This document shows, piece by piece, positions 1 through 64,000 of a stretch of DNA of 64,000 nucleotides (the first letter of the stretch is position 1; the number at the start of each line of letters is the position of its first letter). The stretch comes from Niastella vici (GTDB taxonomy: Bacteria; Bacteroidota; Bacteroidia; Chitinophagales; Chitinophagaceae), in the NCBI RefSeq assembly GCF_002077945.1, contig NZ_LVYD01000043.1:248001-312000 (forward strand), written 5' to 3'. The position numbers were made by a program, and so were the translations under genes. Below the pieces are notes generated by a model, which saw only the letters and a program-made list of their open reading frames with translations, was not told where the DNA came from and ran no database searches.

Positions 1-1
1 C

Positions 2-541
2 GATTCCATATTGGGCATAGCCGCCCGCATCAATGCCCTGGTTTTCCTGGATGTACAGGTAGGCTTCAGCAATGTGCAGGCCGAAATTCCCCTGCTTGAA
101 AAATACCTTAAAATGCCGCACGTGCACCTGGGTATAGATCCTGAGTTTTCCATGAAAACAGGAAAAAGACCCGGTTCTGTGATCGGTACTATGGACGCTG
201 CTGATGTGAACTTTGTTTCTGATTACCTGGCCAACCTCGCAAAAGCCAACAATCTTCCGCCTAAAATACTGGTGGTACACCGCTTTACGCAGAACATGGT
301 GACCAACTACAAGAATATCAAACTGCATCCTGAAGTACAGGTGGTGATCGATATGGATGGCTGGGGCGAACCTTCGCTTAAACATGACAGCTACAAAGCC
401 TATGTTTGGAAGGAACCCGTGCAATTCTCCGGATTTAAATTGTTCTATAAGAACGATATCCGCAAACAGAATAGCCATATGTTAACGCCGGAAGAAGTGC
501 TGGCCGAAAAGCCAAAACCGATCTATATTCAGTATCAATAA
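2..541 (+). CDS. Conserved hypothetical protein, C-terminal part (5' cut by window edge)
   Basis: The reading frame is open from the first bases of the window, so the start lies upstream; a TTG at 11 is in frame but is not a credible start. About 179 residues are visible. They alternate hydrophobic strands and helices, with segments such as HVHLGIDPEF, ILVVHRF, VVIDMDGWGEPS and FKLFYKND. This pattern suggests the last strands of a TIM-barrel-like fold with acidic residues at strand ends. I recognise it only as a conserved type often annotated as a lipoprotein of unknown function; the N-terminus that would show a signal peptide is missing. A strong terminator follows at 596-645, so the gene ends its transcription unit. 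No function is assigned. Confidence 0.75.
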   Translation, partial: DSILGIAARINALVFLDVQVGFSNVQAEIPLLEKYLKMPHVHLGIDPEFSMKTGKRPGSVIGTMDAADVNFVSDYLANLAKANNLPPKILVVHRFTQNMVTNYKNIKLHPEVQVVIDMDGWGEPSLKHDSYKAYVWKEPVQFSGFKLFYKNDIRKQNSHMLTPEEVLAEKPKPIYIQYQ

Positions 542-595
542 CCCGGATGGCGCATTGCGGTGATCGCAGGGCGCACCCGGTAAATACAATGCCAA

Positions 596-645
596 CCGCG
601 CATTTGCCCGCCAGCCGGCGGAAGCGAATGTGCGGTTTGTTTTTG
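596..645 (+). terminator. Intrinsic terminator after the first gene
   Basis: A 12-bp stem pairs ccgcgcatttgc (596-607) with gcgaatgtgcgg (624-635), using two G-U pairs. A second short GC stem lies in the loop. It is followed by tttgttttt (636-644). Confidence 0.75.
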
Positions 646-837
646 TGCTCATTTCCTTCCATTGGCCTGTTTTACAGGGCATTCTCATTTTGGCGCACTT
701 TCCCCACCGGCATTAACCATTTCTTTCCAAAACGGGCCGTTGTTTATTCTTTCTTCCAGTTTTTTAAGTGTATATTTAACTACATTAAAAACCCTGACAA
801 CCTGTTCTCTTTGGCAATAGTAACTCCTGCCTGTTGG

Positions 838-869
838 TTGCCCCTTTGCAATCCTTTATTTATTATTTG
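838..869 (+). promoter_or_regulatory. Possible Bacteroidota-type promoter for the 931 gene
   Basis: TTG at 838-840 lies 20 bases before TATTATTTG (861-869). This resembles the -33 TTTG / -7 TAnnTTTG promoter of the phylum, with one extra base in the -7 spacer. It would give a leader of about 55 bases. The match is by eye only. Confidence 0.3.
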
Positions 870-930
870 AAAACCAACCGGTACAGGATAGTTTTCGTAC
901 ACTAGATTACAAGAATTTTAGTGGCCCCCT

Positions 931-3351
931 ATGATGAAATATTTACTCTGCATTATTGGGCTCCTGGCAGCAGTTTCGGGTTTTTCCCAACTGCAAACCT
1001 GTCCATCAAATATAAATTTTGGGTCGGGTGACCTGTCGTTCTGGTCAGCGGCAACGGGGCTGTTGGGCGGTTCCACCCAAAGTTATCCTGCCCCTAATAC
1101 CGGAGTAACTACCATTCCCGAATATTCTCTTGGCAATACCGGCATTCAGGTGATCACCACTTCATTCAGCGATCCGTTTGGCTATTTTCCCACAATTCCT
1201 GTTATTAACGGCTATGCTTATAATTATTCCATCATGTTGGGGTCAACGGCAACATCCCGTAACCTGAATACCGGGGGGCGAACCGTTGGCGGATTTACCC
1301 GGGCTGTCACTTATTCAATCGATGTGCCGCCGGGCTCTACTACAGTGCCCTATACCATGACCTATGCTTATGCCATGGTGCTGGAAAATGGAACGCATAA
1401 TTCAAATGAGCAGCCGCTGTTTAAAGCAACCCTCACCGCGGGTGGCAATGTTATTACCTGTGCTTCGCCGCAGTATTATTTACCCACCGACGATAGAGCG
1501 AACAGCGGGAATGGCGGTATTGGCGGAACCGGCGCTACGCTTGACACCGCCAAAGCAAAGGCCAATGGCTTTACCAACAGTAACGTTCCTTTTGGACAGG
1601 GAAGTAATGGGATACAACTATATGATGTATGGACAAAAGGCTGGCGTGAAGTTACTTTTGATCTGTCGCCTTACCGCGGCCAAACAGTTACCCTTACTTT
1701 TGAATCGGATAATTGCCGGCCGGGCGCTCATTTTGCCTATGCTTATATAGCCTTACGCAATGTGTGCGCCGGGCTCGAGATCAGCGGCTTAAAAACTGCC
1801 TGTTCCAATACAACGATTGAATATTCAGTGCCGGCGCTGGCCGAGGCCAGCTATGCCTGGACGGTGCCTGTCGGCTGGACGATCGTGTCAGGACAAAACA
1901 CCAATATTATTCAGGTAACAATTGGTAACACGGGCGGAAAGATCATAAACCGGGAAATAAACGGCTGTGCCGATCTGCGCGATACCATTGATGTTACCAC
2001 AACGCCCCCCACAGTGGCAGGAAGGGTGATGAGCGATACAACGGTTTGTTCGGGCATAAACAATAGTCCGCTAACTGTTTCGGGCAAAACGGGGAATGTA
2101 TTAAAATGGCTTTCATCGACCGATGGCGTCACGTGGCAGGAAATTGCAGTGGCTGCGGATAATTATACGGTAAAGAACCTCACCACTTCAACCCGGTATG
2201 CCGCCCTGGTGCAAAACGGCACAGCCTGTACAATTGATACCAGCGTGACTGCAATCATAGCAGTTGATCCCCCATCTGTAGGTGGCAAGGTAAGTCCTGA
2301 TAATACCAATATTTGCCTGGGACAAAATATAGATCCCCAACTTACGGTAAGCAACTATACAGGAGCGATAGTGAACTGGCAATCTTCTTACGATAAGAAC
2401 AGCTGGGCCAATGTGGCGCCGGTTAACAGCAATGCTACGTACCAGGCAGGTACTATAAGTAGAACCACCTATTACCGCGCATTGGTAAAGAACGGCGTTT
2501 GCCCGGCGGATACCAGCGGCATAGCAACACTTCAATTTTATAATACGCCCATGCCGGCCGCTGCCATTGCACCCGATTCTTTAACCATTTGCTATGGCAA
2601 ATCTGCCGTGCTGAAAGCAACAATAACAACCGGTACCAGTTATGCCTGGAGCAGCAGTTACCCTTTAAACCCCGGAGGCAGTGGAACGGTGACCTCGGTG
2701 CCCTACGCTATGACCGAAACCGCCACGCCAACAAAAACTTCGAGTGTTGTATTGACTGTGAATAACGCAGGTTGCCCCAATGCGTTAAAAGATACCTTTC
2801 TTATAAAGGTGAACGACCCTATTATTGTACATGCAGGAAATGATACTTCAGTGGTGATCAATCAGCCACTGCAATTCAATGCTACGGTAAGTGAACCCTA
2901 TGCCGACATTTGGTCATGGACGCCGGCCACGGGCCTGGATTTTACCACTATCCCCGGCCCGGTGGCTACCTACAATGTGAACGACCCCGCTTCTGTTACT
3001 TATATTATAACGGCCAAAACCGAGGACGGCTGCAGCGGTTCCGACACCGTAACTGTTAAGATCTTTAAAACCCCAGCCGATATTTTTGTGCCCTCTGCGT
3101 TTACGCCGAATAGTGATGGCCGCAACGATGTTATAAGGCCAGTGCTGGTAGGCATTCAAAAGCTGGAATTCTTCAGGGTATACAATCGCTGGGGACAATT
3201 GGTTTTCGCCACCAGCGAAGTCAACAAAGGCTGGGATGGCATGATTGGCGGAACCAGACAGAGTACCCAGAATTTTGTTTACATGGTACAGGCGGTTGAT
3301 TACACCGGCCGAACAATTACAAAACGGGGGAACTTCGTGTTGCTCCGGTAA
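931..3351 (+). CDS. Large secreted protein with gliding-motility type (T9SS type B) C-terminal domain
   Basis: The 806-residue product starts with a clear signal peptide (MMKYLLCIIGLLAAVSGFSQ), so it is exported to the periplasm and probably out of the cell. Residues 715-806 form the gliding-motility-associated C-terminal domain, with the landmarks FVPSAFTPNSDGRNDV, VYNRWGQLVF, GWDG and FVYMVQAVDYTGR; this family directs type IX secretion (type B sorting). The middle carries Ig/PKD-like repeats, one starting near CSNTTIEYSVP with YAWTVPVGWTI. The N-terminal 280 residues look like a beta-sandwich (DVWTKGWREVTFDLSPYRGQTVTLTFES), as in adhesins and lectin-like domains. The role is probably a cell-surface adhesin or binding protein. 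ATG at 931 is followed by a second ATG at 934; either could serve. Confidence 0.85.
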   Translation: MMKYLLCIIGLLAAVSGFSQLQTCPSNINFGSGDLSFWSAATGLLGGSTQSYPAPNTGVTTIPEYSLGNTGIQVITTSFSDPFGYFPTIPVINGYAYNYSIMLGSTATSRNLNTGGRTVGGFTRAVTYSIDVPPGSTTVPYTMTYAYAMVLENGTHNSNEQPLFKATLTAGGNVITCASPQYYLPTDDRANSGNGGIGGTGATLDTAKAKANGFTNSNVPFGQGSNGIQLYDVWTKGWREVTFDLSPYRGQTVTLTFESDNCRPGAHFAYAYIALRNVCAGLEISGLKTACSNTTIEYSVPALAEASYAWTVPVGWTIVSGQNTNIIQVTIGNTGGKIINREINGCADLRDTIDVTTTPPTVAGRVMSDTTVCSGINNSPLTVSGKTGNVLKWLSSTDGVTWQEIAVAADNYTVKNLTTSTRYAALVQNGTACTIDTSVTAIIAVDPPSVGGKVSPDNTNICLGQNIDPQLTVSNYTGAIVNWQSSYDKNSWANVAPVNSNATYQAGTISRTTYYRALVKNGVCPADTSGIATLQFYNTPMPAAAIAPDSLTICYGKSAVLKATITTGTSYAWSSSYPLNPGGSGTVTSVPYAMTETATPTKTSSVVLTVNNAGCPNALKDTFLIKVNDPIIVHAGNDTSVVINQPLQFNATVSEPYADIWSWTPATGLDFTTIPGPVATYNVNDPASVTYIITAKTEDGCSGSDTVTVKIFKTPADIFVPSAFTPNSDGRNDVIRPVLVGIQKLEFFRVYNRWGQLVFATSEVNKGWDGMIGGTRQSTQNFVYMVQAVDYTGRTITKRGNFVLLR

Positions 3352-3651
3352 CCTGAACAAACAGTTTTTTACTTTCCGTCGCTTCCACATTACATGGTTT
3401 AACATTGTTTACGCGTTCGCTAAAATTGATTTTCGTCAATATTTAGGCGTTGAACGGGGAGCGCACATTTTGACATATTTCCGGTCAACCCGCGCCATGC
3501 CGCTATTTCACAGTCTTTTACATACTAACAATAACGAAATCCTTAACCGATTTCCAAAATGGATTGGAAAATCAGCCATTTTTTTTTGATTTTAAGAAGG
3601 GCTATTTATAACTTGGGCCAATTACCTTATTAACCTTATTTCTGATTTGTA
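3352..3651. other. Intergenic region upstream of ECF sigma gene
   Basis: There is no supported gene; the ORFs here are shadows. A promoter-like pair lies at 3585-3615. I see no clear terminator behind the secreted-protein gene. Confidence 0.5.
3585..3615 (+). promoter_or_regulatory. Possible promoter of the locus 1 sigma gene
   Basis: TTTG (3585-3588) is separated by 19 bases from ATAACTTG (3608-3615), a partial match to the Bacteroidota -33 TTTG / -7 TAnnTTTG promoter. It lies 36 bases before the ATG at 3652. Confidence 0.3.
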
Positions 3652-4233
3652 ATGACAGATGAGCAATTAATGCAAAGTATTACAGACAAAGATCCTGCGG
3701 CGTTCAATGAGGTGTATGATAAGCTTTATCGAAAATTATTTTTATTTGCCAAAAGCTTGATCTATGACACAGAAGAAGCCCGGGACATTGTAGCTGAATC
3801 CTTTTTTAAACTATGGACACAGCAGAAACAGTTCTCCAATATGGCTCATCTACAGGTTTACTTCTATACCGTTATAAAAAATGCCTGTATCGACTACTTA
3901 CGAAAAGACAAATTAAGAACGAAGATCGAAAATCAGCTCATTAAGGCCGGTAATGTGCAGGAGAACGTGATAGAGCTGAAATTTCAGGAAGCCGAACTGG
4001 TGCAACTCCTGTACGAACGCATTAACCAGTTACCTGAAAGAATGCAACAGGTTTTCAAACTCACCTATTTAGATGGTTATACCAGGTCAGAGATTGCACA
4101 AATGCTGAACCTGTCTGAAAATACAGTGCGCAATACCAACGCCGCTGCCATGAAAGCGCTCAGGCTTACGCTGGGAGCCGAACAATTACTTATCCTGATC
4201 TCCCTGGCAGGCACTTTACAGCTGGCAAATTGA
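3652..4233 (+). CDS. ECF RNA polymerase sigma factor (locus 1)
   Basis: The 193-residue product is a typical sigma-70 region 2 / region 4 protein. Region 2 covers roughly residues 15-80 (FNEVYDKLYRKLFLFAKSLI, EEARDIVAESFFKLW). Region 4 covers roughly 125-175 (INQLPERMQQVFKLTYLDGY, the helix-turn-helix SEIAQMLNLSENTVRNTNAAA). Region 3 is absent, as in ECF factors. A hydrophobic tail (LLILISLAGTLQLAN) ends the protein. The FecR anti-sigma gene follows on the same strand 175 bases downstream, and the STN-containing SusC comes next. In this family the sigma factor is held by FecR and released when the receptor is loaded, and then transcribes the uptake operon. Confidence 0.92.
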   Translation: MTDEQLMQSITDKDPAAFNEVYDKLYRKLFLFAKSLIYDTEEARDIVAESFFKLWTQQKQFSNMAHLQVYFYTVIKNACIDYLRKDKLRTKIENQLIKAGNVQENVIELKFQEAELVQLLYERINQLPERMQQVFKLTYLDGYTRSEIAQMLNLSENTVRNTNAAAMKALRLTLGAEQLLILISLAGTLQLAN

Positions 4234-4408
4234 TTAAATGAACTTAATATATTAGTGTAAGCGTGTTGTTTATACGCACCTTTTGAAGATTTTTTCCCGC
4301 TCACTGGTACAAAATTTTATCCCGTACGTATATCATATAGCAGGTAACCGTAATGGTTAACTATTTATTATCCGGAGATACGCAAGCATCTCTGCCAAAG
4401 AAAGTGTA

Positions 4409-5653
4409 ATGATTGACAATAGCCCCATTAATGAAATAATAATCAAGACGATCACTGATTCTGCACTTACTTCCGCTGAAAGTGCGCTCCTTGATCAATG
4501 GCTTGCAGATGCAGAGAACAGCAAGCTGTTCGAGAACCTGAAAAATAAGGATTACCTGCTGCAGAAACTGAAAGAAGCACATGATGTTGATATGGAAGGG
4601 GATAAGGTGTTACTGCAACAAAAACTGGGCATAGGAAAGCGTATACATATAAGAAGGCAATGGAATTTTAGGTATGTAGCAACCCCGGCAGCAGCAGTTT
4701 TAATACTGGCTGCTGCTTCCATTTTATGGTTCATCAACCGCAAGCCGGTCAACAAACCGGTAAAGGAGAATACAGAAACTGTCACTGTTAAAGACATTCA
4801 ACCCGGCAAATCAGCGGCCCTGTTAACGCTGGCCGATGGCAACAAGCTGAAATTAAGTAGCTCGGCTTCCCGAAAACTGGCGCAACAGGGCGCCATGGTT
4901 CTCCTGAACGAAAATGGCACTTTAAAATATCAGGGACAGAACGGGCCACAAAACGGCGAATTGTTTAACACTTTAAGCACCGCCAATGCACAAACTTATG
5001 CAATGGAGTTGGCCGATGGCAGTAAAGTATGGTTGAATACAGGCGCATCGATCCGGTATCCGGTCGCATTTACCGGTAATGAAAGAAAAGTGGAGATAAC
5101 CGGTGAAGCTTATTTTGAAGTGGCGCACGATAAAACCAGGCCATTCATTGTGCATGTACCTGGTAATAATGGGAATGGTATGGATGTGCAGGTTTTGGGA
5201 ACGCATTTCAATATCAATGCATACAATGAGGCGGCAGTAATAAAAACAACGCTGCTGGAAGGTTCGGTAAAAATTAAACAGGGTAATATGGAAACCCTGC
5301 TTAAACCCCGCCAGCAGGCACAGGTAGGCAATGGTACAACTAAAGTATTGAAAGAGGTGGATGTGAAGGCTGCGGTAGCCTGGAAAAACGGCCTGTTCAA
5401 TTTTGACAATGCCGATATCACGGCTGTAATGGATCAATTGACAAAATGGTATAATGTAGAGGCGGTATATGAAGGGCCAAAGCCAACGAAATTATTTATG
5501 GGCGGAACCGGGCGTGACCAGTTGTTGTCCGATGCAGTAAAAATACTGGAGTTAACTGGTGGCGTACATTTTAAAATTGAAGGAACGAAATTGATTGTAA
5601 TGACGCCCGAAACATATGAGGCCCGGAAAAACAATGCAAAACAGCCAAAATAA
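4409..5653 (+). CDS. FecR-family anti-sigma factor / signal transducer (locus 1)
   Basis: The 414-residue protein has a cytoplasmic N-terminus (about residues 1-88) that should bind the sigma factor. One membrane span follows at about 89-109 (YVATPAAAVLILAAASILWF), then a periplasmic part. The FecR domain includes MELADGSKVWLNTGASIRYP, GEAYFEV and VLGTHFNINAYN. The C-terminal DUF4974 domain includes FNFDNADITAVMDQLTKWYN and ILELTGGVHFKIEG. The order sigma, FecR, SusC is the classical trans-envelope signalling layout: the periplasmic part is expected to meet the STN domain of the SusC encoded at 5922. Confidence 0.93.
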   Translation: MIDNSPINEIIIKTITDSALTSAESALLDQWLADAENSKLFENLKNKDYLLQKLKEAHDVDMEGDKVLLQQKLGIGKRIHIRRQWNFRYVATPAAAVLILAAASILWFINRKPVNKPVKENTETVTVKDIQPGKSAALLTLADGNKLKLSSSASRKLAQQGAMVLLNENGTLKYQGQNGPQNGELFNTLSTANAQTYAMELADGSKVWLNTGASIRYPVAFTGNERKVEITGEAYFEVAHDKTRPFIVHVPGNNGNGMDVQVLGTHFNINAYNEAAVIKTTLLEGSVKIKQGNMETLLKPRQQAQVGNGTTKVLKEVDVKAAVAWKNGLFNFDNADITAVMDQLTKWYNVEAVYEGPKPTKLFMGGTGRDQLLSDAVKILELTGGVHFKIEGTKLIVMTPETYEARKNNAKQPK

Positions 5654-5738
5654 ACTGTTTATATATTTTCATTCATCCTTTATTCTTTAACGGCAGGGTT
5701 CCAATAGCCCTGGTTAATGCCATTTAATGTAAAACCAT

Positions 5739-5813
5739 ATGAACCAATTAAACACCTTTACAACAACGACACCTTCTTTTAGCAATCAGTTAAAGCCAGA
5801 ACCCCTAAACTAA
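5739..5813 (+). CDS. Possible 24-codon leader ORF ahead of SusC 1
   Basis: ATG at 5739 opens a frame of 24 codons ending in TAA at 5811-5813 (MNQLNTFTTTTPSF...). It sits between FecR and SusC and ends 14 bases before the hairpin at 5828-5856. A short Thr-rich leader followed by a hairpin could be an attenuation device, but an ORF this short can occur by chance and no known family is recognised. Confidence 0.25.
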   Translation: MNQLNTFTTTTPSFSNQLKPEPLN

Positions 5814-5827
5814 ACTGGCAATAAAAA

Positions 5828-5856
5828 AGCCGGCGTGTCCACTAAACACTCCGGCT
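5828..5856 (+). promoter_or_regulatory. Hairpin in the FecR-SusC intergenic leader (locus 1)
   Basis: agccggcgtgt (5828-5838) pairs with acactccggct (5846-5856) across a 7-base loop, with one mismatch. A-runs flank both sides, so on the plus strand this is a leader hairpin and not a terminator. The opposite strand would have a T tail. A comparable GCCGG hairpin lies ahead of SusC 2 (20344-20369). Confidence 0.5.
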
Positions 5857-5921
5857 GTAAAAAAGGCCGATAATAATAACTGATTAGGAATCCTATTACT
5901 CAACCTTTCAACCACTAAGGT

Positions 5922-8900
5922 ATGCATTTTCGCAATTACCTGCGGGCTGTTATTTGCTATGCAGCCGGCAAAACCATTAACACATTAAAATCCATCGTAA
6001 GTATACGAGCCTTACGAATTATGAAGCTAACTGCAATATTACTAACCATAACCTTACTCCAGGTACAAGCGGCGGGGCTTTCCCAAACCGTTACTTATTC
6101 TGGCAATAATATTCAGCTTGAAAAGCTGTTTACTGTCATAAACGATCAAACCGGCTATACGTTCCTGTATACGGCAGATGTACTGAAAGGAACAAAAAAA
6201 GTAAGTGTACATGTAAAAGACGCCACCCTGGATGAAGTGTTGAACCTTGCCCTGAAAGATCAGCAGCTTGGTTATCATATAGCGAATAAAACAATTATCA
6301 TCTCCAGAAATAAGGAGGCGGAAGAAAGTAAACCTGCCGGTATAGCTACACCGCCCGGAGAAATAAAAGGGAAAGTATTAAACCATAAAGGCGAACCCCT
6401 GGGCGGCGCCAATATAAAAGTAAAAGGCACTACTATTGGCGGCATTACCAATGCCAATGGCGAATTTGAATTAAGAGGAGTGGGGGAGAACGCCATCCTG
6501 GAAATTTCCTATTTGGGGTTCGAAAGCCAGACAATAAATCTGGAAGGCCGCACCACCATCTCTGTGCAGCTGAAATTAGTAGAAAGCGAACTGGCATCCG
6601 TTTCTGTATCGGTATATACCGGTTATCAGCAAATACCGAAAGAAAGGGCAACCGGTTCTTTTGTTACGATCGATAATAAGTTATTAAACAGAAGCGCTTC
6701 TTCGGATGTTCTAGGGCGGTTAGAAGGCGTAACCAGTGGCCTGGCTTTTTACCGGAGCAGCAAAACCGAACAGGCTACATTGAATATTCGTGGCCGCAGT
6801 ACCATCTTTGCTGAAGTGCAACCCCTGATCGTATTGGACAATTTTCCTTTCGACGGTGATATCAACAACATTAACCCAAACACCATAGAATCGATCACCA
6901 TTTTGCGCGATGCAGCGGCTGCTTCTATTTATGGGGTAAGGTCGGCCAATGGCGTTATTGTGATCACCACAAAAAAAGGGAATACCAATACGCCGCCGCA
7001 GGTGCATTTTAATACAAATGTTATGGTGGGGGCCAGGCCCAACCTGAATTATTTTCCATTAATGTCGTCAACAGATTTTATTGAAGCCGAGAAAATATTT
7101 TTTTCAAAGGGCTGGTATACTACTGCCGAAAATAGTGCGAACAAATTCCCTTTAACCCCCGTAGTAGAATTGTTAATTAAAAAAAGGGATGGCTTGATGC
7201 CCGCCGCCGAGGCAGATCAGCAAATTGAAAACCTTAAGCAACATAATTTATATGATGAGTTTGATAAGTACTTTTTAAGGGACAGGGTTTTGCTGCAGAA
7301 TTCTTTGTCTATCTCGGGTGGCGGAAATAACTCCAGGTACTTTATGTCATTAAGTTATGATAAGGATAAAAACAGTTTTGTCAGGAACGGGTTCGATCGG
7401 TATTCAATTAATACTTCATACAGTTTTACGCCATTTAAGAATGTTGATATTAATACGGCGCTGCTCTATACTAACATGAAGGTAGCCAATAACAATCCTG
7501 GCATAAACGACCTGGTTTCATTAACCGGAAGAAAATATTATCCTTATGCCCAATTAATGGATGAGAACGGATGGGCGGTTCCGGTAAACTATGGATACCG
7601 GGCTACTTACAAATCATTAAAGGAAAGTCAGGGATTTCTCGATTGGCAGTACCGGCCGGTCGATGAGCTCAATTTCGCCGATAACACCACGCAGCAAAAT
7701 TATAATAAAGTAAACATTGAAGTACGCAAGACCTTTAGCAGCAGCTTTAATATAGAATTGAAATACCAGTATGAAAAGCAATTGCGGAAGGATAATAATT
7801 TAAGAAGCCAGGAAACGTATTTTACGCGGGACCTTATAAACAGGTATTATAATCCAACCGGTACAATCAAATACCCCGTTCCTTTAGGCGGGATCCTTGA
7901 TCAAACGGTAGCTGAACTGGAGGGCCATACAGGCCGGGCCCAGCTCAATTTTAACCACAAATGGCAACAACACCGGGTAAATGTGATCGGCGGGTTTGAA
8001 GTGAAGCAGTTGCAACAACGCAGCAATCTAAGCCGGTTATATGGATACAATGACGATATTGTAACCAGCCAGGTGATGGATTATGTGACCAAGTTCCCAA
8101 CCAATCCGGCATCAACGCTTACTGCAGTTCCGTACCCACGCACTGCAACCAGTACGCTGGATAGATACCTGTCTTATTATGCCAATGCCTCCTATACCTA
8201 TAATGACCGTTATGTTTTTTCAGCCAGCGGGCGGTTTGATAATACGAATTATTTTGGTGTAAAAAGTAATCAACGGATCGTGCCCTTATGGTCAATGGGT
8301 GTTAAATGGAATGTTTCGCGGGAAGAATTTTTCAAAACCGATCTGTTCGATCAGTTAGCCTTGCGGGCAACCTATGGCTATAATGGAAATATAAATAAAG
8401 GTCAAACAGCCTATACAACGGTAAGGTATGCGACTGTAGCATACACAGGAGCTCTCGGTGCAACGGTTGTTAGTCCGCCTAATCCCGAACTACGATGGGA
8501 AAGGTTGAATATGTTCAATGCCGGGGTTGTGTTTGCTTTAAAGAAGAATGTTCTATCAGGGACTATTGAATACTTTTCAAAAAAAGGAAAGGATATTATT
8601 GGCGATGCCGTCATGGATCCCACCACTGGGCTCACCAGTTTCAGGGGCAATATGGCGAATATTAAAGGACAGGGGATTGATGTGCAATTAACCGGAAAGA
8701 TAGTAAGTAATACCTTCAGCTGGAATGCAACTGTTTTATTCAGCCGCGCAACGGATAAGGTAACCAATTACACCAAGGCGTTCAGTGCGTCGGCTTTAGT
8801 TCAGCAGGGAAGTGGTGATGTATCGGGTTTAATGACGCCCGTTAACGGTTATCCAGTTTTAAGCATTTACAGTTTGGCCTGGGGAGGGCTCGATCCCACC

Positions 8901-9509
8901 ACCGGCGACCCGTTGGGGATCCTGAATGGTACAACCACAAATGTATACAGTGATATCTTCAGTAAGACCACACGAGATGAGTTGATCTATAACGGTCCGG
9001 CTAACCCGCCGGTAATCGGAGCATTCAGGAATGATTTTTACTGGAATGATTTCTCTGTATCAGTGAATATTACGTATAAGGCCGGACATTACTTTAGAAG
9101 ACCTTCCATCAATTATGGCCAGTTGGTTAACTTTTGGGCCGGCAACAAGGATTTCGTGAACCGGTGGCAAAAGCCAGGCGATGAAGCCAATACCAATGTG
9201 CCGGCCATCCCCGGTCAACTTCCCACTAATCTGAATTCGAGGGACCTGTTTTATCAATATTCATCAATACTGGTTGAAAAAGCTGATCATATCCGTTTGC
9301 AGGATATTGTAATAGGCTATGACTTTGATAAAGCGAAATGGGGAAGGCTGCGGTGTCAGAACGTTCATGTTTATTGCAATATCAATAATATCGGCATTCT
9401 GTGGCGGGCTAATAAATACGGCATCGATCCTGATGCCATTCCCAATGGGGATGCTCAAGTGCTGCCACAACCCCGCAGTGTGACATTGGGTGCAAAAGTT
9501 GATTTTTAA
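5922..9509 (+). CDS. SusC/RagA-type TonB-dependent transporter with STN domain (locus 1)
   Basis: This 1195-residue outer membrane transporter imports a large nutrient using TonB energy. A signal peptide is seen at MKLTAILLTITLLQVQAAG, whose Met is residue 34 (6021); the upstream 33 codons are in frame, and a similar extension occurs in SusC 2. Residues about 57-130 form an STN (secretin/TonB short N-terminal) domain, which marks receptors that signal to FecR. A CarboxypepD_reg-like domain follows at about 146-220 (GKVLNHKGEPLGGANIKVKG). The plug follows from about 235, after the linker GYQQIPKERATGSF, with the AAAASIYGVRSANGVIVITTKKG motif region. The barrel runs to the C-terminus (SVTLGAKVDF), ending in Phe as usual. 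SusD starts within 60 bases downstream. Confidence 0.93.
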   Translation: MHFRNYLRAVICYAAGKTINTLKSIVSIRALRIMKLTAILLTITLLQVQAAGLSQTVTYSGNNIQLEKLFTVINDQTGYTFLYTADVLKGTKKVSVHVKDATLDEVLNLALKDQQLGYHIANKTIIISRNKEAEESKPAGIATPPGEIKGKVLNHKGEPLGGANIKVKGTTIGGITNANGEFELRGVGENAILEISYLGFESQTINLEGRTTISVQLKLVESELASVSVSVYTGYQQIPKERATGSFVTIDNKLLNRSASSDVLGRLEGVTSGLAFYRSSKTEQATLNIRGRSTIFAEVQPLIVLDNFPFDGDINNINPNTIESITILRDAAAASIYGVRSANGVIVITTKKGNTNTPPQVHFNTNVMVGARPNLNYFPLMSSTDFIEAEKIFFSKGWYTTAENSANKFPLTPVVELLIKKRDGLMPAAEADQQIENLKQHNLYDEFDKYFLRDRVLLQNSLSISGGGNNSRYFMSLSYDKDKNSFVRNGFDRYSINTSYSFTPFKNVDINTALLYTNMKVANNNPGINDLVSLTGRKYYPYAQLMDENGWAVPVNYGYRATYKSLKESQGFLDWQYRPVDELNFADNTTQQNYNKVNIEVRKTFSSSFNIELKYQYEKQLRKDNNLRSQETYFTRDLINRYYNPTGTIKYPVPLGGILDQTVAELEGHTGRAQLNFNHKWQQHRVNVIGGFEVKQLQQRSNLSRLYGYNDDIVTSQVMDYVTKFPTNPASTLTAVPYPRTATSTLDRYLSYYANASYTYNDRYVFSASGRFDNTNYFGVKSNQRIVPLWSMGVKWNVSREEFFKTDLFDQLALRATYGYNGNINKGQTAYTTVRYATVAYTGALGATVVSPPNPELRWERLNMFNAGVVFALKKNVLSGTIEYFSKKGKDIIGDAVMDPTTGLTSFRGNMANIKGQGIDVQLTGKIVSNTFSWNATVLFSRATDKVTNYTKAFSASALVQQGSGDVSGLMTPVNGYPVLSIYSLAWGGLDPTTGDPLGILNGTTTNVYSDIFSKTTRDELIYNGPANPPVIGAFRNDFYWNDFSVSVNITYKAGHYFRRPSINYGQLVNFWAGNKDFVNRWQKPGDEANTNVPAIPGQLPTNLNSRDLFYQYSSILVEKADHIRLQDIVIGYDFDKAKWGRLRCQNVHVYCNINNIGILWRANKYGIDPDAIPNGDAQVLPQPRSVTLGAKVDF

Positions 9510-9566
9510 ATAATGAAAATTGTTTGCTGTAACCTGTTCCCTATACAATCAATAAAAAATACGCGC

Positions 9567-10937
9567 ATGCTTAATTATAAAATTATTTGGTTTGTTTTAG
9601 CAAGCATGGTTATGCTTTCCTGTAAAAAGGACTGGATCGAGGTGAAATCGGACAAATCGCTGGATGTGCCAACCTCTATTGAAGATTTCCAGGCTATGTT
9701 AGACAATGCGGTTATTATGAATGACAATCGCCCCTCATTGGGAGAGATCAGTGCTGATAACTATTATTTGACCGATGCATTATGGGATAGCTGGGTATCG
9801 ATAAACAGGAATGCACATATTTGGGCCGGCGATATATACAGCGAAATAACTACCGATCAATTCAATTGGAATACGTCGTACCGCCAGGTTTTTTATGCAA
9901 ATATTGCCCTGGAGGGAATTGATAAAGTTGAGCAGCAGGGATATAACGCGGCTGCCTGGAATAATGTAAAAGGCAGCGCGCTCTTTTTCAGAGGAGAAGC
10001 ATTTTTTAATTTGTCGCAATTATTTTCAAAACCGTATAGTTTAACAGGTACTGATGGCGCCGGTATTCCCCTTCGTCTGAATGCAAACCCTAATGACGCG
10101 TCTGTGCGGTCGGGCCTGCAGCAAACCTATGACCAGATCCTGAGCGATTTGCAGGGTAGTGTGGATTATTTGCCGGTGATCCCATTGTACAAGACACGGC
10201 CATCAAAACCGGCTGCTTATGCGCTGTTGTCAAGATTTTATCTGGTAAAACAGGATTATGTAAACGGGTTGAAATATGCCGATCTCTGTTTGAAATTGTA
10301 TGATTCGTTATTGGATTATAATACGCTTAATGCCAATGCCACTTTTCCCATTCCGGCATTAAACAGGGAAGTTATTTTTATGACAACAATGGAGAATGCG
10401 GCTTTCTTGCCTGGTACACATATTGTTGATTCAAACCTTTACAATGGTTATGATCTCAATGATCTGAGAAAGAAGATCCTGTATAGGGCTAACACGGCCG
10501 GCCAGTTATATTTCAATGGCACTTACACTGGCGGTGCCTTAATTCAGAACAGTAGAACTTTTGGTGGTATTGCTACAGATGAAGTATATCTCACAAGAGC
10601 GGAATGTTATGCCCGCACGGGAAATATCACCGCTGCCATGGACGATCTGAATGCAGTAATGAGTAAACGAATGAAGACCGGGTTCTTTGTTCCTTTCACC
10701 GCCGCCAACTCAGGTGATGCGTTGAAACTGGTATTGCAGGAAAGAAGAAAGGAAACGCCGTTCCGCGGTTTAAGGTGGCTCGATTTGAGGAGGCTGAACA
10801 GTGAAGGGGCTAATATAACGTTGACCCGAACGGTAAAAGGTCAGCTGTATACTTTACCGCCCAATGATCCAAAATACGTATTGCCTATTCCACCAGATGT
10901 TATTTCCCTTACAGGTATGAACCAAAACGAAAGATAG
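9567..10937 (+). CDS. SusD/RagB-family surface lipoprotein (locus 1)
   Basis: The 456-residue protein is the surface lid and substrate-binding partner of the SusC at 5922. I place the start at 9567 and not at the in-frame ATG at 9513, because MLNYKIIWFVLASMVMLSC is a complete lipoprotein signal with lipobox LSC and acceptor Cys at residue 19. SusD features include the helical TPR-like part (SALFFRGEAFFNLSQLFSKP, PAAYALLSRFYLVKQDY) and the C-terminal motif FRGLRWLDLRRLN followed by YVLPIPPDVI. It is shorter than many SusD proteins, as is common for SusD partners of STN-type SusC. A hairpin terminator follows at 10978-11001. Confidence 0.9.
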   Translation: MLNYKIIWFVLASMVMLSCKKDWIEVKSDKSLDVPTSIEDFQAMLDNAVIMNDNRPSLGEISADNYYLTDALWDSWVSINRNAHIWAGDIYSEITTDQFNWNTSYRQVFYANIALEGIDKVEQQGYNAAAWNNVKGSALFFRGEAFFNLSQLFSKPYSLTGTDGAGIPLRLNANPNDASVRSGLQQTYDQILSDLQGSVDYLPVIPLYKTRPSKPAAYALLSRFYLVKQDYVNGLKYADLCLKLYDSLLDYNTLNANATFPIPALNREVIFMTTMENAAFLPGTHIVDSNLYNGYDLNDLRKKILYRANTAGQLYFNGTYTGGALIQNSRTFGGIATDEVYLTRAECYARTGNITAAMDDLNAVMSKRMKTGFFVPFTAANSGDALKLVLQERRKETPFRGLRWLDLRRLNSEGANITLTRTVKGQLYTLPPNDPKYVLPIPPDVISLTGMNQNER

Positions 10938-10977
10938 TTTTTCGCTATCGTGCATTGATACATTGATACAGAGCAAC

Positions 10978-11001
10978 GCACGGACCGTTCACGGTCCGTG
11001 C
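10978..11001 (+). terminator. Strong hairpin after SusD 1
   Basis: gcacggaccg (10978-10987) pairs perfectly with cggtccgtgc (10992-11001) across the loop ttca. The following ccctatttta is only weakly T-rich. It may end or reduce transcription between SusD and the thioredoxin gene. Confidence 0.6.
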
Positions 11002-11050
11002 CCTATTTTATGCCAGCTTTTTGCTTGACGGTAAACGTAAATTCATTAAT

Positions 11051-12325
11051 ATGAAAAAAATACTTTCGATAATAGGATTTGTATTATTTGTAAACGAGGG
11101 ATGGTCACAATCAGCTCAGGCCCTTAACAGTGAAGTATCTCTTATAAACCAATTATGCCCTGAGTTCTCATTTGATACCCTGCTGAATTATAACAAAGAA
11201 AAATTGGCTTTATCAGACTTAAAGGGAAAGGTTGTTATAATTGATTTTTGGGGAACGTTTTGCATTCCATGCATTAACGCTATTCCGAAAATGGAACAAT
11301 TGCAAAAGAAATTCGGGGATAGCCTGCAGGTGCTGATGGTGGCAACAGATGGGTTTCAAAAGGCAAAACAGTTTTATGAAACAAGGCAAAAGGCCAATAA
11401 ACCGATGTACCTGCCTTGCGCCATAAACCGGAAATTTGTTAAGTATTTCCAGTTAAATGGAGTTCCAACCTATGTTTGGATAGATGAGAAAGGCTTTATA
11501 AAAGCCATTACAGACCAGTCACAAATAACAGAACAAAATATTGGTGATTTTATCAGGGGTAAGCCTGTGCAGTTACGGCAAATGGTGAAAGAAGTCCGTA
11601 GGGATTATAAAAAAAGCCTTGTTGCCACAGCAAGCGAAATGGATAGCAGTAGCGTGCTGTATAATTCATCATTGACGAAATATTTAAGTGGTTTTACAAG
11701 CACCTATACGCCACTTACCAGGGGGCGAACAAAAGTTTCAGTGACCAATTTGTCGATCCCGCTGCTGTACCGCATAGCTTTTGGGGATACGGCCAATTCT
11801 ATAGAGTATAACAGAACAGTAATTGAATCGGCTCATCCGGAAAAGCTCAGCTGCCCTAAAAGCGAAAGTTTTGAAGCATGGAGGATTGATAATACGTTTT
11901 GTTATGAACTGATGGTGCCAAAAGAAAAGCAAAAAGATATCCTGAAAATAATGCAGGGCGAGTTAAAAAAAATGTTTGGGTATAATGCATTTCAGGAATT
12001 GCGTACTCAAAAATGTTTGGTACTGACTGCAGACAAGGACTTTCATTTTTGGGCAAGCAAAACTGTAATCCCTAAGGTTATATTCAGTACAGGTGGCATT
12101 ACCGTGACCAACTATCCTTTTGCTCAGTTTGCGGGAATGATCCAGCATTACATACCTGATAAAATTATCTTTGATGAAACCGGCATAACCGGCAATATTG
12201 ATATTGCTTTACAGGCAGAGATGAATGATGTTGATTCGGTAATGGAAGCGCTGAAAAAATTTGGCTTACATCTTCATTGGGAAGACCGGCAGGTACAAAT
12301 GCTGGTCATCAAAGATCCTGAATAA
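11051..12325 (+). CDS. Secreted thioredoxin-like protein fused to a DUF3738-like C-terminal domain
   Basis: The 424-residue protein begins at 11051 (MKKILSIIGFVLFVNEGWSQ, a signal peptide); the in-frame upstream start at 11021 would put a charged stretch ahead of it. The TlpA/redoxin domain covers about residues 35-175, with the active site GTFCIPC (C71, C74) and the cis-Pro region NGVPTYVWID. The C-terminal part (about 300-424), with GGITVTNYPFAQFAGMI, DETGITGNIDIAL and LHLHWEDRQVQMLVI, resembles the DUF3738/TIGR03435 family, which I identify by motif only. Thioredoxin-like partners are common beside FecR-linked SusC/SusD loci. The 3' end overlaps the convergent gene at 12309 by 17 bases. 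Confidence 0.8.
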   Translation: MKKILSIIGFVLFVNEGWSQSAQALNSEVSLINQLCPEFSFDTLLNYNKEKLALSDLKGKVVIIDFWGTFCIPCINAIPKMEQLQKKFGDSLQVLMVATDGFQKAKQFYETRQKANKPMYLPCAINRKFVKYFQLNGVPTYVWIDEKGFIKAITDQSQITEQNIGDFIRGKPVQLRQMVKEVRRDYKKSLVATASEMDSSSVLYNSSLTKYLSGFTSTYTPLTRGRTKVSVTNLSIPLLYRIAFGDTANSIEYNRTVIESAHPEKLSCPKSESFEAWRIDNTFCYELMVPKEKQKDILKIMQGELKKMFGYNAFQELRTQKCLVLTADKDFHFWASKTVIPKVIFSTGGITVTNYPFAQFAGMIQHYIPDKIIFDETGITGNIDIALQAEMNDVDSVMEALKKFGLHLHWEDRQVQMLVIKDPE

Positions 12326-13355
12326 AGCCCAGGTCATACAGAATGACAGTGTTGCTATAAATTGCATACAGGGTTTTATTAATTACATGGAACTGATGCG
12401 GTTTTTTCCCCTGATACGGTGGAATATAGAAGCTGCCTTTATACGAGCCGTTAATTAAGTTATATACATCAATCACGGCATTTTCTGTGAAATCCAATGA
12501 ATATTCATTGTCGGCTTGTAACATTGATTCCAAAAATAGCTTGCCGGCAGCTACAGCGCCCAGGTTATTCACGAATTGGGGGGGCTGCTTCATGGTATAC
12601 GATGATCCTACATGGGCTACCTTTATTTCTCTTTTAGTAAGCGTATCGATTGTGCGGGCCGTAAGTTTTAAATTGAGGTTAGTATCCATGCAAATAAACC
12701 CGTTTTGATAAAAATAGGTATAACATGCCAGATGGGTGGTTGAATCATAATACAGCATGCCATCGGTGGCGAAAGCATTCTGTTTATTCCTTTCTGTAAA
12801 GTGATCTTCAATGGCTGGATACTTGCTTTTTAAATCGATTTTCACAAAGATCGCATCATTCGTTTTCGGTTCAATTGTTTTTAAAATAAATTGATCTTTT
12901 GCGAAATTTGTTTCTTTTCCAAAGAATTTTTCAAGACCATACCTGTCAACATTGCCCGAGTCTAAATTATAGTCGAGGATGCCAGGCAGGTTACGGCATG
13001 CAATATAAAGATGCCGGCCGCGAACGAACATTCGAATGCTTGAATTTGCTTTTACATAAGGGGGGATGGGTATAGTGAGCGTTTTAAGGGAGTCGAGGTC
13101 AGCGTTTGTGCGGTGAACTGCGTAGGGTGTATTATCCTGAAAATAGATGGCGTCGGGTTGTAAGCCAATTATTCTACTGACAGATACAGGCAGGGTAACC
13201 AGTTTCCGAATTTTTAAGGTGCCGGTGAGCATTCGTCTTTTAAAACCATTCTTTTTTTCATTCGTGTTTTTTGCAAGGAATGCCAGCAAGGTTATAATAC
13301 CAAATGCTGCCAGAAATAATGTAATTAAGGTCAGGACTGGCTTCTTATTGTTCAT
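12309..13355 (-). CDS. Membrane-anchored, propeller-like protein of the MauE/peptide cassette
   Basis: This 348-residue protein has one N-terminal membrane span (about residues 8-28, LTLITLFLAAFGIITLLAFLA); the rest should face the periplasm. That part is made of short beta-rich blocks (DAIYFQDNTPYAVHRTNADL, SIRMFVRGRHLYIACRNLPGILDYNLDSGNV, GKLFLESML, INKTLYAIYSNTVILYDLG), which suggests a six-bladed beta-propeller of the BF3164-like kind. I do not recognise a named family. It is the last gene of a minus-strand cassette, separated from the peptide gene by a terminator at 13373-13408, so it may be made at lower level than the peptide. Confidence 0.75.
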   Translation of the reverse strand: MNNKKPVLTLITLFLAAFGIITLLAFLAKNTNEKKNGFKRRMLTGTLKIRKLVTLPVSVSRIIGLQPDAIYFQDNTPYAVHRTNADLDSLKTLTIPIPPYVKANSSIRMFVRGRHLYIACRNLPGILDYNLDSGNVDRYGLEKFFGKETNFAKDQFILKTIEPKTNDAIFVKIDLKSKYPAIEDHFTERNKQNAFATDGMLYYDSTTHLACYTYFYQNGFICMDTNLNLKLTARTIDTLTKREIKVAHVGSSYTMKQPPQFVNNLGAVAAGKLFLESMLQADNEYSLDFTENAVIDVYNLINGSYKGSFYIPPYQGKKPHQFHVINKTLYAIYSNTVILYDLGFIQDL

Positions 13356-13372
13356 AATAAAAGGTAATGAAT

Positions 13373-13408
13373 AAAAAATCTAACCACCGGCTGATTGCCG
13401 GTGGTTAG
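13373..13408 (-). terminator. Intrinsic terminator/attenuator between the peptide and propeller genes
   Basis: A perfect 12-bp stem is formed by 13380-13391 and 13397-13408 (ctaaccaccggc / gccggtggttag) with loop tgatt. On the minus strand it is followed by a T-run (13378-13373). It sits just past the stop of the 66-residue peptide gene. Confidence 0.85.
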
Positions 13409-13416
13409 AAAGCATT

Positions 13417-13617
13417 TTATTTAGTAACAGGAGTGAAAAATACAGGATTACCGGCATCATCTGTACAACAATAAGTATCGCCACCTGTGCATACCAGGCC
13501 TTTGGGATCTACCTTGCTGCATAGATCAAAGGTTTTTTGCACCTTGTTGGCCATTGTTGTTCCTGTAATTGCCAAAACGAGCGTTAAAGCGGCTAATGAG
13601 ATTCTTACTTTTTTCAT
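13417..13617 (-). CDS. Small secreted four-cysteine peptide (DUF6520-like)
   Basis: The 66-residue product has a clean signal peptide (MKKVRISLAALTLVLAITGTTMA). The mature part is about 43 residues with four cysteines at 33, 43, 50 and 51 (DLCSKVD, GLVCTGGDTYCCTDD), enough for two disulfides. It resembles the short secreted proteins grouped as DUF6520 in this phylum; I judge this from the pattern and have not searched. It lies 80 bases downstream of a MauE-like membrane protein that carries a CxC motif, and a strong terminator follows, an arrangement typical for an abundant small product. The function is unknown; a redox-matured signalling or antagonistic peptide is only an inference. Confidence 0.8.
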   Translation of the reverse strand: MKKVRISLAALTLVLAITGTTMANKVQKTFDLCSKVDPKGLVCTGGDTYCCTDDAGNPVFFTPVTK

Positions 13618-13697
13618 AATTCAGTCTGTTTTTTGTAAAACAGTAAATTTTAGTTTTGTTTATACCTACTCTTTTTTAGGTTTTCGGTATCCCCTAA

Positions 13698-14189
13698 TTA
13701 CGCGTAAATATTTTTATGCTGCATAAGGACGCCTGCAGCTGAAATGGCTACGAAGAAAACATTGAATACAACATGTTGATGCCACGATAAATTTTCCAGC
13801 ACCCCGCCACAGGAACAGGGAATATAATAGCTGAAATTCAACATGGTTATCAAATAAACCGTGAATAAGCTCATCAGGAAAAAAGATGCATACAGCGCGA
13901 TGAGCCGCGTCTTTTTTATAACCAATAAAAAAGAGATCAGAATTTCTATTGCAGGAATGGCCCAGGCAATGAGATTAGCGTAGGCCGTGACATAGGGCGA
14001 TTTGCTTAATTGAACGGTGAACCGGTCATAGTCAGATACTTTGCTCAATGCCGCATATATAAACAGCAAGATCAGCAGGGAACAAATAATTTCAATGACA
14101 GTGTTTTTTCTTAACCAGGAGATTGCGATCGGTTTTTGGAAAAAAGCTCCCTGGGTCAAGTAGCTGCTACCTAACGTTTCTTTTTTCAT
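13698..14189 (-). CDS. MauE/DoxX-like redox-associated membrane protein
   Basis: The 163-residue protein has four predicted membrane spans (about 31-50, 72-92, 96-116 and 138-157). Between spans three and four it carries YYIPCSCGGVLENLSWHQH, with C125 and C127. This CxC-GG motif followed by W and H is typical of the MauE-like proteins of this phylum. MauE of methylamine dehydrogenase gene clusters is thought to support disulfide formation or cofactor maturation. Here the likely client is the four-cysteine peptide encoded immediately downstream. The 230-base upstream region holds the 21-bp-spaced direct repeats at 14380-14412. Confidence 0.85.
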   Translation of the reverse strand: MKKETLGSSYLTQGAFFQKPIAISWLRKNTVIEIICSLLILLFIYAALSKVSDYDRFTVQLSKSPYVTAYANLIAWAIPAIEILISFLLVIKKTRLIALYASFFLMSLFTVYLITMLNFSYYIPCSCGGVLENLSWHQHVVFNVFFVAISAAGVLMQHKNIYA

Positions 14190-14379
14190 ACAAAAGGTTT
14201 ACATGCCAGGCCCCAATAAGGCCAGGCGGTATTTATCAAAAACTAATAAATGGTTTTTATGTATTGCACTTTCCCGGAAAGAAGGCTTTTACAGGTGCCA
14301 GTGGTTTATAACAATGCAAAAATGTAAGAAAATGTACCTGGTTTTATAACGATCATGTGCAAGTTACGTATCTGAAATT

Positions 14380-14412
14380 GGCGAATCCGGTAAAATTCAT
14401 GGCGAATCCGGT
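14380..14412. promoter_or_regulatory. Direct repeat pair, candidate AraC-type operator
   Basis: ggcgaatccggt occurs at 14380-14391 and again, identical, at 14401-14412. The starts are 21 bp apart, two helical turns, the usual spacing of AraC-family half-sites. The pair lies immediately past the stop of the AraC-type gene and about 190 bases upstream of the MauE start. Confidence 0.5.
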
Positions 14413-14418
14413 TTTTCT

Positions 14419-14784
14419 TCATTCCAGCATAAAGGTATGTGTGCTGTCGGGTGTATGCATTTTTCGCCATTGTAATGGCGCCATACCGGTTGTTTTTTTA
14501 AACTGCTTTACGAGGTTACTTACATCACACCCCACTTTTATAGCAATGGCCTTTACCGGCTCATCGGTTGTTTCAAGCATTTCTTTTGCCTTTTCTATAC
14601 GAACGCCAATAAGGTACTCATAAATTGTTTTATTATTTACATACTTAAAGCCTTTACGCAGTTTGCTTTCATTGGTTCGTACCCGCCGGGCCAAATTCGA
14701 ATGGGTGTTTGTATTCCTGTACTCGTTCTCTAAAATAGTTTTTACCTGGGCAATTTTATGCAGGTCATCGTTTGATAGTTTCAT
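14419..14784 (-). CDS. AraC-family transcriptional regulator, DNA-binding domain only
   Basis: The 121-residue protein is little more than the AraC double helix-turn-helix. The first HTH is near residues 25-50 (NTHSNLARRVRTNESKLRKG). The second lies near 70-115 (IGVRIEKAKEMLETTDEPVK, AIKVGCDVSNLVKQFKKTTG). No sensory domain is present, so it may respond to its own level or to a partner. It is co-directional with the MauE, peptide and propeller genes and likely regulates them; the direct repeats at 14380-14412 are a candidate site. Its C-terminal tail HTPDSTHTFMLE is unusual but short. Confidence 0.9.
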   Translation of the reverse strand: MKLSNDDLHKIAQVKTILENEYRNTNTHSNLARRVRTNESKLRKGFKYVNNKTIYEYLIGVRIEKAKEMLETTDEPVKAIAIKVGCDVSNLVKQFKKTTGMAPLQWRKMHTPDSTHTFMLE

Positions 14785-15253
14785 AGCAGGTTATTTAAGG
14801 TAAAGTTTAATTAGATACAATTATACTGAACAGGTACATTATCGCTGGCACATTACCCTGGTGAATTTTAATAGGAAGGATTTTTTGCGGGAGGGGAATG
14901 GCAAAATTAGTTTGTTTGGCAGTATAAATTATATTAAAAAATTGCGTATGTAATTTACTGGTAGTATTCAGCTGCATGAATAACAGTAATAACAGAAAAG
15001 TGATAAAACGATTTGCCAGCTATAGTAACGGTAATCTGCAAGTTCATTTATTTTGAAAGCTGCGGCAGCATCGGCGGTATTTTTTGCCAGCCAGCCCACC
15101 AGGGCTGCATCCAATACCGGCAAAAAGGCCTACTTATCCTGAGCAATAAAAGCTTCCTATAATCGGGTAATTGGGGTATATCCATTACCATTGATATGGC
15201 ATTCGTTATCTTTGTACCGACCGTCAATAACCTCCCCAAACAATAACCCATAT
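14785..15253. other. Intergenic region between divergent AraC and lipoprotein genes
   Basis: No gene is supported. The left half is AT-rich and probably holds the AraC promoter. At about 15071-15120 there is a cruciform-like structure: cggtatt and aataccg surround an inner perfect stem cagccc/gggctg. A promoter-like element lies at 15191-15214. Confidence 0.5.
15191..15214 (+). promoter_or_regulatory. Bacteroidota promoter for the 15254 lipoprotein gene
   Basis: TATCTTTG (15207-15214) is an exact TAnnTTTG -7 element; TTG at 15191-15193 may be the -33 element, although the spacing is a little short. It would give a leader of about 33 bases. Confidence 0.45.
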
Positions 15254-16255
15254 ATGAACACCCCATTAATCAATAAGTCATTATCACTGACCCGTTTCTT
15301 CGTTTTTTTGCTGTTGTTGGCAAATATTGGATGCCAGAAAGAATTGTCTAAAGATACCCTGGGCTCAGGCGGCACGGGCGGTGGGGGTGGTACTTCCAGC
15401 GGTTCGGCCCAGTTTTCCCTGGTGCCATCGGGCTCCAACTGTTCCGATGCGGTTGTTTCGGGCAACTTTGAGGCAGGCACTGCCCTTGGATCCGACGCTA
15501 TACTCACTGTTACAGTAAATGTTACCAAAACGGGTGACTGGACGTATACAACTTCCCTGGTGAATGGTTTTGTGTTTGCCGGGGCAGGGAATTTCACCGC
15601 AACAGGTAACCAGGTCATTACCCTGCAGGCTGGTGGTACCCCGGTGACTGCCGGCAATTCAAATTTCAAACTCAATTTTGGAAGTGCTGCCTGTTTATTC
15701 TCCGTAACTGTAGCTGCCGCCGGTAGTGGCGGTACCACCAGTGAATATTATTATAAAGCAACCATCGACGGCGTAAATTACTCGCAGGGTGTTACTTCAA
15801 CTAATGATTATGAGCCTGGCCGGGGTTTGGGTGGTGTTGATGATGTTGCCTTTGGCGCCGGTATCAACTATACAAACCCACCATTGCCTGCCGGTAAAAC
15901 CGAGTTTGGGATTGACAGGGCTTTTATGCATCATTATACAACCGCTACACAGGCCCAGTTCAAAGCCTTTTTTGCAGCCGGCGATTATGCTTATTCTGCC
16001 TTAAGCAATGATCAGGTTGACAATGGGATAAGGATCTACTGGACCGATACCAAAGGGGAAGTTTGGGATTCCAGAGATAAGACAGACCAAACCAGCGCCA
16101 CCTTCAAGATCATCAGCGCACAGGACTTTACTGATATCGGGGGCGATTATAATGTAAAAGTAAAAGTGCAATTTAACTGTAAGCTATACAACAGCGCCGG
16201 CGCCTCAAAGACCCTCACGAATGGGGAAGCGGTAGTGGTTTTCGGAATGCTGTAA
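15254..16255 (+). CDS. Hypothetical lipoprotein with Gly/Ser linker
   Basis: The start at 15254 gives 333 residues with a lipoprotein signal (TRFFVFLLLLANIGC, acceptor C27); the in-frame start at 15191 would add 21 residues of non-signal sequence. A Gly/Ser-rich spacer (SGGTGGGGGTSSGS) follows and suggests surface exposure. Next comes an Ig-like beta domain of about 100 residues (LTVTVNVTKTGDWTYTTSLV, VITLQAGGTPVTAG), then a domain of about 170 residues (TSEYYYKATIDGVNYSQGV ... AVVVFGML) found in various Bacteroidota lipoproteins of unknown role. It stands alone, convergent with the polysaccharide lyase gene. I do not assign a function. Confidence 0.8.
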   Translation: MNTPLINKSLSLTRFFVFLLLLANIGCQKELSKDTLGSGGTGGGGGTSSGSAQFSLVPSGSNCSDAVVSGNFEAGTALGSDAILTVTVNVTKTGDWTYTTSLVNGFVFAGAGNFTATGNQVITLQAGGTPVTAGNSNFKLNFGSAACLFSVTVAAAGSGGTTSEYYYKATIDGVNYSQGVTSTNDYEPGRGLGGVDDVAFGAGINYTNPPLPAGKTEFGIDRAFMHHYTTATQAQFKAFFAAGDYAYSALSNDQVDNGIRIYWTDTKGEVWDSRDKTDQTSATFKIISAQDFTDIGGDYNVKVKVQFNCKLYNSAGASKTLTNGEAVVVFGML

Positions 16256-16279
16256 ATGCGCCCTGAGCGAAGTCTTATA

Positions 16280-16310
16280 AAACGACGCCCGGGATTCCGG
16301 AACGTCGTTT
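16280..16310. terminator. Hairpin between convergent genes
   Basis: aaacgacg (16280-16287) pairs with cgtcgttt (16303-16310), with an inner ccgg/ccgg pairing. The minus-strand side reads into gttttataag. It may act for both convergent genes, but T-runs are short. Confidence 0.4.
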
Positions 16311-16361
16311 GGAAAAGAATGCCTTATTTTCAGGCGCCATTAATTACTACAACGGTGCCGG

Positions 16362-17096
16362 TTACTGGCCAACCGGGCCGTTTTTCCAGTACTTTATATT
16401 TTTCCAGCGGGTTTCTGACCGGGAACCGCTGATATTATATACGCCGCATTTGAAATAATGGGTGGCGTTACCGCGATCAGCAAAAGTTCCTTTCAACGTA
16501 CTGTTCAAATAAACATAGATCTTCCCGTTATCGGCATCATGCTGCACATTCACATGTATCCATTTATTATAGGCGCTGGTCATCAGGGTTTCATTATCGT
16601 AGCGTTTTATGGTGCCACCGCTGGCGGAATGAATTTTAAGCATAATGGCCGTTGCATTGGTAGCGCCCCCGAAAACCTGCATAATGTCGGTTCCGGCCGA
16701 ACCTGAAACTATATATACATCGCCTTCGAACTGATGCCTTCCTGAAGTGTAATCGTTATTCATGCGCAATTCTGACCGGGGCCCTGTGGTGCAGCCCTCA
16801 AATTGACATTCATCATCGGAATAGATCCAGAAATGATGTTCTCCACTTGAATAACTATACCGGTCAGATTGAGGAAGGTTCCAGGGCGTTTGTATACCAT
16901 AGGTGTAAGATGTTTGCGTCCAGCCGCTGGTTGGGTTTGCCTCCGTATGAATGGGCCGGTCATTGGGCTTGCGTTCGGCGGTGGAAGTAGAAGTTTTTTT
17001 ACAACCAGGCATTAACCCTGCAGTTAAAATAATCGCACATAGTAGGGCGATCCTGAGTAACGCAGTCAGGCTGCGTTTTGATGTAACAATGTTCAT
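16362..17096 (-). CDS. PL7-like polysaccharide lyase lipoprotein
   Basis: From the ATG at 17096 the product has 244 residues with a lipoprotein signal (LLCAIILTAGLMPGC, C32); an in-frame start at 17159 adds 21 residues of little sense. The rest is a jelly-roll lyase: GPRSELRM (R107-R111) matches the R(S/T)ELR motif of the alginate-lyase-2 (PL7) superfamily, and THYFKCGVYN matches its YFKxGxYN motif. IMLKIH falls in the middle strand. These motifs line the substrate cleft that cuts uronic-acid polymers by beta-elimination. The exact substrate (alginate, glucuronan or another) cannot be read from the sequence. It stands alone, upstream of the minus-strand sigma gene's 3' end, with no SusC/SusD partner directly attached. 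Confidence 0.75.
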   Translation of the reverse strand: MNIVTSKRSLTALLRIALLCAIILTAGLMPGCKKTSTSTAERKPNDRPIHTEANPTSGWTQTSYTYGIQTPWNLPQSDRYSYSSGEHHFWIYSDDECQFEGCTTGPRSELRMNNDYTSGRHQFEGDVYIVSGSAGTDIMQVFGGATNATAIMLKIHSASGGTIKRYDNETLMTSAYNKWIHVNVQHDADNGKIYVYLNSTLKGTFADRGNATHYFKCGVYNISGSRSETRWKNIKYWKNGPVGQ

Positions 17097-17438
17097 TGGC
17101 AAGTTGGTTTTAATGATTAATGAATAAGCAATGCTATCAACAGCGGCTATGGCAAGCACAATACAACGGGGCGCCGCAGTTGTATTGGCTGCCCGGCAGC
17201 CATTGAAACCAGTACTTAAAAATTAAGGAATCCGTTAGGGGAAAGCGGTAGGCCAATTGGCATTCTATTCGTATAAATTACCCCGCTACAAAATAAAAGA
17301 CCTTCCACCGGCCGGCTAATGGTTAAATGATGTGTCAAAAGATCATTTTTGGGCAAACTGCAAAAGGGAAGAGGGCTTATCTAAACAAATGGTCCTGTTT
17401 CCTAAGAACTGATAATTATTTATCAACGTTCAGCCATA

Positions 17439-18047
17439 CTATTTATAAATGAAAGTGGCCGCAATGATGATGGCCAGGGAGGCCCCGCCCAAATGAGATT
17501 TAAGGATCTTCAATGCCAGATAGATCTGTTTCTTTACCGTTTCTTCTGAAATTTGTAAGCGCTCGGCAATTTCCCGGTGGGTAAGCTGTTCCAGGCGGCT
17601 TAAGCGGAATACTTCCCGCATTTTGCCAGGCATTTTATCCATCAGTTGATCGATATTCGCTGCCAGTTCGCGGGCATAGAGCTCTTCTTCCACGGAGGGA
17701 AGACTATGATGCACCTCCATATAATTGGTAAAATCTTCCAGATACCCCCCGAGGATCATCTCCCTTTCGATGCGATCGATACATCGATAACGCACGGCGG
17801 TTTTCATATACGCTTTCAGATCAGCGATCTCAGGGAGATGCTGCCGCCTGTTCCATAAAGAAACAAATAGTTCCTGCACACAATCTTCTGCTTCTTTTTG
17901 GGAACGCAGCACATTCATGGCCTCGCGGAACAATGATTTCCAGTAACGTTGGTAGATGGCGGTAAATGCAGCTTTATCATTATGCGTAAGCTGTTGTAGC
18001 AGAAATTTGTCAGTATGTTGATCAAAGTCAGAAACCTGCATCTCCAT
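17439..18047 (-). CDS. ECF RNA polymerase sigma factor (locus 2)
   Basis: The 202-residue protein has sigma region 2 (about 25-90: FTAIYQRYWKSLFREAMNVL, EAEDCVQELFVSLWNRRQHL) and region 4 (about 125-185: LMDKMPGKMREVFRLSRLEQ, the HTH REIAERLQISEETVKKQIYLA). It ends in a hydrophobic tail (GGASLAIIIAATFIYK). Unlike locus 1, it diverges from its likely FecR partner at 19053, with a GyrI-like gene between them. It is still the nearest sigma to the FecR/SusC pair and probably drives that operon. The divergent intergenic region contains repeated TGTCAG sites. Confidence 0.92.
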   Translation of the reverse strand: MEMQVSDFDQHTDKFLLQQLTHNDKAAFTAIYQRYWKSLFREAMNVLRSQKEAEDCVQELFVSLWNRRQHLPEIADLKAYMKTAVRYRCIDRIEREMILGGYLEDFTNYMEVHHSLPSVEEELYARELAANIDQLMDKMPGKMREVFRLSRLEQLTHREIAERLQISEETVKKQIYLALKILKSHLGGASLAIIIAATFIYK

Positions 18048-18090
18048 GTGATGAGAAGCGTTGAAATTACAATAAAAATCATATAATAGT

Positions 18091-18192
18091 TGTCAGGAGG
18101 CAAAGGCTTTGTTGCTAAACCTTGCTAAAACAAGGGAAACTCTTAGTGCGCTGAATTAATTATTGTCAGGCATACTGACATAGGGTTGTCAG
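18091..18192. promoter_or_regulatory. Cluster of TGTCAG half-sites in the divergent intergenic region
   Basis: TGTCAG occurs at 18091-18096, 18164-18169 and 18187-18192, and its inverse CTGACA at 18175-18180. The central pair forms tgtcag-gcata-ctgaca. It could be a binding site serving both the sigma gene and the GyrI-like gene. Confidence 0.4.
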
Positions 18193-18230
18193 TCAATGGG
18201 TACTTCTTTGCAGTATTAAAACAGGAACAA

Positions 18231-18851
18231 ATGGATAAACTCGATCTCACCAAAAAGTATAAGTCCTATTTCACCGCAAAAACAAAACCTGAGCTGGTGA
18301 CCATTGAAAAAGCACATTTTATTTCCATACAGGGCAAAGGTGATCCTTCGGAACAATTGTTTGCCAACAGGATAGAAGCATTATATGCCATTGCCTATAC
18401 CATAAAGTTCATGTATAAAGCGCAGAATAGTGACTTTACCGTTTCAAAACTGGAAGGGCTGTGGTGGTACAATGAACACAGGTATCCTGGCAAAACTATA
18501 GAAACAGCGACTGAGGTGCCCCGGAATGAATGGGAATACCGTTTACTGATCAGGATGCCTGAATTTGTTATGGCGCATGATATAGAAACAGCTGCAGCAA
18601 CAGTTAGAGCTAAAAAGGGACTTCAACTGGCCGGTGAGGTAACCTGGTTTACCCTGACAGAAGGTAAGTCAATTCAAATGCTACATGTAGGGCCGTTCTC
18701 AACAGAACCGGAAACCCTGAAACAGATCGCCGCATTTGCCGATGTAAACAAGCTGAAAAAGAATGGGCTGCATCATGAGATATACCTGTCTGATTTCAGG
18801 AGAACAGCACCTGAAAAATTGAAAACCATTTTGCGGGAACCGGTTCTATAA
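18231..18851 (+). CDS. GyrI-like small-molecule-binding domain protein
   Basis: The best start is ATG 18231 (MDKLDLTKKYKSYF), giving 206 residues; the frame extends to 18186 without a better start. The sequence matches the GyrI-like/SOUL-type domain found on its own in many bacteria: FISIQGKGDPS near the N-terminus, EGLWWYNE in the middle and LHVGPFSTEPETLKQIAAF towards the end. Stand-alone GyrI-like proteins bind small molecules and some have hydrolase or sequestering roles; there is no DNA-binding domain here. It lies between the sigma and FecR genes of locus 2 but has its own terminator at 18903-18934, so a functional link is not certain. Confidence 0.88.
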   Translation: MDKLDLTKKYKSYFTAKTKPELVTIEKAHFISIQGKGDPSEQLFANRIEALYAIAYTIKFMYKAQNSDFTVSKLEGLWWYNEHRYPGKTIETATEVPRNEWEYRLLIRMPEFVMAHDIETAAATVRAKKGLQLAGEVTWFTLTEGKSIQMLHVGPFSTEPETLKQIAAFADVNKLKKNGLHHEIYLSDFRRTAPEKLKTILREPVL

Positions 18852-18902
18852 AACAAAACCAGGAACATAATATAGTAAACGGGATAATGATCTGCCCGTT
18901 CA

Positions 18903-18934
18903 GGACCTCGCCTTGCGGCGGGGTCTGCTTTTTT
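18903..18934 (+). terminator. Intrinsic terminator after the GyrI-like gene
   Basis: gacctcgcc (18904-18912) pairs with ggcggggtc (18917-18925), one G-U pair, loop ttgc. It is followed by tgctttttt. Confidence 0.85.
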
Positions 18935-19052
18935 AAAAAGAAAATTTAAAAAAAAGTTAAGGTGCCTCTACCACCACTTTCTTTTTTTTCCGACTTATAC
19001 CAGAATGCCTGCCGTATTAAAAACCACCTTAACCTAAAATGAATGATTGACA

Positions 19053-20249
19053 ATGGATGCTAAACAATTCAGCGACCTGTTGCAACGATACTGCCTCGGC
19101 ACCTGTACCGATGATGAAAAACAATGGGTAGAGAGTTGGTATAATGAACGGCGTCGTAATGTATATAACCCGTTACCTGAAGCTGAGGAAGAGCTTGCCG
19201 GTGAAAGAATGTACCGTGCGATAAACGAAATGATCACTGCAGAACCACCCGCTATCGTAATACCAATATGGCGCCGTCGCATAATGTGGTGGAGCGCCGC
19301 CTGTATCCTGGTATTGCTGGTAACTACCAGTTACTTTGTGTTCAATCATAAAACGGTTGTACATGTTACTGTCAAAACAAACCACGAACCGGCTGTACAA
19401 CCAGTGCAACCTGGCGGTAATAAGGCCGTACTTACACTGGCAGATGGGTCAACGATCGTGCTCGACAGTGCTGCGAATGGCGCATTGGCGCAACAGGGCA
19501 AAACGATAGTTTTTAAAAAGAAGGATGGAGAACTGGTGTATCACTCCAAAATCAACGGCAATCAGGATGTTATTGCCTGGAATACCATCAGTACACCGCG
19601 CGGTGGCCAGTATCAGGTAGTATTACCAGATGGTACTAAAGTATGGCTGAACGCGGTCTCTTCCCTGCGTTTTCCATCCAGCTTCAGTAGAAAGGAAAGA
19701 GTGGTTCAATTAACGGGCGAAGCCTATTTGGAGGTGGCGCCCTTGAGTCTGACACCAGGGAAAAAGGTCCCATTTATAGTTGATATCATCAAGGGAGGGC
19801 GCATAGAGGTATTGGGAACACATTTCAATATCAATGCGTACGATGATGAAGCAGCGATAAAAACAACTTTATTGGAAGGATCGGTAAAGGTAGTACAATC
19901 GGTTCCTACCCGGCCGGGAACTAATGAACAATCAGCAATTTTAAAACCTGGGGAACAGGCAGAAATAGCGGCAAATTTACCATTGACCATTGACCATTCA
20001 CCAGATGTTGACCAGGTAGTAGCCTGGAAAAATGGCCGTTTTCAATTCAATAATGCCGATGTGCAAAGCGTCATGCGTGAGATTGCCAGATGGTATGATG
20101 TGGAAATAGCCTATGCAGGAAAAGTGCCTGCGGAAAAATTCGAAGGGGAAATACCCCGCAACAGTAGTATTAACGAAGTATTTAAAATACTGGAACTAAG
20201 CAATGTGCATTGTAAAATAGAAGGGAAAAAAATAACGGTATTGCCTTGA
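19053..20249 (+). CDS. FecR-family anti-sigma factor / signal transducer (locus 2)
   Basis: I use ATG 19053 (MDAKQFSDLLQRYC); a TTG at 19047 is in frame but less likely. The 398-residue product has a cytoplasmic N-terminal helical domain (residues 1-70, GTCTDDEKQWVESWY), a membrane span near residues 75-98 (IMWWSAACILVLLVTTSYFV) and a periplasmic FecR domain (VVLPDGTKVWLNAVSSLRFP, LTGEAYLEV, VLGTHFNINAYDDEAA). It ends in DUF4974 (FQFNNADVQSVMREIARWYD, ILELSNVHCKIEG). It should relay the state of the SusC encoded downstream to the ECF sigma factor encoded at 17439. Confidence 0.93.
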   Translation: MDAKQFSDLLQRYCLGTCTDDEKQWVESWYNERRRNVYNPLPEAEEELAGERMYRAINEMITAEPPAIVIPIWRRRIMWWSAACILVLLVTTSYFVFNHKTVVHVTVKTNHEPAVQPVQPGGNKAVLTLADGSTIVLDSAANGALAQQGKTIVFKKKDGELVYHSKINGNQDVIAWNTISTPRGGQYQVVLPDGTKVWLNAVSSLRFPSSFSRKERVVQLTGEAYLEVAPLSLTPGKKVPFIVDIIKGGRIEVLGTHFNINAYDDEAAIKTTLLEGSVKVVQSVPTRPGTNEQSAILKPGEQAEIAANLPLTIDHSPDVDQVVAWKNGRFQFNNADVQSVMREIARWYDVEIAYAGKVPAEKFEGEIPRNSSINEVFKILELSNVHCKIEGKKITVLP

Positions 20250-20343
20250 AAAATTAAACAACCAAAACTAATTTTTAACTAAAACGCAACCAAAACACAA
20301 TGAAAACCTGATCAACTGTTTATTGACTGCCGTACATAAGAAA

Positions 20344-20369
20344 GCCGGAAGCGCGGGAACGCAACCGGC
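20344..20369 (+). promoter_or_regulatory. GC-rich hairpin in the FecR-SusC leader (locus 2)
   Basis: gccgg (20344-20348) pairs with ccggc (20365-20369), and gcg (20351-20353) with cgc (20360-20362), with an AA/AA internal loop. It lies just before the SusC ORF and resembles the hairpin at 5828-5856 in position and outer stem. A minimal ORF ATG AAA ACC TGA precedes it at 20300. Confidence 0.4.
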
Positions 20370-20373
20370 CTAA

Positions 20374-23300
20374 ATGGGCAAACTCTGTAAAAGCGTCGAA
20401 ACTGTTATTTGTTTACCCAATTTTAAAAGTATGATTTTTACCATTCTTTGCCAAGTCGTGCGCATACCACAACGGGCAAAGGCCAAAACTATTCTGGTTA
20501 TGAAGTTAACCGCTGTTTTTTTGCTGGCGGGCTTCTTACAGGTAGCTGCAGCGGGATATCCGCAATCAGTAAGTATCACCAGGGAGAACATTTCGTTGCC
20601 GAAACTGTTCCGGGAAATAAAGAAGCAAACCGGTTATGTGTTCTTTTATAACACCCGCCTGTTGCAAAAAACATTTCCGGTAAACATTGACGTCAAAAAC
20701 AAAGGACTGAAAGAAGTGCTCGATCAGTGCTTTGCCTCACAGCCCGTTACCTATAGTATCGTCAACAAGACCATTGTGGTAAACGAGCGGGTAGCGATGC
20801 TGCCAGGTATTGCCATACAAAAGGATACCACACCTGTAGAAGTGGAGATCCGGGGCAAGGTGCTCGATGATGGATCAGGCAGCCCGGTGAACGGCGCCAA
20901 TGTAGTGATAAAAGGCGGCCAAACCGGCGTTAGCACCTATGCAACCGGTATCTTCTCCATTAGGGCGAAACCGGGAACCGTGCTGGTCGTAAGTTATGTG
21001 GGGTACGAAAGCAAAGAGGTCATTGCCAAAGAGGGTATTGTTGTAACTGTACGGCTGGCTTTGAAAGCCAACAAGGACCCCATGACCGATGTGGTGATAA
21101 CCGGTTACCAGCAGATCAAAAAGGAAAGTTTTACCGGCAATGCGGTTACAGTAACGGGTGAAGAACTCAAACGCGTCAATCCGCAAAATCTTCTTACAAG
21201 CATACAGGCATTTGATCCTTCTTTCAAAGTGGCTGATAATAATTTACTCGGTTCAAACCCCAATGCCCTCCCAAAAGTGAATGTACGCGGTTCTACTTCA
21301 TTGCCTACAGGTACCGGCGATGTGCTTACACGCAACAACCTGGCGGGTAATGTGAACCTGCCCACTTTTATTCTGGATGGTTATGAGGTAACTGTTGAAA
21401 AGGTCTTTGACCTGGATGTTAACCGGGTTCAGTCGATCACCCTGCTGAAAGATGCGGCGGCTACCGCCGTATATGGTTCACGCGCTGCCAACGGCGTATT
21501 GGTGATCACCACCAAAGCGCCGCAGGAAGGCAGGCTGCAGCTGTCTTATAATTACGAGTTGAATGTACAGGCGCCTGATCTTACCGATTACCATGTATTG
21601 AATGCGGCCGATAAACTGGAGTATGAGCGGCTGGCAGGTTTGTATAAAGCAGTGGGCGGTCTTTCGGCCGACGAGCAGGAAGAACTGTATTATAAAAAGA
21701 AAGCCAATGTGGTGGCGGGTGTAAATACCTGGTGGTTGTCGCAGCCATTGAGATCAACTTACGGACAAAAGCATTCGATGTATGTGGAAGGTGGCAACAC
21801 TTCTATCCGTTACGGCCTCGATCTGCGTTATCAAACGCAACCCGGTGTCATGAAGAAATCGGGTCGCAACCGGTACAGCCTCGGTTCTTTTCTTTCCTAT
21901 GCACCCAGCAAAAAGTTCATGTTTAGAAATGTGTTGACCATTACCCAGATGAATGGATCGGAATCGCCGTACGGTAATTTCATTAATTACGTTCGCATGA
22001 ACCCATACTATCCGAAAACAGATGCGGATGGTCATATTTTACAGGCCGTAGACCAATGGCTCATCGATACCAAACGAAGCGATACCAGTCAATATAAGAC
22101 CAATAATGTACTGAACCCTATGTACAACGGCACATTGAGCAACTTCAATAAAACCAAATACATAGAAGTGAACGAGGTGTTTTCGGGCGAATGGAATATA
22201 ACCCGTGAATGGCGCTTGCGCGGTTTGGTGAGTTATTTAAAACGCAAGACCGACGATGACATTTTTCTGTCACCGCTGAGCAATGAATTCTATGACTACG
22301 ACCCCAGCCGGCTGAAAGAGAAAGGCAGCTATGAATACAGCACTACCGACGAAACGGTTGTTGATGGCAATTTTACGTTGAATTATAATAAACAGCTGGG
22401 CGATCATTTTGTGAACCTTGCAATAGGCGCAAATATGCGCACTGCCAGCAGTGATAATAAATACCTGAAAGCGGTTGGCTTTTCAAACGACCGGTTTACG
22501 AACATCTCCTTTGCCAACAGCTATGCCCTGAACAGCGCCCCCCACGCAGATTATCAGTTGGAAAGATTGTTCGGGTCTTTTGTATCGGTAAACTATTCTT
22601 ACCGGAATAAATACATGGCCGATCTATCGATACGGGAAGATGGTTCCTCAAAATTCGGTACCGAAAACAAGGTGGCGCCATTCTGGGCGTTTGGCATCGG
22701 CTGGAATGTACACCACGAAGATTTTTTACAGAACACTATCGTAAGTAATCTGAAGTTGCGGGCCAGCACGGGATTGACCGGCGCGGTATCATTTCCGCCC
22801 TATCAGGCAACAACCACTTATAATTATTATACAGGGAACTGGTATTCAACCGGCGTAGGCGCCATTGTTAACACCTACGGCAATCAATCGTTGCAATGGC
22901 AGAAGACCGATAACTATGATGTAGGAATAGACCTTGGCCTTTTTCACGACCGGTTATTCCTCAGCATGAAATATTATCAGAAGCTCACGCACGGATTGCT
23001 GGCTGATATCATGCTACCGCCTTCCACCGGTTTCAATGCATACAAGGAAAACCTGGGCGATATGAAAAATACCGGCGTGGAATTGAACCTGAAGTATACC
23101 GTGTTCAAGAGCCGTGACTGGATGGTGACCCTGATCGCCAATATGGTGCGCAATGAAAATAAGATCCTGAAGATCTCCAACGCACTGAAGGCATATAACG
23201 ACAAAGCCGACCAGCAGCAAACCACTGATGATTTCAAAGGAGAGCCGCTGTTGCGTTTCAGGGAAGGCGAATCGCTTAATACCATTTATGCCGTTCGTTC

Positions 23301-23856
23301 GCTGGGCATTGATCCCGAGAACGGAAAAGAGGTCTTTATCAAAAATGATGGCTCCCGAACCTATGCCTGGAATGTAAAAGATATTGTACCGGTTGGCGAT
23401 AATACACCCGCCGCCTATGGCTATTTCGGAGCGAATGTTTCTTACAAACGCTTTTTACTCTATACACTTTTTTACACGCGTTTTGGTGGAAAGGAATACA
23501 ATCAAACCCTTGTCGACCGGGTAGAGAATGCCGATCCGCGATATAACGTCGATAGCCGGGTATTGAACGACCGGTGGAAAAAGCCAGGTGATAAAGCCCT
23601 GTATAAAAATATTGCAGACCTGGGCACTTCCTTTGCCTCGGACCGGTTCGTGCAAAAAGACAATGTACTGGAGCTGCAATCGGTATATCTCTCCTACAAT
23701 TTCGATAAGCCTGTTTACAGCAAGCTGGGTATGCGGAACCTGGTGCTGGCCCTAACCGTAAATAATCCCTGGCGTTGGTCATCGATGCAGATCGAAAGGG
23801 GTATAGAATATCCCTTTGCCAGGAGTTTTACCTTTTCAATTCAAACAAGTTTTTAA
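20374..23856 (+). CDS. SusC/RagA-type TonB-dependent transporter with STN domain (locus 2)
   Basis: The 1160-residue outer membrane transporter has a signal peptide at MKLTAVFLLAGFLQVAAAG (Met 43, position 20500), behind a basic in-frame extension (RIPQRAKAKTILV). The STN domain covers about residues 65-135 (SLPKLFREIKKQTGYVFFYN, LDQCFASQPVTYSIVNKTIV). It is followed by the CarboxypepD_reg-like domain (GKVLDDGSGSPVNGANVVIK) and the plug after GYQQIKKESFTGNAVTVTGE. The AATAVYGSRAANGVLVITTK region ends the plug. The 22-strand type barrel ends in FTFSIQTSF with terminal Phe. STN plus the neighbouring FecR indicates induction by substrate at the cell surface. SusD starts 10 bases downstream. Confidence 0.93.
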   Translation: MGKLCKSVETVICLPNFKSMIFTILCQVVRIPQRAKAKTILVMKLTAVFLLAGFLQVAAAGYPQSVSITRENISLPKLFREIKKQTGYVFFYNTRLLQKTFPVNIDVKNKGLKEVLDQCFASQPVTYSIVNKTIVVNERVAMLPGIAIQKDTTPVEVEIRGKVLDDGSGSPVNGANVVIKGGQTGVSTYATGIFSIRAKPGTVLVVSYVGYESKEVIAKEGIVVTVRLALKANKDPMTDVVITGYQQIKKESFTGNAVTVTGEELKRVNPQNLLTSIQAFDPSFKVADNNLLGSNPNALPKVNVRGSTSLPTGTGDVLTRNNLAGNVNLPTFILDGYEVTVEKVFDLDVNRVQSITLLKDAAATAVYGSRAANGVLVITTKAPQEGRLQLSYNYELNVQAPDLTDYHVLNAADKLEYERLAGLYKAVGGLSADEQEELYYKKKANVVAGVNTWWLSQPLRSTYGQKHSMYVEGGNTSIRYGLDLRYQTQPGVMKKSGRNRYSLGSFLSYAPSKKFMFRNVLTITQMNGSESPYGNFINYVRMNPYYPKTDADGHILQAVDQWLIDTKRSDTSQYKTNNVLNPMYNGTLSNFNKTKYIEVNEVFSGEWNITREWRLRGLVSYLKRKTDDDIFLSPLSNEFYDYDPSRLKEKGSYEYSTTDETVVDGNFTLNYNKQLGDHFVNLAIGANMRTASSDNKYLKAVGFSNDRFTNISFANSYALNSAPHADYQLERLFGSFVSVNYSYRNKYMADLSIREDGSSKFGTENKVAPFWAFGIGWNVHHEDFLQNTIVSNLKLRASTGLTGAVSFPPYQATTTYNYYTGNWYSTGVGAIVNTYGNQSLQWQKTDNYDVGIDLGLFHDRLFLSMKYYQKLTHGLLADIMLPPSTGFNAYKENLGDMKNTGVELNLKYTVFKSRDWMVTLIANMVRNENKILKISNALKAYNDKADQQQTTDDFKGEPLLRFREGESLNTIYAVRSLGIDPENGKEVFIKNDGSRTYAWNVKDIVPVGDNTPAAYGYFGANVSYKRFLLYTLFYTRFGGKEYNQTLVDRVENADPRYNVDSRVLNDRWKKPGDKALYKNIADLGTSFASDRFVQKDNVLELQSVYLSYNFDKPVYSKLGMRNLVLALTVNNPWRWSSMQIERGIEYPFARSFTFSIQTSF

Positions 23857-23865
23857 ATCGGGCAT

Positions 23866-25332
23866 ATGAAGAAATATATATTGTTCGCGATCGTGCTGCT
23901 GACGTTTTCGTCGTGCAGGAAATGGCTTGATGTAAAGCCCGTATCACAGGTGTCGGAGGAAGACCTGTTTAAAACCCCGGAAGGTTTCGAAGAAAGCCTG
24001 AACGGGATCTATACCCGCTGCGCGCAAAAAGAATTGTATGGCTTTGAGCTCACCGGCGGTTTGCCCGAAGCCCTTGCGCAGAATTATACGTTCACCGGGG
24101 AAGACTATCAGCGTTATCAGCAAACGGCAGATTACAGTTATAAAGACGGTTTTTTTATAGCCAGGAAAGACGCTATCTGGAATGGATTGTACAATGCCAT
24201 TGCCAACTGCAACCTGCTGCTCTATAATCTGGATGCCAAAAAAGAAATATTACCGGCCGATCGCTTTGCATTGATCAAAGCCGAAGCATTGGCGCTCAGG
24301 GGTTATTTACATTTCGACCTGCTGCGGTTGTTTGGGCCTTCGTTCAAAAGCAATCCATCGGCTAAGTCCGTACCCTATGTTACTGATTTTTCAAACAAGG
24401 TTGCCCAATTATTAACAGTGACCGAAGTACTCTCAAAGATCATTACCGATCTGTCAGCAGCCAAAGAATTGATACGTCCGGTTGATCCTATTGTATCGGC
24501 AGGCTATAGAACAGGTTACAATACCGATGTCCCTTCTACAGAAGAATCATCGCAAAACCTGTTCCTGCAGAACAGGCGGCATCGAATGAACTATTACGCC
24601 ATTTGCGCCGAGTTGGCCCGGGTGAATTTGTATATGGATAAAAAGAACGATGCATTGAATAACGCCGCGGAAGTGATCGCTTCGAAAAAATTCCCCTGGA
24701 CTGCAACTGCTGATTTCATTGATCCCGATCCAAAAAATAAAGACCGGATACTTTATAAAGAACAGGTGTTTGCCTGGTATATACCGGCACTGAAAGATAC
24801 CCTCGACGCCCGCTTCAACTCAGGAGTGAAAAGCCTGTTCATAGAAGAGAACGCAGGCAACACCCTGTATGAGACCGGCGGGGTAGGGGCCGAAGATGTG
24901 CGATTCAAACAATGGTTTAAAGGTGTGAGCGGCAGTTCTTCTTTCAACCGGCTTGAACTACAGAAATACCTGCGGGATAATGATAAGAACCGGCATTACC
25001 TGGTGGCGCCTGCTATCCGTTACAGTGAAATGTTCTATATCGCGGCGGAATGCCTCTACGATACCGATCCGGTAACTGCGCTGGCATTGCTCAATACGGT
25101 ACGGTATAACCGTGGCATGGGTATACCGCTTGCCGTAGCCAACAAAGATGAGTTAATAAAAGAGCTGGTAAAAGATGCCCGGAAGGAATTTTATGCCGAA
25201 GGACAGATCTTTTACATGTACAAACGGCTACATGCCAGCATTGCAGGCCAGCGGGGAAGTAGCATACCACCATCTGACAAGATATTTGTATTGCCGCTGC
25301 CGGATAATGAAATCGAATTCGGGAACCGTTAA
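23866..25332 (+). CDS. SusD/RagB-family surface lipoprotein (locus 2)
   Basis: The 488-residue lipoprotein (MKKYILFAIVLLTFSSC, C17) pairs with the SusC just upstream, 10 bases away. SusD features are the N-terminal WLDVKPVSQVSEEDLFKTPE, the TPR-like helices (ALIKAEALALRGYLHFDLLRLFG) and the C-terminal YAEGQIFYMYKRLHA and VLPLPDNEIEFGNR. It should bind the substrate and close over the barrel. The DUF4843 gene follows 17 bases downstream, so both are in one operon. Confidence 0.92.
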   Translation: MKKYILFAIVLLTFSSCRKWLDVKPVSQVSEEDLFKTPEGFEESLNGIYTRCAQKELYGFELTGGLPEALAQNYTFTGEDYQRYQQTADYSYKDGFFIARKDAIWNGLYNAIANCNLLLYNLDAKKEILPADRFALIKAEALALRGYLHFDLLRLFGPSFKSNPSAKSVPYVTDFSNKVAQLLTVTEVLSKIITDLSAAKELIRPVDPIVSAGYRTGYNTDVPSTEESSQNLFLQNRRHRMNYYAICAELARVNLYMDKKNDALNNAAEVIASKKFPWTATADFIDPDPKNKDRILYKEQVFAWYIPALKDTLDARFNSGVKSLFIEENAGNTLYETGGVGAEDVRFKQWFKGVSGSSSFNRLELQKYLRDNDKNRHYLVAPAIRYSEMFYIAAECLYDTDPVTALALLNTVRYNRGMGIPLAVANKDELIKELVKDARKEFYAEGQIFYMYKRLHASIAGQRGSSIPPSDKIFVLPLPDNEIEFGNR

Positions 25333-25348
25333 ACAACCGCAATTGATT

Positions 25349-26158
25349 ATGAAAAAAAGAATGATCATTTTAATGGCGGTTGTTGTAGCAATGACCGCCT
25401 GCCGTAAAGCAGATCAGATCACCTATCATTCAGCTGACAATATTTATTTCGATCTTGATCCCTGGGGGCTGCGCGATAGTATCCTGTACACATTCGCCTA
25501 TCACCCAAACAGGCTGAAAGATACCGTGTGGGTCCCTGTTAGTATTTCAGGCAACCGGGTCAATAAAGACAGGTATTACGCGGTAAAGGTGGTTGACACC
25601 GCTACCACTGCACTGCCCAACATTCACTACGAACCGCTGAAAGACCAATATAAAATCTCAGCCGGTTATGGCTGGCAGAATATGCCAGTGGTCTTATACA
25701 ATACCGATACGCAAATGGTGCGGCGTTCCTTTTCGCTCACCATTCAAATGGTAAGTACAGATGATTTCGGCGCAGGGTTCCCTTCATTGATCACGGCCCG
25801 CCTGGTATTTTCAGGTAAACTCGAAAAACCCAAATGGTGGGATATGTGGTTGGGTGGTTACTATTCGCAGGTGAAGCACCAGTTATTCAGACTGGCAGCC
25901 ACTACCGATGACCTTTCAACCAGTGGGCTCGACGCGCCGGAGAACCTGTACTTTGTTGATAAGCTGAAAAGCCTTCTGAACGCTCCTTTTACCTGGGTTA
26001 CTAATAATCCCGATAAGGGTTATCTACTCACGGCAAGGCCCGATGGTAATTACGATTTTTATTATTCAGGTACGCCCAATAAAAAGATCCTTTTGCAAAA
26101 AGACGGCGCTACCGGTAAATATTATTTTATTGATGAAAATGGAAAACAAGTGATCTAG
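25349..26158 (+). CDS. DUF4843 domain lipoprotein
   Basis: Although the frame is open from 25175, that part overlaps the SusD gene; ATG 25349 gives 269 residues with a lipoprotein signal (MIILMAVVVAMTAC, C18). The sequence DNIYFDLDPWGLRDSILYTF, then PVSISGNRVNKDRYYAVKV and ARLVFSGKLEKPKWWDMWLGGYYS, matches the DUF4843 family. This family is almost always encoded after SusC/SusD and before a PKD-like lipoprotein, as here. It is presumably a surface accessory protein of the transporter. Its biochemical role is not known. Confidence 0.88.
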   Translation: MKKRMIILMAVVVAMTACRKADQITYHSADNIYFDLDPWGLRDSILYTFAYHPNRLKDTVWVPVSISGNRVNKDRYYAVKVVDTATTALPNIHYEPLKDQYKISAGYGWQNMPVVLYNTDTQMVRRSFSLTIQMVSTDDFGAGFPSLITARLVFSGKLEKPKWWDMWLGGYYSQVKHQLFRLAATTDDLSTSGLDAPENLYFVDKLKSLLNAPFTWVTNNPDKGYLLTARPDGNYDFYYSGTPNKKILLQKDGATGKYYFIDENGKQVI

Positions 26159-26181
26159 GTTAACAGCTTAAAGTAATTCAA

Positions 26182-27603
26182 ATGAAACGAATAATAATGG
26201 CCGTGCTTACAGCCTGTGGGTTGCTACAGCTGGCCTGTTATAAAGATAAAGGCAACTATGACTATCATTTGCCTGAAGAACCACTGGTAACAGGTGTAGA
26301 TTCATTGTACAATGTGTTCCTGGGCGATACGTTGATCGTAAAACCAACGGTGACTACCACCGATGCCAAAGCCTGGTTCGGCTATTCGTGGCGGATATTG
26401 ATCCCGAAGGAATTCCGCGATACCACATTTACCGGCCCGGCATTGAAACTGGTATTCAGTCTGCCGCCCGATAGGTATGCTGCCCGCCTCACGATCACCG
26501 ATAGCTCGAACGGAATGAAGTATTTCCGGGAATTTGAGATTGAAGGCAAAACCCAATTTTCAAACGGCACCCTGGTGTTGAGCCGGGAGGGGAATACGGC
26601 ACAGCTCAGTTTTGTAAAACCCGACAGCACAGTGATGCCCCGCATTTACCGCGCCCTGCATGGCGTCGATTTGCCCGGTGGCCCGCAACAGATAATCGAC
26701 CTGGTCCATAAATATATTTCGCCAACGCCTGCATTGGGTTACTGGATCACCGGCAGCGAAACAAACGATGCCGGCGTGCAAATTTCAACAAATACCCTGC
26801 TGCAAATAAAAACCCTGCGCAATAATTTCTTTGATCCGCCCGCGGTGGCCAAACCCGGCTACCTCGAAAGCTCGGCTACCGGTGTTTTGCAAGGTGTTAT
26901 TAATGGCAAATTGTATGTAGGGGCGTCGCAAACCTATTATGGCAGCGATGTATATGGCATGTTTGGCCTGGCTACTGCCGGTGATTATGAATTATACAGG
27001 CGCGCAGCATTCAATAGTGTAATGCCTTATTTCCTGGGTTACGATCTCAACCGCAAACAGTTTGTGGCATTTACCAATTTCGGCAGCGCCGCCTATATTG
27101 GCACCGGCTACCAGGTAACAGATATAACCCAGTTCGATCCTAAAGCCGTTCAGCTCGATCTGCTGCATTTTCAGCAGATCAACGACAACAACTGTTTTGC
27201 CTTTGGTAAAGCTATCGATGGCACTTTGTATGAATTAAAATTCGGCGCCGCTTTTAAAGGGTATGTAGAACTGTCGCCCGTGTATAAACGCGCATTTGCA
27301 CAGCCATCCCTGATCACCGGCACTACCCAATGGGCCGGCACACCCGCCGAAATATTTTATTTTACTTCAGGCGACAAGGTATACCGCTACAACCCATTGA
27401 ACCAGGAAATAAAACAACTCGTGACCGATTTTGGCGGCAAAACCGTCACTATGGTAAAAGTGACCGATAATGGCAATACCCTGATTGCCGGGGTTGATGG
27501 TGCTGTGTATCTGCTTGATATCAGTACCGGTAAATTCGGCGACATCCTGAAAAAGTATGTTAGCATTCCCGGATCACCCGTTGATGTGGTGGTCAGAAAA
27601 TAA
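26182..27603 (+). CDS. PKD-like family lipoprotein
   Basis: The 473-residue lipoprotein (MAVLTACGLLQLAC, C19) starts with YKDKGNYDYHLPEEPLVTGV, the signature of the PKD-like lipoproteins that accompany DUF4843 and SusC/SusD. The first 110 residues form the PKD-like fold (YSWRILIPKEF, LKLVFSLPPDRYAARLTITD). The remainder has repeated beta units (YYGSDVYGMFGL, KVYRYNPLNQEIKQLVTDFGG, GAVYLLDISTGKFGDIL), consistent with a beta-propeller. It is probably surface-exposed and assists substrate capture. It is 23 bases downstream of the DUF4843 gene and 39 bases before the thioredoxin gene. Confidence 0.87.
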   Translation: MKRIIMAVLTACGLLQLACYKDKGNYDYHLPEEPLVTGVDSLYNVFLGDTLIVKPTVTTTDAKAWFGYSWRILIPKEFRDTTFTGPALKLVFSLPPDRYAARLTITDSSNGMKYFREFEIEGKTQFSNGTLVLSREGNTAQLSFVKPDSTVMPRIYRALHGVDLPGGPQQIIDLVHKYISPTPALGYWITGSETNDAGVQISTNTLLQIKTLRNNFFDPPAVAKPGYLESSATGVLQGVINGKLYVGASQTYYGSDVYGMFGLATAGDYELYRRAAFNSVMPYFLGYDLNRKQFVAFTNFGSAAYIGTGYQVTDITQFDPKAVQLDLLHFQQINDNNCFAFGKAIDGTLYELKFGAAFKGYVELSPVYKRAFAQPSLITGTTQWAGTPAEIFYFTSGDKVYRYNPLNQEIKQLVTDFGGKTVTMVKVTDNGNTLIAGVDGAVYLLDISTGKFGDILKKYVSIPGSPVDVVVRK

Positions 27604-27642
27604 GCAGGCAACTAAATTAAAACGTTCAATAAATATAAATTC

Positions 27643-28746
27643 ATGAGATACTTCTTGCTGAGTGCATCACTTCTCCTGTTAATAACAAATTACGCCTTAT
27701 CGCAAAAAAAAGCGTCCCAATTCCTGATCAAAGCCAACATTGCTCATTTTACCGATAGCCTGGTATACCTGAATTATGGAACGCTTGGCGCATCCGCTAC
27801 GGATACGGCTGTGGTAAAAAACGGCAGCTTTACTTTTAAAGGGCATGTTGACGAGCCAGTTCCGGCCATGATCTTTTCAAAAACATTTAAAGTGCGCATC
27901 GATCTGTTTATAGAAAATATGCCTGTAACGGTGGTGGGCGACGCCGATTCCTTCTACAATACCAAAGTGACCGGAAAAGGCGCCGTACAGGAATTTGAAT
28001 TATTCAACCAACGGTTAATGGACAACCGGAAAAGTACCATTGCTCTTTTTGAAAAAGCATACAAGCTAAAGCAGTCAGGCGATAGCATAACGGCAAAACA
28101 AATACAGGCGCAGGCCGATAGTCAGTATAACTGGGAGTTTAAAGCGCGCCTGCAATATGTAACAGATCACCCCGCAAGTTATATTGCCGCCAGGGAATTG
28201 CTCGCTTACACCAGCACCAATACACTGGCCAAAAGTATAAGTTTGTTCAACACGCTCGATGCCTCCATTAAAGGATCAAATGTAGGAAAGGAAATTGCTG
28301 CGCGCATTGACCTGCTAAGCAAGGTAGAAGAAGGCAGGCCGGCGCAGGATTTTACCCAGCACACACCCGAAGGTAAACCCGTTCAGTTATCATCCTATAA
28401 GGGCCGCTATGTACTGGTTGAATTCTGGGCCAGCTGGTGCGGTCCCTGCAGGGCCGAAAATCCCAATCTGCTGAAACAATACCAATTATATAATAAAAAG
28501 GGATTCGATATACTCAGCGTGTCGCTCGATAGTAATAAAGAGCTGTGGCTGAAAGCCGTTGAAAAGGATGCGCTTCCCTGGACGCATGTGTCGGACCTTA
28601 AAGGATGGAGCAATGCCGTGGCTGTTTTATATGGCATCAGGGCTGTGCCCGCCAGTTTTCTCATCGATCCTGCAGGCACCATCGTGGCTACCGGTTTACG
28701 GGGCGAAACATTGAATAAAAAGCTGGAAACAATTTTTAGCAAGTAG
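27643..28746 (+). CDS. TlpA-family thioredoxin-like protein with DUF4369 N-terminal domain
   Basis: The 367-residue protein has a signal peptide (MRYFLLSASLLLLITNYALS). The N-terminal beta domain, about residues 25-115 (LIKANIAHFTDSLVYLNYGT, VKNGSFTFKGHV), is DUF4369-like. A helical linker follows, then a thioredoxin domain (about 230-367) with active site FWASWCGPCRAENP (C266, C269) and cis-Pro loop GIRAVPASFLIDPAG. It should reduce or exchange disulfides in the periplasm. It is the last gene of the locus 2 operon and is followed by a strong terminator (28822-28853). Such a thioredoxin is often found with DUF4843/PKD-like loci; the substrate is unknown. Confidence 0.9.
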   Translation: MRYFLLSASLLLLITNYALSQKKASQFLIKANIAHFTDSLVYLNYGTLGASATDTAVVKNGSFTFKGHVDEPVPAMIFSKTFKVRIDLFIENMPVTVVGDADSFYNTKVTGKGAVQEFELFNQRLMDNRKSTIALFEKAYKLKQSGDSITAKQIQAQADSQYNWEFKARLQYVTDHPASYIAARELLAYTSTNTLAKSISLFNTLDASIKGSNVGKEIAARIDLLSKVEEGRPAQDFTQHTPEGKPVQLSSYKGRYVLVEFWASWCGPCRAENPNLLKQYQLYNKKGFDILSVSLDSNKELWLKAVEKDALPWTHVSDLKGWSNAVAVLYGIRAVPASFLIDPAGTIVATGLRGETLNKKLETIFSK

Positions 28747-28821
28747 ATCCAACGTTCTATTGCATTTGATGAAAAACCCTAACTATCGCCATTCAACAAT
28801 GATCTGAGAATGCTGCTTATG

Positions 28822-28853
28822 CGTTCCCCTGGTTTAACCGGGGGAACGTTTTT
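28822..28853 (+). terminator. Intrinsic terminator of the locus 2 operon
   Basis: cgttcccc... (from 28822) pairs with ...ggggaacg (to 28848), about 11-12 bp with one G-U pair, followed by ttttt (28849-28853). Confidence 0.88.
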
Positions 28854-28910
28854 GTTTACAAGCGCATTTATTTTTTTTTAACGTTCTTTGCAAAAAAATA
28901 CTACAGGTAC

Positions 28911-29756
28911 ATGGCAATAAGCAGCATAAAAGTTGGGGAATACAATACATTACAGGTGGCCCGGGCATTTGATTTCGGATTATACCTGGGCGAGGGCAAG
29001 GATGTGGTCTTATTGCCAAAACGGTTTGTTCCCCCCGGTGTTGAACCAGGCGATACCCTGAAAGTATTTGTTTACCACGATTCGGAAAACCGGCTCATAG
29101 CCACCACCCAGCAGCCCTTTGGTATTGTAGGGGATATTGTAAAGCTGAGAGTGGTATCGGTTACAAAGCTGGGGGCCTTTATGGACTGGGGGCTGATGAA
29201 AGACCTGTTTGTGCCCAAATCAAAACAGCTGGAAGGAATGCGGGTAGGTGGGGATTATATCGTAAAAATTTACCTCGATGAACAAACCGGCCGTGTGGCT
29301 GCCTCTGAAAAAATAGAACCGTTTTTAAGCAATGAACGGTTAACGGTAAAAGAACTGGACCCGGTTGACCTGCTGGTTTACCGCCGAACCGATATAGGGT
29401 ATGTGGTCATCATCAATAACCGCCACACCGGCGTATTGCATTTCAATGATATATTCCAGGAAATTCAGGTGGGCGATTCGCTGAAAGGTTATATCAAGAA
29501 CATTCGCGAAGATAACAAAATAGACGTTGCTGTAGGAAAGGTAGGTTACCAACGCGTAGAGGATGAAGCCGGTAAGGTAATGCGGCTGTTGCACGAGAAC
29601 AATGGTTACCTGCCTTATAATGATAAATCGAGCCCTGAAGAAATTTATTCCTTCTTTGGAATGAGCAAAAAGACCTTCAAAATGACAACGGGCAATCTGT
29701 ATAAGAACAGAAAGATCATTTTTACTCAAACGGGCATCAAAGCGGCGGAGGAATAG
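28911..29756 (+). CDS. CvfB-like S1 RNA-binding protein
   Basis: The 281-residue cytoplasmic protein has several S1-like OB folds. The first is near residues 1-65 (GEYNTLQVARAFDFGLYLGE). The second is near 70-135 (GDIVKLRVVSVTKLGAFMDWG). A third is near 150-215 (GYVVIINNRHTGVLHFNDIF, VGDSLKGYIKNIREDNKIDV). The C-terminal part, about 225-281, is winged-helix-like (EIYSFFGMSKKTFKMTTGNLYKNRKI, ending with GIKAAEE). This is the layout of CvfB/YitL family proteins, which bind RNA. It is housekeeping in character and not obviously linked to the neighbouring uptake loci. Confidence 0.9.
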   Translation: MAISSIKVGEYNTLQVARAFDFGLYLGEGKDVVLLPKRFVPPGVEPGDTLKVFVYHDSENRLIATTQQPFGIVGDIVKLRVVSVTKLGAFMDWGLMKDLFVPKSKQLEGMRVGGDYIVKIYLDEQTGRVAASEKIEPFLSNERLTVKELDPVDLLVYRRTDIGYVVIINNRHTGVLHFNDIFQEIQVGDSLKGYIKNIREDNKIDVAVGKVGYQRVEDEAGKVMRLLHENNGYLPYNDKSSPEEIYSFFGMSKKTFKMTTGNLYKNRKIIFTQTGIKAAEE

Positions 29757-29768
29757 AAAAGCCTTGTA

Positions 29769-30524
29769 TTAAAAACGCGCAAGATGATAGCTGATCCCTA
29801 ACTGCGCCTGAAACGCTTTGCCTTTATCATACAGTGGTTTGTAGGTGCCTTCCTTTTTGTAAATGGAATTAAAGAAATATTGACTGCCCACAAGGAGGTC
29901 AATATTGCGGGCAACGTTGATGCCGGCATATGCGTGGGCTCCATATAACATTTTCTGTGCATCTCCTTTCTCCTCAAAAAAAGCACCAAGGGCTTCCCAG
30001 GGATGTGTGTTAATATCGTAAATAACGACTCTGTTGGTATACTTTTTACCCAAAAGATAGCTAACAACAGGGCCGCCCTGTATAATAAACCGCTTACTGT
30101 TAAAGGCAACATTTACAGGGCGTATGATGAGGTAGGTTAAATTGGTATTGGAATTACCGAGGTAAAAATCATTTCTATAAAAAGATTGTGCTATATATGT
30201 TCTGTAACTGAAACTCATTTCCATAACCCCCACTGCAAACGAAAGTTTCCACCTTTCGTTGATCCTTTTGGCCACTTCCGCTTCTATGGTATACCCTCCG
30301 CCGGGCCTGGTTTCTGATCGGGTTTCGGTTATTACTGGCGGATTGCGGGCATTATTAATATCGATCAAATTAGGCACAATAAAACCATCAACAATGTAAA
30401 TGCGATTTTTAAAATCGGGCAACCAGGTAAAGTTGCCATTTGCGTTTATTTGCAACTCAAATTTTTGTGCAGTGGCTGTCAGGGTTACCAGTGTAAGCGC
30501 TGCCAGCGGGATAAGGAGTTTCAT
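29769..30524 (-). CDS. Small outer-membrane beta-barrel protein, hypothetical
   Basis: The 251-residue protein has a signal peptide (MKLLIPLAALTLVTLTATA). Alternating polar and hydrophobic strands follow (YTIEAEVAKRINERWKLSFA, VGVMEMSFSYRTY, FIIQGGPVVSYLLGK, AGINVARNIDLLVGSQYFFN, KAFQAQLGISYHLARF). This pattern and the terminal Phe fit an 8-strand outer membrane barrel (OMP_b-brl type). No enzyme motif is visible. It lies convergent to the CvfB-like gene, 13 bases away, and behind the locus 3 terminator, so it is likely its own unit. Confidence 0.75.
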   Translation of the reverse strand: MKLLIPLAALTLVTLTATAQKFELQINANGNFTWLPDFKNRIYIVDGFIVPNLIDINNARNPPVITETRSETRPGGGYTIEAEVAKRINERWKLSFAVGVMEMSFSYRTYIAQSFYRNDFYLGNSNTNLTYLIIRPVNVAFNSKRFIIQGGPVVSYLLGKKYTNRVVIYDINTHPWEALGAFFEEKGDAQKMLYGAHAYAGINVARNIDLLVGSQYFFNSIYKKEGTYKPLYDKGKAFQAQLGISYHLARF

Positions 30525-30589
30525 TTTTTATAGAAATTTAATAAATAAAAGGGACTAAAAAAAGCCCCTTGGCAAAGCCCGGCAGTAAG

Positions 30590-30624
30590 AATAAAAAAGG
30601 CCGTCCCAACTGCGGTGGACGGCC
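30590..30624 (-). terminator. Intrinsic terminator of the locus 3 SusC/SusD operon
   Basis: ggccgtcc (30599-30606) and ggacggcc (30617-30624) form a perfect 8-bp stem. On the minus strand it is followed by tttttt (30598-30593). Confidence 0.85.
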
Positions 30625-30702
30625 TCGTGCGTGTTTCGATCTCAACGAAACTATTTTAATTATCAGTTTTTCCCTTATCCATCATCACATTATCTTCCCG
30701 TC

Positions 30703-32160
30703 TTACTGGGGATAGCCATCATTCTGACCAAGGTTCCTGTTTGCATCGCGCTCTGTTTGCGGTATGGGCAACAGGAACTGATAATCCTGTACGGTTATGC
30801 CCAATGGCGCCATTACCTGTTTGTACCGTTTCAAACGTATGAGGTCGTAACGGCGATGGCCTTCAATGAACAATTCGCGGGCCCTGTCTTTCACCAGGCT
30901 GTCGATGAATGCATCCGGTGTAACAGTATTGGTGAAATTCAGTTGCAGGGTTGGGTCTTTCAAACCTGCTCTCGATCTTACCGAATCAACCCCGGCGAAT
31001 TTGGCCGGGTCGGCGGGATTGATATTGTTGAGCGCTTCTGATTGCATCAGCAGCACATCGGCATAGCGCAGTACGATCCAGTTTACATTTGAGTTATTAC
31101 TGTTATTTACATATGAAGGATCGCGGTATTTATAAACAAAGGGCGTTACGCTGGTTGAACCCACCTTGTTCGCCATGTTATAATTCCTGCGTATGCTGTC
31201 GGCACCAGAGTAGCCGTTGTTGAAGAAATTGTTATTTACAAAGAAAGCACCGGCGCCGCCCAATTGAGAAGGGTAGAACATGCGCAAAATGATATTCGAT
31301 GTAATGCCCGTAGTTACAGGCCCGAACTGTACAGAGAAAATGTGCTCGGCGCCATTTTTCTTATCATTATCAAATATATCCTGGTATTTAGACAATAGTT
31401 GATATTGTTTGGAAGCGATCACCTTGTTAAGGGCTGTCAGCGCATTCTGGTTATCCTGCGCATCGGCATAGGGTGAGCTGGCTCTTGTGAGGTACACTTT
31501 GGCCAGCAGTGCAGAAGCTGCACCGGTAGATACCATGCCTTTATTGCCGGCGGGAATCTTACTTTCTAACAAACAATTGGCCTCTGCGTACTGCAGGTCT
31601 TCAATAATGGTTTTGTAAATATCCCCGGCACCCGTTCTTGAAGGGAACAACAATGTATCGTAGGTATTTTCTAAAGGGCGTAACATCAGCGGAACATCGC
31701 CAAAATTACGTACGAGATCAAAATAGGCCAGGGCGCGAAGGAACCGCGCGTTGCCCACGATATGGTTGCGGTTGGTAACATCCATATTGATGCCGGGTAC
31801 ATTTTTAATAACATCGTTGGCCCGGCTAATGATCTGGTAAGATGTTCGCCACCAGTTAGCAATCTCTGCATTGGAAACTGTCCATTTGAATGTATTCAGT
31901 TCGGCGCGTTCTGCAGTGGTGTTGCCTATGAGGTTATCGGCCGGTAGTTCTGCAATGAGCCAAACGGTGCGCTGATAGGAAGTTTGCTGCTGCATGGCAC
32001 TGAAAACCCCATTGATGGCTGTTTGGGCATCGTTAGCATTCTTGTAATAATTCATTGGCGTAAGAAAGCTGAACGCTTTCTCTTCCAGTTGTTTTTTGCA
32101 GGCGGCCACTAACATAAGAATAAGACCGGCGCCTGCTATAAGGAAAATAGTTTTTTTCAT
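30703..32160 (-). CDS. SusD/RagB-family surface lipoprotein (locus 3)
   Basis: The 485-residue lipoprotein (MKKTIFLIAGAGLILMLVAAC, C21) is the binding partner of the SusC encoded 37 bases upstream. SusD features are the N-terminal FLTPMNYYKNANDAQTAING, the helices NARFLRALAYFDLVRNFGDVPL and ASALLAKVYLT, and the C-terminal ARELFIEGHRRYDLIRLKR followed by FLLPIPQTERDANRNLGQN. These are the classical, sugar-type SusD motifs. No enzyme gene is attached to this pair, so the substrate cannot be inferred from its neighbours. Confidence 0.93.
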   Translation of the reverse strand: MKKTIFLIAGAGLILMLVAACKKQLEEKAFSFLTPMNYYKNANDAQTAINGVFSAMQQQTSYQRTVWLIAELPADNLIGNTTAERAELNTFKWTVSNAEIANWWRTSYQIISRANDVIKNVPGINMDVTNRNHIVGNARFLRALAYFDLVRNFGDVPLMLRPLENTYDTLLFPSRTGAGDIYKTIIEDLQYAEANCLLESKIPAGNKGMVSTGAASALLAKVYLTRASSPYADAQDNQNALTALNKVIASKQYQLLSKYQDIFDNDKKNGAEHIFSVQFGPVTTGITSNIILRMFYPSQLGGAGAFFVNNNFFNNGYSGADSIRRNYNMANKVGSTSVTPFVYKYRDPSYVNNSNNSNVNWIVLRYADVLLMQSEALNNINPADPAKFAGVDSVRSRAGLKDPTLQLNFTNTVTPDAFIDSLVKDRARELFIEGHRRYDLIRLKRYKQVMAPLGITVQDYQFLLPIPQTERDANRNLGQNDGYPQ

Positions 32161-32197
32161 TTTAGTTCGTTTAATGTAAGCAATACGGTCCCAATGG

Positions 32198-35100
32198 TTA
32201 AAAACCGAGCTTCATACCCACCGTATAGGTTTTGATATTCGGATAAGGGTTATAGTCAATATTCAGTGAAGTGTAATTGCCCGATGTATTGGAATAGGAA
32301 TTCACTTCGGGATCGTATCCTGAATAATCAGTGATCGTTATCAGGTTTTGAGCAGTAGCATAAATGCTGGCCGTTTTGAACACGGGCGTCAGCCTTGGCA
32401 AAGGTAGGTCATAGCTCAGCGTAATGGTCTTGAATCGCAGGTAGCTGCCATTCTCGATCATGTCGCTGGTTACGCCCAGGCTGCGCCGGTAGGTGCTCCA
32501 TACCGCTGGCAGCTTGTTGCTGGTGCCTTCGCCGCGCCAGCTATCAGTGGCTACATAAGCGAACTTATTGGCATAGGGAACGCCATTCTCCATTTCAATT
32601 TTGTTCTCATTGAGGATGTCAACTCCCTGTACACCCTGTATCAGCACAAACAGGTTGAAGTGGCCTACGGTGAGACTGCTATTAAATCCATAAGTGAATT
32701 TTGGCAAGGCATGGCCAATGATCGTTCTGTCAAAGGTTCCATCGAGGGCGCTGTCCCCATTGAGGTCTTTGTAAATAGGATCACCGGGTTTTACACTTTG
32801 TTTGGTACCGCTTTTGTTGATCTGGTCCTGCGTTTGCCAAATGCCATCGAACACATAGCCATAAAATTCACCGATGGGCCGGCCTACCTGCAAAATAGAT
32901 GAATTACGGCCGCCAGGGAACAGGTTCGAGCTTACATTACCGGTATACTGGAACGGTACGGCGCCCAGGTCAAGTATCTTGTTACGGTTAGCCGAAATGT
33001 TGAATGAAGTACTCCATTTAATATTTTTCTGATCTATATTAATGGTATTGATTGCCAGTTCAATACCCTTGTTCTGCACGCTGCCAATATTCTGTGTCAT
33101 GGTGCTGAACCCTGAAGTGGAAGGCAGGGCTACCTGGAACAACAGCTTGGTGGTTTTCTTATCGTAATAATCGGCAGTGATCTGAACACGGCCACCCAGT
33201 ATAGCGAGATCAAAGCCGGCGTCCAACGCCTTGGTAGCTTCCCAGACAAGGTCGGGGTTGGGCAGGTTATTGGGAGAAAAACCGCTTACACGCGCCCGGT
33301 TCAGCACATAGCTGTTGGCTGTATATTGCTTTTGCGAAAGATACGAACCGATCTCCTGGTTACCGGTGGCGCCATAGCTTGCCCGCACTTTCAGGTCGCT
33401 GATGGCTTCAACATTTTTCAGGAAGGCTTCGTCCTTCACCCGCCAGGCAATGGCGCCGGAAGGAAAATATCCCCATTTATTATTTACACCAAAACGTGAT
33501 GAACCATCGGCCCTGAACGTGAAGGTGAACAGGTATCTTTCAAACAGCCGGTAATTGAGGCGGCCAAGGAAAGAGGCCAGCGCATTTCGGGTGGTGCTCG
33601 ATCCGTCTGCCGCGGTACCTATCCCGAGGTTATCGGTGAGCAGGTTATTGGTACTGAGGGTCGTTACGGTTGAAGTAACGGAAGCATTCTTGAATTCCTG
33701 ATAAGTGAAACCGGCTACGGCATTGATAACATGTCCGCTACCAAGTTTTTTATCGAGGGTAATGGTGTTTTCGTTCAGCCAGTTGTAGTTATTGTTGGTA
33801 ACTACCTGTGCGTATCCGTTATTCTGTGCGCCCAGGTAAGTGGTGCTTGGGCGAAACACATCGTTGCGATAGTTGCGGTATTCGCCACCAAAGCTGCTGC
33901 GCAGCTTTAATCCTTTAACTGGTTCCCATTCGCCAAATACATTGGCGAAAATGCGCGTATTCTTGTTTTTGTCACTGTTAAGATTAGCTGCTGCCACCGG
34001 GTTGCCTACTTCAATGGCATAAGGTTGCGGGCCATTCTTGAACGTATAAGCGCCGGTGCTGTCATACACAGGGGTAATGGGGCTCGATAACAGGGCATCG
34101 AGCAGGGTGCCGCCACCGCTGCCACCTGTAGTATTTACGTTGGCCTGCAATTGATTTTCGTAGGAGATCTGTGAGCTAAGCCCCATCTTGAGCTGATTGC
34201 TGATCTTATTGTCGAGGTTGAAGCGCAGTGTTCCCCGTTTATAATTTGACCCAATGATAATACCATCCTGGGTGAAATAGTTCATGCTGAGATAATATTT
34301 GGCATCGGCTGTGCCACCGTTAAAGCCCAGGTTAAAGTTGCTGATTTGGGCACTGCGGAATAATTCATCCTGCCAGTCGGTGCCTTTACCCATAGCATCA
34401 ATTTGCGCATCGGTATAGGGAACCGCATAAGCAGGGTTTGTTTTGGGCGCAGCTTCGTTCACAAAGCGTGCATACTGCTGCGCGTTCATCATATCGAGTT
34501 TGTTGGCAACGCGCTGTACACCTGTATACACATCGAAATTAACACCTTTTTTGCCGGTGCTTCCTCTGCGGGTAGTGATGATCACAACACCGTTGGCGCC
34601 GCGACTTCCGTAAATGGCCGTGGCCGAAGCGTCTTTCAATACGTCAATTGATGCAATGTCGTTAGGGTTCAATGCGGTAATGTCGGCCCCCGCATACCCG
34701 TCAATTACATACAATGGGTCGCTGCTCGAGGTAATGGAGTTGGTACCGCGAATGCGCACGGTCAATGAAGCGCCCGGTTGTGAGTTGGTTTGGGTTACCT
34801 GAACACCCGCTACGCGGCCCGATAACAGCTGACTGGTTCCGAATACGGGCGTTTTGTCAATGCTCGATAAACCTACCGAACCAACTGACCCGGTGAGGTC
34901 TTTTTTGCGGGATGTACCATAACCAACCACTACTACATCGCTGAGTACAGTTTCAACTTCGCGCAAAGTGATCGTCACTTCGCCGTTGTTGTCGGTAACA
35001 TCCACTTCCTGACTGGTATAACCTACAGAGGATGCTACGAGTACTACTGGTTTGGTGTCTGGGACCATCAGGGTGAAAAAACCTTTAGGGTCGGTAAAGG

Positions 35101-35263
35101 TACCTATGTTAGTACCTTTTAACTGAACATTGACTCCCGGCATAGGTAAATTGGATGAATTAAAAACCTTGCCGAAAATCCTTTTTTGTTGGGCTGTTGC
35201 ATCATAGGGTATGATTGACCATAGGATGAACAGGATCATGCAGAATTTCCGAATAGCAACCAT
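32198..35263 (-). CDS. SusC/RagA-type TonB-dependent transporter without STN domain (locus 3)
   Basis: The 1021-residue transporter has a signal peptide (MILFILWSIIPYDATA) followed directly by the CarboxypepD_reg-like domain (GKVFNSSNLPMPGVNVQLKG), the TonB-box-like VVVVGYGTSRKKDLTGSVGS, the plug (ISGRV-type region LLSGRVAGVQVTQTNSQPGA, ASATAIYGSRGANGVVIITT) and the barrel ending in KTYTVGMKLGF. It lacks an STN domain and no FecR or sigma gene is adjacent, so it is not built for trans-envelope signalling. A perfect palindrome at 35337-35352, 74 bases ahead of the start, suggests control by a LacI-type repressor or activator. Confidence 0.94.
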   Translation of the reverse strand: MVAIRKFCMILFILWSIIPYDATAQQKRIFGKVFNSSNLPMPGVNVQLKGTNIGTFTDPKGFFTLMVPDTKPVVLVASSVGYTSQEVDVTDNNGEVTITLREVETVLSDVVVVGYGTSRKKDLTGSVGSVGLSSIDKTPVFGTSQLLSGRVAGVQVTQTNSQPGASLTVRIRGTNSITSSSDPLYVIDGYAGADITALNPNDIASIDVLKDASATAIYGSRGANGVVIITTRRGSTGKKGVNFDVYTGVQRVANKLDMMNAQQYARFVNEAAPKTNPAYAVPYTDAQIDAMGKGTDWQDELFRSAQISNFNLGFNGGTADAKYYLSMNYFTQDGIIIGSNYKRGTLRFNLDNKISNQLKMGLSSQISYENQLQANVNTTGGSGGGTLLDALLSSPITPVYDSTGAYTFKNGPQPYAIEVGNPVAAANLNSDKNKNTRIFANVFGEWEPVKGLKLRSSFGGEYRNYRNDVFRPSTTYLGAQNNGYAQVVTNNNYNWLNENTITLDKKLGSGHVINAVAGFTYQEFKNASVTSTVTTLSTNNLLTDNLGIGTAADGSSTTRNALASFLGRLNYRLFERYLFTFTFRADGSSRFGVNNKWGYFPSGAIAWRVKDEAFLKNVEAISDLKVRASYGATGNQEIGSYLSQKQYTANSYVLNRARVSGFSPNNLPNPDLVWEATKALDAGFDLAILGGRVQITADYYDKKTTKLLFQVALPSTSGFSTMTQNIGSVQNKGIELAINTINIDQKNIKWSTSFNISANRNKILDLGAVPFQYTGNVSSNLFPGGRNSSILQVGRPIGEFYGYVFDGIWQTQDQINKSGTKQSVKPGDPIYKDLNGDSALDGTFDRTIIGHALPKFTYGFNSSLTVGHFNLFVLIQGVQGVDILNENKIEMENGVPYANKFAYVATDSWRGEGTSNKLPAVWSTYRRSLGVTSDMIENGSYLRFKTITLSYDLPLPRLTPVFKTASIYATAQNLITITDYSGYDPEVNSYSNTSGNYTSLNIDYNPYPNIKTYTVGMKLGF

Positions 35264-35642
35264 TGTGTTTGATTAAGGTTAATATAACAAAAGCGGGTGA
35301 AATTGGAAAAAATAGAGCGTATTATATAGTTTAGTTACGGAAACGTTTCCGTTGATATAGGGGCGTTAGCGATAGTTTAGCAGCCTTGAAATGGCTAATG
35401 AATATAGGGGTTAATGAATTGCTGTTTCGGCTTAATGAAGTGATTGAAAAAAGTGTATGGGGTATCGGGATGGTGTATTTTGAGGATGCAGATCCGGCAT
35501 TACATTTTTGTTAATGGCCGGTTTGTACCGGTGACTGGCCTGTTGAAGAAGGGGCCGGTGATTAATTATACCTGCGCAAATAATCACCAGTATGTCTACT
35601 TGCTTGCTGATGTAAAAAAACTCAATTATTTTTACTGTAATT
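35264..35642. other. Divergent intergenic region of locus 3 and the GloVer protein
   Basis: It contains the palindrome at 35337-35352 and an AT-rich stretch near 35316-35332 that could be a promoter for the minus-strand operon. The ORFs in the right half (35432-35674 region) look like non-coding shadows. Confidence 0.6.
35337..35352. promoter_or_regulatory. 16-bp perfect palindrome, candidate LacI-family operator
   Basis: acggaaacgtttccgt is its own reverse complement and has the central CG with flanking AAA/TTT typical of LacI/GalR operators. It lies 74 bases upstream of the SusC start codon on the minus strand. Confidence 0.6.
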
Positions 35643-38600
35643 ATGAGAACGCCCCTATTCGCACCTCTGAACAAGCCCCTGGTTTTTAGAATATTTTCTT
35701 TTTCTATTGTGTTATTATTCAGCAGTTTAATATCATTTTCCCAACACCGTTCAACCCTTTGGGGCGTGTCAGAAGCGGGTGGGCCACAGGATGTTGGTTA
35801 CATTTTCAAATATGATGTTTCAGCCAATTCATTCACAAAGGCTGTATGGTTAAATAAGGCCCATGCGGTACAAACATACTTTGGAGGGATATTCAAAGCC
35901 GATAGTACATATCTCTATTCCATAAAATCACAGAACGATTCAGTTGATAAAGCGACCATCGTTCGTTTTAACCGGAAAACAAACCTTCTCGAAAAGCTGT
36001 ATACTTTCGACCCGGCTTATTATGGTATAGTAAGCAGCACGCTCACCGAATTTCAGGGGAAATATTATGGTGTGGTCACTGGTGGCTATTCAGCGCCCTA
36101 CAATCCGGTAAAAGGGATCATATTTGAATGGGACCCTTTGGCCAATACAGTTACGAATAAATTTTATTTCAATGCTACCTCAAATGGTTCGGGCCCGCGC
36201 GGGGAGTTGATTCTGTATAATAATAAATTGTATGGTACTACTATGTATGGGGGCGCCAGTGATAATGGCGTATTGTTTGAGTTTGATCCCTTAACCAATG
36301 TGCTGGTAAAGAAGGCCGATTTTTTATCTTCTGCTTCGGGCCAGATGCCCGATGGCTTTCTGCAAATGTACAATGGAAAATTCTATGGACTTTGCGTGTT
36401 GGGTGGCGCTGCATCCAAAGGTACTTTATTTGAGTATGACATTAGTACCGGTACGCTCACAAAGACAGTCGATTTACCGGCAAGTGCCGTATGGGGTAAA
36501 ACCGCGGTGATCAGTGATAAACTTTATACGTCTGTGCAAAATGGCAATGGTATTTTTGAATTTGACCTCACTCAAAAAACTGTTGCTTCTTACCGGCCTT
36601 ATATCAACGGGTTTTCTCCATTGGGAACTTCTTCTCCCTTGTACCTGCATAATGGCTTATTGTTTGGCGTTGCCCAGGACAACTGGTTGGGAAGCGATAG
36701 CAGCTTTATTTACAGTTGGTCGCCTCGTTCAGGTTTCGCCACCAGGGTAGCTGCCATTGAGCTTGGCAGGGAAGGAAGAACGTTGTACAGCCCTGTTGCT
36801 ATGGTAAACAATAAATTTTACGGGGTCACAGAATATGGAAGCGTTAACGGCCGGGGCTGTCTTTTCGAAGTTGATCCGGTGGCCGGCAGTTCAACGGTAA
36901 AAGCGCCTTTTGGCGCAGGTATAGATGGATATTCTGATTTCAATTACAGCAGCAATCTGCTGTTAATTAAAAACCGCTTTTATGGCACTACCGAAAAAGG
37001 CGGCCTGTACGACCTTGGTTTTCTATATAGTTTAGACCCGGTTACAGGAAATGTCACCCGTATTCATGATTTCAAAACCGGTGAACCTTCTTTGCCTTTT
37101 GGACATCTTACTTCGCCAAGTGATCGTGAATTATTTGGCCTTACATGGGATGGGGCAATTCATGGTTCCGGCGGATGGGATTATCATTATCTGATACCTG
37201 ATACTGTGTTCACTTTTCTTATAGAATCAGGTACTTACACTCCGGAATATTATTATCACGGCGCTCCTCAACCTTATCTGGGGTATTCATACCGGGTGTA
37301 TATAACCAAACCCAGCTATGGAGCACAGCCGGCTGGTATCTATATGTGCTACCCAACGCCGGCGCAGCAAACGCCTACCTGGTATAAGGTTTTTGATTTC
37401 CCGGTGAATATTACATTCTCTAATGAAAAAGGCCTGGTAGAGCTTAACAATAATCTGTTTGGTCTGGGAACCATGGTCGTTAATAGTGTTCCCCGGGAAG
37501 TTATTTACAAATATAACCTGCTCAGTAATGCTTTTTCGTACAATGTATTACCCTATAACCTCATGAAGTCCCCATTCGCTTTAGTGGGTTCTCCTGTTGA
37601 GCTCAATCACAAAACCTATATGTTGACTGCCAGCGGTTGTTATGGTTATGGAAGTTTGATAGAGTGGGATAATGTGGCTGATACTGCAGCGGAGTATTGT
37701 CTCGAAAACCAGTATATCGATGGAAAGGTACTAGGCAGTTTAACCCTGGCTAATGGTTGCATATACGGATATGGTGAAAAAGGAATTGTATGTTTTGATC
37801 CGGTTGCCAAAACTTTTAAAATGAGGTTCAAAACGCCTGCTCCGCTTGTAAAATATTTAAGTACTTATGACATGAGCAAGCAATTGACCCTTACCCAAAC
37901 CAATGCATTACCACTGTTTGGAAGTATTGATTCCATCAATATTTGTTTGAGTGATTCCCTTTCGCGTGATCTGGTATTTACTGTTACCGATGCCGACCAG
38001 GATGCATTGAAAGTAACCAGCACTTATACAGATTCTGTCCTCATTCGCAGCTGTAATGTACGGGCCGATACCATTAATGGCAATGTACAATACACTTTGC
38101 AGGTAAAGACAGATAGAAGACTGGGAACCGCAGCTATTACGATTTCGGCTACCGATACCTACGGTGGTACCAGTAGCGTGCCGGTATCGCTGACCACCAT
38201 GAACCGTCAGGTGGTATCGTTGACGTTGGCCCGGGATACAATTTGTAAAATTGATACCACCATTGCATTCACCGGCGGTTTACCCGCAGGAGGTGTTTAT
38301 AAGGTTGATGGAATACCCGCCAGTGTGCTGAAGCCTGGTTTGCTGACGGAAGGCGCTCATACAATGAAGTATGTATATCCGGCTTTAGGTGGTTGTCAGG
38401 ATTCAGCCAGCCGCATGTTTTATATAACCGAATGCATAGTGCCCGATCCTGCATCGCCCGATTCTACAGCATCATCAACACCAAAGCCCTATCCAAATCC
38501 ATCATCCGGGATAGTAAAGCTTGACAACAATGAACAGCTGCTTACTACCATAAATGTGTACAATGGCCAGGGCTTCCGTGTATATACAAAAGTATCGGCC

Positions 38601-38708
38601 GATAATATTATTGAGCTCAATCTCTCCAGTTTGCAAACAGGCATATATTACATTCAAACGGTTAATTCAAAGGGCACAACCAATGCAAGAGTAGAGATAG
38701 TGAAGTAA
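35643..38708 (+). CDS. Secreted GloVer-repeat protein with T9SS type A sorting domain
   Basis: The 1021-residue protein has a long signal peptide (residues 1-34, RIFSFSIVLLFSSLISFSQ). The main part is a series of beta-propeller-like repeats of the choice-of-anchor GloVer type, each with a Gly-rich turn and a box such as GTTMYGGASDNGVLFEFDPL, GLCVLGGAASKGTLFEYDI, GVTEYGSVNGRGCLFEVDPV and GTTEKGGLYDLGFLYSLDPV. A cadherin-like stretch follows (LSRDLVFTVTDADQDALKVT). The C-terminal 75 residues are a type A sorting signal (PYPNPSSGIVKLDN, INVYNGQGFRVYTK, LQTGIYYIQTV). It is exported by the type IX system and either anchored or released. Its ligand is not known. Confidence 0.88.
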   Translation: MRTPLFAPLNKPLVFRIFSFSIVLLFSSLISFSQHRSTLWGVSEAGGPQDVGYIFKYDVSANSFTKAVWLNKAHAVQTYFGGIFKADSTYLYSIKSQNDSVDKATIVRFNRKTNLLEKLYTFDPAYYGIVSSTLTEFQGKYYGVVTGGYSAPYNPVKGIIFEWDPLANTVTNKFYFNATSNGSGPRGELILYNNKLYGTTMYGGASDNGVLFEFDPLTNVLVKKADFLSSASGQMPDGFLQMYNGKFYGLCVLGGAASKGTLFEYDISTGTLTKTVDLPASAVWGKTAVISDKLYTSVQNGNGIFEFDLTQKTVASYRPYINGFSPLGTSSPLYLHNGLLFGVAQDNWLGSDSSFIYSWSPRSGFATRVAAIELGREGRTLYSPVAMVNNKFYGVTEYGSVNGRGCLFEVDPVAGSSTVKAPFGAGIDGYSDFNYSSNLLLIKNRFYGTTEKGGLYDLGFLYSLDPVTGNVTRIHDFKTGEPSLPFGHLTSPSDRELFGLTWDGAIHGSGGWDYHYLIPDTVFTFLIESGTYTPEYYYHGAPQPYLGYSYRVYITKPSYGAQPAGIYMCYPTPAQQTPTWYKVFDFPVNITFSNEKGLVELNNNLFGLGTMVVNSVPREVIYKYNLLSNAFSYNVLPYNLMKSPFALVGSPVELNHKTYMLTASGCYGYGSLIEWDNVADTAAEYCLENQYIDGKVLGSLTLANGCIYGYGEKGIVCFDPVAKTFKMRFKTPAPLVKYLSTYDMSKQLTLTQTNALPLFGSIDSINICLSDSLSRDLVFTVTDADQDALKVTSTYTDSVLIRSCNVRADTINGNVQYTLQVKTDRRLGTAAITISATDTYGGTSSVPVSLTTMNRQVVSLTLARDTICKIDTTIAFTGGLPAGGVYKVDGIPASVLKPGLLTEGAHTMKYVYPALGGCQDSASRMFYITECIVPDPASPDSTASSTPKPYPNPSSGIVKLDNNEQLLTTINVYNGQGFRVYTKVSADNIIELNLSSLQTGIYYIQTVNSKGTTNARVEIVK

Positions 38709-38717
38709 GGATAAACT

Positions 38718-39155
38718 TTATTGTTTTATTCCCGCATCAATCGATAAACGGCCGGCCCCGGAGTATATCAGCGCAGCTGCCATACCTATAGCGAGCAGAA
38801 AAAATTCCATGCCCTCGGTTTTCTGATTGCCAAACCAGTTCATAAAGAAATAGCCGGTAAAGTGGGTGAGGATAACCCCTGTCATCACAATGGCGATGGC
38901 AATGCTCCACAGGCGCACGGCAAAACCTAATAATAATGCAATGGGACCAAAGAATTCAATGAGAATAACGAGCAAACCTATTAGCCAGGGTAGTTTAACC
39001 GTTTCCGTAAAATAGGTCATGGTTCCGCTGAAACCAAAACCGCCAAACCAACCCAACAATTTCTGGGCTCCATGCGGAAACAGAACGAAAGCCAGGAAAA
39101 AGCGCAATAATAAGGGGGCCAGCGATTGGTTTGTTGAAAATAATAGTTTCTTCAT
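38718..39155 (-). CDS. DoxX-family membrane protein
   Basis: The 145-residue protein has four hydrophobic spans and the DoxX hallmarks LLRFFLAFVLFPHGAQKLLGWFGG at the start and IALLLGFAVRLW in the middle, with a final GRLSIDAGI. DoxX-family proteins of this length are found widely; roles in quinone or sulfur redox chemistry are proposed for some members, but none can be assigned here. It is convergent with the GloVer gene (9 bases apart) and lies downstream of the Crp-type regulator on the same strand. Confidence 0.9.
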   Translation of the reverse strand: MKKLLFSTNQSLAPLLLRFFLAFVLFPHGAQKLLGWFGGFGFSGTMTYFTETVKLPWLIGLLVILIEFFGPIALLLGFAVRLWSIAIAIVMTGVILTHFTGYFFMNWFGNQKTEGMEFFLLAIGMAAALIYSGAGRLSIDAGIKQ

Positions 39156-39247
39156 GTGTATCTTTTATAGATACAAAATTTGAAGAAAACGGGTGGGCGG
39201 CCAATAACCTGGGATAAGAAATTTCATTAACCTAGGTTAATTTTCTC

Positions 39248-39826
39248 TCACTTTTTATTCACCTGCGATCGTATGCGGCTTAAGCTTTGTGGCGTAATGC
39301 CAAGATAGGAGGCTATTTGGTGATTGGGCACCCGTTGCTCTATTTGCGGGTATTGGGCAATGAAGTCGAGGTAACGGTCGGCTGCGCTTTTAACAAGTGA
39401 AGAGGCCACTCTGTTGGTGGAAGCAATGAACGCGTTTTGAATGATGATGCGGAAGTGGCGCTCCATCTTAGGCACCTTTTCATACAATGCTTCCAGGTTT
39501 GTTTTGGTTATTTGAAATACTTCGGTATCCTCGATGCAGTCAATATTGTATTTGGTGGGTGTTTCTGTCAAAAAACTGTACAGGTCGCCAATCCACCAAT
39601 CTTCCAGGCCAAATTGTACTATATGTTCCTGTCCTTTTTCATCTACTTCGTAGGTCCTGGTTACGCCCTTTACAATAAACGTCTCATGCCGGTTTATTTC
39701 CCCTTCCTGCAGTATATATTGCCTTTTGCGAAAGGTTCTGAATGAAAACAGCGAGGCGATCACATCGATCTCTTCCTGTGTTAACGAAACGTATTTCCCA
39801 AGCGTGCCAACCAGCGCATGCAGCAT
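39248..39826 (-). CDS. Crp/Fnr-family transcriptional regulator
   Basis: The 192-residue protein has the cyclic-nucleotide-binding fold in residues about 20-125 (FRKRQYILQEGEINRHETFI, QFGLEDWWIGDLYSFLTETP). A helix-turn-helix lies near the end (NHQIASYLGITPQSLSRIRSQ). The ligand pocket lacks the usual cAMP arginine motif, as in many Crp-like proteins of this phylum, so the inducer is unclear. It lies 92 bases upstream of the DoxX gene on the same strand and may regulate it; regulators of this type are often found beside DoxX or small oxidoreductase genes. Confidence 0.9.
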   Translation of the reverse strand: MLHALVGTLGKYVSLTQEEIDVIASLFSFRTFRKRQYILQEGEINRHETFIVKGVTRTYEVDEKGQEHIVQFGLEDWWIGDLYSFLTETPTKYNIDCIEDTEVFQITKTNLEALYEKVPKMERHFRIIIQNAFIASTNRVASSLVKSAADRYLDFIAQYPQIEQRVPNHQIASYLGITPQSLSRIRSQVNKK

Positions 39827-39895
39827 AGTGTATGCATTTATTATCTGCTGGCAATTTCGGCGAAATCAACGTGATTTTTCAATTTTTTTAATGGC

Positions 39896-42256
39896 TCATT
39901 CGGTCTTCAATGCCTTAACCGGGTTGGCCAGGGCAGCCCTGATCGTTTGTGAGGCAATGGTACAGGCTGCAATTACAAAGGAAGCTATAATGGCTATGGC
40001 AAAAATGCCGGCGCTTATGTTGATGTGATAAGCAAAATTCTGCAACCAGCTGTGCATGGCATACCAGGCCACCGGCGCCGCTATCAGGAATGCGATCAGA
40101 ATAAGCCAGATAAATTCCTTTGAGAAAAGATATACAATGCTGCCCAGCGGAGCGCCTAATACTTTCCGTATGCCTACTTCTTTTGTGCGCTGCAAAGTGG
40201 CAAAAGCGATCAGTCCATACAAACCCAAACAGCCAATGATAATGGCGATACCGGCAAATAACCGGAACGCGGTGTATAATTTCTGCTCCTGCCGGTAAAA
40301 GCCGGCAATACGCTCGTCGAGGAATTCATAGTTGAACAGGTCATCAGGGCATAGGGAAGTCCATACCTTTTCAATCTGACGCATTGTCTGTGGTATGCCT
40401 TTGGGTTGCAGGCTGGCGCTTGCCCGGAAAAAATGCCTGCTATCATAATCAATAATGATCGGCCGCCTTGCTTTGTGCTTCGATTCGCTTTGAAAGTCTT
40501 GCACAACGCCTTTTATGGTGACCATGGTGCCGGCGCCTTTAAAACGTACACCTATGGCTTCCTGTGGTTGTTGAATGCCCAGTTTATGGATCAATGTTTC
40601 ATTCACTACAACCTGGTGTAAGGTGTCCCTGATATCCTTCCGGCTTATTTTTTCACCGGCCAGCATGGTAAGTCCAAACATATCCATATAGCTTTCATCG
40701 ACCATTTTTAATTCGGTGACATCATCCTTCGTAATACCGCGGTCGGGTGCAGAAAAGGGCGCAAAAGCACTATTGAAGCTGGGTTCTCCGGTAGAGAAAC
40801 TGATGGCTGTAATACCCGGAATATTCTTTAGTTGTTGCTGTAATACTTCCCGTTTTACACCTTCCGGTACAAAAAAAGAAACGATCGCCTCCTTCTTAAA
40901 ACCCAGATCGCGGTTCCTGAAAAAATCCATTTGATAAGCCACTACCAACGTGCCCATGATCAACACCTGCGAAATGATAAATTGTATCACTACCAGGCTT
41001 TTTCTTAACGAAAACCCATGTGCCACCGGCGTCTTCATATTTTTAAATGCCGTTACGGGCCTGAAGGCCGCTTGTACAAAGGCCGGGTATAAACCTGCAA
41101 TTAGTATAAGGCCTACTGTTACCACGGCAATAAACAACATCACCTGCGGATCGAGCAGGGCAGAAGGGCCTATTCTCAACTCCAGCCAACTACCTGCTTT
41201 TAACAGGAAGCCGGTTGCAAGGCAAACACCCAGTAACAGGGCCAGTAATACCATGATGGCCGTTTCGCCAAGGAACTGGCGCACCAGTTGAAACCGGGCA
41301 GCACCCAAAACTTTGCGCACGCCCACCTCCTTTGCCCGTTTTATTGATTGGGCGGTAGAAAGGTTGATAAAGTTGATAGCGGCAATAAGAATGATCAACA
41401 TACCAACAGCGCCTACCGACCAGTATGTTTCTTTAGATACTGTGGGCATGTCTCCACTGTGCAGGTAACGGGTATCATAATGTATTTCGCGCAACGGTTG
41501 CAATGGTAGCCGGGCTTCTTTAGCAAGATCTTTACCCCAATGCCGGCCAATGAAATCATGCATCTGGTTCTGCAACTTTCTGATATCATAATTCTCCGGC
41601 GTTGTAAAGTAGGTAAAGCCGCCCATGATGGCATAAAAGGGCAAATGGAGCGGGTCCAATTCTTTTTTTACTGTTTCAAATGATACCAGGAAGCGGAAAG
41701 GTAAATGGGTATTGGGCGGCGGGTCTTTTATAATGCCGGTTACTTTCAGATCAAATTGGTTGTCGAGCCGGATGATCTGTCCCATGGCATTGCCTTTGCC
41801 AAAATATTTCCGGGCCATGCTTTGGGTCAGAACGACCGAATTAGGGGCGCTCAAAGCCGAATGCGGGTCGCCTGCCAGCCATTGATGAGTGAACACATCC
41901 ATGAAGTACTCATCTGCATAACAGTATTCTTTCTCGTTATACCGATGATTTCCGATCTTCACCACGCCTTCAGACTGGTACCACACCTGGGTCACTTCCA
42001 GATCCGGATAATCGTTCCGTAAAGCGGGCGTAATAGCCATCGATACGCTGGGATTAAAATCAATGGCGTTCAGGGTAACCCTGTAGGTGCGATCGGCCTT
42101 GCGGTTGTACTGATCATAACTCAACTCATTGCGCACCACTAAGAAAATGATGATACAGGCCGCAATACCCATGGTAAGCCCCAGGATGTTCAATAAAGCA
42201 TAGCTGAAATGCCGGCGTATATTCCGCAGGGCAATGAGGAAGAAATTACTGATCAT
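39896..42256 (-). CDS. FtsX-like ABC transporter permease (MacB_PCD type)
   Basis: The 786-residue protein is a duplicated MacB/FtsX permease. It has a first span near residues 20-40 (LLNILGLTMGIAACIIIFLV), a MacB periplasmic core (about 45-245), and three spans near 285-390 (GMLIILIAAINFINLSTAQS, IKRAKEVGVRKVLGA). A second span set and core follow, and three final spans (QRTKEVGIRKVLGAPLGSIV, PVAWYAMHSWLQNFAYHINI). The two EVGxRKVLGA boxes mark the cytoplasmic coupling loops. This 780-800 residue form is common in Bacteroidota and is often encoded without an adjacent ATPase, as here. Such permeases take part in lipoprotein export, efflux or stress signalling; the substrate is unknown. Confidence 0.92.
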   Translation of the reverse strand: MISNFFLIALRNIRRHFSYALLNILGLTMGIAACIIIFLVVRNELSYDQYNRKADRTYRVTLNAIDFNPSVSMAITPALRNDYPDLEVTQVWYQSEGVVKIGNHRYNEKEYCYADEYFMDVFTHQWLAGDPHSALSAPNSVVLTQSMARKYFGKGNAMGQIIRLDNQFDLKVTGIIKDPPPNTHLPFRFLVSFETVKKELDPLHLPFYAIMGGFTYFTTPENYDIRKLQNQMHDFIGRHWGKDLAKEARLPLQPLREIHYDTRYLHSGDMPTVSKETYWSVGAVGMLIILIAAINFINLSTAQSIKRAKEVGVRKVLGAARFQLVRQFLGETAIMVLLALLLGVCLATGFLLKAGSWLELRIGPSALLDPQVMLFIAVVTVGLILIAGLYPAFVQAAFRPVTAFKNMKTPVAHGFSLRKSLVVIQFIISQVLIMGTLVVAYQMDFFRNRDLGFKKEAIVSFFVPEGVKREVLQQQLKNIPGITAISFSTGEPSFNSAFAPFSAPDRGITKDDVTELKMVDESYMDMFGLTMLAGEKISRKDIRDTLHQVVVNETLIHKLGIQQPQEAIGVRFKGAGTMVTIKGVVQDFQSESKHKARRPIIIDYDSRHFFRASASLQPKGIPQTMRQIEKVWTSLCPDDLFNYEFLDERIAGFYRQEQKLYTAFRLFAGIAIIIGCLGLYGLIAFATLQRTKEVGIRKVLGAPLGSIVYLFSKEFIWLILIAFLIAAPVAWYAMHSWLQNFAYHINISAGIFAIAIIASFVIAACTIASQTIRAALANPVKALKTE

Positions 42257-42686
42257 GGAAAGTTAACTTTACAGATGAATAGAAGGCCTCTGAATTCCTT
42301 AAATAATATGCCATTCTTAAAATGGGCTGAAAACCATCGCCATTTGCAATAATATTATTGGCAACCTGTACGGTTTTGATACAATGGTTGTACGGTTCTA
42401 TCGCATCAAATGAAAATGGCCGTCCCGTGTTTTTTAAACATAGAAGACAGCTTCTTCCTACTCGATTTTGTCACGATAACAGGGTGCAACCGAAATCCTT
42501 TTAATAATGGAGCGAATTTTATAGCAAGGCGGAATATCTATTGAGTAAAATTAACATGTAACTATATAGCAGATATTTGAAGCATAAAAAAAACAGTGAG
42601 GACGCTACATACTCACTGTTTTCTGTTATAAATAGTTCGCTAAATATAATCGATCGATTACAAAATTGAACCGCATTTAATTTGTT
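42257..42686. other. Intergenic region, permease 5' side and lipoprotein 3' side
   Basis: No gene is seen. The right half holds the terminator at 42585-42622. gtacggtt occurs twice around 42370-42395, upstream of the permease start, with unknown significance. Confidence 0.5.
42585..42622 (-). terminator. Intrinsic terminator after the unknown lipoprotein gene
   Basis: aacagtgag (42592-42600) pairs with ctcactgtt (42612-42620). The A-run at 42585-42593 gives a U tail on the minus strand. Confidence 0.85.
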
Positions 42687-43655
42687 CTACTCAATTTCTG
42701 GTATTTCAAACTCCGGACCAAAGACATAGGTCGATAATTGATTCATAAATCCTGGTTCAACACCCATGTAGTATCCTGGATAACTGGCTGTAGTTAATGA
42801 GTTTAATTCTGTAGCCGATTTAAAAGCGTTGCAATAAAACATTATATCTGACGGTGTCAAAGAAATCACAGGCGTAGAACCATCGGCAGAATTTACTGCT
42901 TTATACCATTGCACTGCTGAAACAACAAATTGAGAATAATTAGCGGTAGTATATGTTTTAGTTACATTCGGTGGCCATTGAAATACTGGCTCATCTGCAT
43001 TGATTTGCTGATCACCCATTACCATACACAATGTAAAATCGGCTACAGCTATAGCAGCCCCCCAACCGGATAAAGCCTCAAGTCCAACTTTTGCGAGTGT
43101 TCTGATAAGCCATCCCGATCCCATGGCTTCAACAATGGTCCCAATTTCTGCCAATGTCATTCCTTTCATAACATCAACTACAGCCGCTGCAGGAATGCCC
43201 AACGTCGAGAGAAGACATTTCCATAGGTCGCCGCTACTTAAATTATTAATTGGTGGTGGCCCCTCAACATACAGGTCGTTGATTATCTTTGCAGCCATGA
43301 TGAGTCTGGGATCGTAATAATTAGTAATATTCAACTCATTCATGTAGGCATCTAAAAGTCCAGCCTTCTGAAGAATGACGGCGCTTGCATCGGCCAGGTC
43401 AGCAAATTCCTCTGAACTTTGATATTCAGTTGAAAACATCTGATCAACAGAATTGCCTACAGATTCTCCCAAACTTGCTCCAAAAGCCGCCGAGGCCTGC
43501 TCGTCAGTAGTAGTGGCGACTCTAAGCGATAATGAACGACCAGAAGTACCGGGAGCCGTTTCTTCTTTTTGAGGAAAGTCGTTGTTCTTTTTACAGGATA
43601 AGGCGCCGGCTATCATACTAATGCCGAACAAAAAATAAAATAAGGTTTTACGCAT
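42687..43655 (-). CDS. Unknown lipoprotein with a Gly-rich hydrophobic segment between two cysteines
   Basis: The 322-residue product has a lipoprotein signal (FYFLFGISMIAGALSC, C21). After a Ser/Thr-rich spacer comes a helical part (residues about 50-130). A region of 64 residues, bounded by C147 and C210, is strongly hydrophobic and rich in Gly and Ala (SGDLWKCLLSTLGIPAAAVV ... GWGAAIAVADFTLCMVMGDQ). The C-terminal third is soluble in character and acidic at the end (EFEIPEIE). I do not recognise a family. The hydrophobic stretch could be an amphipathic, membrane-inserting segment or simply a helical core held by a disulfide. It stands alone with its own terminator. Confidence 0.75.
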   Translation of the reverse strand: MRKTLFYFLFGISMIAGALSCKKNNDFPQKEETAPGTSGRSLSLRVATTTDEQASAAFGASLGESVGNSVDQMFSTEYQSSEEFADLADASAVILQKAGLLDAYMNELNITNYYDPRLIMAAKIINDLYVEGPPPINNLSSGDLWKCLLSTLGIPAAAVVDVMKGMTLAEIGTIVEAMGSGWLIRTLAKVGLEALSGWGAAIAVADFTLCMVMGDQQINADEPVFQWPPNVTKTYTTANYSQFVVSAVQWYKAVNSADGSTPVISLTPSDIMFYCNAFKSATELNSLTTASYPGYYMGVEPGFMNQLSTYVFGPEFEIPEIE

Positions 43656-44030
43656 AAGGTTTCTAAAATGGTTTGTTTCTTGTAGCGTCTAGGTATCACC
43701 GCAAACTTAATCATTAACTAATACAAAAAAACATAATTCAATTTCATGTGAATTAAAAAAATGACTTTTTGTTAATTCAACCTCAATTATGTCTACTACA
43801 AAGCACCGGTTTCAATTTTGTAAACTTTTCAAGATTATTGCCCAGAAAAACGATTTGTCACTGATAGATCATTTGTTTGATCATGTTGACTGTATGCATA
43901 TTTTAATTATATATAATTAACACATGTGGTTTATATCTCAGAATTTTTCTTCTCTTGTACGAATGGCATTCTTTTTCCCGCCATTCGTAGTAAATTGCAG
44001 TACCAGAAAGGTCTTCAAAAGTTAGCCATA
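43656..44030. other. AT-rich divergent intergenic region
   Basis: It separates the unknown lipoprotein gene and the S8 peptidase gene. It contains the 18-bp palindrome at 43903-43920. The frame of the S8 gene is open from 43926, but that part reads Cys/Phe-rich and is not a signal peptide, so I treat it as untranslated. Confidence 0.55.
43903..43920. repeat. 18-bp perfect AT palindrome
   Basis: TTAATTATATATAATTAA is self-complementary, about 110 bases upstream of the S8 peptidase start. It may be a regulator site or simply an easily melted promoter region. Confidence 0.4.
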
Positions 44031-47000
44031 ATGAAACAATGGACCTTATTTATACCCCTTTACCTAATTGCCCTATCCATTTCAGCACAGGAGATCAATA
44101 AACCGGTTCGTTTGAAAACGGGCACGCTGTCTGCATCAATGAATTTGCGGCCTCAATTACATTTGATCGATTCGTTGAAGAAATTTCATTACCGAAACCG
44201 GTATTATACGCTTATTCAGTTTGATAAATTACCCAATGAAACAGAGCGCAAAGCTTTGTTGCAGGATGGCATTGAGCTATATGATTATATTGCAGACAAC
44301 AGCTACCTCGCCGAAATAAATGACCAGATCGCTTTGACCCGGCTTACAAAGAGCAATATTCGCGGTTATTATACCTTACACGCAAATGCAAAGATCGAAA
44401 CCGGTCTGGTGCAGCAGTTACAGCAACCGGTACATGATGCCGACAACCTGATTGCTGTAAGTTATTATGGAAGTATTGACAAAGCCACAGCCATTGCCGA
44501 ATTACAAAAAGCAGGCGCACAGATAATAGAAACAGCTATTCAACCGGCGCAGGTTGTTTTTATTGATGCTTCTATGGCCGTTGTTCAAAAAATAGCAGCC
44601 CTTCCATTTGTATCGTACATAAACAGCTTGTACATGAAGGCAACGCCCCTGAATTATAAGAACCGGGGCGCTCACGCAGTAAATGCATTGAGTATGCCGT
44701 TGGGCCGCAACCTGCAGGGCAATAATGTTATGATAGGTATTGGCGACGAAGGCAACGCTTCAACGCATATTGATTTTACCGGACGAATAATGGACCGGTC
44801 CGAATCTTATCCTGACATCCACGCTACACATATAACGGGATCTGTAAGTGGTGCAGGCATCCTGAACCCAAAATATAAAGGCATGGCCCCGCAAGCCACC
44901 GCCATTAATCATTTTTTCTGGGAAATAATAGCCAATGCTCCCTATTATGTTTCTGATTATAATATGGTGCTCACCAATAACTCGTATGGATTAGGCCCTG
45001 TAGGTTGTTTAGCGGGAACCTACAACCAGTTGAGCAAACTCGTGGATGAGCAAATGGTTAGCTTTCCGTCGTTATTGCATGTATTTGCAGCGGGTAATTC
45101 TGCGAGCAGTTCCTGTTCAATGTACCCTGCCTCGTTTGCCACCATTATTGCGGGTTATCAAACAGGAAAAAATGTGCTCACCATCGGCGATATAGATAAT
45201 GGTACTTATGTAATTGACAATCATTCGAGCCGTGGACCAGTTAAGGATGGCCGTTTAAAACCGGAACTGGCTGCCGGGGGAGTGCTCATCACTTCTACCG
45301 GACCTAATAATATCTATTTTGTTACCGGCGGCACCAGTTGTTCGGCGCCAACGGTGACCGGTATACTGGCGCTTTTGTACGAACGGTACCGGCAACTGCA
45401 CGGCGGTAACAATCCTTCGTCAGCACTCATTAAAGCAGTAGCCTGCAATGGCGCCAATGATGTGGGTAACCCGGGTCCTGATTATACGTATGGTTTTGGC
45501 AATATAAATGCCCGTAATTCGGTGGAGGCCATTGAAAACAATACCTGGTTTACCGGCTCTGCCAGTCAGGGCGGTTCGGCAACGTTTACCATACCGGCCG
45601 TTCCCGCAGGTACAGCACAAATAAAAATATTGTTATACTGGAACGATCCCGCCGCCGCTGCAAATGCGGTCAAAGCCCTGGTGAATGATCTTGACCTTAC
45701 GGTTACGGCAGGCGATGGCACTGTACATTATCCACTGGTGCTCGACTCTACTGCGGCGAATGTTAACCAGGTGGCTGTGGAAGGTATCGACAGCAGAAAT
45801 AATATTGAACAGGTGGTCATCAACAATCCGCCGGCCGGCAATTGTACGGTTACGGTTAAAGGCACCGGCATTGCCCGGGGGCCGCAGGATTTTGTGGTGG
45901 TTTATCAGTCAGTTAAAACGGGGATAATAGTAGAATATCCTTTTGGAGAAGAAACGCTGGTGCCAGGTGAAGTGGAAGTGCTGCGGTGGAGCGCTTCAGA
46001 TGCCAACACCAACACCTTTACAATTGAATATTCGTTGGATAACGGCCAAAGCTGGACCACCATCAATAACGCTGTACCTGCCACCAGCAGAAATTATATA
46101 TGGACGGTGCCTGCTTCCATTGCATCTGCTACGGCCCTGATACGCGTTAGCCGCAACAATACATCGTACACCGATGCCAGCGATCACACCTTTACTATTT
46201 TAGATACAACCAATATTACGGCTACCAATATTTGTGCGGGTTATGTTAATTTATCGTGGAGCAGCATTCCTGCCGCTACCGGTTACGACATTATGATGCT
46301 GAAGGGAACCAGTATGCAGGTAGTGGGTTCCACCACCAATACCAGTTATTTACTGAGCGGGTTAAACAAAGACAGCGCATGCTGGTTGGCGGTTCGCGGC
46401 GTAATGGGCGCCACGGCAGGCCGGCGTTCTTTGGCAGCAACAATAACTCCTTCGGGCGGGCCTTGTGCTTCCCCTGATTTTGATAATGACCTGAGTGCTG
46501 ATGTGTTGGTGGCGCCGGTAACCGGCCGCCTGTATACTTCTTCCCAATTAGGCATACAGGCTCCACAGGTACGCATCACCAACAGAGGTAATATAGCAAC
46601 TGCCGGTACCGTTAACATCAGTTACCAGGTGAATGGAGGTGCGCCGGTAACAGAGACCACCTCAATAAGTATTGCGGCAAACGCCAATTATACCTATACG
46701 TTTGTAACTCCTTATAATTTCAGCAGCACCGGAACGTATGCGGTGAAGGTGTGGATCGATTATGCGGCGGATGTGCTGCACAATAATGACACCCTGAGCA
46801 CTATCGTAAAACAGTTGAAAAACGATCCAATAATATTGGCGCCCTCCTTTACCGAGGGGTTCGAAAGTGCTGCCGACAAATCGTATCATAACGGCGCCAT
46901 GGGTTTTGAAGGACTTGATCGCTGCGACTTCTACAGCGCCAGCAGCCATGGCCGTGCACAAACTTTTGTAAGCACCGGTGCAGCGCACACCGGCAAACGC

Positions 47001-48242
47001 AGTATAACCCTTGACCGGGATGCGTATACGGGCGATACCAGCGTGAACAATCTTGTAATGACATTTAACCTCAGCAAGTATACAGGTGCAAAAGAATTGT
47101 GGTTGTCTCTTTATTATAAGAATTACTCTTTTAATTTATCACTGCCAGGCAACCAGGTATTGATCAGGGGAAGCGATAAAGATGCCTGGATACCTTTTTT
47201 TAAAATGACACCCTTACAGCCCAGAAATGTTTACAAGGCCATGCCTCCCCTTAACATTATAGAAGCGCTGGCCAATGCTTCGCCGGCGCAAACCGTGAGC
47301 AGTAGTTTTCAGGTCATAGTGGGGCAGGAGGGAAGCGATCAAATGACTTCACCTGTTTCGCCTGGCGGCGGTGAAACTTTTGATGATGTAACCATTTCCC
47401 TTTCAAAAAATGATGTAAGCATGGTACAACTGCTGGCGCCATCTTCAGCCAGCTGTGCGCATGGCAGCGGCGAGCCGGTTACCGTAGTGGTAAAAAATAA
47501 CAGTTTAATTGCCCTGGCCAATGTGCCTGTGTCGTACCAGGTTAACAGCATGCCGGTTGTTACCGAAAATATTCCTTCCATTGATTCAGCAGCAACAATA
47601 AGCTATACATTTAATCAAACGGCCGATCTTTCTGCGTTCATTCCCTATACCATTACCGCATGGACGCATTTGGGTACAGATACCTGGTTGCTCAACGATA
47701 CCGTTACTGGCAGCCTGCCCCTGCCCGCTGGTACGTTTACCATTACCAAAGTTGACAATACCGCATTGTTACAATGGGAAACCTGCAACGAATTAACCGG
47801 CGACCAGTTTGTGATTGAAAGAAGCGCTGATGGAATCAATTTCGATAGTATTGCCACTGTGCCGGGTACCAGCGCCAGCAATACCATAAAACAATACCAG
47901 TTTACCGATAAACAACCTTTAACAGGCATCAATTATTATCGCGTCAAGCTTACCACCGGGAACGGAAAATTTCGCTATACGCCCATACGGGATGTAACCT
48001 TTGATAATTATTTAAGCGTTATTGTGAAACCAAACCCGGTAACGAACGGCGTGTTGTATATCAGCAGTTCTGCAAATTGTAACCGCATTGACCTGTATGA
48101 TGCAATTGGCAGACTGATCAAAAGAGCAGGCGTGAGCGGGCTGCAACTGCAATTGCCGGTAGGAAGCCTGGCCAAAGGCATTTATGTTATAGCGGTAATA
48201 ACAGATGCAGGTAAGAAAGTGGAGAAGATAGTTATTGAATAA
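44031..48242 (+). CDS. Large secreted S8-family serine peptidase with T9SS type A sorting domain
   Basis: The start at 44031 (MKQWTLFIPLYLIALSISAQ) gives 1403 residues with a proper signal peptide. Residues about 20-210 look like a propeptide. The subtilase domain runs from about 215 to 525, with Asp 239 (GIGDEGN), His 264 (HATHITGS), the oxyanion Asn 356 (AAGNSAS) and Ser 436 (GGTSCSAPTVTG). Further parts are a P-domain-like beta sandwich (about 530-645), a fibronectin-like domain (INVCAGYVNLSWSSIP-type region), and CARDB-like repeats (APQVRITNRGNIATAGTVNI, EPVTVVVKNNSLIALANVPV). The C-terminal 75 residues are a type A sorting signal (VKPNPVTNGVLYIS, IDLYDAIGRLIKRAG, LAKGIYVIAVI). It likely degrades proteins outside the cell or at its surface. 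Confidence 0.92.
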   Translation: MKQWTLFIPLYLIALSISAQEINKPVRLKTGTLSASMNLRPQLHLIDSLKKFHYRNRYYTLIQFDKLPNETERKALLQDGIELYDYIADNSYLAEINDQIALTRLTKSNIRGYYTLHANAKIETGLVQQLQQPVHDADNLIAVSYYGSIDKATAIAELQKAGAQIIETAIQPAQVVFIDASMAVVQKIAALPFVSYINSLYMKATPLNYKNRGAHAVNALSMPLGRNLQGNNVMIGIGDEGNASTHIDFTGRIMDRSESYPDIHATHITGSVSGAGILNPKYKGMAPQATAINHFFWEIIANAPYYVSDYNMVLTNNSYGLGPVGCLAGTYNQLSKLVDEQMVSFPSLLHVFAAGNSASSSCSMYPASFATIIAGYQTGKNVLTIGDIDNGTYVIDNHSSRGPVKDGRLKPELAAGGVLITSTGPNNIYFVTGGTSCSAPTVTGILALLYERYRQLHGGNNPSSALIKAVACNGANDVGNPGPDYTYGFGNINARNSVEAIENNTWFTGSASQGGSATFTIPAVPAGTAQIKILLYWNDPAAAANAVKALVNDLDLTVTAGDGTVHYPLVLDSTAANVNQVAVEGIDSRNNIEQVVINNPPAGNCTVTVKGTGIARGPQDFVVVYQSVKTGIIVEYPFGEETLVPGEVEVLRWSASDANTNTFTIEYSLDNGQSWTTINNAVPATSRNYIWTVPASIASATALIRVSRNNTSYTDASDHTFTILDTTNITATNICAGYVNLSWSSIPAATGYDIMMLKGTSMQVVGSTTNTSYLLSGLNKDSACWLAVRGVMGATAGRRSLAATITPSGGPCASPDFDNDLSADVLVAPVTGRLYTSSQLGIQAPQVRITNRGNIATAGTVNISYQVNGGAPVTETTSISIAANANYTYTFVTPYNFSSTGTYAVKVWIDYAADVLHNNDTLSTIVKQLKNDPIILAPSFTEGFESAADKSYHNGAMGFEGLDRCDFYSASSHGRAQTFVSTGAAHTGKRSITLDRDAYTGDTSVNNLVMTFNLSKYTGAKELWLSLYYKNYSFNLSLPGNQVLIRGSDKDAWIPFFKMTPLQPRNVYKAMPPLNIIEALANASPAQTVSSSFQVIVGQEGSDQMTSPVSPGGGETFDDVTISLSKNDVSMVQLLAPSSASCAHGSGEPVTVVVKNNSLIALANVPVSYQVNSMPVVTENIPSIDSAATISYTFNQTADLSAFIPYTITAWTHLGTDTWLLNDTVTGSLPLPAGTFTITKVDNTALLQWETCNELTGDQFVIERSADGINFDSIATVPGTSASNTIKQYQFTDKQPLTGINYYRVKLTTGNGKFRYTPIRDVTFDNYLSVIVKPNPVTNGVLYISSSANCNRIDLYDAIGRLIKRAGVSGLQLQLPVGSLAKGIYVIAVITDAGKKVEKIVIE

Positions 48243-48353
48243 GAGCTGTTCCCAATAGAAAAGTTATGTTTGTGCCGCCGAAGCCACAACAAAAAGTGCG
48301 AATGAGCGTTCTTTCCTGTTTATAACAATTTTACCACATATATTTCCCCGACC

Positions 48354-49469
48354 ATGCGCCACAAAACCCTTTTACAGTATTGTTTCCTGTTATATATTCT
48401 TTTTGCCGCAGCCTGTTCAGAACCGGAAAAGCCGGTAACAAAGGAAGAAGCCGCTGCCATGGCTAAATCGCTGAAAACTAACATCGCCCATCGCAAAAGC
48501 AACTGGTTTAATGAAGTGCTGGATATTAAAGCTTTTGAAAGCAGGATCAGGGAGGCTGCCCACAACAAGGTGAATGAAACCATGTTGAAAGGTGCTATGA
48601 AAAGCATAGAATCGGGCGATTTTGGTGAGCAGGTGATAAAAGCCCTGGGTAAAAGAGGGAGCTATGAGCTGGTTAAGCAATATGAAAAAAACAATCACCA
48701 GCACCTTGTTTTCCGGATGTACAATGAACAGTTGAACTACCACGATTTTGAATTGATCAAAAAAGGCGATAAGATTAAAATAGCGGATATCTTCATTTAT
48801 ACTACCGGTGAAAACCTGAGTGCCTCGATCGGCGAATCGCTGATGTCAATGAATGAGCAGTTGAGCGCAGTAAGTAAAGTTGATCCCCAGGAGCTGCAGA
48901 AAATACAACTGATCAAAAGTTACATGCAAAGAAAGGATGGTGAAAAAGCCAGCGAGCTGTATAAATCATTGCCTGGCTTGCTCAGGGCCCAAAAGTTGTA
49001 CAAGATCATGTACATCCAGATTGCCAGTGACCTGGGTAACGATGAATACCTGGCAGCCCTCAACAAGTTTCAGCAGGAATACCCTGACGCACCCAATATG
49101 TACCTGCTGATGATCGATGCCTATTTCCTGAAAAAAGATTTTCCGGGCGCCCTGCGTTGTGTGAACAGCCTCGACTCCCTGATCAATAAAGATCCTTTCC
49201 TTGATTTTTACCGCGCAGTGATCTATAAGCAAAATAATGACCCGGCCAATGCGCTGGTTTGCCTGGAAAAATTGCATCAATATATGCCCGATTTTGGCAC
49301 CGGTACCCTGCAGCTCATCAACGCTTACCTCGATGAAAAGCAATTAGACAAGGCAGTGGCGCTTACTCAATCGTACAAAAAGGGAAAGGATGTGGATGAC
49401 CAAACTTTGGAGGCCCTGTACCTGATGTATCCCGGCTATAAAAAGAAAATGGAAACAACTACCGAATAA
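48354..49469 (+). CDS. Hypothetical lipoprotein with TPR-like repeats
   Basis: The 371-residue product begins with a lipoprotein signal (CFLLYILFAAAC, C21). Residues about 25-190 form an alpha-beta domain of unknown kind (LVFRMYNEQLNYHDFELIKK, GDKIKIADIFIYTTGENLSA). Residues about 195-360 are paired helices with TPR character (DGEKASELYKSLPGLLRAQK, NEYLAALNKFQQEYPDAPNM, NDPANALVCLEKLHQYMPDF, KQLDKAVALTQSYKKGKDV). It is probably a periplasmic or surface scaffold. It has its own terminator at 49501-49537 and no clear link to its neighbours. Confidence 0.82.
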   Translation: MRHKTLLQYCFLLYILFAAACSEPEKPVTKEEAAAMAKSLKTNIAHRKSNWFNEVLDIKAFESRIREAAHNKVNETMLKGAMKSIESGDFGEQVIKALGKRGSYELVKQYEKNNHQHLVFRMYNEQLNYHDFELIKKGDKIKIADIFIYTTGENLSASIGESLMSMNEQLSAVSKVDPQELQKIQLIKSYMQRKDGEKASELYKSLPGLLRAQKLYKIMYIQIASDLGNDEYLAALNKFQQEYPDAPNMYLLMIDAYFLKKDFPGALRCVNSLDSLINKDPFLDFYRAVIYKQNNDPANALVCLEKLHQYMPDFGTGTLQLINAYLDEKQLDKAVALTQSYKKGKDVDDQTLEALYLMYPGYKKKMETTTE

Positions 49470-49500
49470 TAGTAAAATAGTAAACCGATCAATATTACAA

Positions 49501-49537
49501 ACCCGTCAAGGCTATGCCGCGGCGGGTTTTGTTTTTT
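49501..49537 (+). terminator. Intrinsic terminator after the TPR lipoprotein gene
   Basis: acccgtc (49501-49507) pairs with ggcgggt (49521-49527), one G-U pair, with an inner ggc/gcc pairing. It is followed by tttgtttttt. Confidence 0.8.
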
Positions 49538-49597
49538 AGGCCGCTCCTGTAATAAATATTCCCCAACTTTGCAGCAGATCAACTAACAACAAAGGCT

Positions 49598-50020
49598 ATG
49601 AACATATATCAGCAGGTAATATCACTGCCACAGAAAGCAAGAGGTTTTCATTTGATAACAAGAGATGTAGAGCGGGCATTGCCGCAACTGGCAAGCATAA
49701 GAACAGGTTTTTGCCAGGTATTTATTCAGCATACTTCCGCATCGCTTACTATTAATGAAAATGCCGATCCCACTGTTCGAATGGATTTTGAGACCTTTTT
49801 CAATAAAACGGTAAAGGAAAATGACCCCGATTACCGGCACGATTATGAAGGGGCCGATGATATGCCTGCTCACCTGAAAGCCTCTATGCTTGGCTGTTCT
49901 GTATTGATACCCATCCGCCATGGAGAACTGGCCCTTGGCACCTGGCAGGGTATCTATTTATGTGAGCATCGCAATCACGGCGGATCAAGAAGCCTGGTCA
50001 TTACTGCCTGGGGACAATAA
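49598..50020 (+). CDS. YjbQ family protein (UPF0047)
   Basis: The 140-residue protein carries the YjbQ signatures: VFIQHTSASLTINENADPTV, NDPDYRHDYEGADDMPAHLK, and TWQGIYLCEHRNHGGSRSLV. The conserved His and Asp/Glu residues in these blocks line a metal-binding pocket. Members show weak thiamine-phosphate synthase activity and the physiological role is not settled. The length (about 130-140 residues) is normal. The upstream stretch caactttg (49564-49571) looks like a -7 element. It is likely monocistronic and convergent with the GH5 gene. Confidence 0.95.
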   Translation: MNIYQQVISLPQKARGFHLITRDVERALPQLASIRTGFCQVFIQHTSASLTINENADPTVRMDFETFFNKTVKENDPDYRHDYEGADDMPAHLKASMLGCSVLIPIRHGELALGTWQGIYLCEHRNHGGSRSLVITAWGQ

Positions 50021-50042
50021 GCGCTTTTGCCGCGCTCCCGTT

Positions 50043-51002
50043 TCAGGGTTTATGTTGGTTATATTTACGAATGAGTTCCCTTGATTTCACGCCCGAGGGC
50101 TTCAGGTCTTTTGCGGGCCAGTTGCCGGTACTGGAGGCTGAAGGCAATAAAACCGAACAGGTTTCGTCTTTGTCCGACACAGACCAGGTTATCCAGCTGA
50201 GCTTGTTTTTTTCGGCCCAGTTGATCCATGCATTCCATTCTTCCTCGTTTAACGCACCATTGCCCGATGATTCCATACCGGCCGATTCGGAAATGAAGAC
50301 CGGCAACCCTTTTTTAAGCGCATAATCGCCTCTGTCGCGCAGTTGTTGTTTGTGCGTGGCTGCATAAAAATGAAGCGTATACATCAGGTTGTTATATCCT
50401 TTAATGGGGTCGTCAGCTGCGAGGTGAACATCCTGGTCCCAATGGGGTGAACCAACAAGTATGATATTGTCAGGATCTATGGCGCGGATCGTTTTAATGA
50501 TCTCCTGCGAATATGCTTTCACTTCGGCCCAGGATTCCTGATCGGGTTCATTAAAGATCTCGTAAATAATATTAGGCTGTTTGCCATATTCTGTAGCGAT
50601 CTCTGTAAAAAATTGTTTTGCTTCGGGTAGCTTTATATTGTGACTATGCCAGTCAACAATTACATAGATGCCATTTTTAATAGCAGCATCGATCACGGCT
50701 TTAATTTTCGATTTCGACCAGGCCGGCGCTTTTATATAACCACTATCCGGTTCCACACCCATTGCTGCCCGTACAACGGAACAACCCCAATCTTTAACGA
50801 GCCAGCTTACGGCTCCTTCATTATAAAACCGCGGCCACCAGTTGTGCCAGCCAAAGCTCATACCCCGCAACACCACGGGTTCATTTTTTTCGTTCACCAG
50901 TTGGGTGCCCGAAACTTTCAGTGAGCCATTTTTTTTAACCGGTTGTGATATGCCCAGGGAAACAATAAGAACAAGTGACAGGGTTAAACAGGTCTTTTTC
51001 AT
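50043..51002 (-). CDS. GH5-family glycoside hydrolase (endoglucanase-like)
   Basis: The 319-residue enzyme has a signal peptide (MKKTCLTLSLVLIVSLGISQ), so it is exported. It is a single GH5 TIM barrel. VVLRGMSFGWHNWW opens it, SVVRAAMGV is the strand carrying the conserved Arg, and VIVDWHSH follows. IIYEIFNEP holds the acid/base Glu 152, HFYAATHK the conserved His/Tyr, and VFISESAG the nucleophile Glu 239. This pattern fits GH5 cellulases of the Cel5A kind, acting on beta-1,4-glucans. It is encoded 1.9 kb from the xylan-type locus 4 but on the opposite strand. The 14-bp tandem array begins 90 bases upstream of its start. Confidence 0.93.
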   Translation of the reverse strand: MKKTCLTLSLVLIVSLGISQPVKKNGSLKVSGTQLVNEKNEPVVLRGMSFGWHNWWPRFYNEGAVSWLVKDWGCSVVRAAMGVEPDSGYIKAPAWSKSKIKAVIDAAIKNGIYVIVDWHSHNIKLPEAKQFFTEIATEYGKQPNIIYEIFNEPDQESWAEVKAYSQEIIKTIRAIDPDNIILVGSPHWDQDVHLAADDPIKGYNNLMYTLHFYAATHKQQLRDRGDYALKKGLPVFISESAGMESSGNGALNEEEWNAWINWAEKNKLSWITWSVSDKDETCSVLLPSASSTGNWPAKDLKPSGVKSRELIRKYNQHKP

Positions 51003-51091
51003 ATTGAAGCTTCTGCGGTTAAAGTTCTGTCATTTTTTTTAAGTACGTAACAGTGGGCAATAAAAGCGGATAAATGGGTAAAAAAGCAGAA

Positions 51092-51849
51092 GTAGGAGGT
51101 AAGAAGTAGGAGGTAAGAAGTAGGAGGTAAGAAGTTGGAGGTAAGAAGTAGGAGGTAAGAAGTAGGAGGTAAGAAGTAGGAGGTAAGAAGTAGGAGGTAA
51201 GAAGTAGGAGGTAAGAAGTAGGAGGTAAGAAGTAGGAGGTAAGAAGTAGGAGGTAAGAAGTAGGAGGTAAGAAGTAGGAGGTAAGAAGTAGGAGGTAAGA
51301 AGTAGGAGGTAAGAAGTAGGAGGTAAGAAGTAGGAGGTAAGAAGTAGGAGGTAAGAAGTAGGAGGTAAGAAGTAGGAGGTAAGAAGTAGGAGGTAAGAAG
51401 TAGGAGGTAAGAAGTAGGAGGTAAGAAGTAGGAGGTAAGAAGTAGGAGGTAAGAAGTAGGAGGTAAGAAGTAGGAGGTAAGAAGTAGGAGGTAAGAAGTA
51501 GGAGGTAAGAAGTAGGAGGTAAGAAGTAGGAGGTAAGAAGTAGGAGGTAAGAAGTAGGAGGTAAGAAGTAGGAGGTAAGAAGTAGGAGGTAAGAAGTAGG
51601 AGGTAAGAAGTAGGAGGTAAGAAGTAGGAGGTAAGAAGTAGGAGGTAAGAAGTAGGAGGTAAGAAGTAGGAGGTAAGAAGTAGGAGGTAAGAAGTAGGAG
51701 GTAAGAAGTAGGAGGTAAGAAGTAGGAGGTAAGAAGTAGGAGGTAAGAAGTAGGAGGTAAGAAGTAGGAGGTAAGAAGTAGGAGGTAAGAAGTAGGAGGT
51801 AAGAAGTAGGAGGTAAGAAGTAGGAGGTAAGAAGTAGGAGGTAAGAAGT
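51092..51849. repeat. Tandem array: 54 copies of a 14-bp unit (gtaggaggtaagaa)
   Basis: The unit gtaggaggtaagaa repeats without interruption from 51092 to 51847, exactly 54 copies, then two more bases. Only one substitution is visible: the third copy (51134-51147) reads gttggaggtaagaa. The 5' edge is agaa-rich (cagaagtagg at 51087-51096). The plus strand contains AGGAGGT in each unit, the minus strand ACCTCCT. There are no spacers, so it is not a CRISPR array. Near-perfect identity indicates recent expansion. Confidence 0.97.
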
Positions 51850-51861
51850 CCGAAATCCAGA

Positions 51862-51890
51862 CTCTTCTTACTTCTTACATCCTACTTCTG
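51862..51890. repeat. Inverted, diverged copy of about two array units
   Basis: The stretch ctcttcttac...cctacttctg is close to the reverse complement of two array units. It lies 13 bases past the array and can fold back on its last copies. Its end cctacttctg (51881-51890) mirrors cagaagtagg at the array start. Confidence 0.7.
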
Positions 51891-51954
51891 TTATCTATTA
51901 AATTATTACTTACAATTCAATTGCGGGGTCCCTTTCGTGAAACTAAAGCCCCAA

Positions 51955-52368
51955 TTACTTCTTCCCCCACAATTCAATCTCTGCTTTTTTACCTTCTGCA
52001 CCGGGGATCGTGTGGTATACAAAGGTTATATTCTGTATATCCAGGTTGGGGTATTTCAATGAAATTTTCCTGCTTTGGCCACCGGCTTTCAGCATCGACT
52101 TCAGGGCTATATCTTCTTTCATATCGCCATGATATTCTACCGTCATGCTTTCAATATGAACACCAGCGTCTTTGGCTTTTACCTGTAACTCTTTATACTT
52201 GTCCTTACCAAGCAAAATGAATTTATCCTTATCTGTTTTAAAATCAACCTTTGCATCGCCGATCTTGTGCCAGCCAGGTTTATTATTTGTAATGATCTCA
52301 GGTTTCTGTGCCTGCAGAACGCTAAGCGTGAGAAACGTTGATAGCAACAACAAAATAATCCTTTTCAT
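51955..52368 (-). CDS. Small secreted hypothetical protein
   Basis: The 137-residue product has a signal peptide (MKRIILLLLSTFLTLSVLQA), leaving about 117 residues. The mature part is a beta-rich single domain (KIGDAKVDFKTDKDKFILLG, YKELQVKAKDAGVHIESMTV, SRKISLKYPNLDIQNITFVY, AEIELWGKK). It resembles the DUF2541-type fold in its strand pattern, but I give this as a guess. It has no catalytic motif and no lipobox. Its 3' end points to the tandem array and the GH5 gene on the same strand. Confidence 0.8.
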   Translation of the reverse strand: MKRIILLLLSTFLTLSVLQAQKPEIITNNKPGWHKIGDAKVDFKTDKDKFILLGKDKYKELQVKAKDAGVHIESMTVEYHGDMKEDIALKSMLKAGGQSRKISLKYPNLDIQNITFVYHTIPGAEGKKAEIELWGKK

Positions 52369-52904
52369 GGTTTACTCAATTTGGTGTACATATCAGTAAG
52401 CAAAATCTGTTCCCCGCGGACTATTGGGGCGATTGGGTAAAATCATCCCTCCCCATAACCGGCATACCAAACATAAAATATTGGTTTATAAAATAATGTA
52501 AACGGTGGTCATGAGGAGTTACTTGTAGTTTAAACATTAGATATATACAACTTCATAATAATTCATAAGAGTAAACGTTTAATTATCCTGCCGGCCGCAT
52601 AAAAACGCATGCACTCCCGGCTGGTCTTCTAATTAGCACTTCTTAGTTGGTATATGTTGCCTGGTAAGCAACATGATCTTTATTCTCTCTCAGTCATCAG
52701 CCGCCTATTAATTGAATTCCCGCATTGCGGGGGTAATTAAACCTTATTGTTAACCAAAAACCACAACATGTAAATCCTCTTTATCAAAAGGACCTTGTAA
52801 TGCGCTGCATTACAGGTAAGGCTGCATTACATGTACCTGCGAAACTGCAAAGCCAGGTACTGTAATATTCAACATCTATTAAAAAACCAACGCTGAACAA
52901 TTTT
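52369..52904. other. Long leader region of the xylan-type operon
   Basis: There is no gene in this 536-base region. The left part is AT-rich. At 52723-52735 a short cccgca-t-tgcggg hairpin is seen. The right part holds the repeated TGTAATGC/GCATTACA elements and the GTACCTG/CAGGTAC stem described separately. Confidence 0.6.
52796..52860 (+). promoter_or_regulatory. Inverted and direct repeats in the leader of SusC 4
   Basis: TGTAATGC (52796-52803) and GCATTACA (52807-52814) form a perfect inverted repeat with spacer GCT. gctgcattaca recurs at 52821-52831. GTACCTG (52833-52839) pairs with CAGGTAC (52854-52860). The region lies 45-110 bases before the SusC start. Confidence 0.5.
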
Positions 52905-55900
52905 ATGAAAAATCGCACTTTTTCATTGGCACCCCCATGTCTTAAACTAACTGGAATACCTATACTGGTATTACTTTCACTGCATGCATATTCAGGATAT
53001 CATGATCCTGGTAAGAATGGTAATCATGATCTTCATTATAATTCCCCGGGCAAAAGAACAAAGGACCTCATCAAGATCACCGGCAGGGTGATGGCCGAAG
53101 ATGGCACACCCGTGGCCGGCGCCAACATAGTTATAAAAGGGACCCTCAATGGCTATTCAACCAATAAAGACGGGTATTTTGAATTTGGTATCGCGGCCGG
53201 CGACCAGGTACTCATTGTAACCGCTATGGGTTTCGAAAAAAAGGAAGTCAATGTCGCCAATCAAACCACCCTGGCGATCACCCTGAGACCAGAGGTGGAC
53301 GGATTGGACCAATTGGTGGTAATCGGTTATGGCTCGCAAAAAAGGAAAGATGTGAATAGTTCCATCTATTCGTTGCGTGCCGATGATTTTAAAAATCTTC
53401 CGCAAACCGGTATCGACCAAATGTTGCAGGGAAAAGCATCGGGTATTACGGTGACGCAGAATTCAGGCGCACCCGGTGGCGGCGTTTCTGTAAAGATCCG
53501 CGGCATTTCAACCTTTGGCGGTACTGAGCCATTGTATGTAATTGATGGCGTTCCGCTCGAAGGCAACAGTAACAAAGATGCCGTTTCATTTGCCGGTGAT
53601 GGTGAAACGAACATGAGCGCATTGAGCTATCTTAGTCCGGGCGACATCTTATCTATAGACATCTTAAAGGATGCCTCGGCAACTGCGATCTATGGTAACC
53701 GCGGCGCCAATGGCGTAATTATCATAACTACAAAAAAAGGAAAGGCCGGTGATGGCAAGATCACTTTCGACGGCTACAATGGCCGGTCAGGAATTTACAA
53801 ATACCTCGACCTGCTCGATCTGAAAGGGTATGCCGCCTATAAGAACAGCATTGCCGATTTTACGGGTGTTGACCGCCAGCCCGAGTTTAGTAACATCGAT
53901 GTGCTGGGATCGGGTACCGATTGGCAACGGCAGATCTTCAGAAGCGCCATGATGCAAAATTACCAGGTGGGTTTATCGGGCGGAAAGCAGGGCGCTACCT
54001 ATTACCTGTCGGGCGATTATTATAACCAGGACGGCATTGTAATTGGTTCTGGCCTGAAAAGGAAAACACTCAGGCTGAATGCAGAGAACCAGGTGAAATC
54101 ATGGTTCAGGGTGGGCGTAAATGCCAGTTACAGCAGCATTGCCCAGGATATAACGTTGACCAATAATTCGAATAACGGATATGGAAACGTAATAGCCATG
54201 GCCATTCAACAATCGCCCGATGTGCCGGTGCATAACCTCGATGGCAGCTATGGCGGTCCCAGCGATATTGCCGGTTTGGGCGCCATGAGTGGTGGTAACC
54301 CGGTTGCCCAGGCGAACACTTTTTTGACCCATCTTAATAAAAACAAGCTGCAAAGCAATGTATACGGTCAGGCGACCATTTTCCGGGATTTTACTTTCCG
54401 AAGCGATTTTGGAAGCGATCTCAACTGGAATAGCAGCGATGCCTTTATGCCCACGTTTACCTGGGGCCGAAGCATCAATAGTTTGAATACATATAAAGTA
54501 CAGAACAATAAGACCACTTATTGGAACTGGCGCAATGTATTGACCTACCAACGAAGAACGGGCAAACATGATGTAACCGTGATGGTGGGTCAGGAAGCGC
54601 AAAAGAATGAATGGAATATCATTACTTCTGCCCGCTCTAAATTTGCCTCAAACGACCTGTATTCGTTAAGTCTCGGCGACCCGGCTACAGCCAGCGCCTC
54701 GCAGAATATAGGCCGCAATACCCAGGAGTCTTATTTCAGCCGTATCATTTATGCCTTCGACAGGCGCTATTCTTTCACGGCCAATATAAGAAGAGACAGG
54801 ACCTCGAAATTTGCCCCTGGAAAACAGGTGGGTTATTTCCCGGGATTGTCTGCTTCCTGGACCCTCTCGAACGAGCCGTTTTTCGAGAACTATAAATCGG
54901 CATTCAACCTGATAAAATTCCGCGCGGGGTATGGCGAGATCGGTAATCAGAACGTACCCAATTACGTGTATGGTGCTGCGTTGAGCCCGGTATTTATTAA
55001 TTCCACCGCATTTGAAAGCGGGCTGGGGCAATACATCAGCAATTACAGCAATCCCGATGTTACCTGGGAACACCAGGCGCAAACGAACCTGGGCCTCGAT
55101 CTCGGTATCAGCAACCAGTTCAATATTACGGTTGACTGGTATAACAAGATCTCAGACAAATTCCTTTTCTCTGCCACCTACCCGGCATTTACCGGTACGG
55201 GTATTCCCAACAGCGGTACAGTGGGTATGGCCGCTCCTTATGTGAATTATGGAAAAATGCAGAACGTAGGCTATGATATCAGTTTAATTTATCAAACGCC
55301 CAAAATGACAGCGGTTTCCTGGAAAAGCACACTGATCGTTTCGCATTATAAGAATACCGTAAAAGAACTGAACAGCCAGACTTCGAACATTACCCAAACA
55401 CTGGCCGTGAATGGCAACCCGCCCATCACGAAAACGGTGGTGGGGCAACCTGTAGGTTTATTTTATGGGTATGAAAAGATCGGTTTGTTCCAGACGCCGG
55501 AGCAACTGTATGGTTCGGCCATCCGCGCCAATAACGTGATTGATGCCAAAACCGGTACCTATCTCGGCGATGTGCAATACCGCGACCAGGATAAGAACAA
55601 CCAGATCAATGGCGATGACCGTGTTATCATTGGCAACCCCAATCCAAAGTTTACCTATGGCTTTACCAATAATATCGGGTATAAGGATTTTGATCTCTCC
55701 ATCTTCGTGTACGGTTCATATGGCAACGACATCTTTAATTACACCCGCGTTTGGGGCGAAGCCATGACGGCAACCGCCGGTAATCAAATGGCCAGTGTGA
55801 AAAACAGGTGGACCTTTGATAACACCAATACAAACATGCCCCGTTATGTAAATGGCGACCCCAACGAAAATACGGCCATCAGCAACCGCTTTATCGAAAA

Positions 55901-56150
55901 CGGTTCTTACCTGCGTATTCAAAATATTACGCTGGGCTATAATGTTTCCAATTTGCTGAAGAACCGCATCAGGGGCATTGGTAAAATGCGCCTGTATTGT
56001 ACCGTCCAGAACCTGCATACGTTTACGCATTATTCAGGGTACGATCCTGAAGTGGGTGCGCTTAATGGCAACGTTTTCCTCAATGGTATTGATATGGGAC
56101 GTTATCCCGTTCCCAGAACTATTATCGGGGGTATAAACGTTGAATTTTAA
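52905..56150 (+). CDS. SusC/RagA-type TonB-dependent transporter (locus 4, xylan-type)
   Basis: The 1081-residue outer membrane transporter has an unusual N-terminus: MKNRTFSLAPPCLKLTGIPILVLLSLHAYSG is a signal peptide with a long polar start. The CarboxypepD_reg-like domain covers about 55-125 (GRVMAEDGTPVAGANIVIKG). The TonB-box-like VVIGYGSQKRKDVNSSIYS leads into the plug (QGKASGITVTQNSGAPGGGV, ASATAIYGNRGANGVIIITT). The barrel ends in RTIIGGINVEF with terminal Phe. There is no STN domain. The genes downstream on the same strand (SusD, IPT/TIG lipoprotein, GH10 xylanase) point to xylan or xylo-oligosaccharides as substrate. No HTCS or ECF regulator is seen nearby. Confidence 0.94.
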   Translation: MKNRTFSLAPPCLKLTGIPILVLLSLHAYSGYHDPGKNGNHDLHYNSPGKRTKDLIKITGRVMAEDGTPVAGANIVIKGTLNGYSTNKDGYFEFGIAAGDQVLIVTAMGFEKKEVNVANQTTLAITLRPEVDGLDQLVVIGYGSQKRKDVNSSIYSLRADDFKNLPQTGIDQMLQGKASGITVTQNSGAPGGGVSVKIRGISTFGGTEPLYVIDGVPLEGNSNKDAVSFAGDGETNMSALSYLSPGDILSIDILKDASATAIYGNRGANGVIIITTKKGKAGDGKITFDGYNGRSGIYKYLDLLDLKGYAAYKNSIADFTGVDRQPEFSNIDVLGSGTDWQRQIFRSAMMQNYQVGLSGGKQGATYYLSGDYYNQDGIVIGSGLKRKTLRLNAENQVKSWFRVGVNASYSSIAQDITLTNNSNNGYGNVIAMAIQQSPDVPVHNLDGSYGGPSDIAGLGAMSGGNPVAQANTFLTHLNKNKLQSNVYGQATIFRDFTFRSDFGSDLNWNSSDAFMPTFTWGRSINSLNTYKVQNNKTTYWNWRNVLTYQRRTGKHDVTVMVGQEAQKNEWNIITSARSKFASNDLYSLSLGDPATASASQNIGRNTQESYFSRIIYAFDRRYSFTANIRRDRTSKFAPGKQVGYFPGLSASWTLSNEPFFENYKSAFNLIKFRAGYGEIGNQNVPNYVYGAALSPVFINSTAFESGLGQYISNYSNPDVTWEHQAQTNLGLDLGISNQFNITVDWYNKISDKFLFSATYPAFTGTGIPNSGTVGMAAPYVNYGKMQNVGYDISLIYQTPKMTAVSWKSTLIVSHYKNTVKELNSQTSNITQTLAVNGNPPITKTVVGQPVGLFYGYEKIGLFQTPEQLYGSAIRANNVIDAKTGTYLGDVQYRDQDKNNQINGDDRVIIGNPNPKFTYGFTNNIGYKDFDLSIFVYGSYGNDIFNYTRVWGEAMTATAGNQMASVKNRWTFDNTNTNMPRYVNGDPNENTAISNRFIENGSYLRIQNITLGYNVSNLLKNRIRGIGKMRLYCTVQNLHTFTHYSGYDPEVGALNGNVFLNGIDMGRYPVPRTIIGGINVEF

Positions 56151-56179
56151 AACCCTTTACCATTATTAAACACGAACAA

Positions 56180-57748
56180 ATGAACAATAACTATAAAAAC
56201 AGGAGTTGCCTGGCGGGAATGTTGATGGCCGTTACCATTTTGTTTGGGTGTAAGAAATCATTTTTTGATGGCACCCCAACCGGTCAATATACCGTAGATA
56301 ATTATTTTACCACTGCTGCCGAAGTGCAAACTGCCACGGCTGTATTATATGGCGCGCCCTGGTATAATTTCAATTGCACCTATAGTATGAGCATTGGCGA
56401 TGTATACGCCGGCAATTCAACCGGCGATGCCAATGTGCCCATGCTTCAGTTTCAGAACATGAACGTTACCCAAAGTAATGAATACCTGTACAAAGGCTGG
56501 GCTTCGCTGTACACCGTAGTGGGGCAGGCCAATGCCATCATGAACAACCTGAACCGCAATACCGGTGCCCTCGATGCGGCAACGGTGAACACTGCCATGG
56601 GCGAGTGTTTGTTTATGCGCGCCGCTGCCTATTTTTACCTGGTAAGGAATTACGGCGCCGTTCCAATATTAGAAGATACTGCTGACTTTAATAAAGGGTA
56701 CCAGTATCCCCGCCATATAGTGACCGATGTGTACAAATTCATTGTAAAAGATCTCCAACAGGCCGAAACCAGTTTGCCGGTTAAAGCTTCTACGCCGGGC
56801 CGTGTATCGGCAGGTGCTGCCAAGGCGCTGCTGGCGAAAGTATATCTTACCATGGATGATTTTGACAATGCAAAGAACAAAGCCTGGGAACTGATCAGTA
56901 ATGAAAGCCTGTATGGCTATGGGTTAATGAGCAGTTATGCCGATCTGTTTTATACACGCAACAATAATAACAAGGAATCCATTTTTGCATTACAATGGAA
57001 AGCCAGCAATGCCGATGGCGGCTATGGAACCGGTAATGTTACGCAGGCGTATTGTGCGCCGTACGGACAGGAACTCACCGGTGCACAGGACGGCTGGGGA
57101 AGTTTTAAACCCAGCATCGATTTCCAACGCGATTCTATTGCCGGCGATCTTAGAAGAAAGCCTACCTATATGCGGGCCGGTGATTATTATGCCGAACTGC
57201 TGCAGGCGAAAGGCGGCTATACCTATCCTTCCTGCAAATCGCGCACCGGCGCCAACGTAAAAAAATATGTAGTAGGTAATTATGAAGACAATGCCGCTAC
57301 CGGCGGCGTGTATATGATGTCAACAGGCATCAATACCTATATGATCCGCTATGCCGATGTACTACTGACCTATGTAGAAGCGGTGATCGGGAACAATACC
57401 TCAACCACCGATGCACAGGCCATTGCGCAGTTTATGCGGGTAAGAACAAGGGCCGGCCTCGGCAGCATACCCGTAAGCAGCATTAGCATCGATGACCTGT
57501 TGCGCGAAAGAAGGCTTGAATTTGCTTTTGAAGGCCAGTACTGGTACGATGTACTGCGGTTACCCCAGGCTAAAGCGATCACCAAACTAAGCAATACCGA
57601 AAGAGGTTTGTTCGATGGCTGGTGCGGTTCAGGATCTGTGAGTTCGAACAAAATAACCGTAACACCCACCATGCTGTTGTTCCCGATACCACAATCGGAA
57701 ATAGACAGCGATCCAAAGCTGGCTGAAGCTCCGGCCGCTTATTATTAA
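56180..57748 (+). CDS. SusD/RagB-family surface lipoprotein (locus 4)
   Basis: The 522-residue lipoprotein (LAGMLMAVTILFGC, C24) pairs with the SusC 29 bases upstream. SusD features are the start FFDGTPTGQYTVDNYFTTAA, the helices MGECLFMRAAAYFYLVRNYG and AAKALLAKVYLTM, and the C-terminal RRLEFAFEGQYWYDVLRLPQ with LFPIPQSEIDSDPKL. The context with a GH10 xylanase makes it a likely xylan-binding lid protein. The IPT/TIG lipoprotein gene follows after 17 bases. Confidence 0.93.
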   Translation: MNNNYKNRSCLAGMLMAVTILFGCKKSFFDGTPTGQYTVDNYFTTAAEVQTATAVLYGAPWYNFNCTYSMSIGDVYAGNSTGDANVPMLQFQNMNVTQSNEYLYKGWASLYTVVGQANAIMNNLNRNTGALDAATVNTAMGECLFMRAAAYFYLVRNYGAVPILEDTADFNKGYQYPRHIVTDVYKFIVKDLQQAETSLPVKASTPGRVSAGAAKALLAKVYLTMDDFDNAKNKAWELISNESLYGYGLMSSYADLFYTRNNNNKESIFALQWKASNADGGYGTGNVTQAYCAPYGQELTGAQDGWGSFKPSIDFQRDSIAGDLRRKPTYMRAGDYYAELLQAKGGYTYPSCKSRTGANVKKYVVGNYEDNAATGGVYMMSTGINTYMIRYADVLLTYVEAVIGNNTSTTDAQAIAQFMRVRTRAGLGSIPVSSISIDDLLRERRLEFAFEGQYWYDVLRLPQAKAITKLSNTERGLFDGWCGSGSVSSNKITVTPTMLLFPIPQSEIDSDPKLAEAPAAYY

Positions 57749-57765
57749 TTCCAAAACCAACATTC

Positions 57766-58872
57766 ATGAAAAAACGCATTATATATTGCACCTGGCTATG
57801 GTTAATAACTACATTGTTATTCACCGGATGCAGGAAAGATACATCGGGTACGCCGGCCGATCTGAGTGTGAGCCCGGCATCGGCATTTCCTGAAACATTC
57901 CTTACCATTTCAGGGCACGATATGCAGGATATTGTATCTATAAAGTTTGATAGCACTGCGGCCAGCTTCAGTTCGGTATTCAATACTTCCACCGCTGTTT
58001 TAACAAACGTGCCAACCAATGCGCACTATGGCGATCAGCTTATAACGCTTACCAACAGGCTGGGGAAAACAGCCACGGTAAACTTTACGGTAATGCAGCC
58101 GGCGCCGGTGATAAGCAGTTTTAACCCGGCCAATGCACCGGAAGGCGATACCATCACCATTACGGGAAAGTTGTTTACCCGCATACAATCTGTCTCCATC
58201 GGATCTACCCCGGCCATTATTACCGATTCCTCTTCGAAAACGCAGCTTAAGGTTAAAATACCAACCGGTGCTTCATCGGGCCTCATCACTGTTGTTACAG
58301 CCGGTGGAACCGCTACAAGCGCCTCCATTCTTACGGTGGGCGAACGGGCTTTGCTGGTGGCTGATTTCGATGGCGCCGGTATACGGCCTAATGGCGGTTC
58401 GTGGTATTCGTATGGCGATATGAATTCGAAGACGGTGACCAACACCAATCCTGACCCAAAGAACGGGTTCTTTTTAAAAGCCGTTCCCAATGCAACCAGC
58501 ACCAATGGGTATGCAGGCATTTCAACCTATGCTATAGGGTCGGGCTCCGAAACGTTTGGGTTAACCTCCACCACGGCAGCTACCACGCTGAAGTTCGATG
58601 TGAACAATAATGGCAAAACGGGAACCATGCTGCAGGTGATTGTGCAGGAAAGCACTACCGATAACAACTCCACCAATTTTGCCAAAACAGTTGCGATAAA
58701 TGGTACTGGTTGGAATACCATAAGCTTACCATTGACGCAGCTATTCAATAATTACGGTGGTGGAACGGTTACGCCAAACCCGGCCAATATCACCAAGGTA
58801 AAATTCCATTTTAGTGGGTATGCCAGTGCAGCTATGGAAGCGAATATCGATAATGTGCGTTTTGCTTATTAA
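57766..58872 (+). CDS. IPT/TIG-domain surface glycan-binding lipoprotein (SGBP-like)
   Basis: The 368-residue lipoprotein (LITTLLFTGC, C22) carries two IPT/TIG Ig-like domains, about residues 27-112 (LSVSPASAFPETFLTISGHD) and 114-190 (PVISSFNPANAPEGDTITIT). A C-terminal beta-sandwich follows (about 195-368), with LLVADFDGAGIRPNGGSWYS, AATTLKFDVNNNGKTGTML, TGWNTISLPLTQLFNNYGG and ANIDNVRFAY, the form of a carbohydrate-binding domain. This is the usual layout of the third gene in glycan utilisation operons: Ig spacers lift a binding domain off the surface. It should hold xylan for the neighbouring GH10 enzyme and SusC/SusD pair. Confidence 0.9.
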   Translation: MKKRIIYCTWLWLITTLLFTGCRKDTSGTPADLSVSPASAFPETFLTISGHDMQDIVSIKFDSTAASFSSVFNTSTAVLTNVPTNAHYGDQLITLTNRLGKTATVNFTVMQPAPVISSFNPANAPEGDTITITGKLFTRIQSVSIGSTPAIITDSSSKTQLKVKIPTGASSGLITVVTAGGTATSASILTVGERALLVADFDGAGIRPNGGSWYSYGDMNSKTVTNTNPDPKNGFFLKAVPNATSTNGYAGISTYAIGSGSETFGLTSTTAATTLKFDVNNNGKTGTMLQVIVQESTTDNNSTNFAKTVAINGTGWNTISLPLTQLFNNYGGGTVTPNPANITKVKFHFSGYASAAMEANIDNVRFAY

Positions 58873-58898
58873 GATTTAAAACCCAAAAGTACAATCCA

Positions 58899-60554
58899 AT
58901 GAAAATTATAAAGATATCAATGCCCCTGTTGCTGTTATCGGCCATGTGGGGCGCCGGTTGCCAGAAGAATATTGAATCGGATAAGAAAACGGATCCCGGC
59001 ACCGACGCCACGTTGCACGGGGTGGCACCTTTCCCTTTAGGCGTGGCCGTCAATTACGATTCTATTATGACCGATGGCATGTATACCAGTACGGTATTTT
59101 CGCAATTCAGTAATGTGACCTTTGGTTACAATATGAAACATGGCGCCATTGTGCAAAGCAACGGCAGTTATAATTTTTCAAAAGCCGATGCCATGGTAGC
59201 GAAAGTAACAGGCGCCGGTTTGGGCGTATACGGACATACGTTGTGCTGGCATCAGAACAACAACGGGAATTATTTGCGCAATTTGCTTGCCGTACCGGGC
59301 AGCACACCCAGCAATCCCAGTCTTATCGCCAACGGTACATTTGAAACGCCGGGCAGCACCACGCCGTTTGCCAACTTTAGTGTATTGAATGGTTCATCGT
59401 ATATCAGTGCCGGTACAGCTGCCGGAGAAATGTATGAAGGGGCCCGTTCACTCAAAGCAGCACCAGCTGCTGCCGGCAATCCCTGGAGTGTACAAATTGC
59501 CAGCGATGCCATTACAACTACAACGGGCACGGCGTATAAAGTGCGCTTTTACGCCAAAGCTGCCAATGCCGGTGGAAAATTCAGGTTATCGAATAGCCCT
59601 TCGGCACAATATTCAGCCGATTATTATCCTACTACAAGCTGGGCGCCCTACGAATGGACGTTCACGGCAAATGATGTAAGCAAGAAGATCATGTTTGATA
59701 TGGGTTACCTGGCCAATACGTATTATATCGACAGCGTAAGCGTTACGCTGGTCAATCCGCCAGCTTCGGCCGCTTCATTTGCCGAACAAAAAATGCGCAT
59801 CGACAGCACGCTTAAGAATTTTATAACAGCCATGATGACGCACTACAAAGACAAAGTGCATGCCTGGGATGTGGCCAATGAAGTGCTCGATGACAATGGT
59901 ATTTTACGCACCGGCACCAGCAGCAGCGATGCCTTTTACTGGAGCGATTATATGGGCGACAGAACCGCGGCAGGCGCAACCGCCATCACCAATGGCGATA
60001 GTTTGCTTACAAAAGTGTTTAACTATGCCCATGCGGTTGATCCCACTGCAAAGTTGTTCCTGAACGACTATGGCCATGAATCGAACCCACGTAAAATGGA
60101 TTCGCTGATTGCCCTGGTAACGCGGTTAAAAGCAAAGGGGGTGCCCATTGATGGGGTAGGGTTACAAATGCACATGAGTTACCTGAATACCACTACCGGC
60201 ATTGACAATGCGCTGCTGAAAATGGCGCAGCTCGGCTTGCTGGTTCGAATTACCGAACTGGATATCAGCGTAAACCTGGGCAGCCAAACCGATCCGCAAA
60301 CAGCCAACTTTGTTATTACGCCTACTATGTTCCCACAACAGGCGGCGAAGTATAAATATGTGGTGGAATCGTATATCCGCAATGTGCCCGAAGCTCAGCG
60401 GTATGGAATAACGGTGTGGGGCGTTAGCGACAGCGATTCCTGGCTGCGTAGCCGCCTGCCTTATCATACAAAAGATTATCCCTTATTGTGGGGAGAAGGT
60501 TATAATAAGAAAGAGGCGTACAATGAATTTTTAAAAGCTTTGCAGTTGCAATAA
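58899..60554 (+). CDS. GH10 endo-1,4-beta-xylanase lipoprotein with an inserted carbohydrate-binding module
   Basis: The 551-residue product is a lipoprotein (LLLLSAMWGAGC, C21), so it is probably displayed at the cell surface. The GH10 barrel starts at about residue 40 (FPLGVAVNYD, NVTFGYNMKHGAI, LGVYGHTLCWHQN). It is interrupted at about 140-285 by a CBM4/9-like beta sandwich (NGTFETPG, YEGARSLKAAPAA, TAYKVRFYAKA, YYIDSVSVTL). It resumes with HAWDVANEVLDD (acid/base Glu 328), LFLNDYG, GVGLQMHMSY and VRITELDISV (nucleophile Glu 453). This insertion is known from some Bacteroidota GH10 enzymes. It cuts internal beta-1,4 bonds of xylan. It is the last gene of the operon and is followed by a terminator. 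Confidence 0.95.
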   Translation: MKIIKISMPLLLLSAMWGAGCQKNIESDKKTDPGTDATLHGVAPFPLGVAVNYDSIMTDGMYTSTVFSQFSNVTFGYNMKHGAIVQSNGSYNFSKADAMVAKVTGAGLGVYGHTLCWHQNNNGNYLRNLLAVPGSTPSNPSLIANGTFETPGSTTPFANFSVLNGSSYISAGTAAGEMYEGARSLKAAPAAAGNPWSVQIASDAITTTTGTAYKVRFYAKAANAGGKFRLSNSPSAQYSADYYPTTSWAPYEWTFTANDVSKKIMFDMGYLANTYYIDSVSVTLVNPPASAASFAEQKMRIDSTLKNFITAMMTHYKDKVHAWDVANEVLDDNGILRTGTSSSDAFYWSDYMGDRTAAGATAITNGDSLLTKVFNYAHAVDPTAKLFLNDYGHESNPRKMDSLIALVTRLKAKGVPIDGVGLQMHMSYLNTTTGIDNALLKMAQLGLLVRITELDISVNLGSQTDPQTANFVITPTMFPQQAAKYKYVVESYIRNVPEAQRYGITVWGVSDSDSWLRSRLPYHTKDYPLLWGEGYNKKEAYNEFLKALQLQ

Positions 60555-60581
60555 GCAGGCGGGGGGTGGGTTTTTTAAAAA

Positions 60582-60611
60582 AGGGTCCCGTCGTATGGCG
60601 GGATCTTTTTT
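60582..60611 (+). terminator. Intrinsic terminator of the xylan-type operon
   Basis: ggtcccgtc (60584-60592) pairs with ggcgggatc (60597-60605) across gtat, two G-U pairs, followed by tttttt (60606-60611). Confidence 0.88.
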
Positions 60612-60685
60612 CATACTTAACGGTATACCGATAACCGTTTACCGCTCGTCAGCGTTAATGCTATAGTTATGCATCTTAGATCAAA

Positions 60686-61075
60686 TCAATCCTCAAAATA
60701 ACTATCCGCAATCTTCCTGATCATGTCCTCGGTCAAAGGTTTTTCGAGGTAATCGATAACGGCATTATAGGTGAATGCTCTTTTTTTATCTTCCTGCCGC
60801 GTTGAGGAAGTGAGCATGACGATCTTAACCTGTTTGCAAACGTTCATTTCAGCAAAATTGTCGAGGAAATCAAACCCATCCATGCGCGGCATGCGGATGT
60901 CGAGGAAAATAATATCGGGGCAATTGTTTTGTTGCTTGAGCCATTCATAGGCGATCAATCCATCGCTGGCTACTTCAATTTCATTGGCAATAGCCAGGTT
61001 CTTGAATGCCAGTTCTGCCAAAAAATTAGTGGCTTCATCATCGTCGACCAATAGTACTTTATTAAAGTGGTGCAT
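60686..61075 (-). CDS. Single-domain response regulator
   Basis: From ATG 61075 (MHHFNKVLLVDDD) the product has 129 residues, a lone receiver domain; the frame extends upstream inside the kinase gene, which is a shadow. The acidic pocket DDD is at residues 11-13, the phospho-acceptor is Asp 59 (FLDIRMPRMDGF), with Thr 89/Ser 90 (MLTSS) and Lys 112 (LEKP). There is no output domain, so it works through protein contacts, as CheY-like proteins do. Its start overlaps the end of the histidine kinase gene by 14 bases, which suggests translational coupling and makes the kinase its likely donor. Confidence 0.93.
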   Translation of the reverse strand: MHHFNKVLLVDDDEATNFLAELAFKNLAIANEIEVASDGLIAYEWLKQQNNCPDIIFLDIRMPRMDGFDFLDNFAEMNVCKQVKIVMLTSSTRQEDKKRAFTYNAVIDYLEKPLTEDMIRKIADSYFED

Positions 61076-62498
61076 TGTCGAGGTAAATTTTAAAGATTGT
61101 TCCCCGGTTCTCTTCACTTTCCAAATAAATTCTGCCGCCATACGATTCCACTATGGAGTGTATCATATGCAGGCCAATACCCGTTCCTTCTGTATGTGTA
61201 TGAAAACGCTGGAACAATCCGAATAATTTATCTTTAAAGCGGTTCATGTCAATGCCCAGGCCATTGTCCTTTACTTCCAGCACCACAAAGTTGCCTTCGC
61301 TTTTTGTTGAAATCTCAATGACCGGCGGCTTTCCTTTCTGTTTATATTTAATGGCATTCGTAAGCAGGTTTTGAAAAATACTTTTGAGGTGAACCTCGGG
61401 GAAGTTCACATAGGGGCATTTCGAGAAATCGGCCTGTATAACCGCCCGGGAAGTGCTGATCTGGTCCACTATCCTTAATTTCACTTCTTCCAGCGCTTCG
61501 GCCAGGTCTATTTGCTGTCGTTCTATTTTAAGTGTTTTTCTGAAAGCAATTATTTCATTGAGTGCATTAATGGTCTTTTGCATTTGCCGTACCGAATTAA
61601 TGGCCAGGTCAAACAAATGCCGGTGTTCGGGCTTCACCACTTCTTTCTGCTGCATTAAGGAGAGCATACCATATAAACTGGTGATGGGCGATTTCATATC
61701 GTGCGAGCTGATATAGGCAAATTCTTCCAGCTCGCGGTTCTTGCTTTCCAGGTTGATAGAATAGGTTTTCAGCTCGGCATTGGTTTCTTTAAGATACCGG
61801 TCCATTTTTTCAATTTGTTCCAGCATGGCATTAAAACCGCCGGCCAGTGTTCCTATTTCGTCATTGCCGGTACCGGCCACGCGCAATGAATAATTTCCGG
61901 TTTTAGCCACTTCTTTTGTTTTTGTGACCAGTCGTAACAGGCGGAATACAATAGAACGTTGCAGAAAAATGGAAATGATAAGAGCAGATAAAATAGCGGT
62001 CAGCAACACCAGTGACGCCACTTTTACATAACCAACAATAATTTTGTTCAGGTCATTTAACCGGGCATATAATACAACGGTGCCCAGAAATTCTTTTTCC
62101 TGGTACAGTTTATACCTGGCCGTTAATTGCCCGGGTGTGGCGTTGGAGGGCAGCTCCTGTTTATGATTCGTGGAATCGCCTGACGGTTGTTCCCGTAAAT
62201 ACCGGGCAAATAATTTTCCGTTTTTGTCAAGCACTTCGGCCTGGGTTATATCGGGTTCTTTGTTCAGTTTGTACAGGAGTTGGGTGGCTGCATCCTGGTC
62301 AAGGAACTGCAGGGTAGGGATGGCATTTTCTCCCACGATCCTTGCCAGCGAATATATTTTCCGGTTGCCGGCGTCCTTGAAGGTCCTTATATCATTCACT
62401 ACAAAAAAAATACAGCATACCAGCACTGCTATAAAGGCCGTTGTCGTCTGAATGAAGATCAGCTTGTTCTTTATGGATATATTTTTGAACCTGGGCAT
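61062..62498 (-). CDS. Membrane histidine kinase with CHASE8-like sensor and HAMP domain
   Basis: The 478-residue kinase has a first span (about 13-34), a periplasmic sensor (about 36-150), a second span (about 155-178) and a HAMP domain (about 180-232). A coiled-coil helix and the HisKA dimerisation domain follow, with phospho-acceptor His 266 (ISSHDMKSPITS). The HATPase domain has its N box at LLTNAIKY (378-385), then DNGLGI (411-416) and GTGIGL (438-443). The sensor contains LARIVGENAIPTLQFLDQDA, then LLYKLNKEPDITQAEVLDKN and GKLFARY, a pattern I identify as CHASE8, the sensor of YfiN-type diguanylate cyclases. It begins 1 base after the YfiR-like gene and probably receives its signal from that protein. 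Confidence 0.92.
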   Translation of the reverse strand: MPRFKNISIKNKLIFIQTTTAFIAVLVCCIFFVVNDIRTFKDAGNRKIYSLARIVGENAIPTLQFLDQDAATQLLYKLNKEPDITQAEVLDKNGKLFARYLREQPSGDSTNHKQELPSNATPGQLTARYKLYQEKEFLGTVVLYARLNDLNKIIVGYVKVASLVLLTAILSALIISIFLQRSIVFRLLRLVTKTKEVAKTGNYSLRVAGTGNDEIGTLAGGFNAMLEQIEKMDRYLKETNAELKTYSINLESKNRELEEFAYISSHDMKSPITSLYGMLSLMQQKEVVKPEHRHLFDLAINSVRQMQKTINALNEIIAFRKTLKIERQQIDLAEALEEVKLRIVDQISTSRAVIQADFSKCPYVNFPEVHLKSIFQNLLTNAIKYKQKGKPPVIEISTKSEGNFVVLEVKDNGLGIDMNRFKDKLFGLFQRFHTHTEGTGIGLHMIHSIVESYGGRIYLESEENRGTIFKIYLDNAPL

Positions 62499-62499
62499 G

Positions 62500-63069
62500 T
62501 TATTTTACAATGATCGCCAGTTTTAATAATTGTGAGCTTGCAGTTAATCCGGCCGCATTGATCGCTTTTACATTGGCTTCAAATTTCAGCTTGCGGTTTA
62601 CGATCACGAAATTGATGGCTGTACCCAGTCCTGCATAACCATCCTGTTCGCTGATGATAAGCGTTCCCTTACCGGTTGTTTTGGCCAGAATATCATCAAG
62701 CGGAACGCTTGATTTATCGGAGATGAACAGAATATGGCAGAACGTGATATCTGCGGGCTTGCTGAATTGCTTTACAATGATCTTCTTGTTATCAACCATT
62801 TCCGTTTTTACTATTTCGGCAAGCGGATCATTGATGGGCGAGGTGCCGATGACGCCAATAATAAATTCATTTTGGTCTGAAGACTCTTTCCATTCAATAT
62901 ACCTGGTGAAATTATAAATGAATGCCGCCTTGAGGTTGTATTCCTTTGCCTGGTCTTTTTGCCTGAAGCTGGTAAATGAGAAAGTTGTTACAAACAACCA
63001 TAACAAAGTTTTATAAAGCTTACGCTTTGCTGGTGTTTCTTTATATGTATGCGATCGGTAATTTTTCAT
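62500..63069 (-). CDS. YfiR-family periplasmic protein (DUF4154)
   Basis: The 189-residue protein has an N-terminal hydrophobic signal (about residues 19-36, YKTLLWLFVTTFSFTSF) and then the YfiR domain. The landmarks are YNLKAAFIYNFTRYIEW (44-60), FIIGVIGTSPINDPL, ITFCHILFIS (108-117), TLIISEQDGYAGLGTAINFV and AAGLTASSQLLKLA (172-185). In Pseudomonas, YfiR is a periplasmic redox-sensitive repressor of the YfiN cyclase. Here only Cys 111 is left in the mature part, so the disulfide switch of that protein is not conserved. It is encoded 35 bases after a TonB-dependent receptor gene and 1 base before the CHASE8-like kinase gene. Confidence 0.92.
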   Translation of the reverse strand: MKNYRSHTYKETPAKRKLYKTLLWLFVTTFSFTSFRQKDQAKEYNLKAAFIYNFTRYIEWKESSDQNEFIIGVIGTSPINDPLAEIVKTEMVDNKKIIVKQFSKPADITFCHILFISDKSSVPLDDILAKTTGKGTLIISEQDGYAGLGTAINFVIVNRKLKFEANVKAINAAGLTASSQLLKLAIIVK

Positions 63070-63104
63070 TGGTTATTGCTTGCAATGGTAGTGATCAAAA
63101 TGGG

Positions 63105-64000
63105 TTATAGTTCAAAGCTGGCGCCGCCAAATAGCATAAAGGCAGGCGCATCTGCCTTATAGAATTCCCGCGATTCATTATTAAAACAGTTCCTGCCACT
63201 CAGGGTAACCGTGAAGTTTTTCAGGATCTGGTACGATACGGTAGCGTTTAACATGCATTTGCCTTTTATATTTTCAACTCCTCTTTTACCATCTTTATAA
63301 GTAAGGTTGCTGCTGTGTAACTGGGTTTGGCTGCTGTAAAACCAGGGATTTAAATTGACGTTCAATTTGCCGGGTTTCCAGTTAATATAGGCGCCGCCAT
63401 AGCATGAAGGTGTAGCCTGGTGTTTTATTTTTGTTCCCATGCCTGAATATATATTGTACAGTGCCGGATTATTGTTATTGGAAGGAAGGGATGGGGCCTG
63501 CGGCGAATTGGCATAGATGGAGTAATCGTATAACATGGTTTTTTGCAGGGTAATGAAAGGTTTGAGTTGCCAGTTGCCGGCAACAATATTGGCCGTCAAA
63601 GTGCCGCCCCATTGTTTTGCATAAACGGTTATATTGTTCAGGTCGAGCAAACCCTGAAACCCGATGGGGCCGCTGTTATTGAAGGTGCCGCTTTCAAAAA
63701 TAGTATAGGAAAAATTGCGGGTCTTTGTGGTGAATAGCTCCAGATCAAATTTCAATTTGGCTGTTGGCTGAATCCTGTAACCTGCTTCAAATAGGGTAGA
63801 GGACAGCAGCTTTATGTTTTTATTTCCCCGTACTTCAAGCAGGTAAGTTTGAGTCGCATTCAATGGGCCTGTAAGATCGAGGTTTGAGAACAGATCAATA
63901 ATTAAAGGCGCTCTGTTCGCTTTTGAATGTACCACCCTGATCAAATTGCGCTCATTGATCTTGTAGGTGGCGGCCAGTTGATAAGAATAATATGTTTTGC
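63105..64000 (-). CDS. TonB-dependent receptor, C-terminal part (cut by window edge)
   Basis: The frame runs off the right edge of the window; about 297 C-terminal residues are visible. They are the last strands of an outer membrane barrel: YKINERNLIRVVHSKANRAP (the loop typical of TonB-dependent receptors), TYLLEVRGNKNIKLLSSTLF, YRIQPTAKLKFDLELFTTKT, GGAYINWKPGKLNVNLNPWF, ATVSYQILKNFTVTLSGRNC and a final MLFGGASFEL. It lacks the SusC-type end and has no SusD in the visible neighbourhood. The YfiR-like gene lies 35 bases downstream, so receptor, YfiR, kinase and response regulator probably form one operon. Confidence 0.88.
   Translation of the reverse strand, partial: KTYYSYQLAATYKINERNLIRVVHSKANRAPLIIDLFSNLDLTGPLNATQTYLLEVRGNKNIKLLSSTLFEAGYRIQPTAKLKFDLELFTTKTRNFSYTIFESGTFNNSGPIGFQGLLDLNNITVYAKQWGGTLTANIVAGNWQLKPFITLQKTMLYDYSIYANSPQAPSLPSNNNNPALYNIYSGMGTKIKHQATPSCYGGAYINWKPGKLNVNLNPWFYSSQTQLHSSNLTYKDGKRGVENIKGKCMLNATVSYQILKNFTVTLSGRNCFNNESREFYKADAPAFMLFGGASFEL

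What the first reader, a model, noticed from the sequence alone, without database searches (positions are those of the whole stretch)
12309..14784. AraC regulator, MauE-like protein, small four-cysteine secreted peptide and propeller protein: an uncharacterised cassette
Seen: a co-directional set in which a 66-residue secreted peptide with four cysteines follows a membrane protein carrying a CxC-GG motif. Known: MauE-like proteins are linked to disulfide and cofactor maturation. Inferred: the membrane protein oxidises the peptide, and the propeller protein anchors, senses or processes it. A small exported peptide with a redox partner and its own regulator could be a signalling or antagonistic system.
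Basis: partly seen in the sequence, partly recalled or inferred. Interest (0 to 1): 0.72.

Follow-up and report, generated by a model that had tools for sequence, protein, structure and literature searches.

The report
Cysteine-peptide cassette facing a SusCD locus
A small secreted peptide with paired cysteines is found in many Bacteroidota genomes together with a membrane redox protein, a propeller protein and, usually, an outer-membrane uptake system facing it, which suggests an undescribed system that makes a disulfide peptide and uses it with that uptake system.

Summary
The four genes are real: AraC-type regulator, MauE, 66-aa four-cysteine secreted peptide and propeller, all on the minus strand. 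The core is conserved far beyond the window. In 60 propeller loci MauE is adjacent or fused in 58 (33 single-ORF MauE-propeller fusions; the other two are cut by contig ends), and a cysteine peptide was found by script in 56, after inspection in 59. In 80 named MauE loci: 76 and 71. Cysteines are even in number in 55 of 56 distinct peptides. All ten Pfam DUF6520 (unknown function) hits over cut-off in 118 genomes lie 0-742 bp from a MauE match. Best reading: a MauE-propeller inner-membrane thiol oxidoreductase forms disulfides in a cognate abundant peptide that serves a cognate SusCD system. Oxidation and the peptide-SusCD link are inferred. AraC is only partly conserved. Whether the peptide is a signal, chelator, toxin or resident partner is open.

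The parts
14419..14784 (-). AraC-type solo HTH regulator, 121 aa
   Evidence: HTH_18 E=1.4e-16; codirectional AraC within 800 bp upstream in 19 of 57 and 28 of 79 loci
13698..14189 (-). MauE/DoxX-type membrane protein, 163 aa, PCSCGG motif at residues 124-129
   Evidence: PF07291 113.7 bits; PC-x-CGG invariant in 19 of 19; modelled as four TM helices in a relative's fusion
13417..13617 (-). 66-aa secreted peptide, four Cys (C-x9-C-x6-CC)
   Evidence: purifying selection pN 0.23 / pS 0.67; DUF6520 match below cut-off, 14.5 against 25.4 bits
13379..13409 (-). terminator-like hairpin (13-bp stem, 5-nt loop, then TTTTTTATTC) after the peptide gene, before the propeller gene
   Evidence: similar signal after the peptide in 42 of 58 loci, after MauE or the fusion in 1 of 58
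12309..13355 (-). inner-membrane-anchored beta-propeller protein, 348 aa
   Evidence: AF2 model pLDDT 86.6, TM helix 5-27; no Pfam family over cut-off
11021..12325 (+). TlpA-type thioredoxin (CIPC) with C-terminal DUF3738, convergent; 3' end overlaps the propeller gene by 17 bp
   Evidence: AhpC-TSA 5.8e-13 and DUF3738 3.5e-7; CxxC in 29 of 30 similar proteins incl. this one
9513..10937 (+). SusD-type lipoprotein
   Evidence: SusD-like_3 E=9.6e-35, SusD_RagB 5.1e-9
5922..9509 (+). SusC-type TonB-dependent transporter with N-terminal STN signalling domain
   Evidence: STN 4.4e-13, Plug 3.6e-12, barrel 2.5e-13
4409..5653 (+). FecR anti-sigma/sensor
   Evidence: FecR 1.7e-15, FecR_C 3.9e-15
3652..4233 (+). 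ECF sigma factor
   Evidence: Sigma70_r4_2 1.3e-14, Sigma70_r2 1.8e-10

Best explanation
The cassette makes and handles a disulfide-bonded peptide for a dedicated SusCD system. Shown by sequence: MauE and the propeller are a pair (fused in many genomes); the peptide lies beside them in nearly all loci read and has paired cysteines; a SusC/SusD locus, usually with a thioredoxin or S9 peptidase, converges on them in most. Inferred: the peptide is exported by Sec; MauE, a four-helix membrane protein whose CxC motif faces the periplasm, passes electrons from peptide (or TlpA) thiols to the quinone pool and so forms one or two disulfides; the propeller, held on the inner membrane next to MauE, docks the peptide. 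The peptide is made in excess over its machinery (terminator after its gene). The finished peptide then acts with its cognate SusCD, either as its cargo or ligand outside the cell or as a periplasmic partner; where STN-SusC, FecR and ECF sigma are present (as here) the SusCD half is a signal-transducing receptor.
For: MauE beside or fused to the propeller in 58 of 60 loci (2 contig-cut), 33 fusions; peptide in 56 of 60 by script, 59 of 60 after inspection. MauE-motif sample: 76 and 71 of 80. Even Cys in 55 of 56 distinct peptides against 90 of 129 control ORFs, and in 60 of 62 further ones. DUF6520 over cut-off: 10 of 10 within 0-742 bp of the MauE match. Convergent S9, TlpA, SusD or SusC gene in 50 of 60 loci, two more when the other ten were followed; in 20 of those 50 followed for about 15 kb, SusD+SusC 20 of 20, TlpA 10, S9 6, FecR 13. 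Fusion and S9 peptidase diverge together (Mantel r 0.87, n=29), as do fusion and mature peptide (0.74). Terminator-like signal after the peptide 42 of 58, after MauE/fusion 1 of 58. Fusion model: four TM helices, a fifth helix and a propeller, pTM 0.84, CxC between helices 3 and 4.
Against: No reaction or binding is shown. Mantel correlation shows shared inheritance, not contact. Of the ten of 60 loci without a convergent SusCD-type gene in the first flank, eight still lack it when followed: L032 and L040 have SusC/SusD in another arrangement, L100 and L129 have RND-type transporters, and L031, L034, L041 and L042 show none. Most weaker propeller loci lack the module: of 13 read (L130-L142) the MauE profile hits 4. 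S9-type loci show no TlpA beside SusD. One peptide has 3, one 5 and one 7 cysteines. L095 has no peptide that I could find.
Confidence: 0.5

Rival explanations
1. The mature peptide is a diffusible product (signal, bacteriocin-like antagonist or metal chelator) and the SusCD pair is its receptor or transporter; STN-SusC, FecR and ECF sigma form a self-sensing loop.
For: The peptide changes faster than its machinery (pN 0.23 against 0.13 for MauE, 0.15 for propeller); divergent paralogous units within one genome, fusion identity 0.49 in 20 within-genome pairs against 0.44 between genomes; FecR in 12 of the 13 followed loci without an S9 or unlabelled large gene beside SusD. Other modified peptides of Bacteroidota are reported to co-occur with SusC/SusD and, in one cluster, a secreted prolyl oligopeptidase (PMC12636315, abstract and Discussion read).
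Against: No immunity-like or peptide-specific export gene was recognised (none was searched for specifically); FecR is in only 1 of the other 7 followed loci; nothing shows the peptide outside the cell.
Confidence: 0.28
2. The peptide is a resident periplasmic redox partner or small subunit of the MauE-propeller/TlpA machine that supports a SusCD nutrient-uptake locus (for disulfide-bearing or redox-active substrates); it is not a product.
For: TlpA with CxxC in 29 of 30 similar proteins; TlpA beside SusD in 10 of 20 followed loci; S9 peptidase in the other type; SusCD loci are commonly uptake loci (established knowledge).
Against: Fast evolution, changing cysteine number (2, 4, 6, 8) and an own terminator suggest a product rather than a fixed subunit.
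Confidence: 0.25
3. A methylamine-dehydrogenase-like enzyme: propeller large subunit, cysteine-rich small subunit with a tryptophan-derived cofactor, MauE and a MauD-like thioredoxin for maturation.
For: Same list of parts as the mau operon (recalled): propeller, Cys-rich small subunit, MauE, thioredoxin-like MauD.
Against: The window peptide has no Trp, and 23 of 56 distinct peptides have any after residue 20; no solved-structure relative by profile; no methylamine dehydrogenase among the 50 Foldseek rows shown of 743.
Confidence: 0.03
4. Ordinary chance neighbours with no shared function.
For: Each gene belongs to a widespread type.
Against: Adjacency, fusion and controls.
Confidence: 0.02

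Closest known systems
mau operon: MauE/MauD maturation of the methylamine dehydrogenase small subunit (recalled; the speculated role of MauE in disulfides as told in PMC7794033, passages seen)
   Same: MauE of the same Pfam family, a thioredoxin-like partner in the TlpA-type loci, a secreted cysteine-rich small polypeptide and a propeller protein
   Different: No conserved tryptophan for a quinone cofactor; propeller is membrane-anchored and often fused to MauE; linked to SusCD, not to amine oxidation
mauE-bearing RiPP-like candidate clusters of Streptomyces (decRiPPter, PMC7794033, passages seen)
   Same: MauE homologue in a cluster with a small cysteine-rich predicted precursor; authors suggest a role in modifying it
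   Different: Precursors with at least 8 cysteines, Streptomyces; no propeller or outer-membrane transporter in the passages seen
MNIO (ChrH/DybH) peptide and lipoprotein clusters of Bacteroidota (PMC12636315, abstract and Discussion read)
   Same: Secreted modified peptide in Chryseobacterium and other Bacteroidota; clusters frequently co-occur with SusC/SusD, one encodes a secreted prolyl oligopeptidase
   Different: Modification by an iron enzyme on a C-terminal motif; the words MauE, DoxX, propeller, disulfide and DUF6520 occur nowhere in its main text
Pfam DUF6520 (PF20130, unknown function)
   Same: A flavobacterial-type peptide of the cassette is a member (34.8 bits), and all 10 hits over cut-off in 118 phylum genomes lie by MauE
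   Different: Window peptide itself scores below cut-off and mature parts do not align significantly
STN-SusC / FecR / ECF-sigma TonB-dependent transducers
   Same: The plus-strand half of the window has all these domains
   Different: Faces a conserved peptide cassette; ligand unknown

Membership tests
MauE (PF07291) | profile score over curated cut-off | tested here: met
   113.7 bits against 27
MauE (PF07291) | conserved CxC motif between the last two TM helices | tested here: met
   PC-x-CGG in 19 of 19; between helices 3 and 4 in the fusion model; that this motif defines the family is recalled
DUF6520 (PF20130) | profile score over cut-off for the window peptide | tested here: not met
   14.5 bits against 25.4, match confined to residues 1-31
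DUF6520 (PF20130) | profile-profile similarity of the mature part | tested here: not met
   no significant mature-only match; the full-length match of the wider set (E 9.4e-8) leans on the signal peptide
DUF6520 (PF20130) | same gene neighbourhood (MauE, propeller, SusCD) | tested here: met
6-bladed beta-propeller DUF5128 (PF17170) | profile score over cut-off | tested here: inconclusive
   none of 22 cassette propellers matched it, but the L129 and L132 propellers found with their profile are over cut-off (28.1 and 31.6 against 22.9)
Methylamine dehydrogenase system | tryptophans for the TTQ cofactor in the small subunit (recalled) | tested here: not met
   window peptide has no Trp; any Trp after residue 20 in 23 of 56 peptides
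Methylamine dehydrogenase system | large-subunit (MauB) homology of the propeller | tested here: not met
   no PDB sequence match with the profile up to E=1
TonB-dependent transducer with FecR and ECF sigma | STN domain on SusC, FecR and ECF sigma genes adjacent | tested here: met
   (window)
RiPP cluster | chemically modified peptide beyond disulfides | not testable with these tools
   needs mass spectrometry
RiPP cluster | known modifying enzyme such as an MNIO in the cassette | not tested
   no scan for MNIO genes was made in these loci

The most novel reading that the evidence does not exclude
Each unit is a self-sensing pair: the bacterium makes an abundant disulfide peptide with a dedicated MauE-propeller oxidase and reads it back, oxidised, through a cognate signal-transducing SusCD/FecR/ECF receptor, with TlpA or an S9 peptidase reducing or clearing the imported peptide. 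That would be a family of redox-gated peptide ligands for TonB-dependent transducers across Bacteroidota and would give DUF6520 a function.
Probability: 0.15. Interest if true: 0.88.

Novelty: new variant of a known kind. Interest (0 to 1): 0.62.

Why it matters
It places a propeller group without a Pfam family and a Pfam family of unknown function (DUF6520) in one conserved unit with a clear biochemical hypothesis (MauE-driven disulfide formation) and a clear candidate partner (a cognate SusCD pair). If the peptide is the ligand or cargo of that SusCD, many SusCD pairs that look like nutrient importers would instead handle self-made peptides. Named environmental strains such as Chitinophaga pinensis (L203) and Longitalea luteola (L179) carry it, so it can be tested by gene removal and mass spectrometry.

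Tried and rejected
Methylamine-dehydrogenase-like enzyme: rejected on the missing tryptophan. Bacteriocin name from NCBIfam (JUQZ/BLB8, E=0.093): rejected, the match covers only residues 1-29 and the named bacteriocin comes from Brevibacillus (listing only). DUF6900 and other weak propeller matches: below cut-off. PDB profile searches with the propeller and MauE alignments gave nothing up to E=1. Foldseek rows shown are varied propellers; DUF4221 3s9j has TMq 0.54. Filing the window peptide in DUF6520 by sequence: not done, since the mature parts do not align. Papers: DUF6520, NVEALA, and '6-bladed beta-propeller' with MauE found 0 papers each; MauE with DoxX one listing on RNA viruses; broader searches gave the two papers used. 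I say only that these ten searches of that library found no description of the unit; other listed papers were not opened. A sigma-70 promoter scan gave 7 sites against 9.9 in shuffles, so no promoter is claimed. Weaker propeller matches: of 29 weaker rows, 14 loci were fetched; 13 of them (L130-L142) were left out of the 60-locus counts and L129 was taken in because its MauE and peptide resemble the cassette (without it: MauE 57 of 59, peptide 58 of 59). In the 13 the MauE profile hits L132, L135, L137 and L141, and RND-like genes are in L130, L132, L134 (weak), L137 and L138.
Full report
WHAT IS THERE. Its stop is followed by a perfect 13-bp hairpin and T-run. A terminator-like signal follows the peptide gene in 42 of 58 loci, and MauE or the fusion in 1 of 58.

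HOW CONSERVED. The window propeller was found in 17 of 195 genomes of the same family, and its profile in 47 of 395 genomes of the phylum (E<=1e-4; the weaker ones are distant propellers). I read 60 propeller loci including the window: all 22 matches, all 36 further matches below E=1e-60, plus L100 and L129. MauE is fused to the propeller in one ORF in 33, adjacent in 25, and not seen in 2 whose upstream side is cut by the contig end (L016, L026). A secreted peptide with at least two cysteines was found by script in 56 of 60; on inspection it is there in 59 (L031, L108 and L110 have a start or length my filter missed or misjudged; L026 shows a cysteine-bearing ORF without a visible signal near the contig end; the L100 candidate, 395 bp away, is less certain) and was not found in L095. 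A second sample, the 80 best of 275 MauE loci found by a motif that ignores neighbours but ranked by likeness to the window MauE, gave the propeller in 76, a peptide in 71 and SusD in the held flank in 66 of 80; some loci are in both samples. Named hosts with propeller and peptide include Niastella, Longitalea, Chitinophaga, Pedobacter, Dyadobacter, Flavobacterium, Aequorivita, Muricauda, Maribacter, Polaribacter and Chryseobacterium. The window's own genome has ten MauE genes, of which only the window one showed this propeller.

THE CYSTEINES. Of 56 distinct peptides from the 60 loci, 45 have four cysteines after residue 20, eight have two, one six, one eight and one three: 55 of 56 even. Control ORFs of the same size and signal-like start with at least two cysteines in the same loci are even in 90 of 129 (binomial p=8e-8, not corrected for relatedness). 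The 62 further distinct peptides of the named set are even in 60. Two-cysteine members keep only a C-x6-8-C pair (8 of 8), which suggests that in four-cysteine members the central two pair with each other and the outer two with each other (inference). The window pattern, as C-x7-9-C-x6-7-CC, is in the seven nearest named loci L175-L181 (two of them are L023 and L024 again), and as C-x4-C-x6-CC in the distant L129.

DUF6520. A flavobacterial-type peptide of the cassette (L092) is a member of Pfam DUF6520 (34.8 bits against 25.4). Searching that family in 118 phylum genomes gave ten hits over cut-off in eight genomes (an eleventh, below cut-off, is not counted), and all ten lie 0-742 bp from a MauE or MauE-propeller match. 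In this sample the family of unknown function is thus the MauE-linked peptide; one of the ten is by a MauE without propeller, in the window's own genome. The window peptide occupies the same place but is too diverged to be scored a member (14.5 bits; mature-only profile comparison not significant).

THE OTHER HALF. On the plus strand an ECF sigma, FecR, STN-bearing SusC and SusD and a TlpA-type thioredoxin with DUF3738 run towards the cassette, the last overlapping the propeller gene by 17 bp. In the flank first held, 50 of the 60 loci have a convergent S9 (33), TlpA-DUF3738 (12), SusD (23) or SusC gene. The other ten were followed further: L025 and L102 also have the convergent TlpA or S9, SusD and SusC; L032 and L040 have SusC and SusD in another arrangement; L100 and L129 have RND-type transporters; L031, L034, L041 and L042 show none. 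Of the 50, I chose 20 to follow for about 15 kb (so this is not a random sample): SusD and SusC are convergent in 20 of 20; the gene beside SusD is TlpA-DUF3738 in 10, an S9 peptidase in 6, an unlabelled 786-aa protein in 1 and none in 3; FecR is found in 13, namely in 12 of the 13 loci without S9 or the unlabelled gene and in 1 of the other 7. In the fused type, MauE-propeller and S9 sequences diverge together (Mantel r=0.87, 0 of 2000 permutations, n=29), and the mature peptide follows (0.74). Seven genomes among these loci carry two or more fused units, whose fusions are about as different (20 within-genome pairs, mean identity 0.49) as units of different genomes (0.44). So the SusCD half and the peptide half tend to be inherited, and to multiply, as one unit.

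HOW IT PROBABLY WORKS. The 506-aa fusion of L092 is modelled with high confidence as four TM helices, a fifth long helix and a propeller (pTM 0.84), with the CxC motif between helices 3 and 4. With the N-terminus inside (positively charged N-terminal and 2-3 loops, no positive charge in the 3-4 loop of the window MauE), the CxC and the propeller both face the periplasm, where the Sec-exported peptide arrives (inference). MauE has been speculated to act in disulfide formation (PMC7794033, passages seen). I therefore propose that MauE-propeller is a membrane thiol oxidoreductase with a docking platform and that the peptide is its abundant cognate substrate. What the oxidised peptide does with the SusCD pair is not shown. 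Precedent that modified peptides of Bacteroidota co-occur with SusC/SusD and, in one cluster, a secreted prolyl oligopeptidase comes from the MNIO clusters (PMC12636315, abstract and Discussion read), whose products' function is also stated to be unknown.

LIMITS. All is inference from sequence, gene order and models. The AraC gene is found in about a third of loci by a weak search (19 of 57, 28 of 79). The 60-locus set contains near-duplicates and leaves out 13 weaker propeller loci that were read (in 4 of these the MauE profile hits). My signal-peptide test is a crude charge and hydrophobicity rule. SusC in the followed loci was marked as long enough for STN by length only; STN was tested only in the window. 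SusC, SusD, TlpA, S9, FecR and ECF in relatives were labelled by similarity to single query proteins, so unlabelled genes may hide further relatives.

Noticed in passing
L083 (G000:C102:187466-196376), 3501-6588: Same genome: a MauE gene followed by a small ORF and a 716-aa protein with a kinase and a LANC_like domain (class III/IV lanthipeptide-synthetase type), so MauE also sits in a lanthipeptide-like cluster.
   Followed up: partly
L084, L085, L086, L087 (G000 contigs C24, C74, C54, C56): Four further MauE genes of the same genome stand with roughly 510-aa proteins (the two of L084 match no Pfam family) and a lipoprotein of about 165 aa, thioredoxin-like in L084; a secreted cysteine peptide is seen in L084 and L085, while L086 and L087 end at the contig.
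   Followed up: partly
L089 (G000:C45:245023-253933): MauE between two DUF6520-like peptides (one over cut-off, one below), convergent with genes that by eye look like SusD and SusC, without the propeller: a reduced form of the unit.
   Followed up: partly
L129, L100, L130, L132, L137, L138: Distant propeller loci carry RND-type transporter genes near the propeller (L129 tested as ACR_tran, the others by similarity to it); small secreted cysteine peptides in five of the six; MauE profile hits in four (L129 PCSCGG, L100 PCGCGG, L132 and L137 CGC).
   Followed up: partly
window 12309-12325: The TlpA-DUF3738 gene and the propeller gene overlap tail to tail by 17 bp; L023, L024 and L016 overlap similarly.
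   Followed up: no
window 16362-17159 (-): Alginate-lyase-type protein (PF08787, E=2.1e-15) next to a further ECF sigma gene (17439-18047, -), with no seen link to the cassette.
   Followed up: no
L035, L037, L039: A second, similar secreted cysteine peptide gene lies in the same locus, which suggests duplication of the peptide.
   Followed up: no
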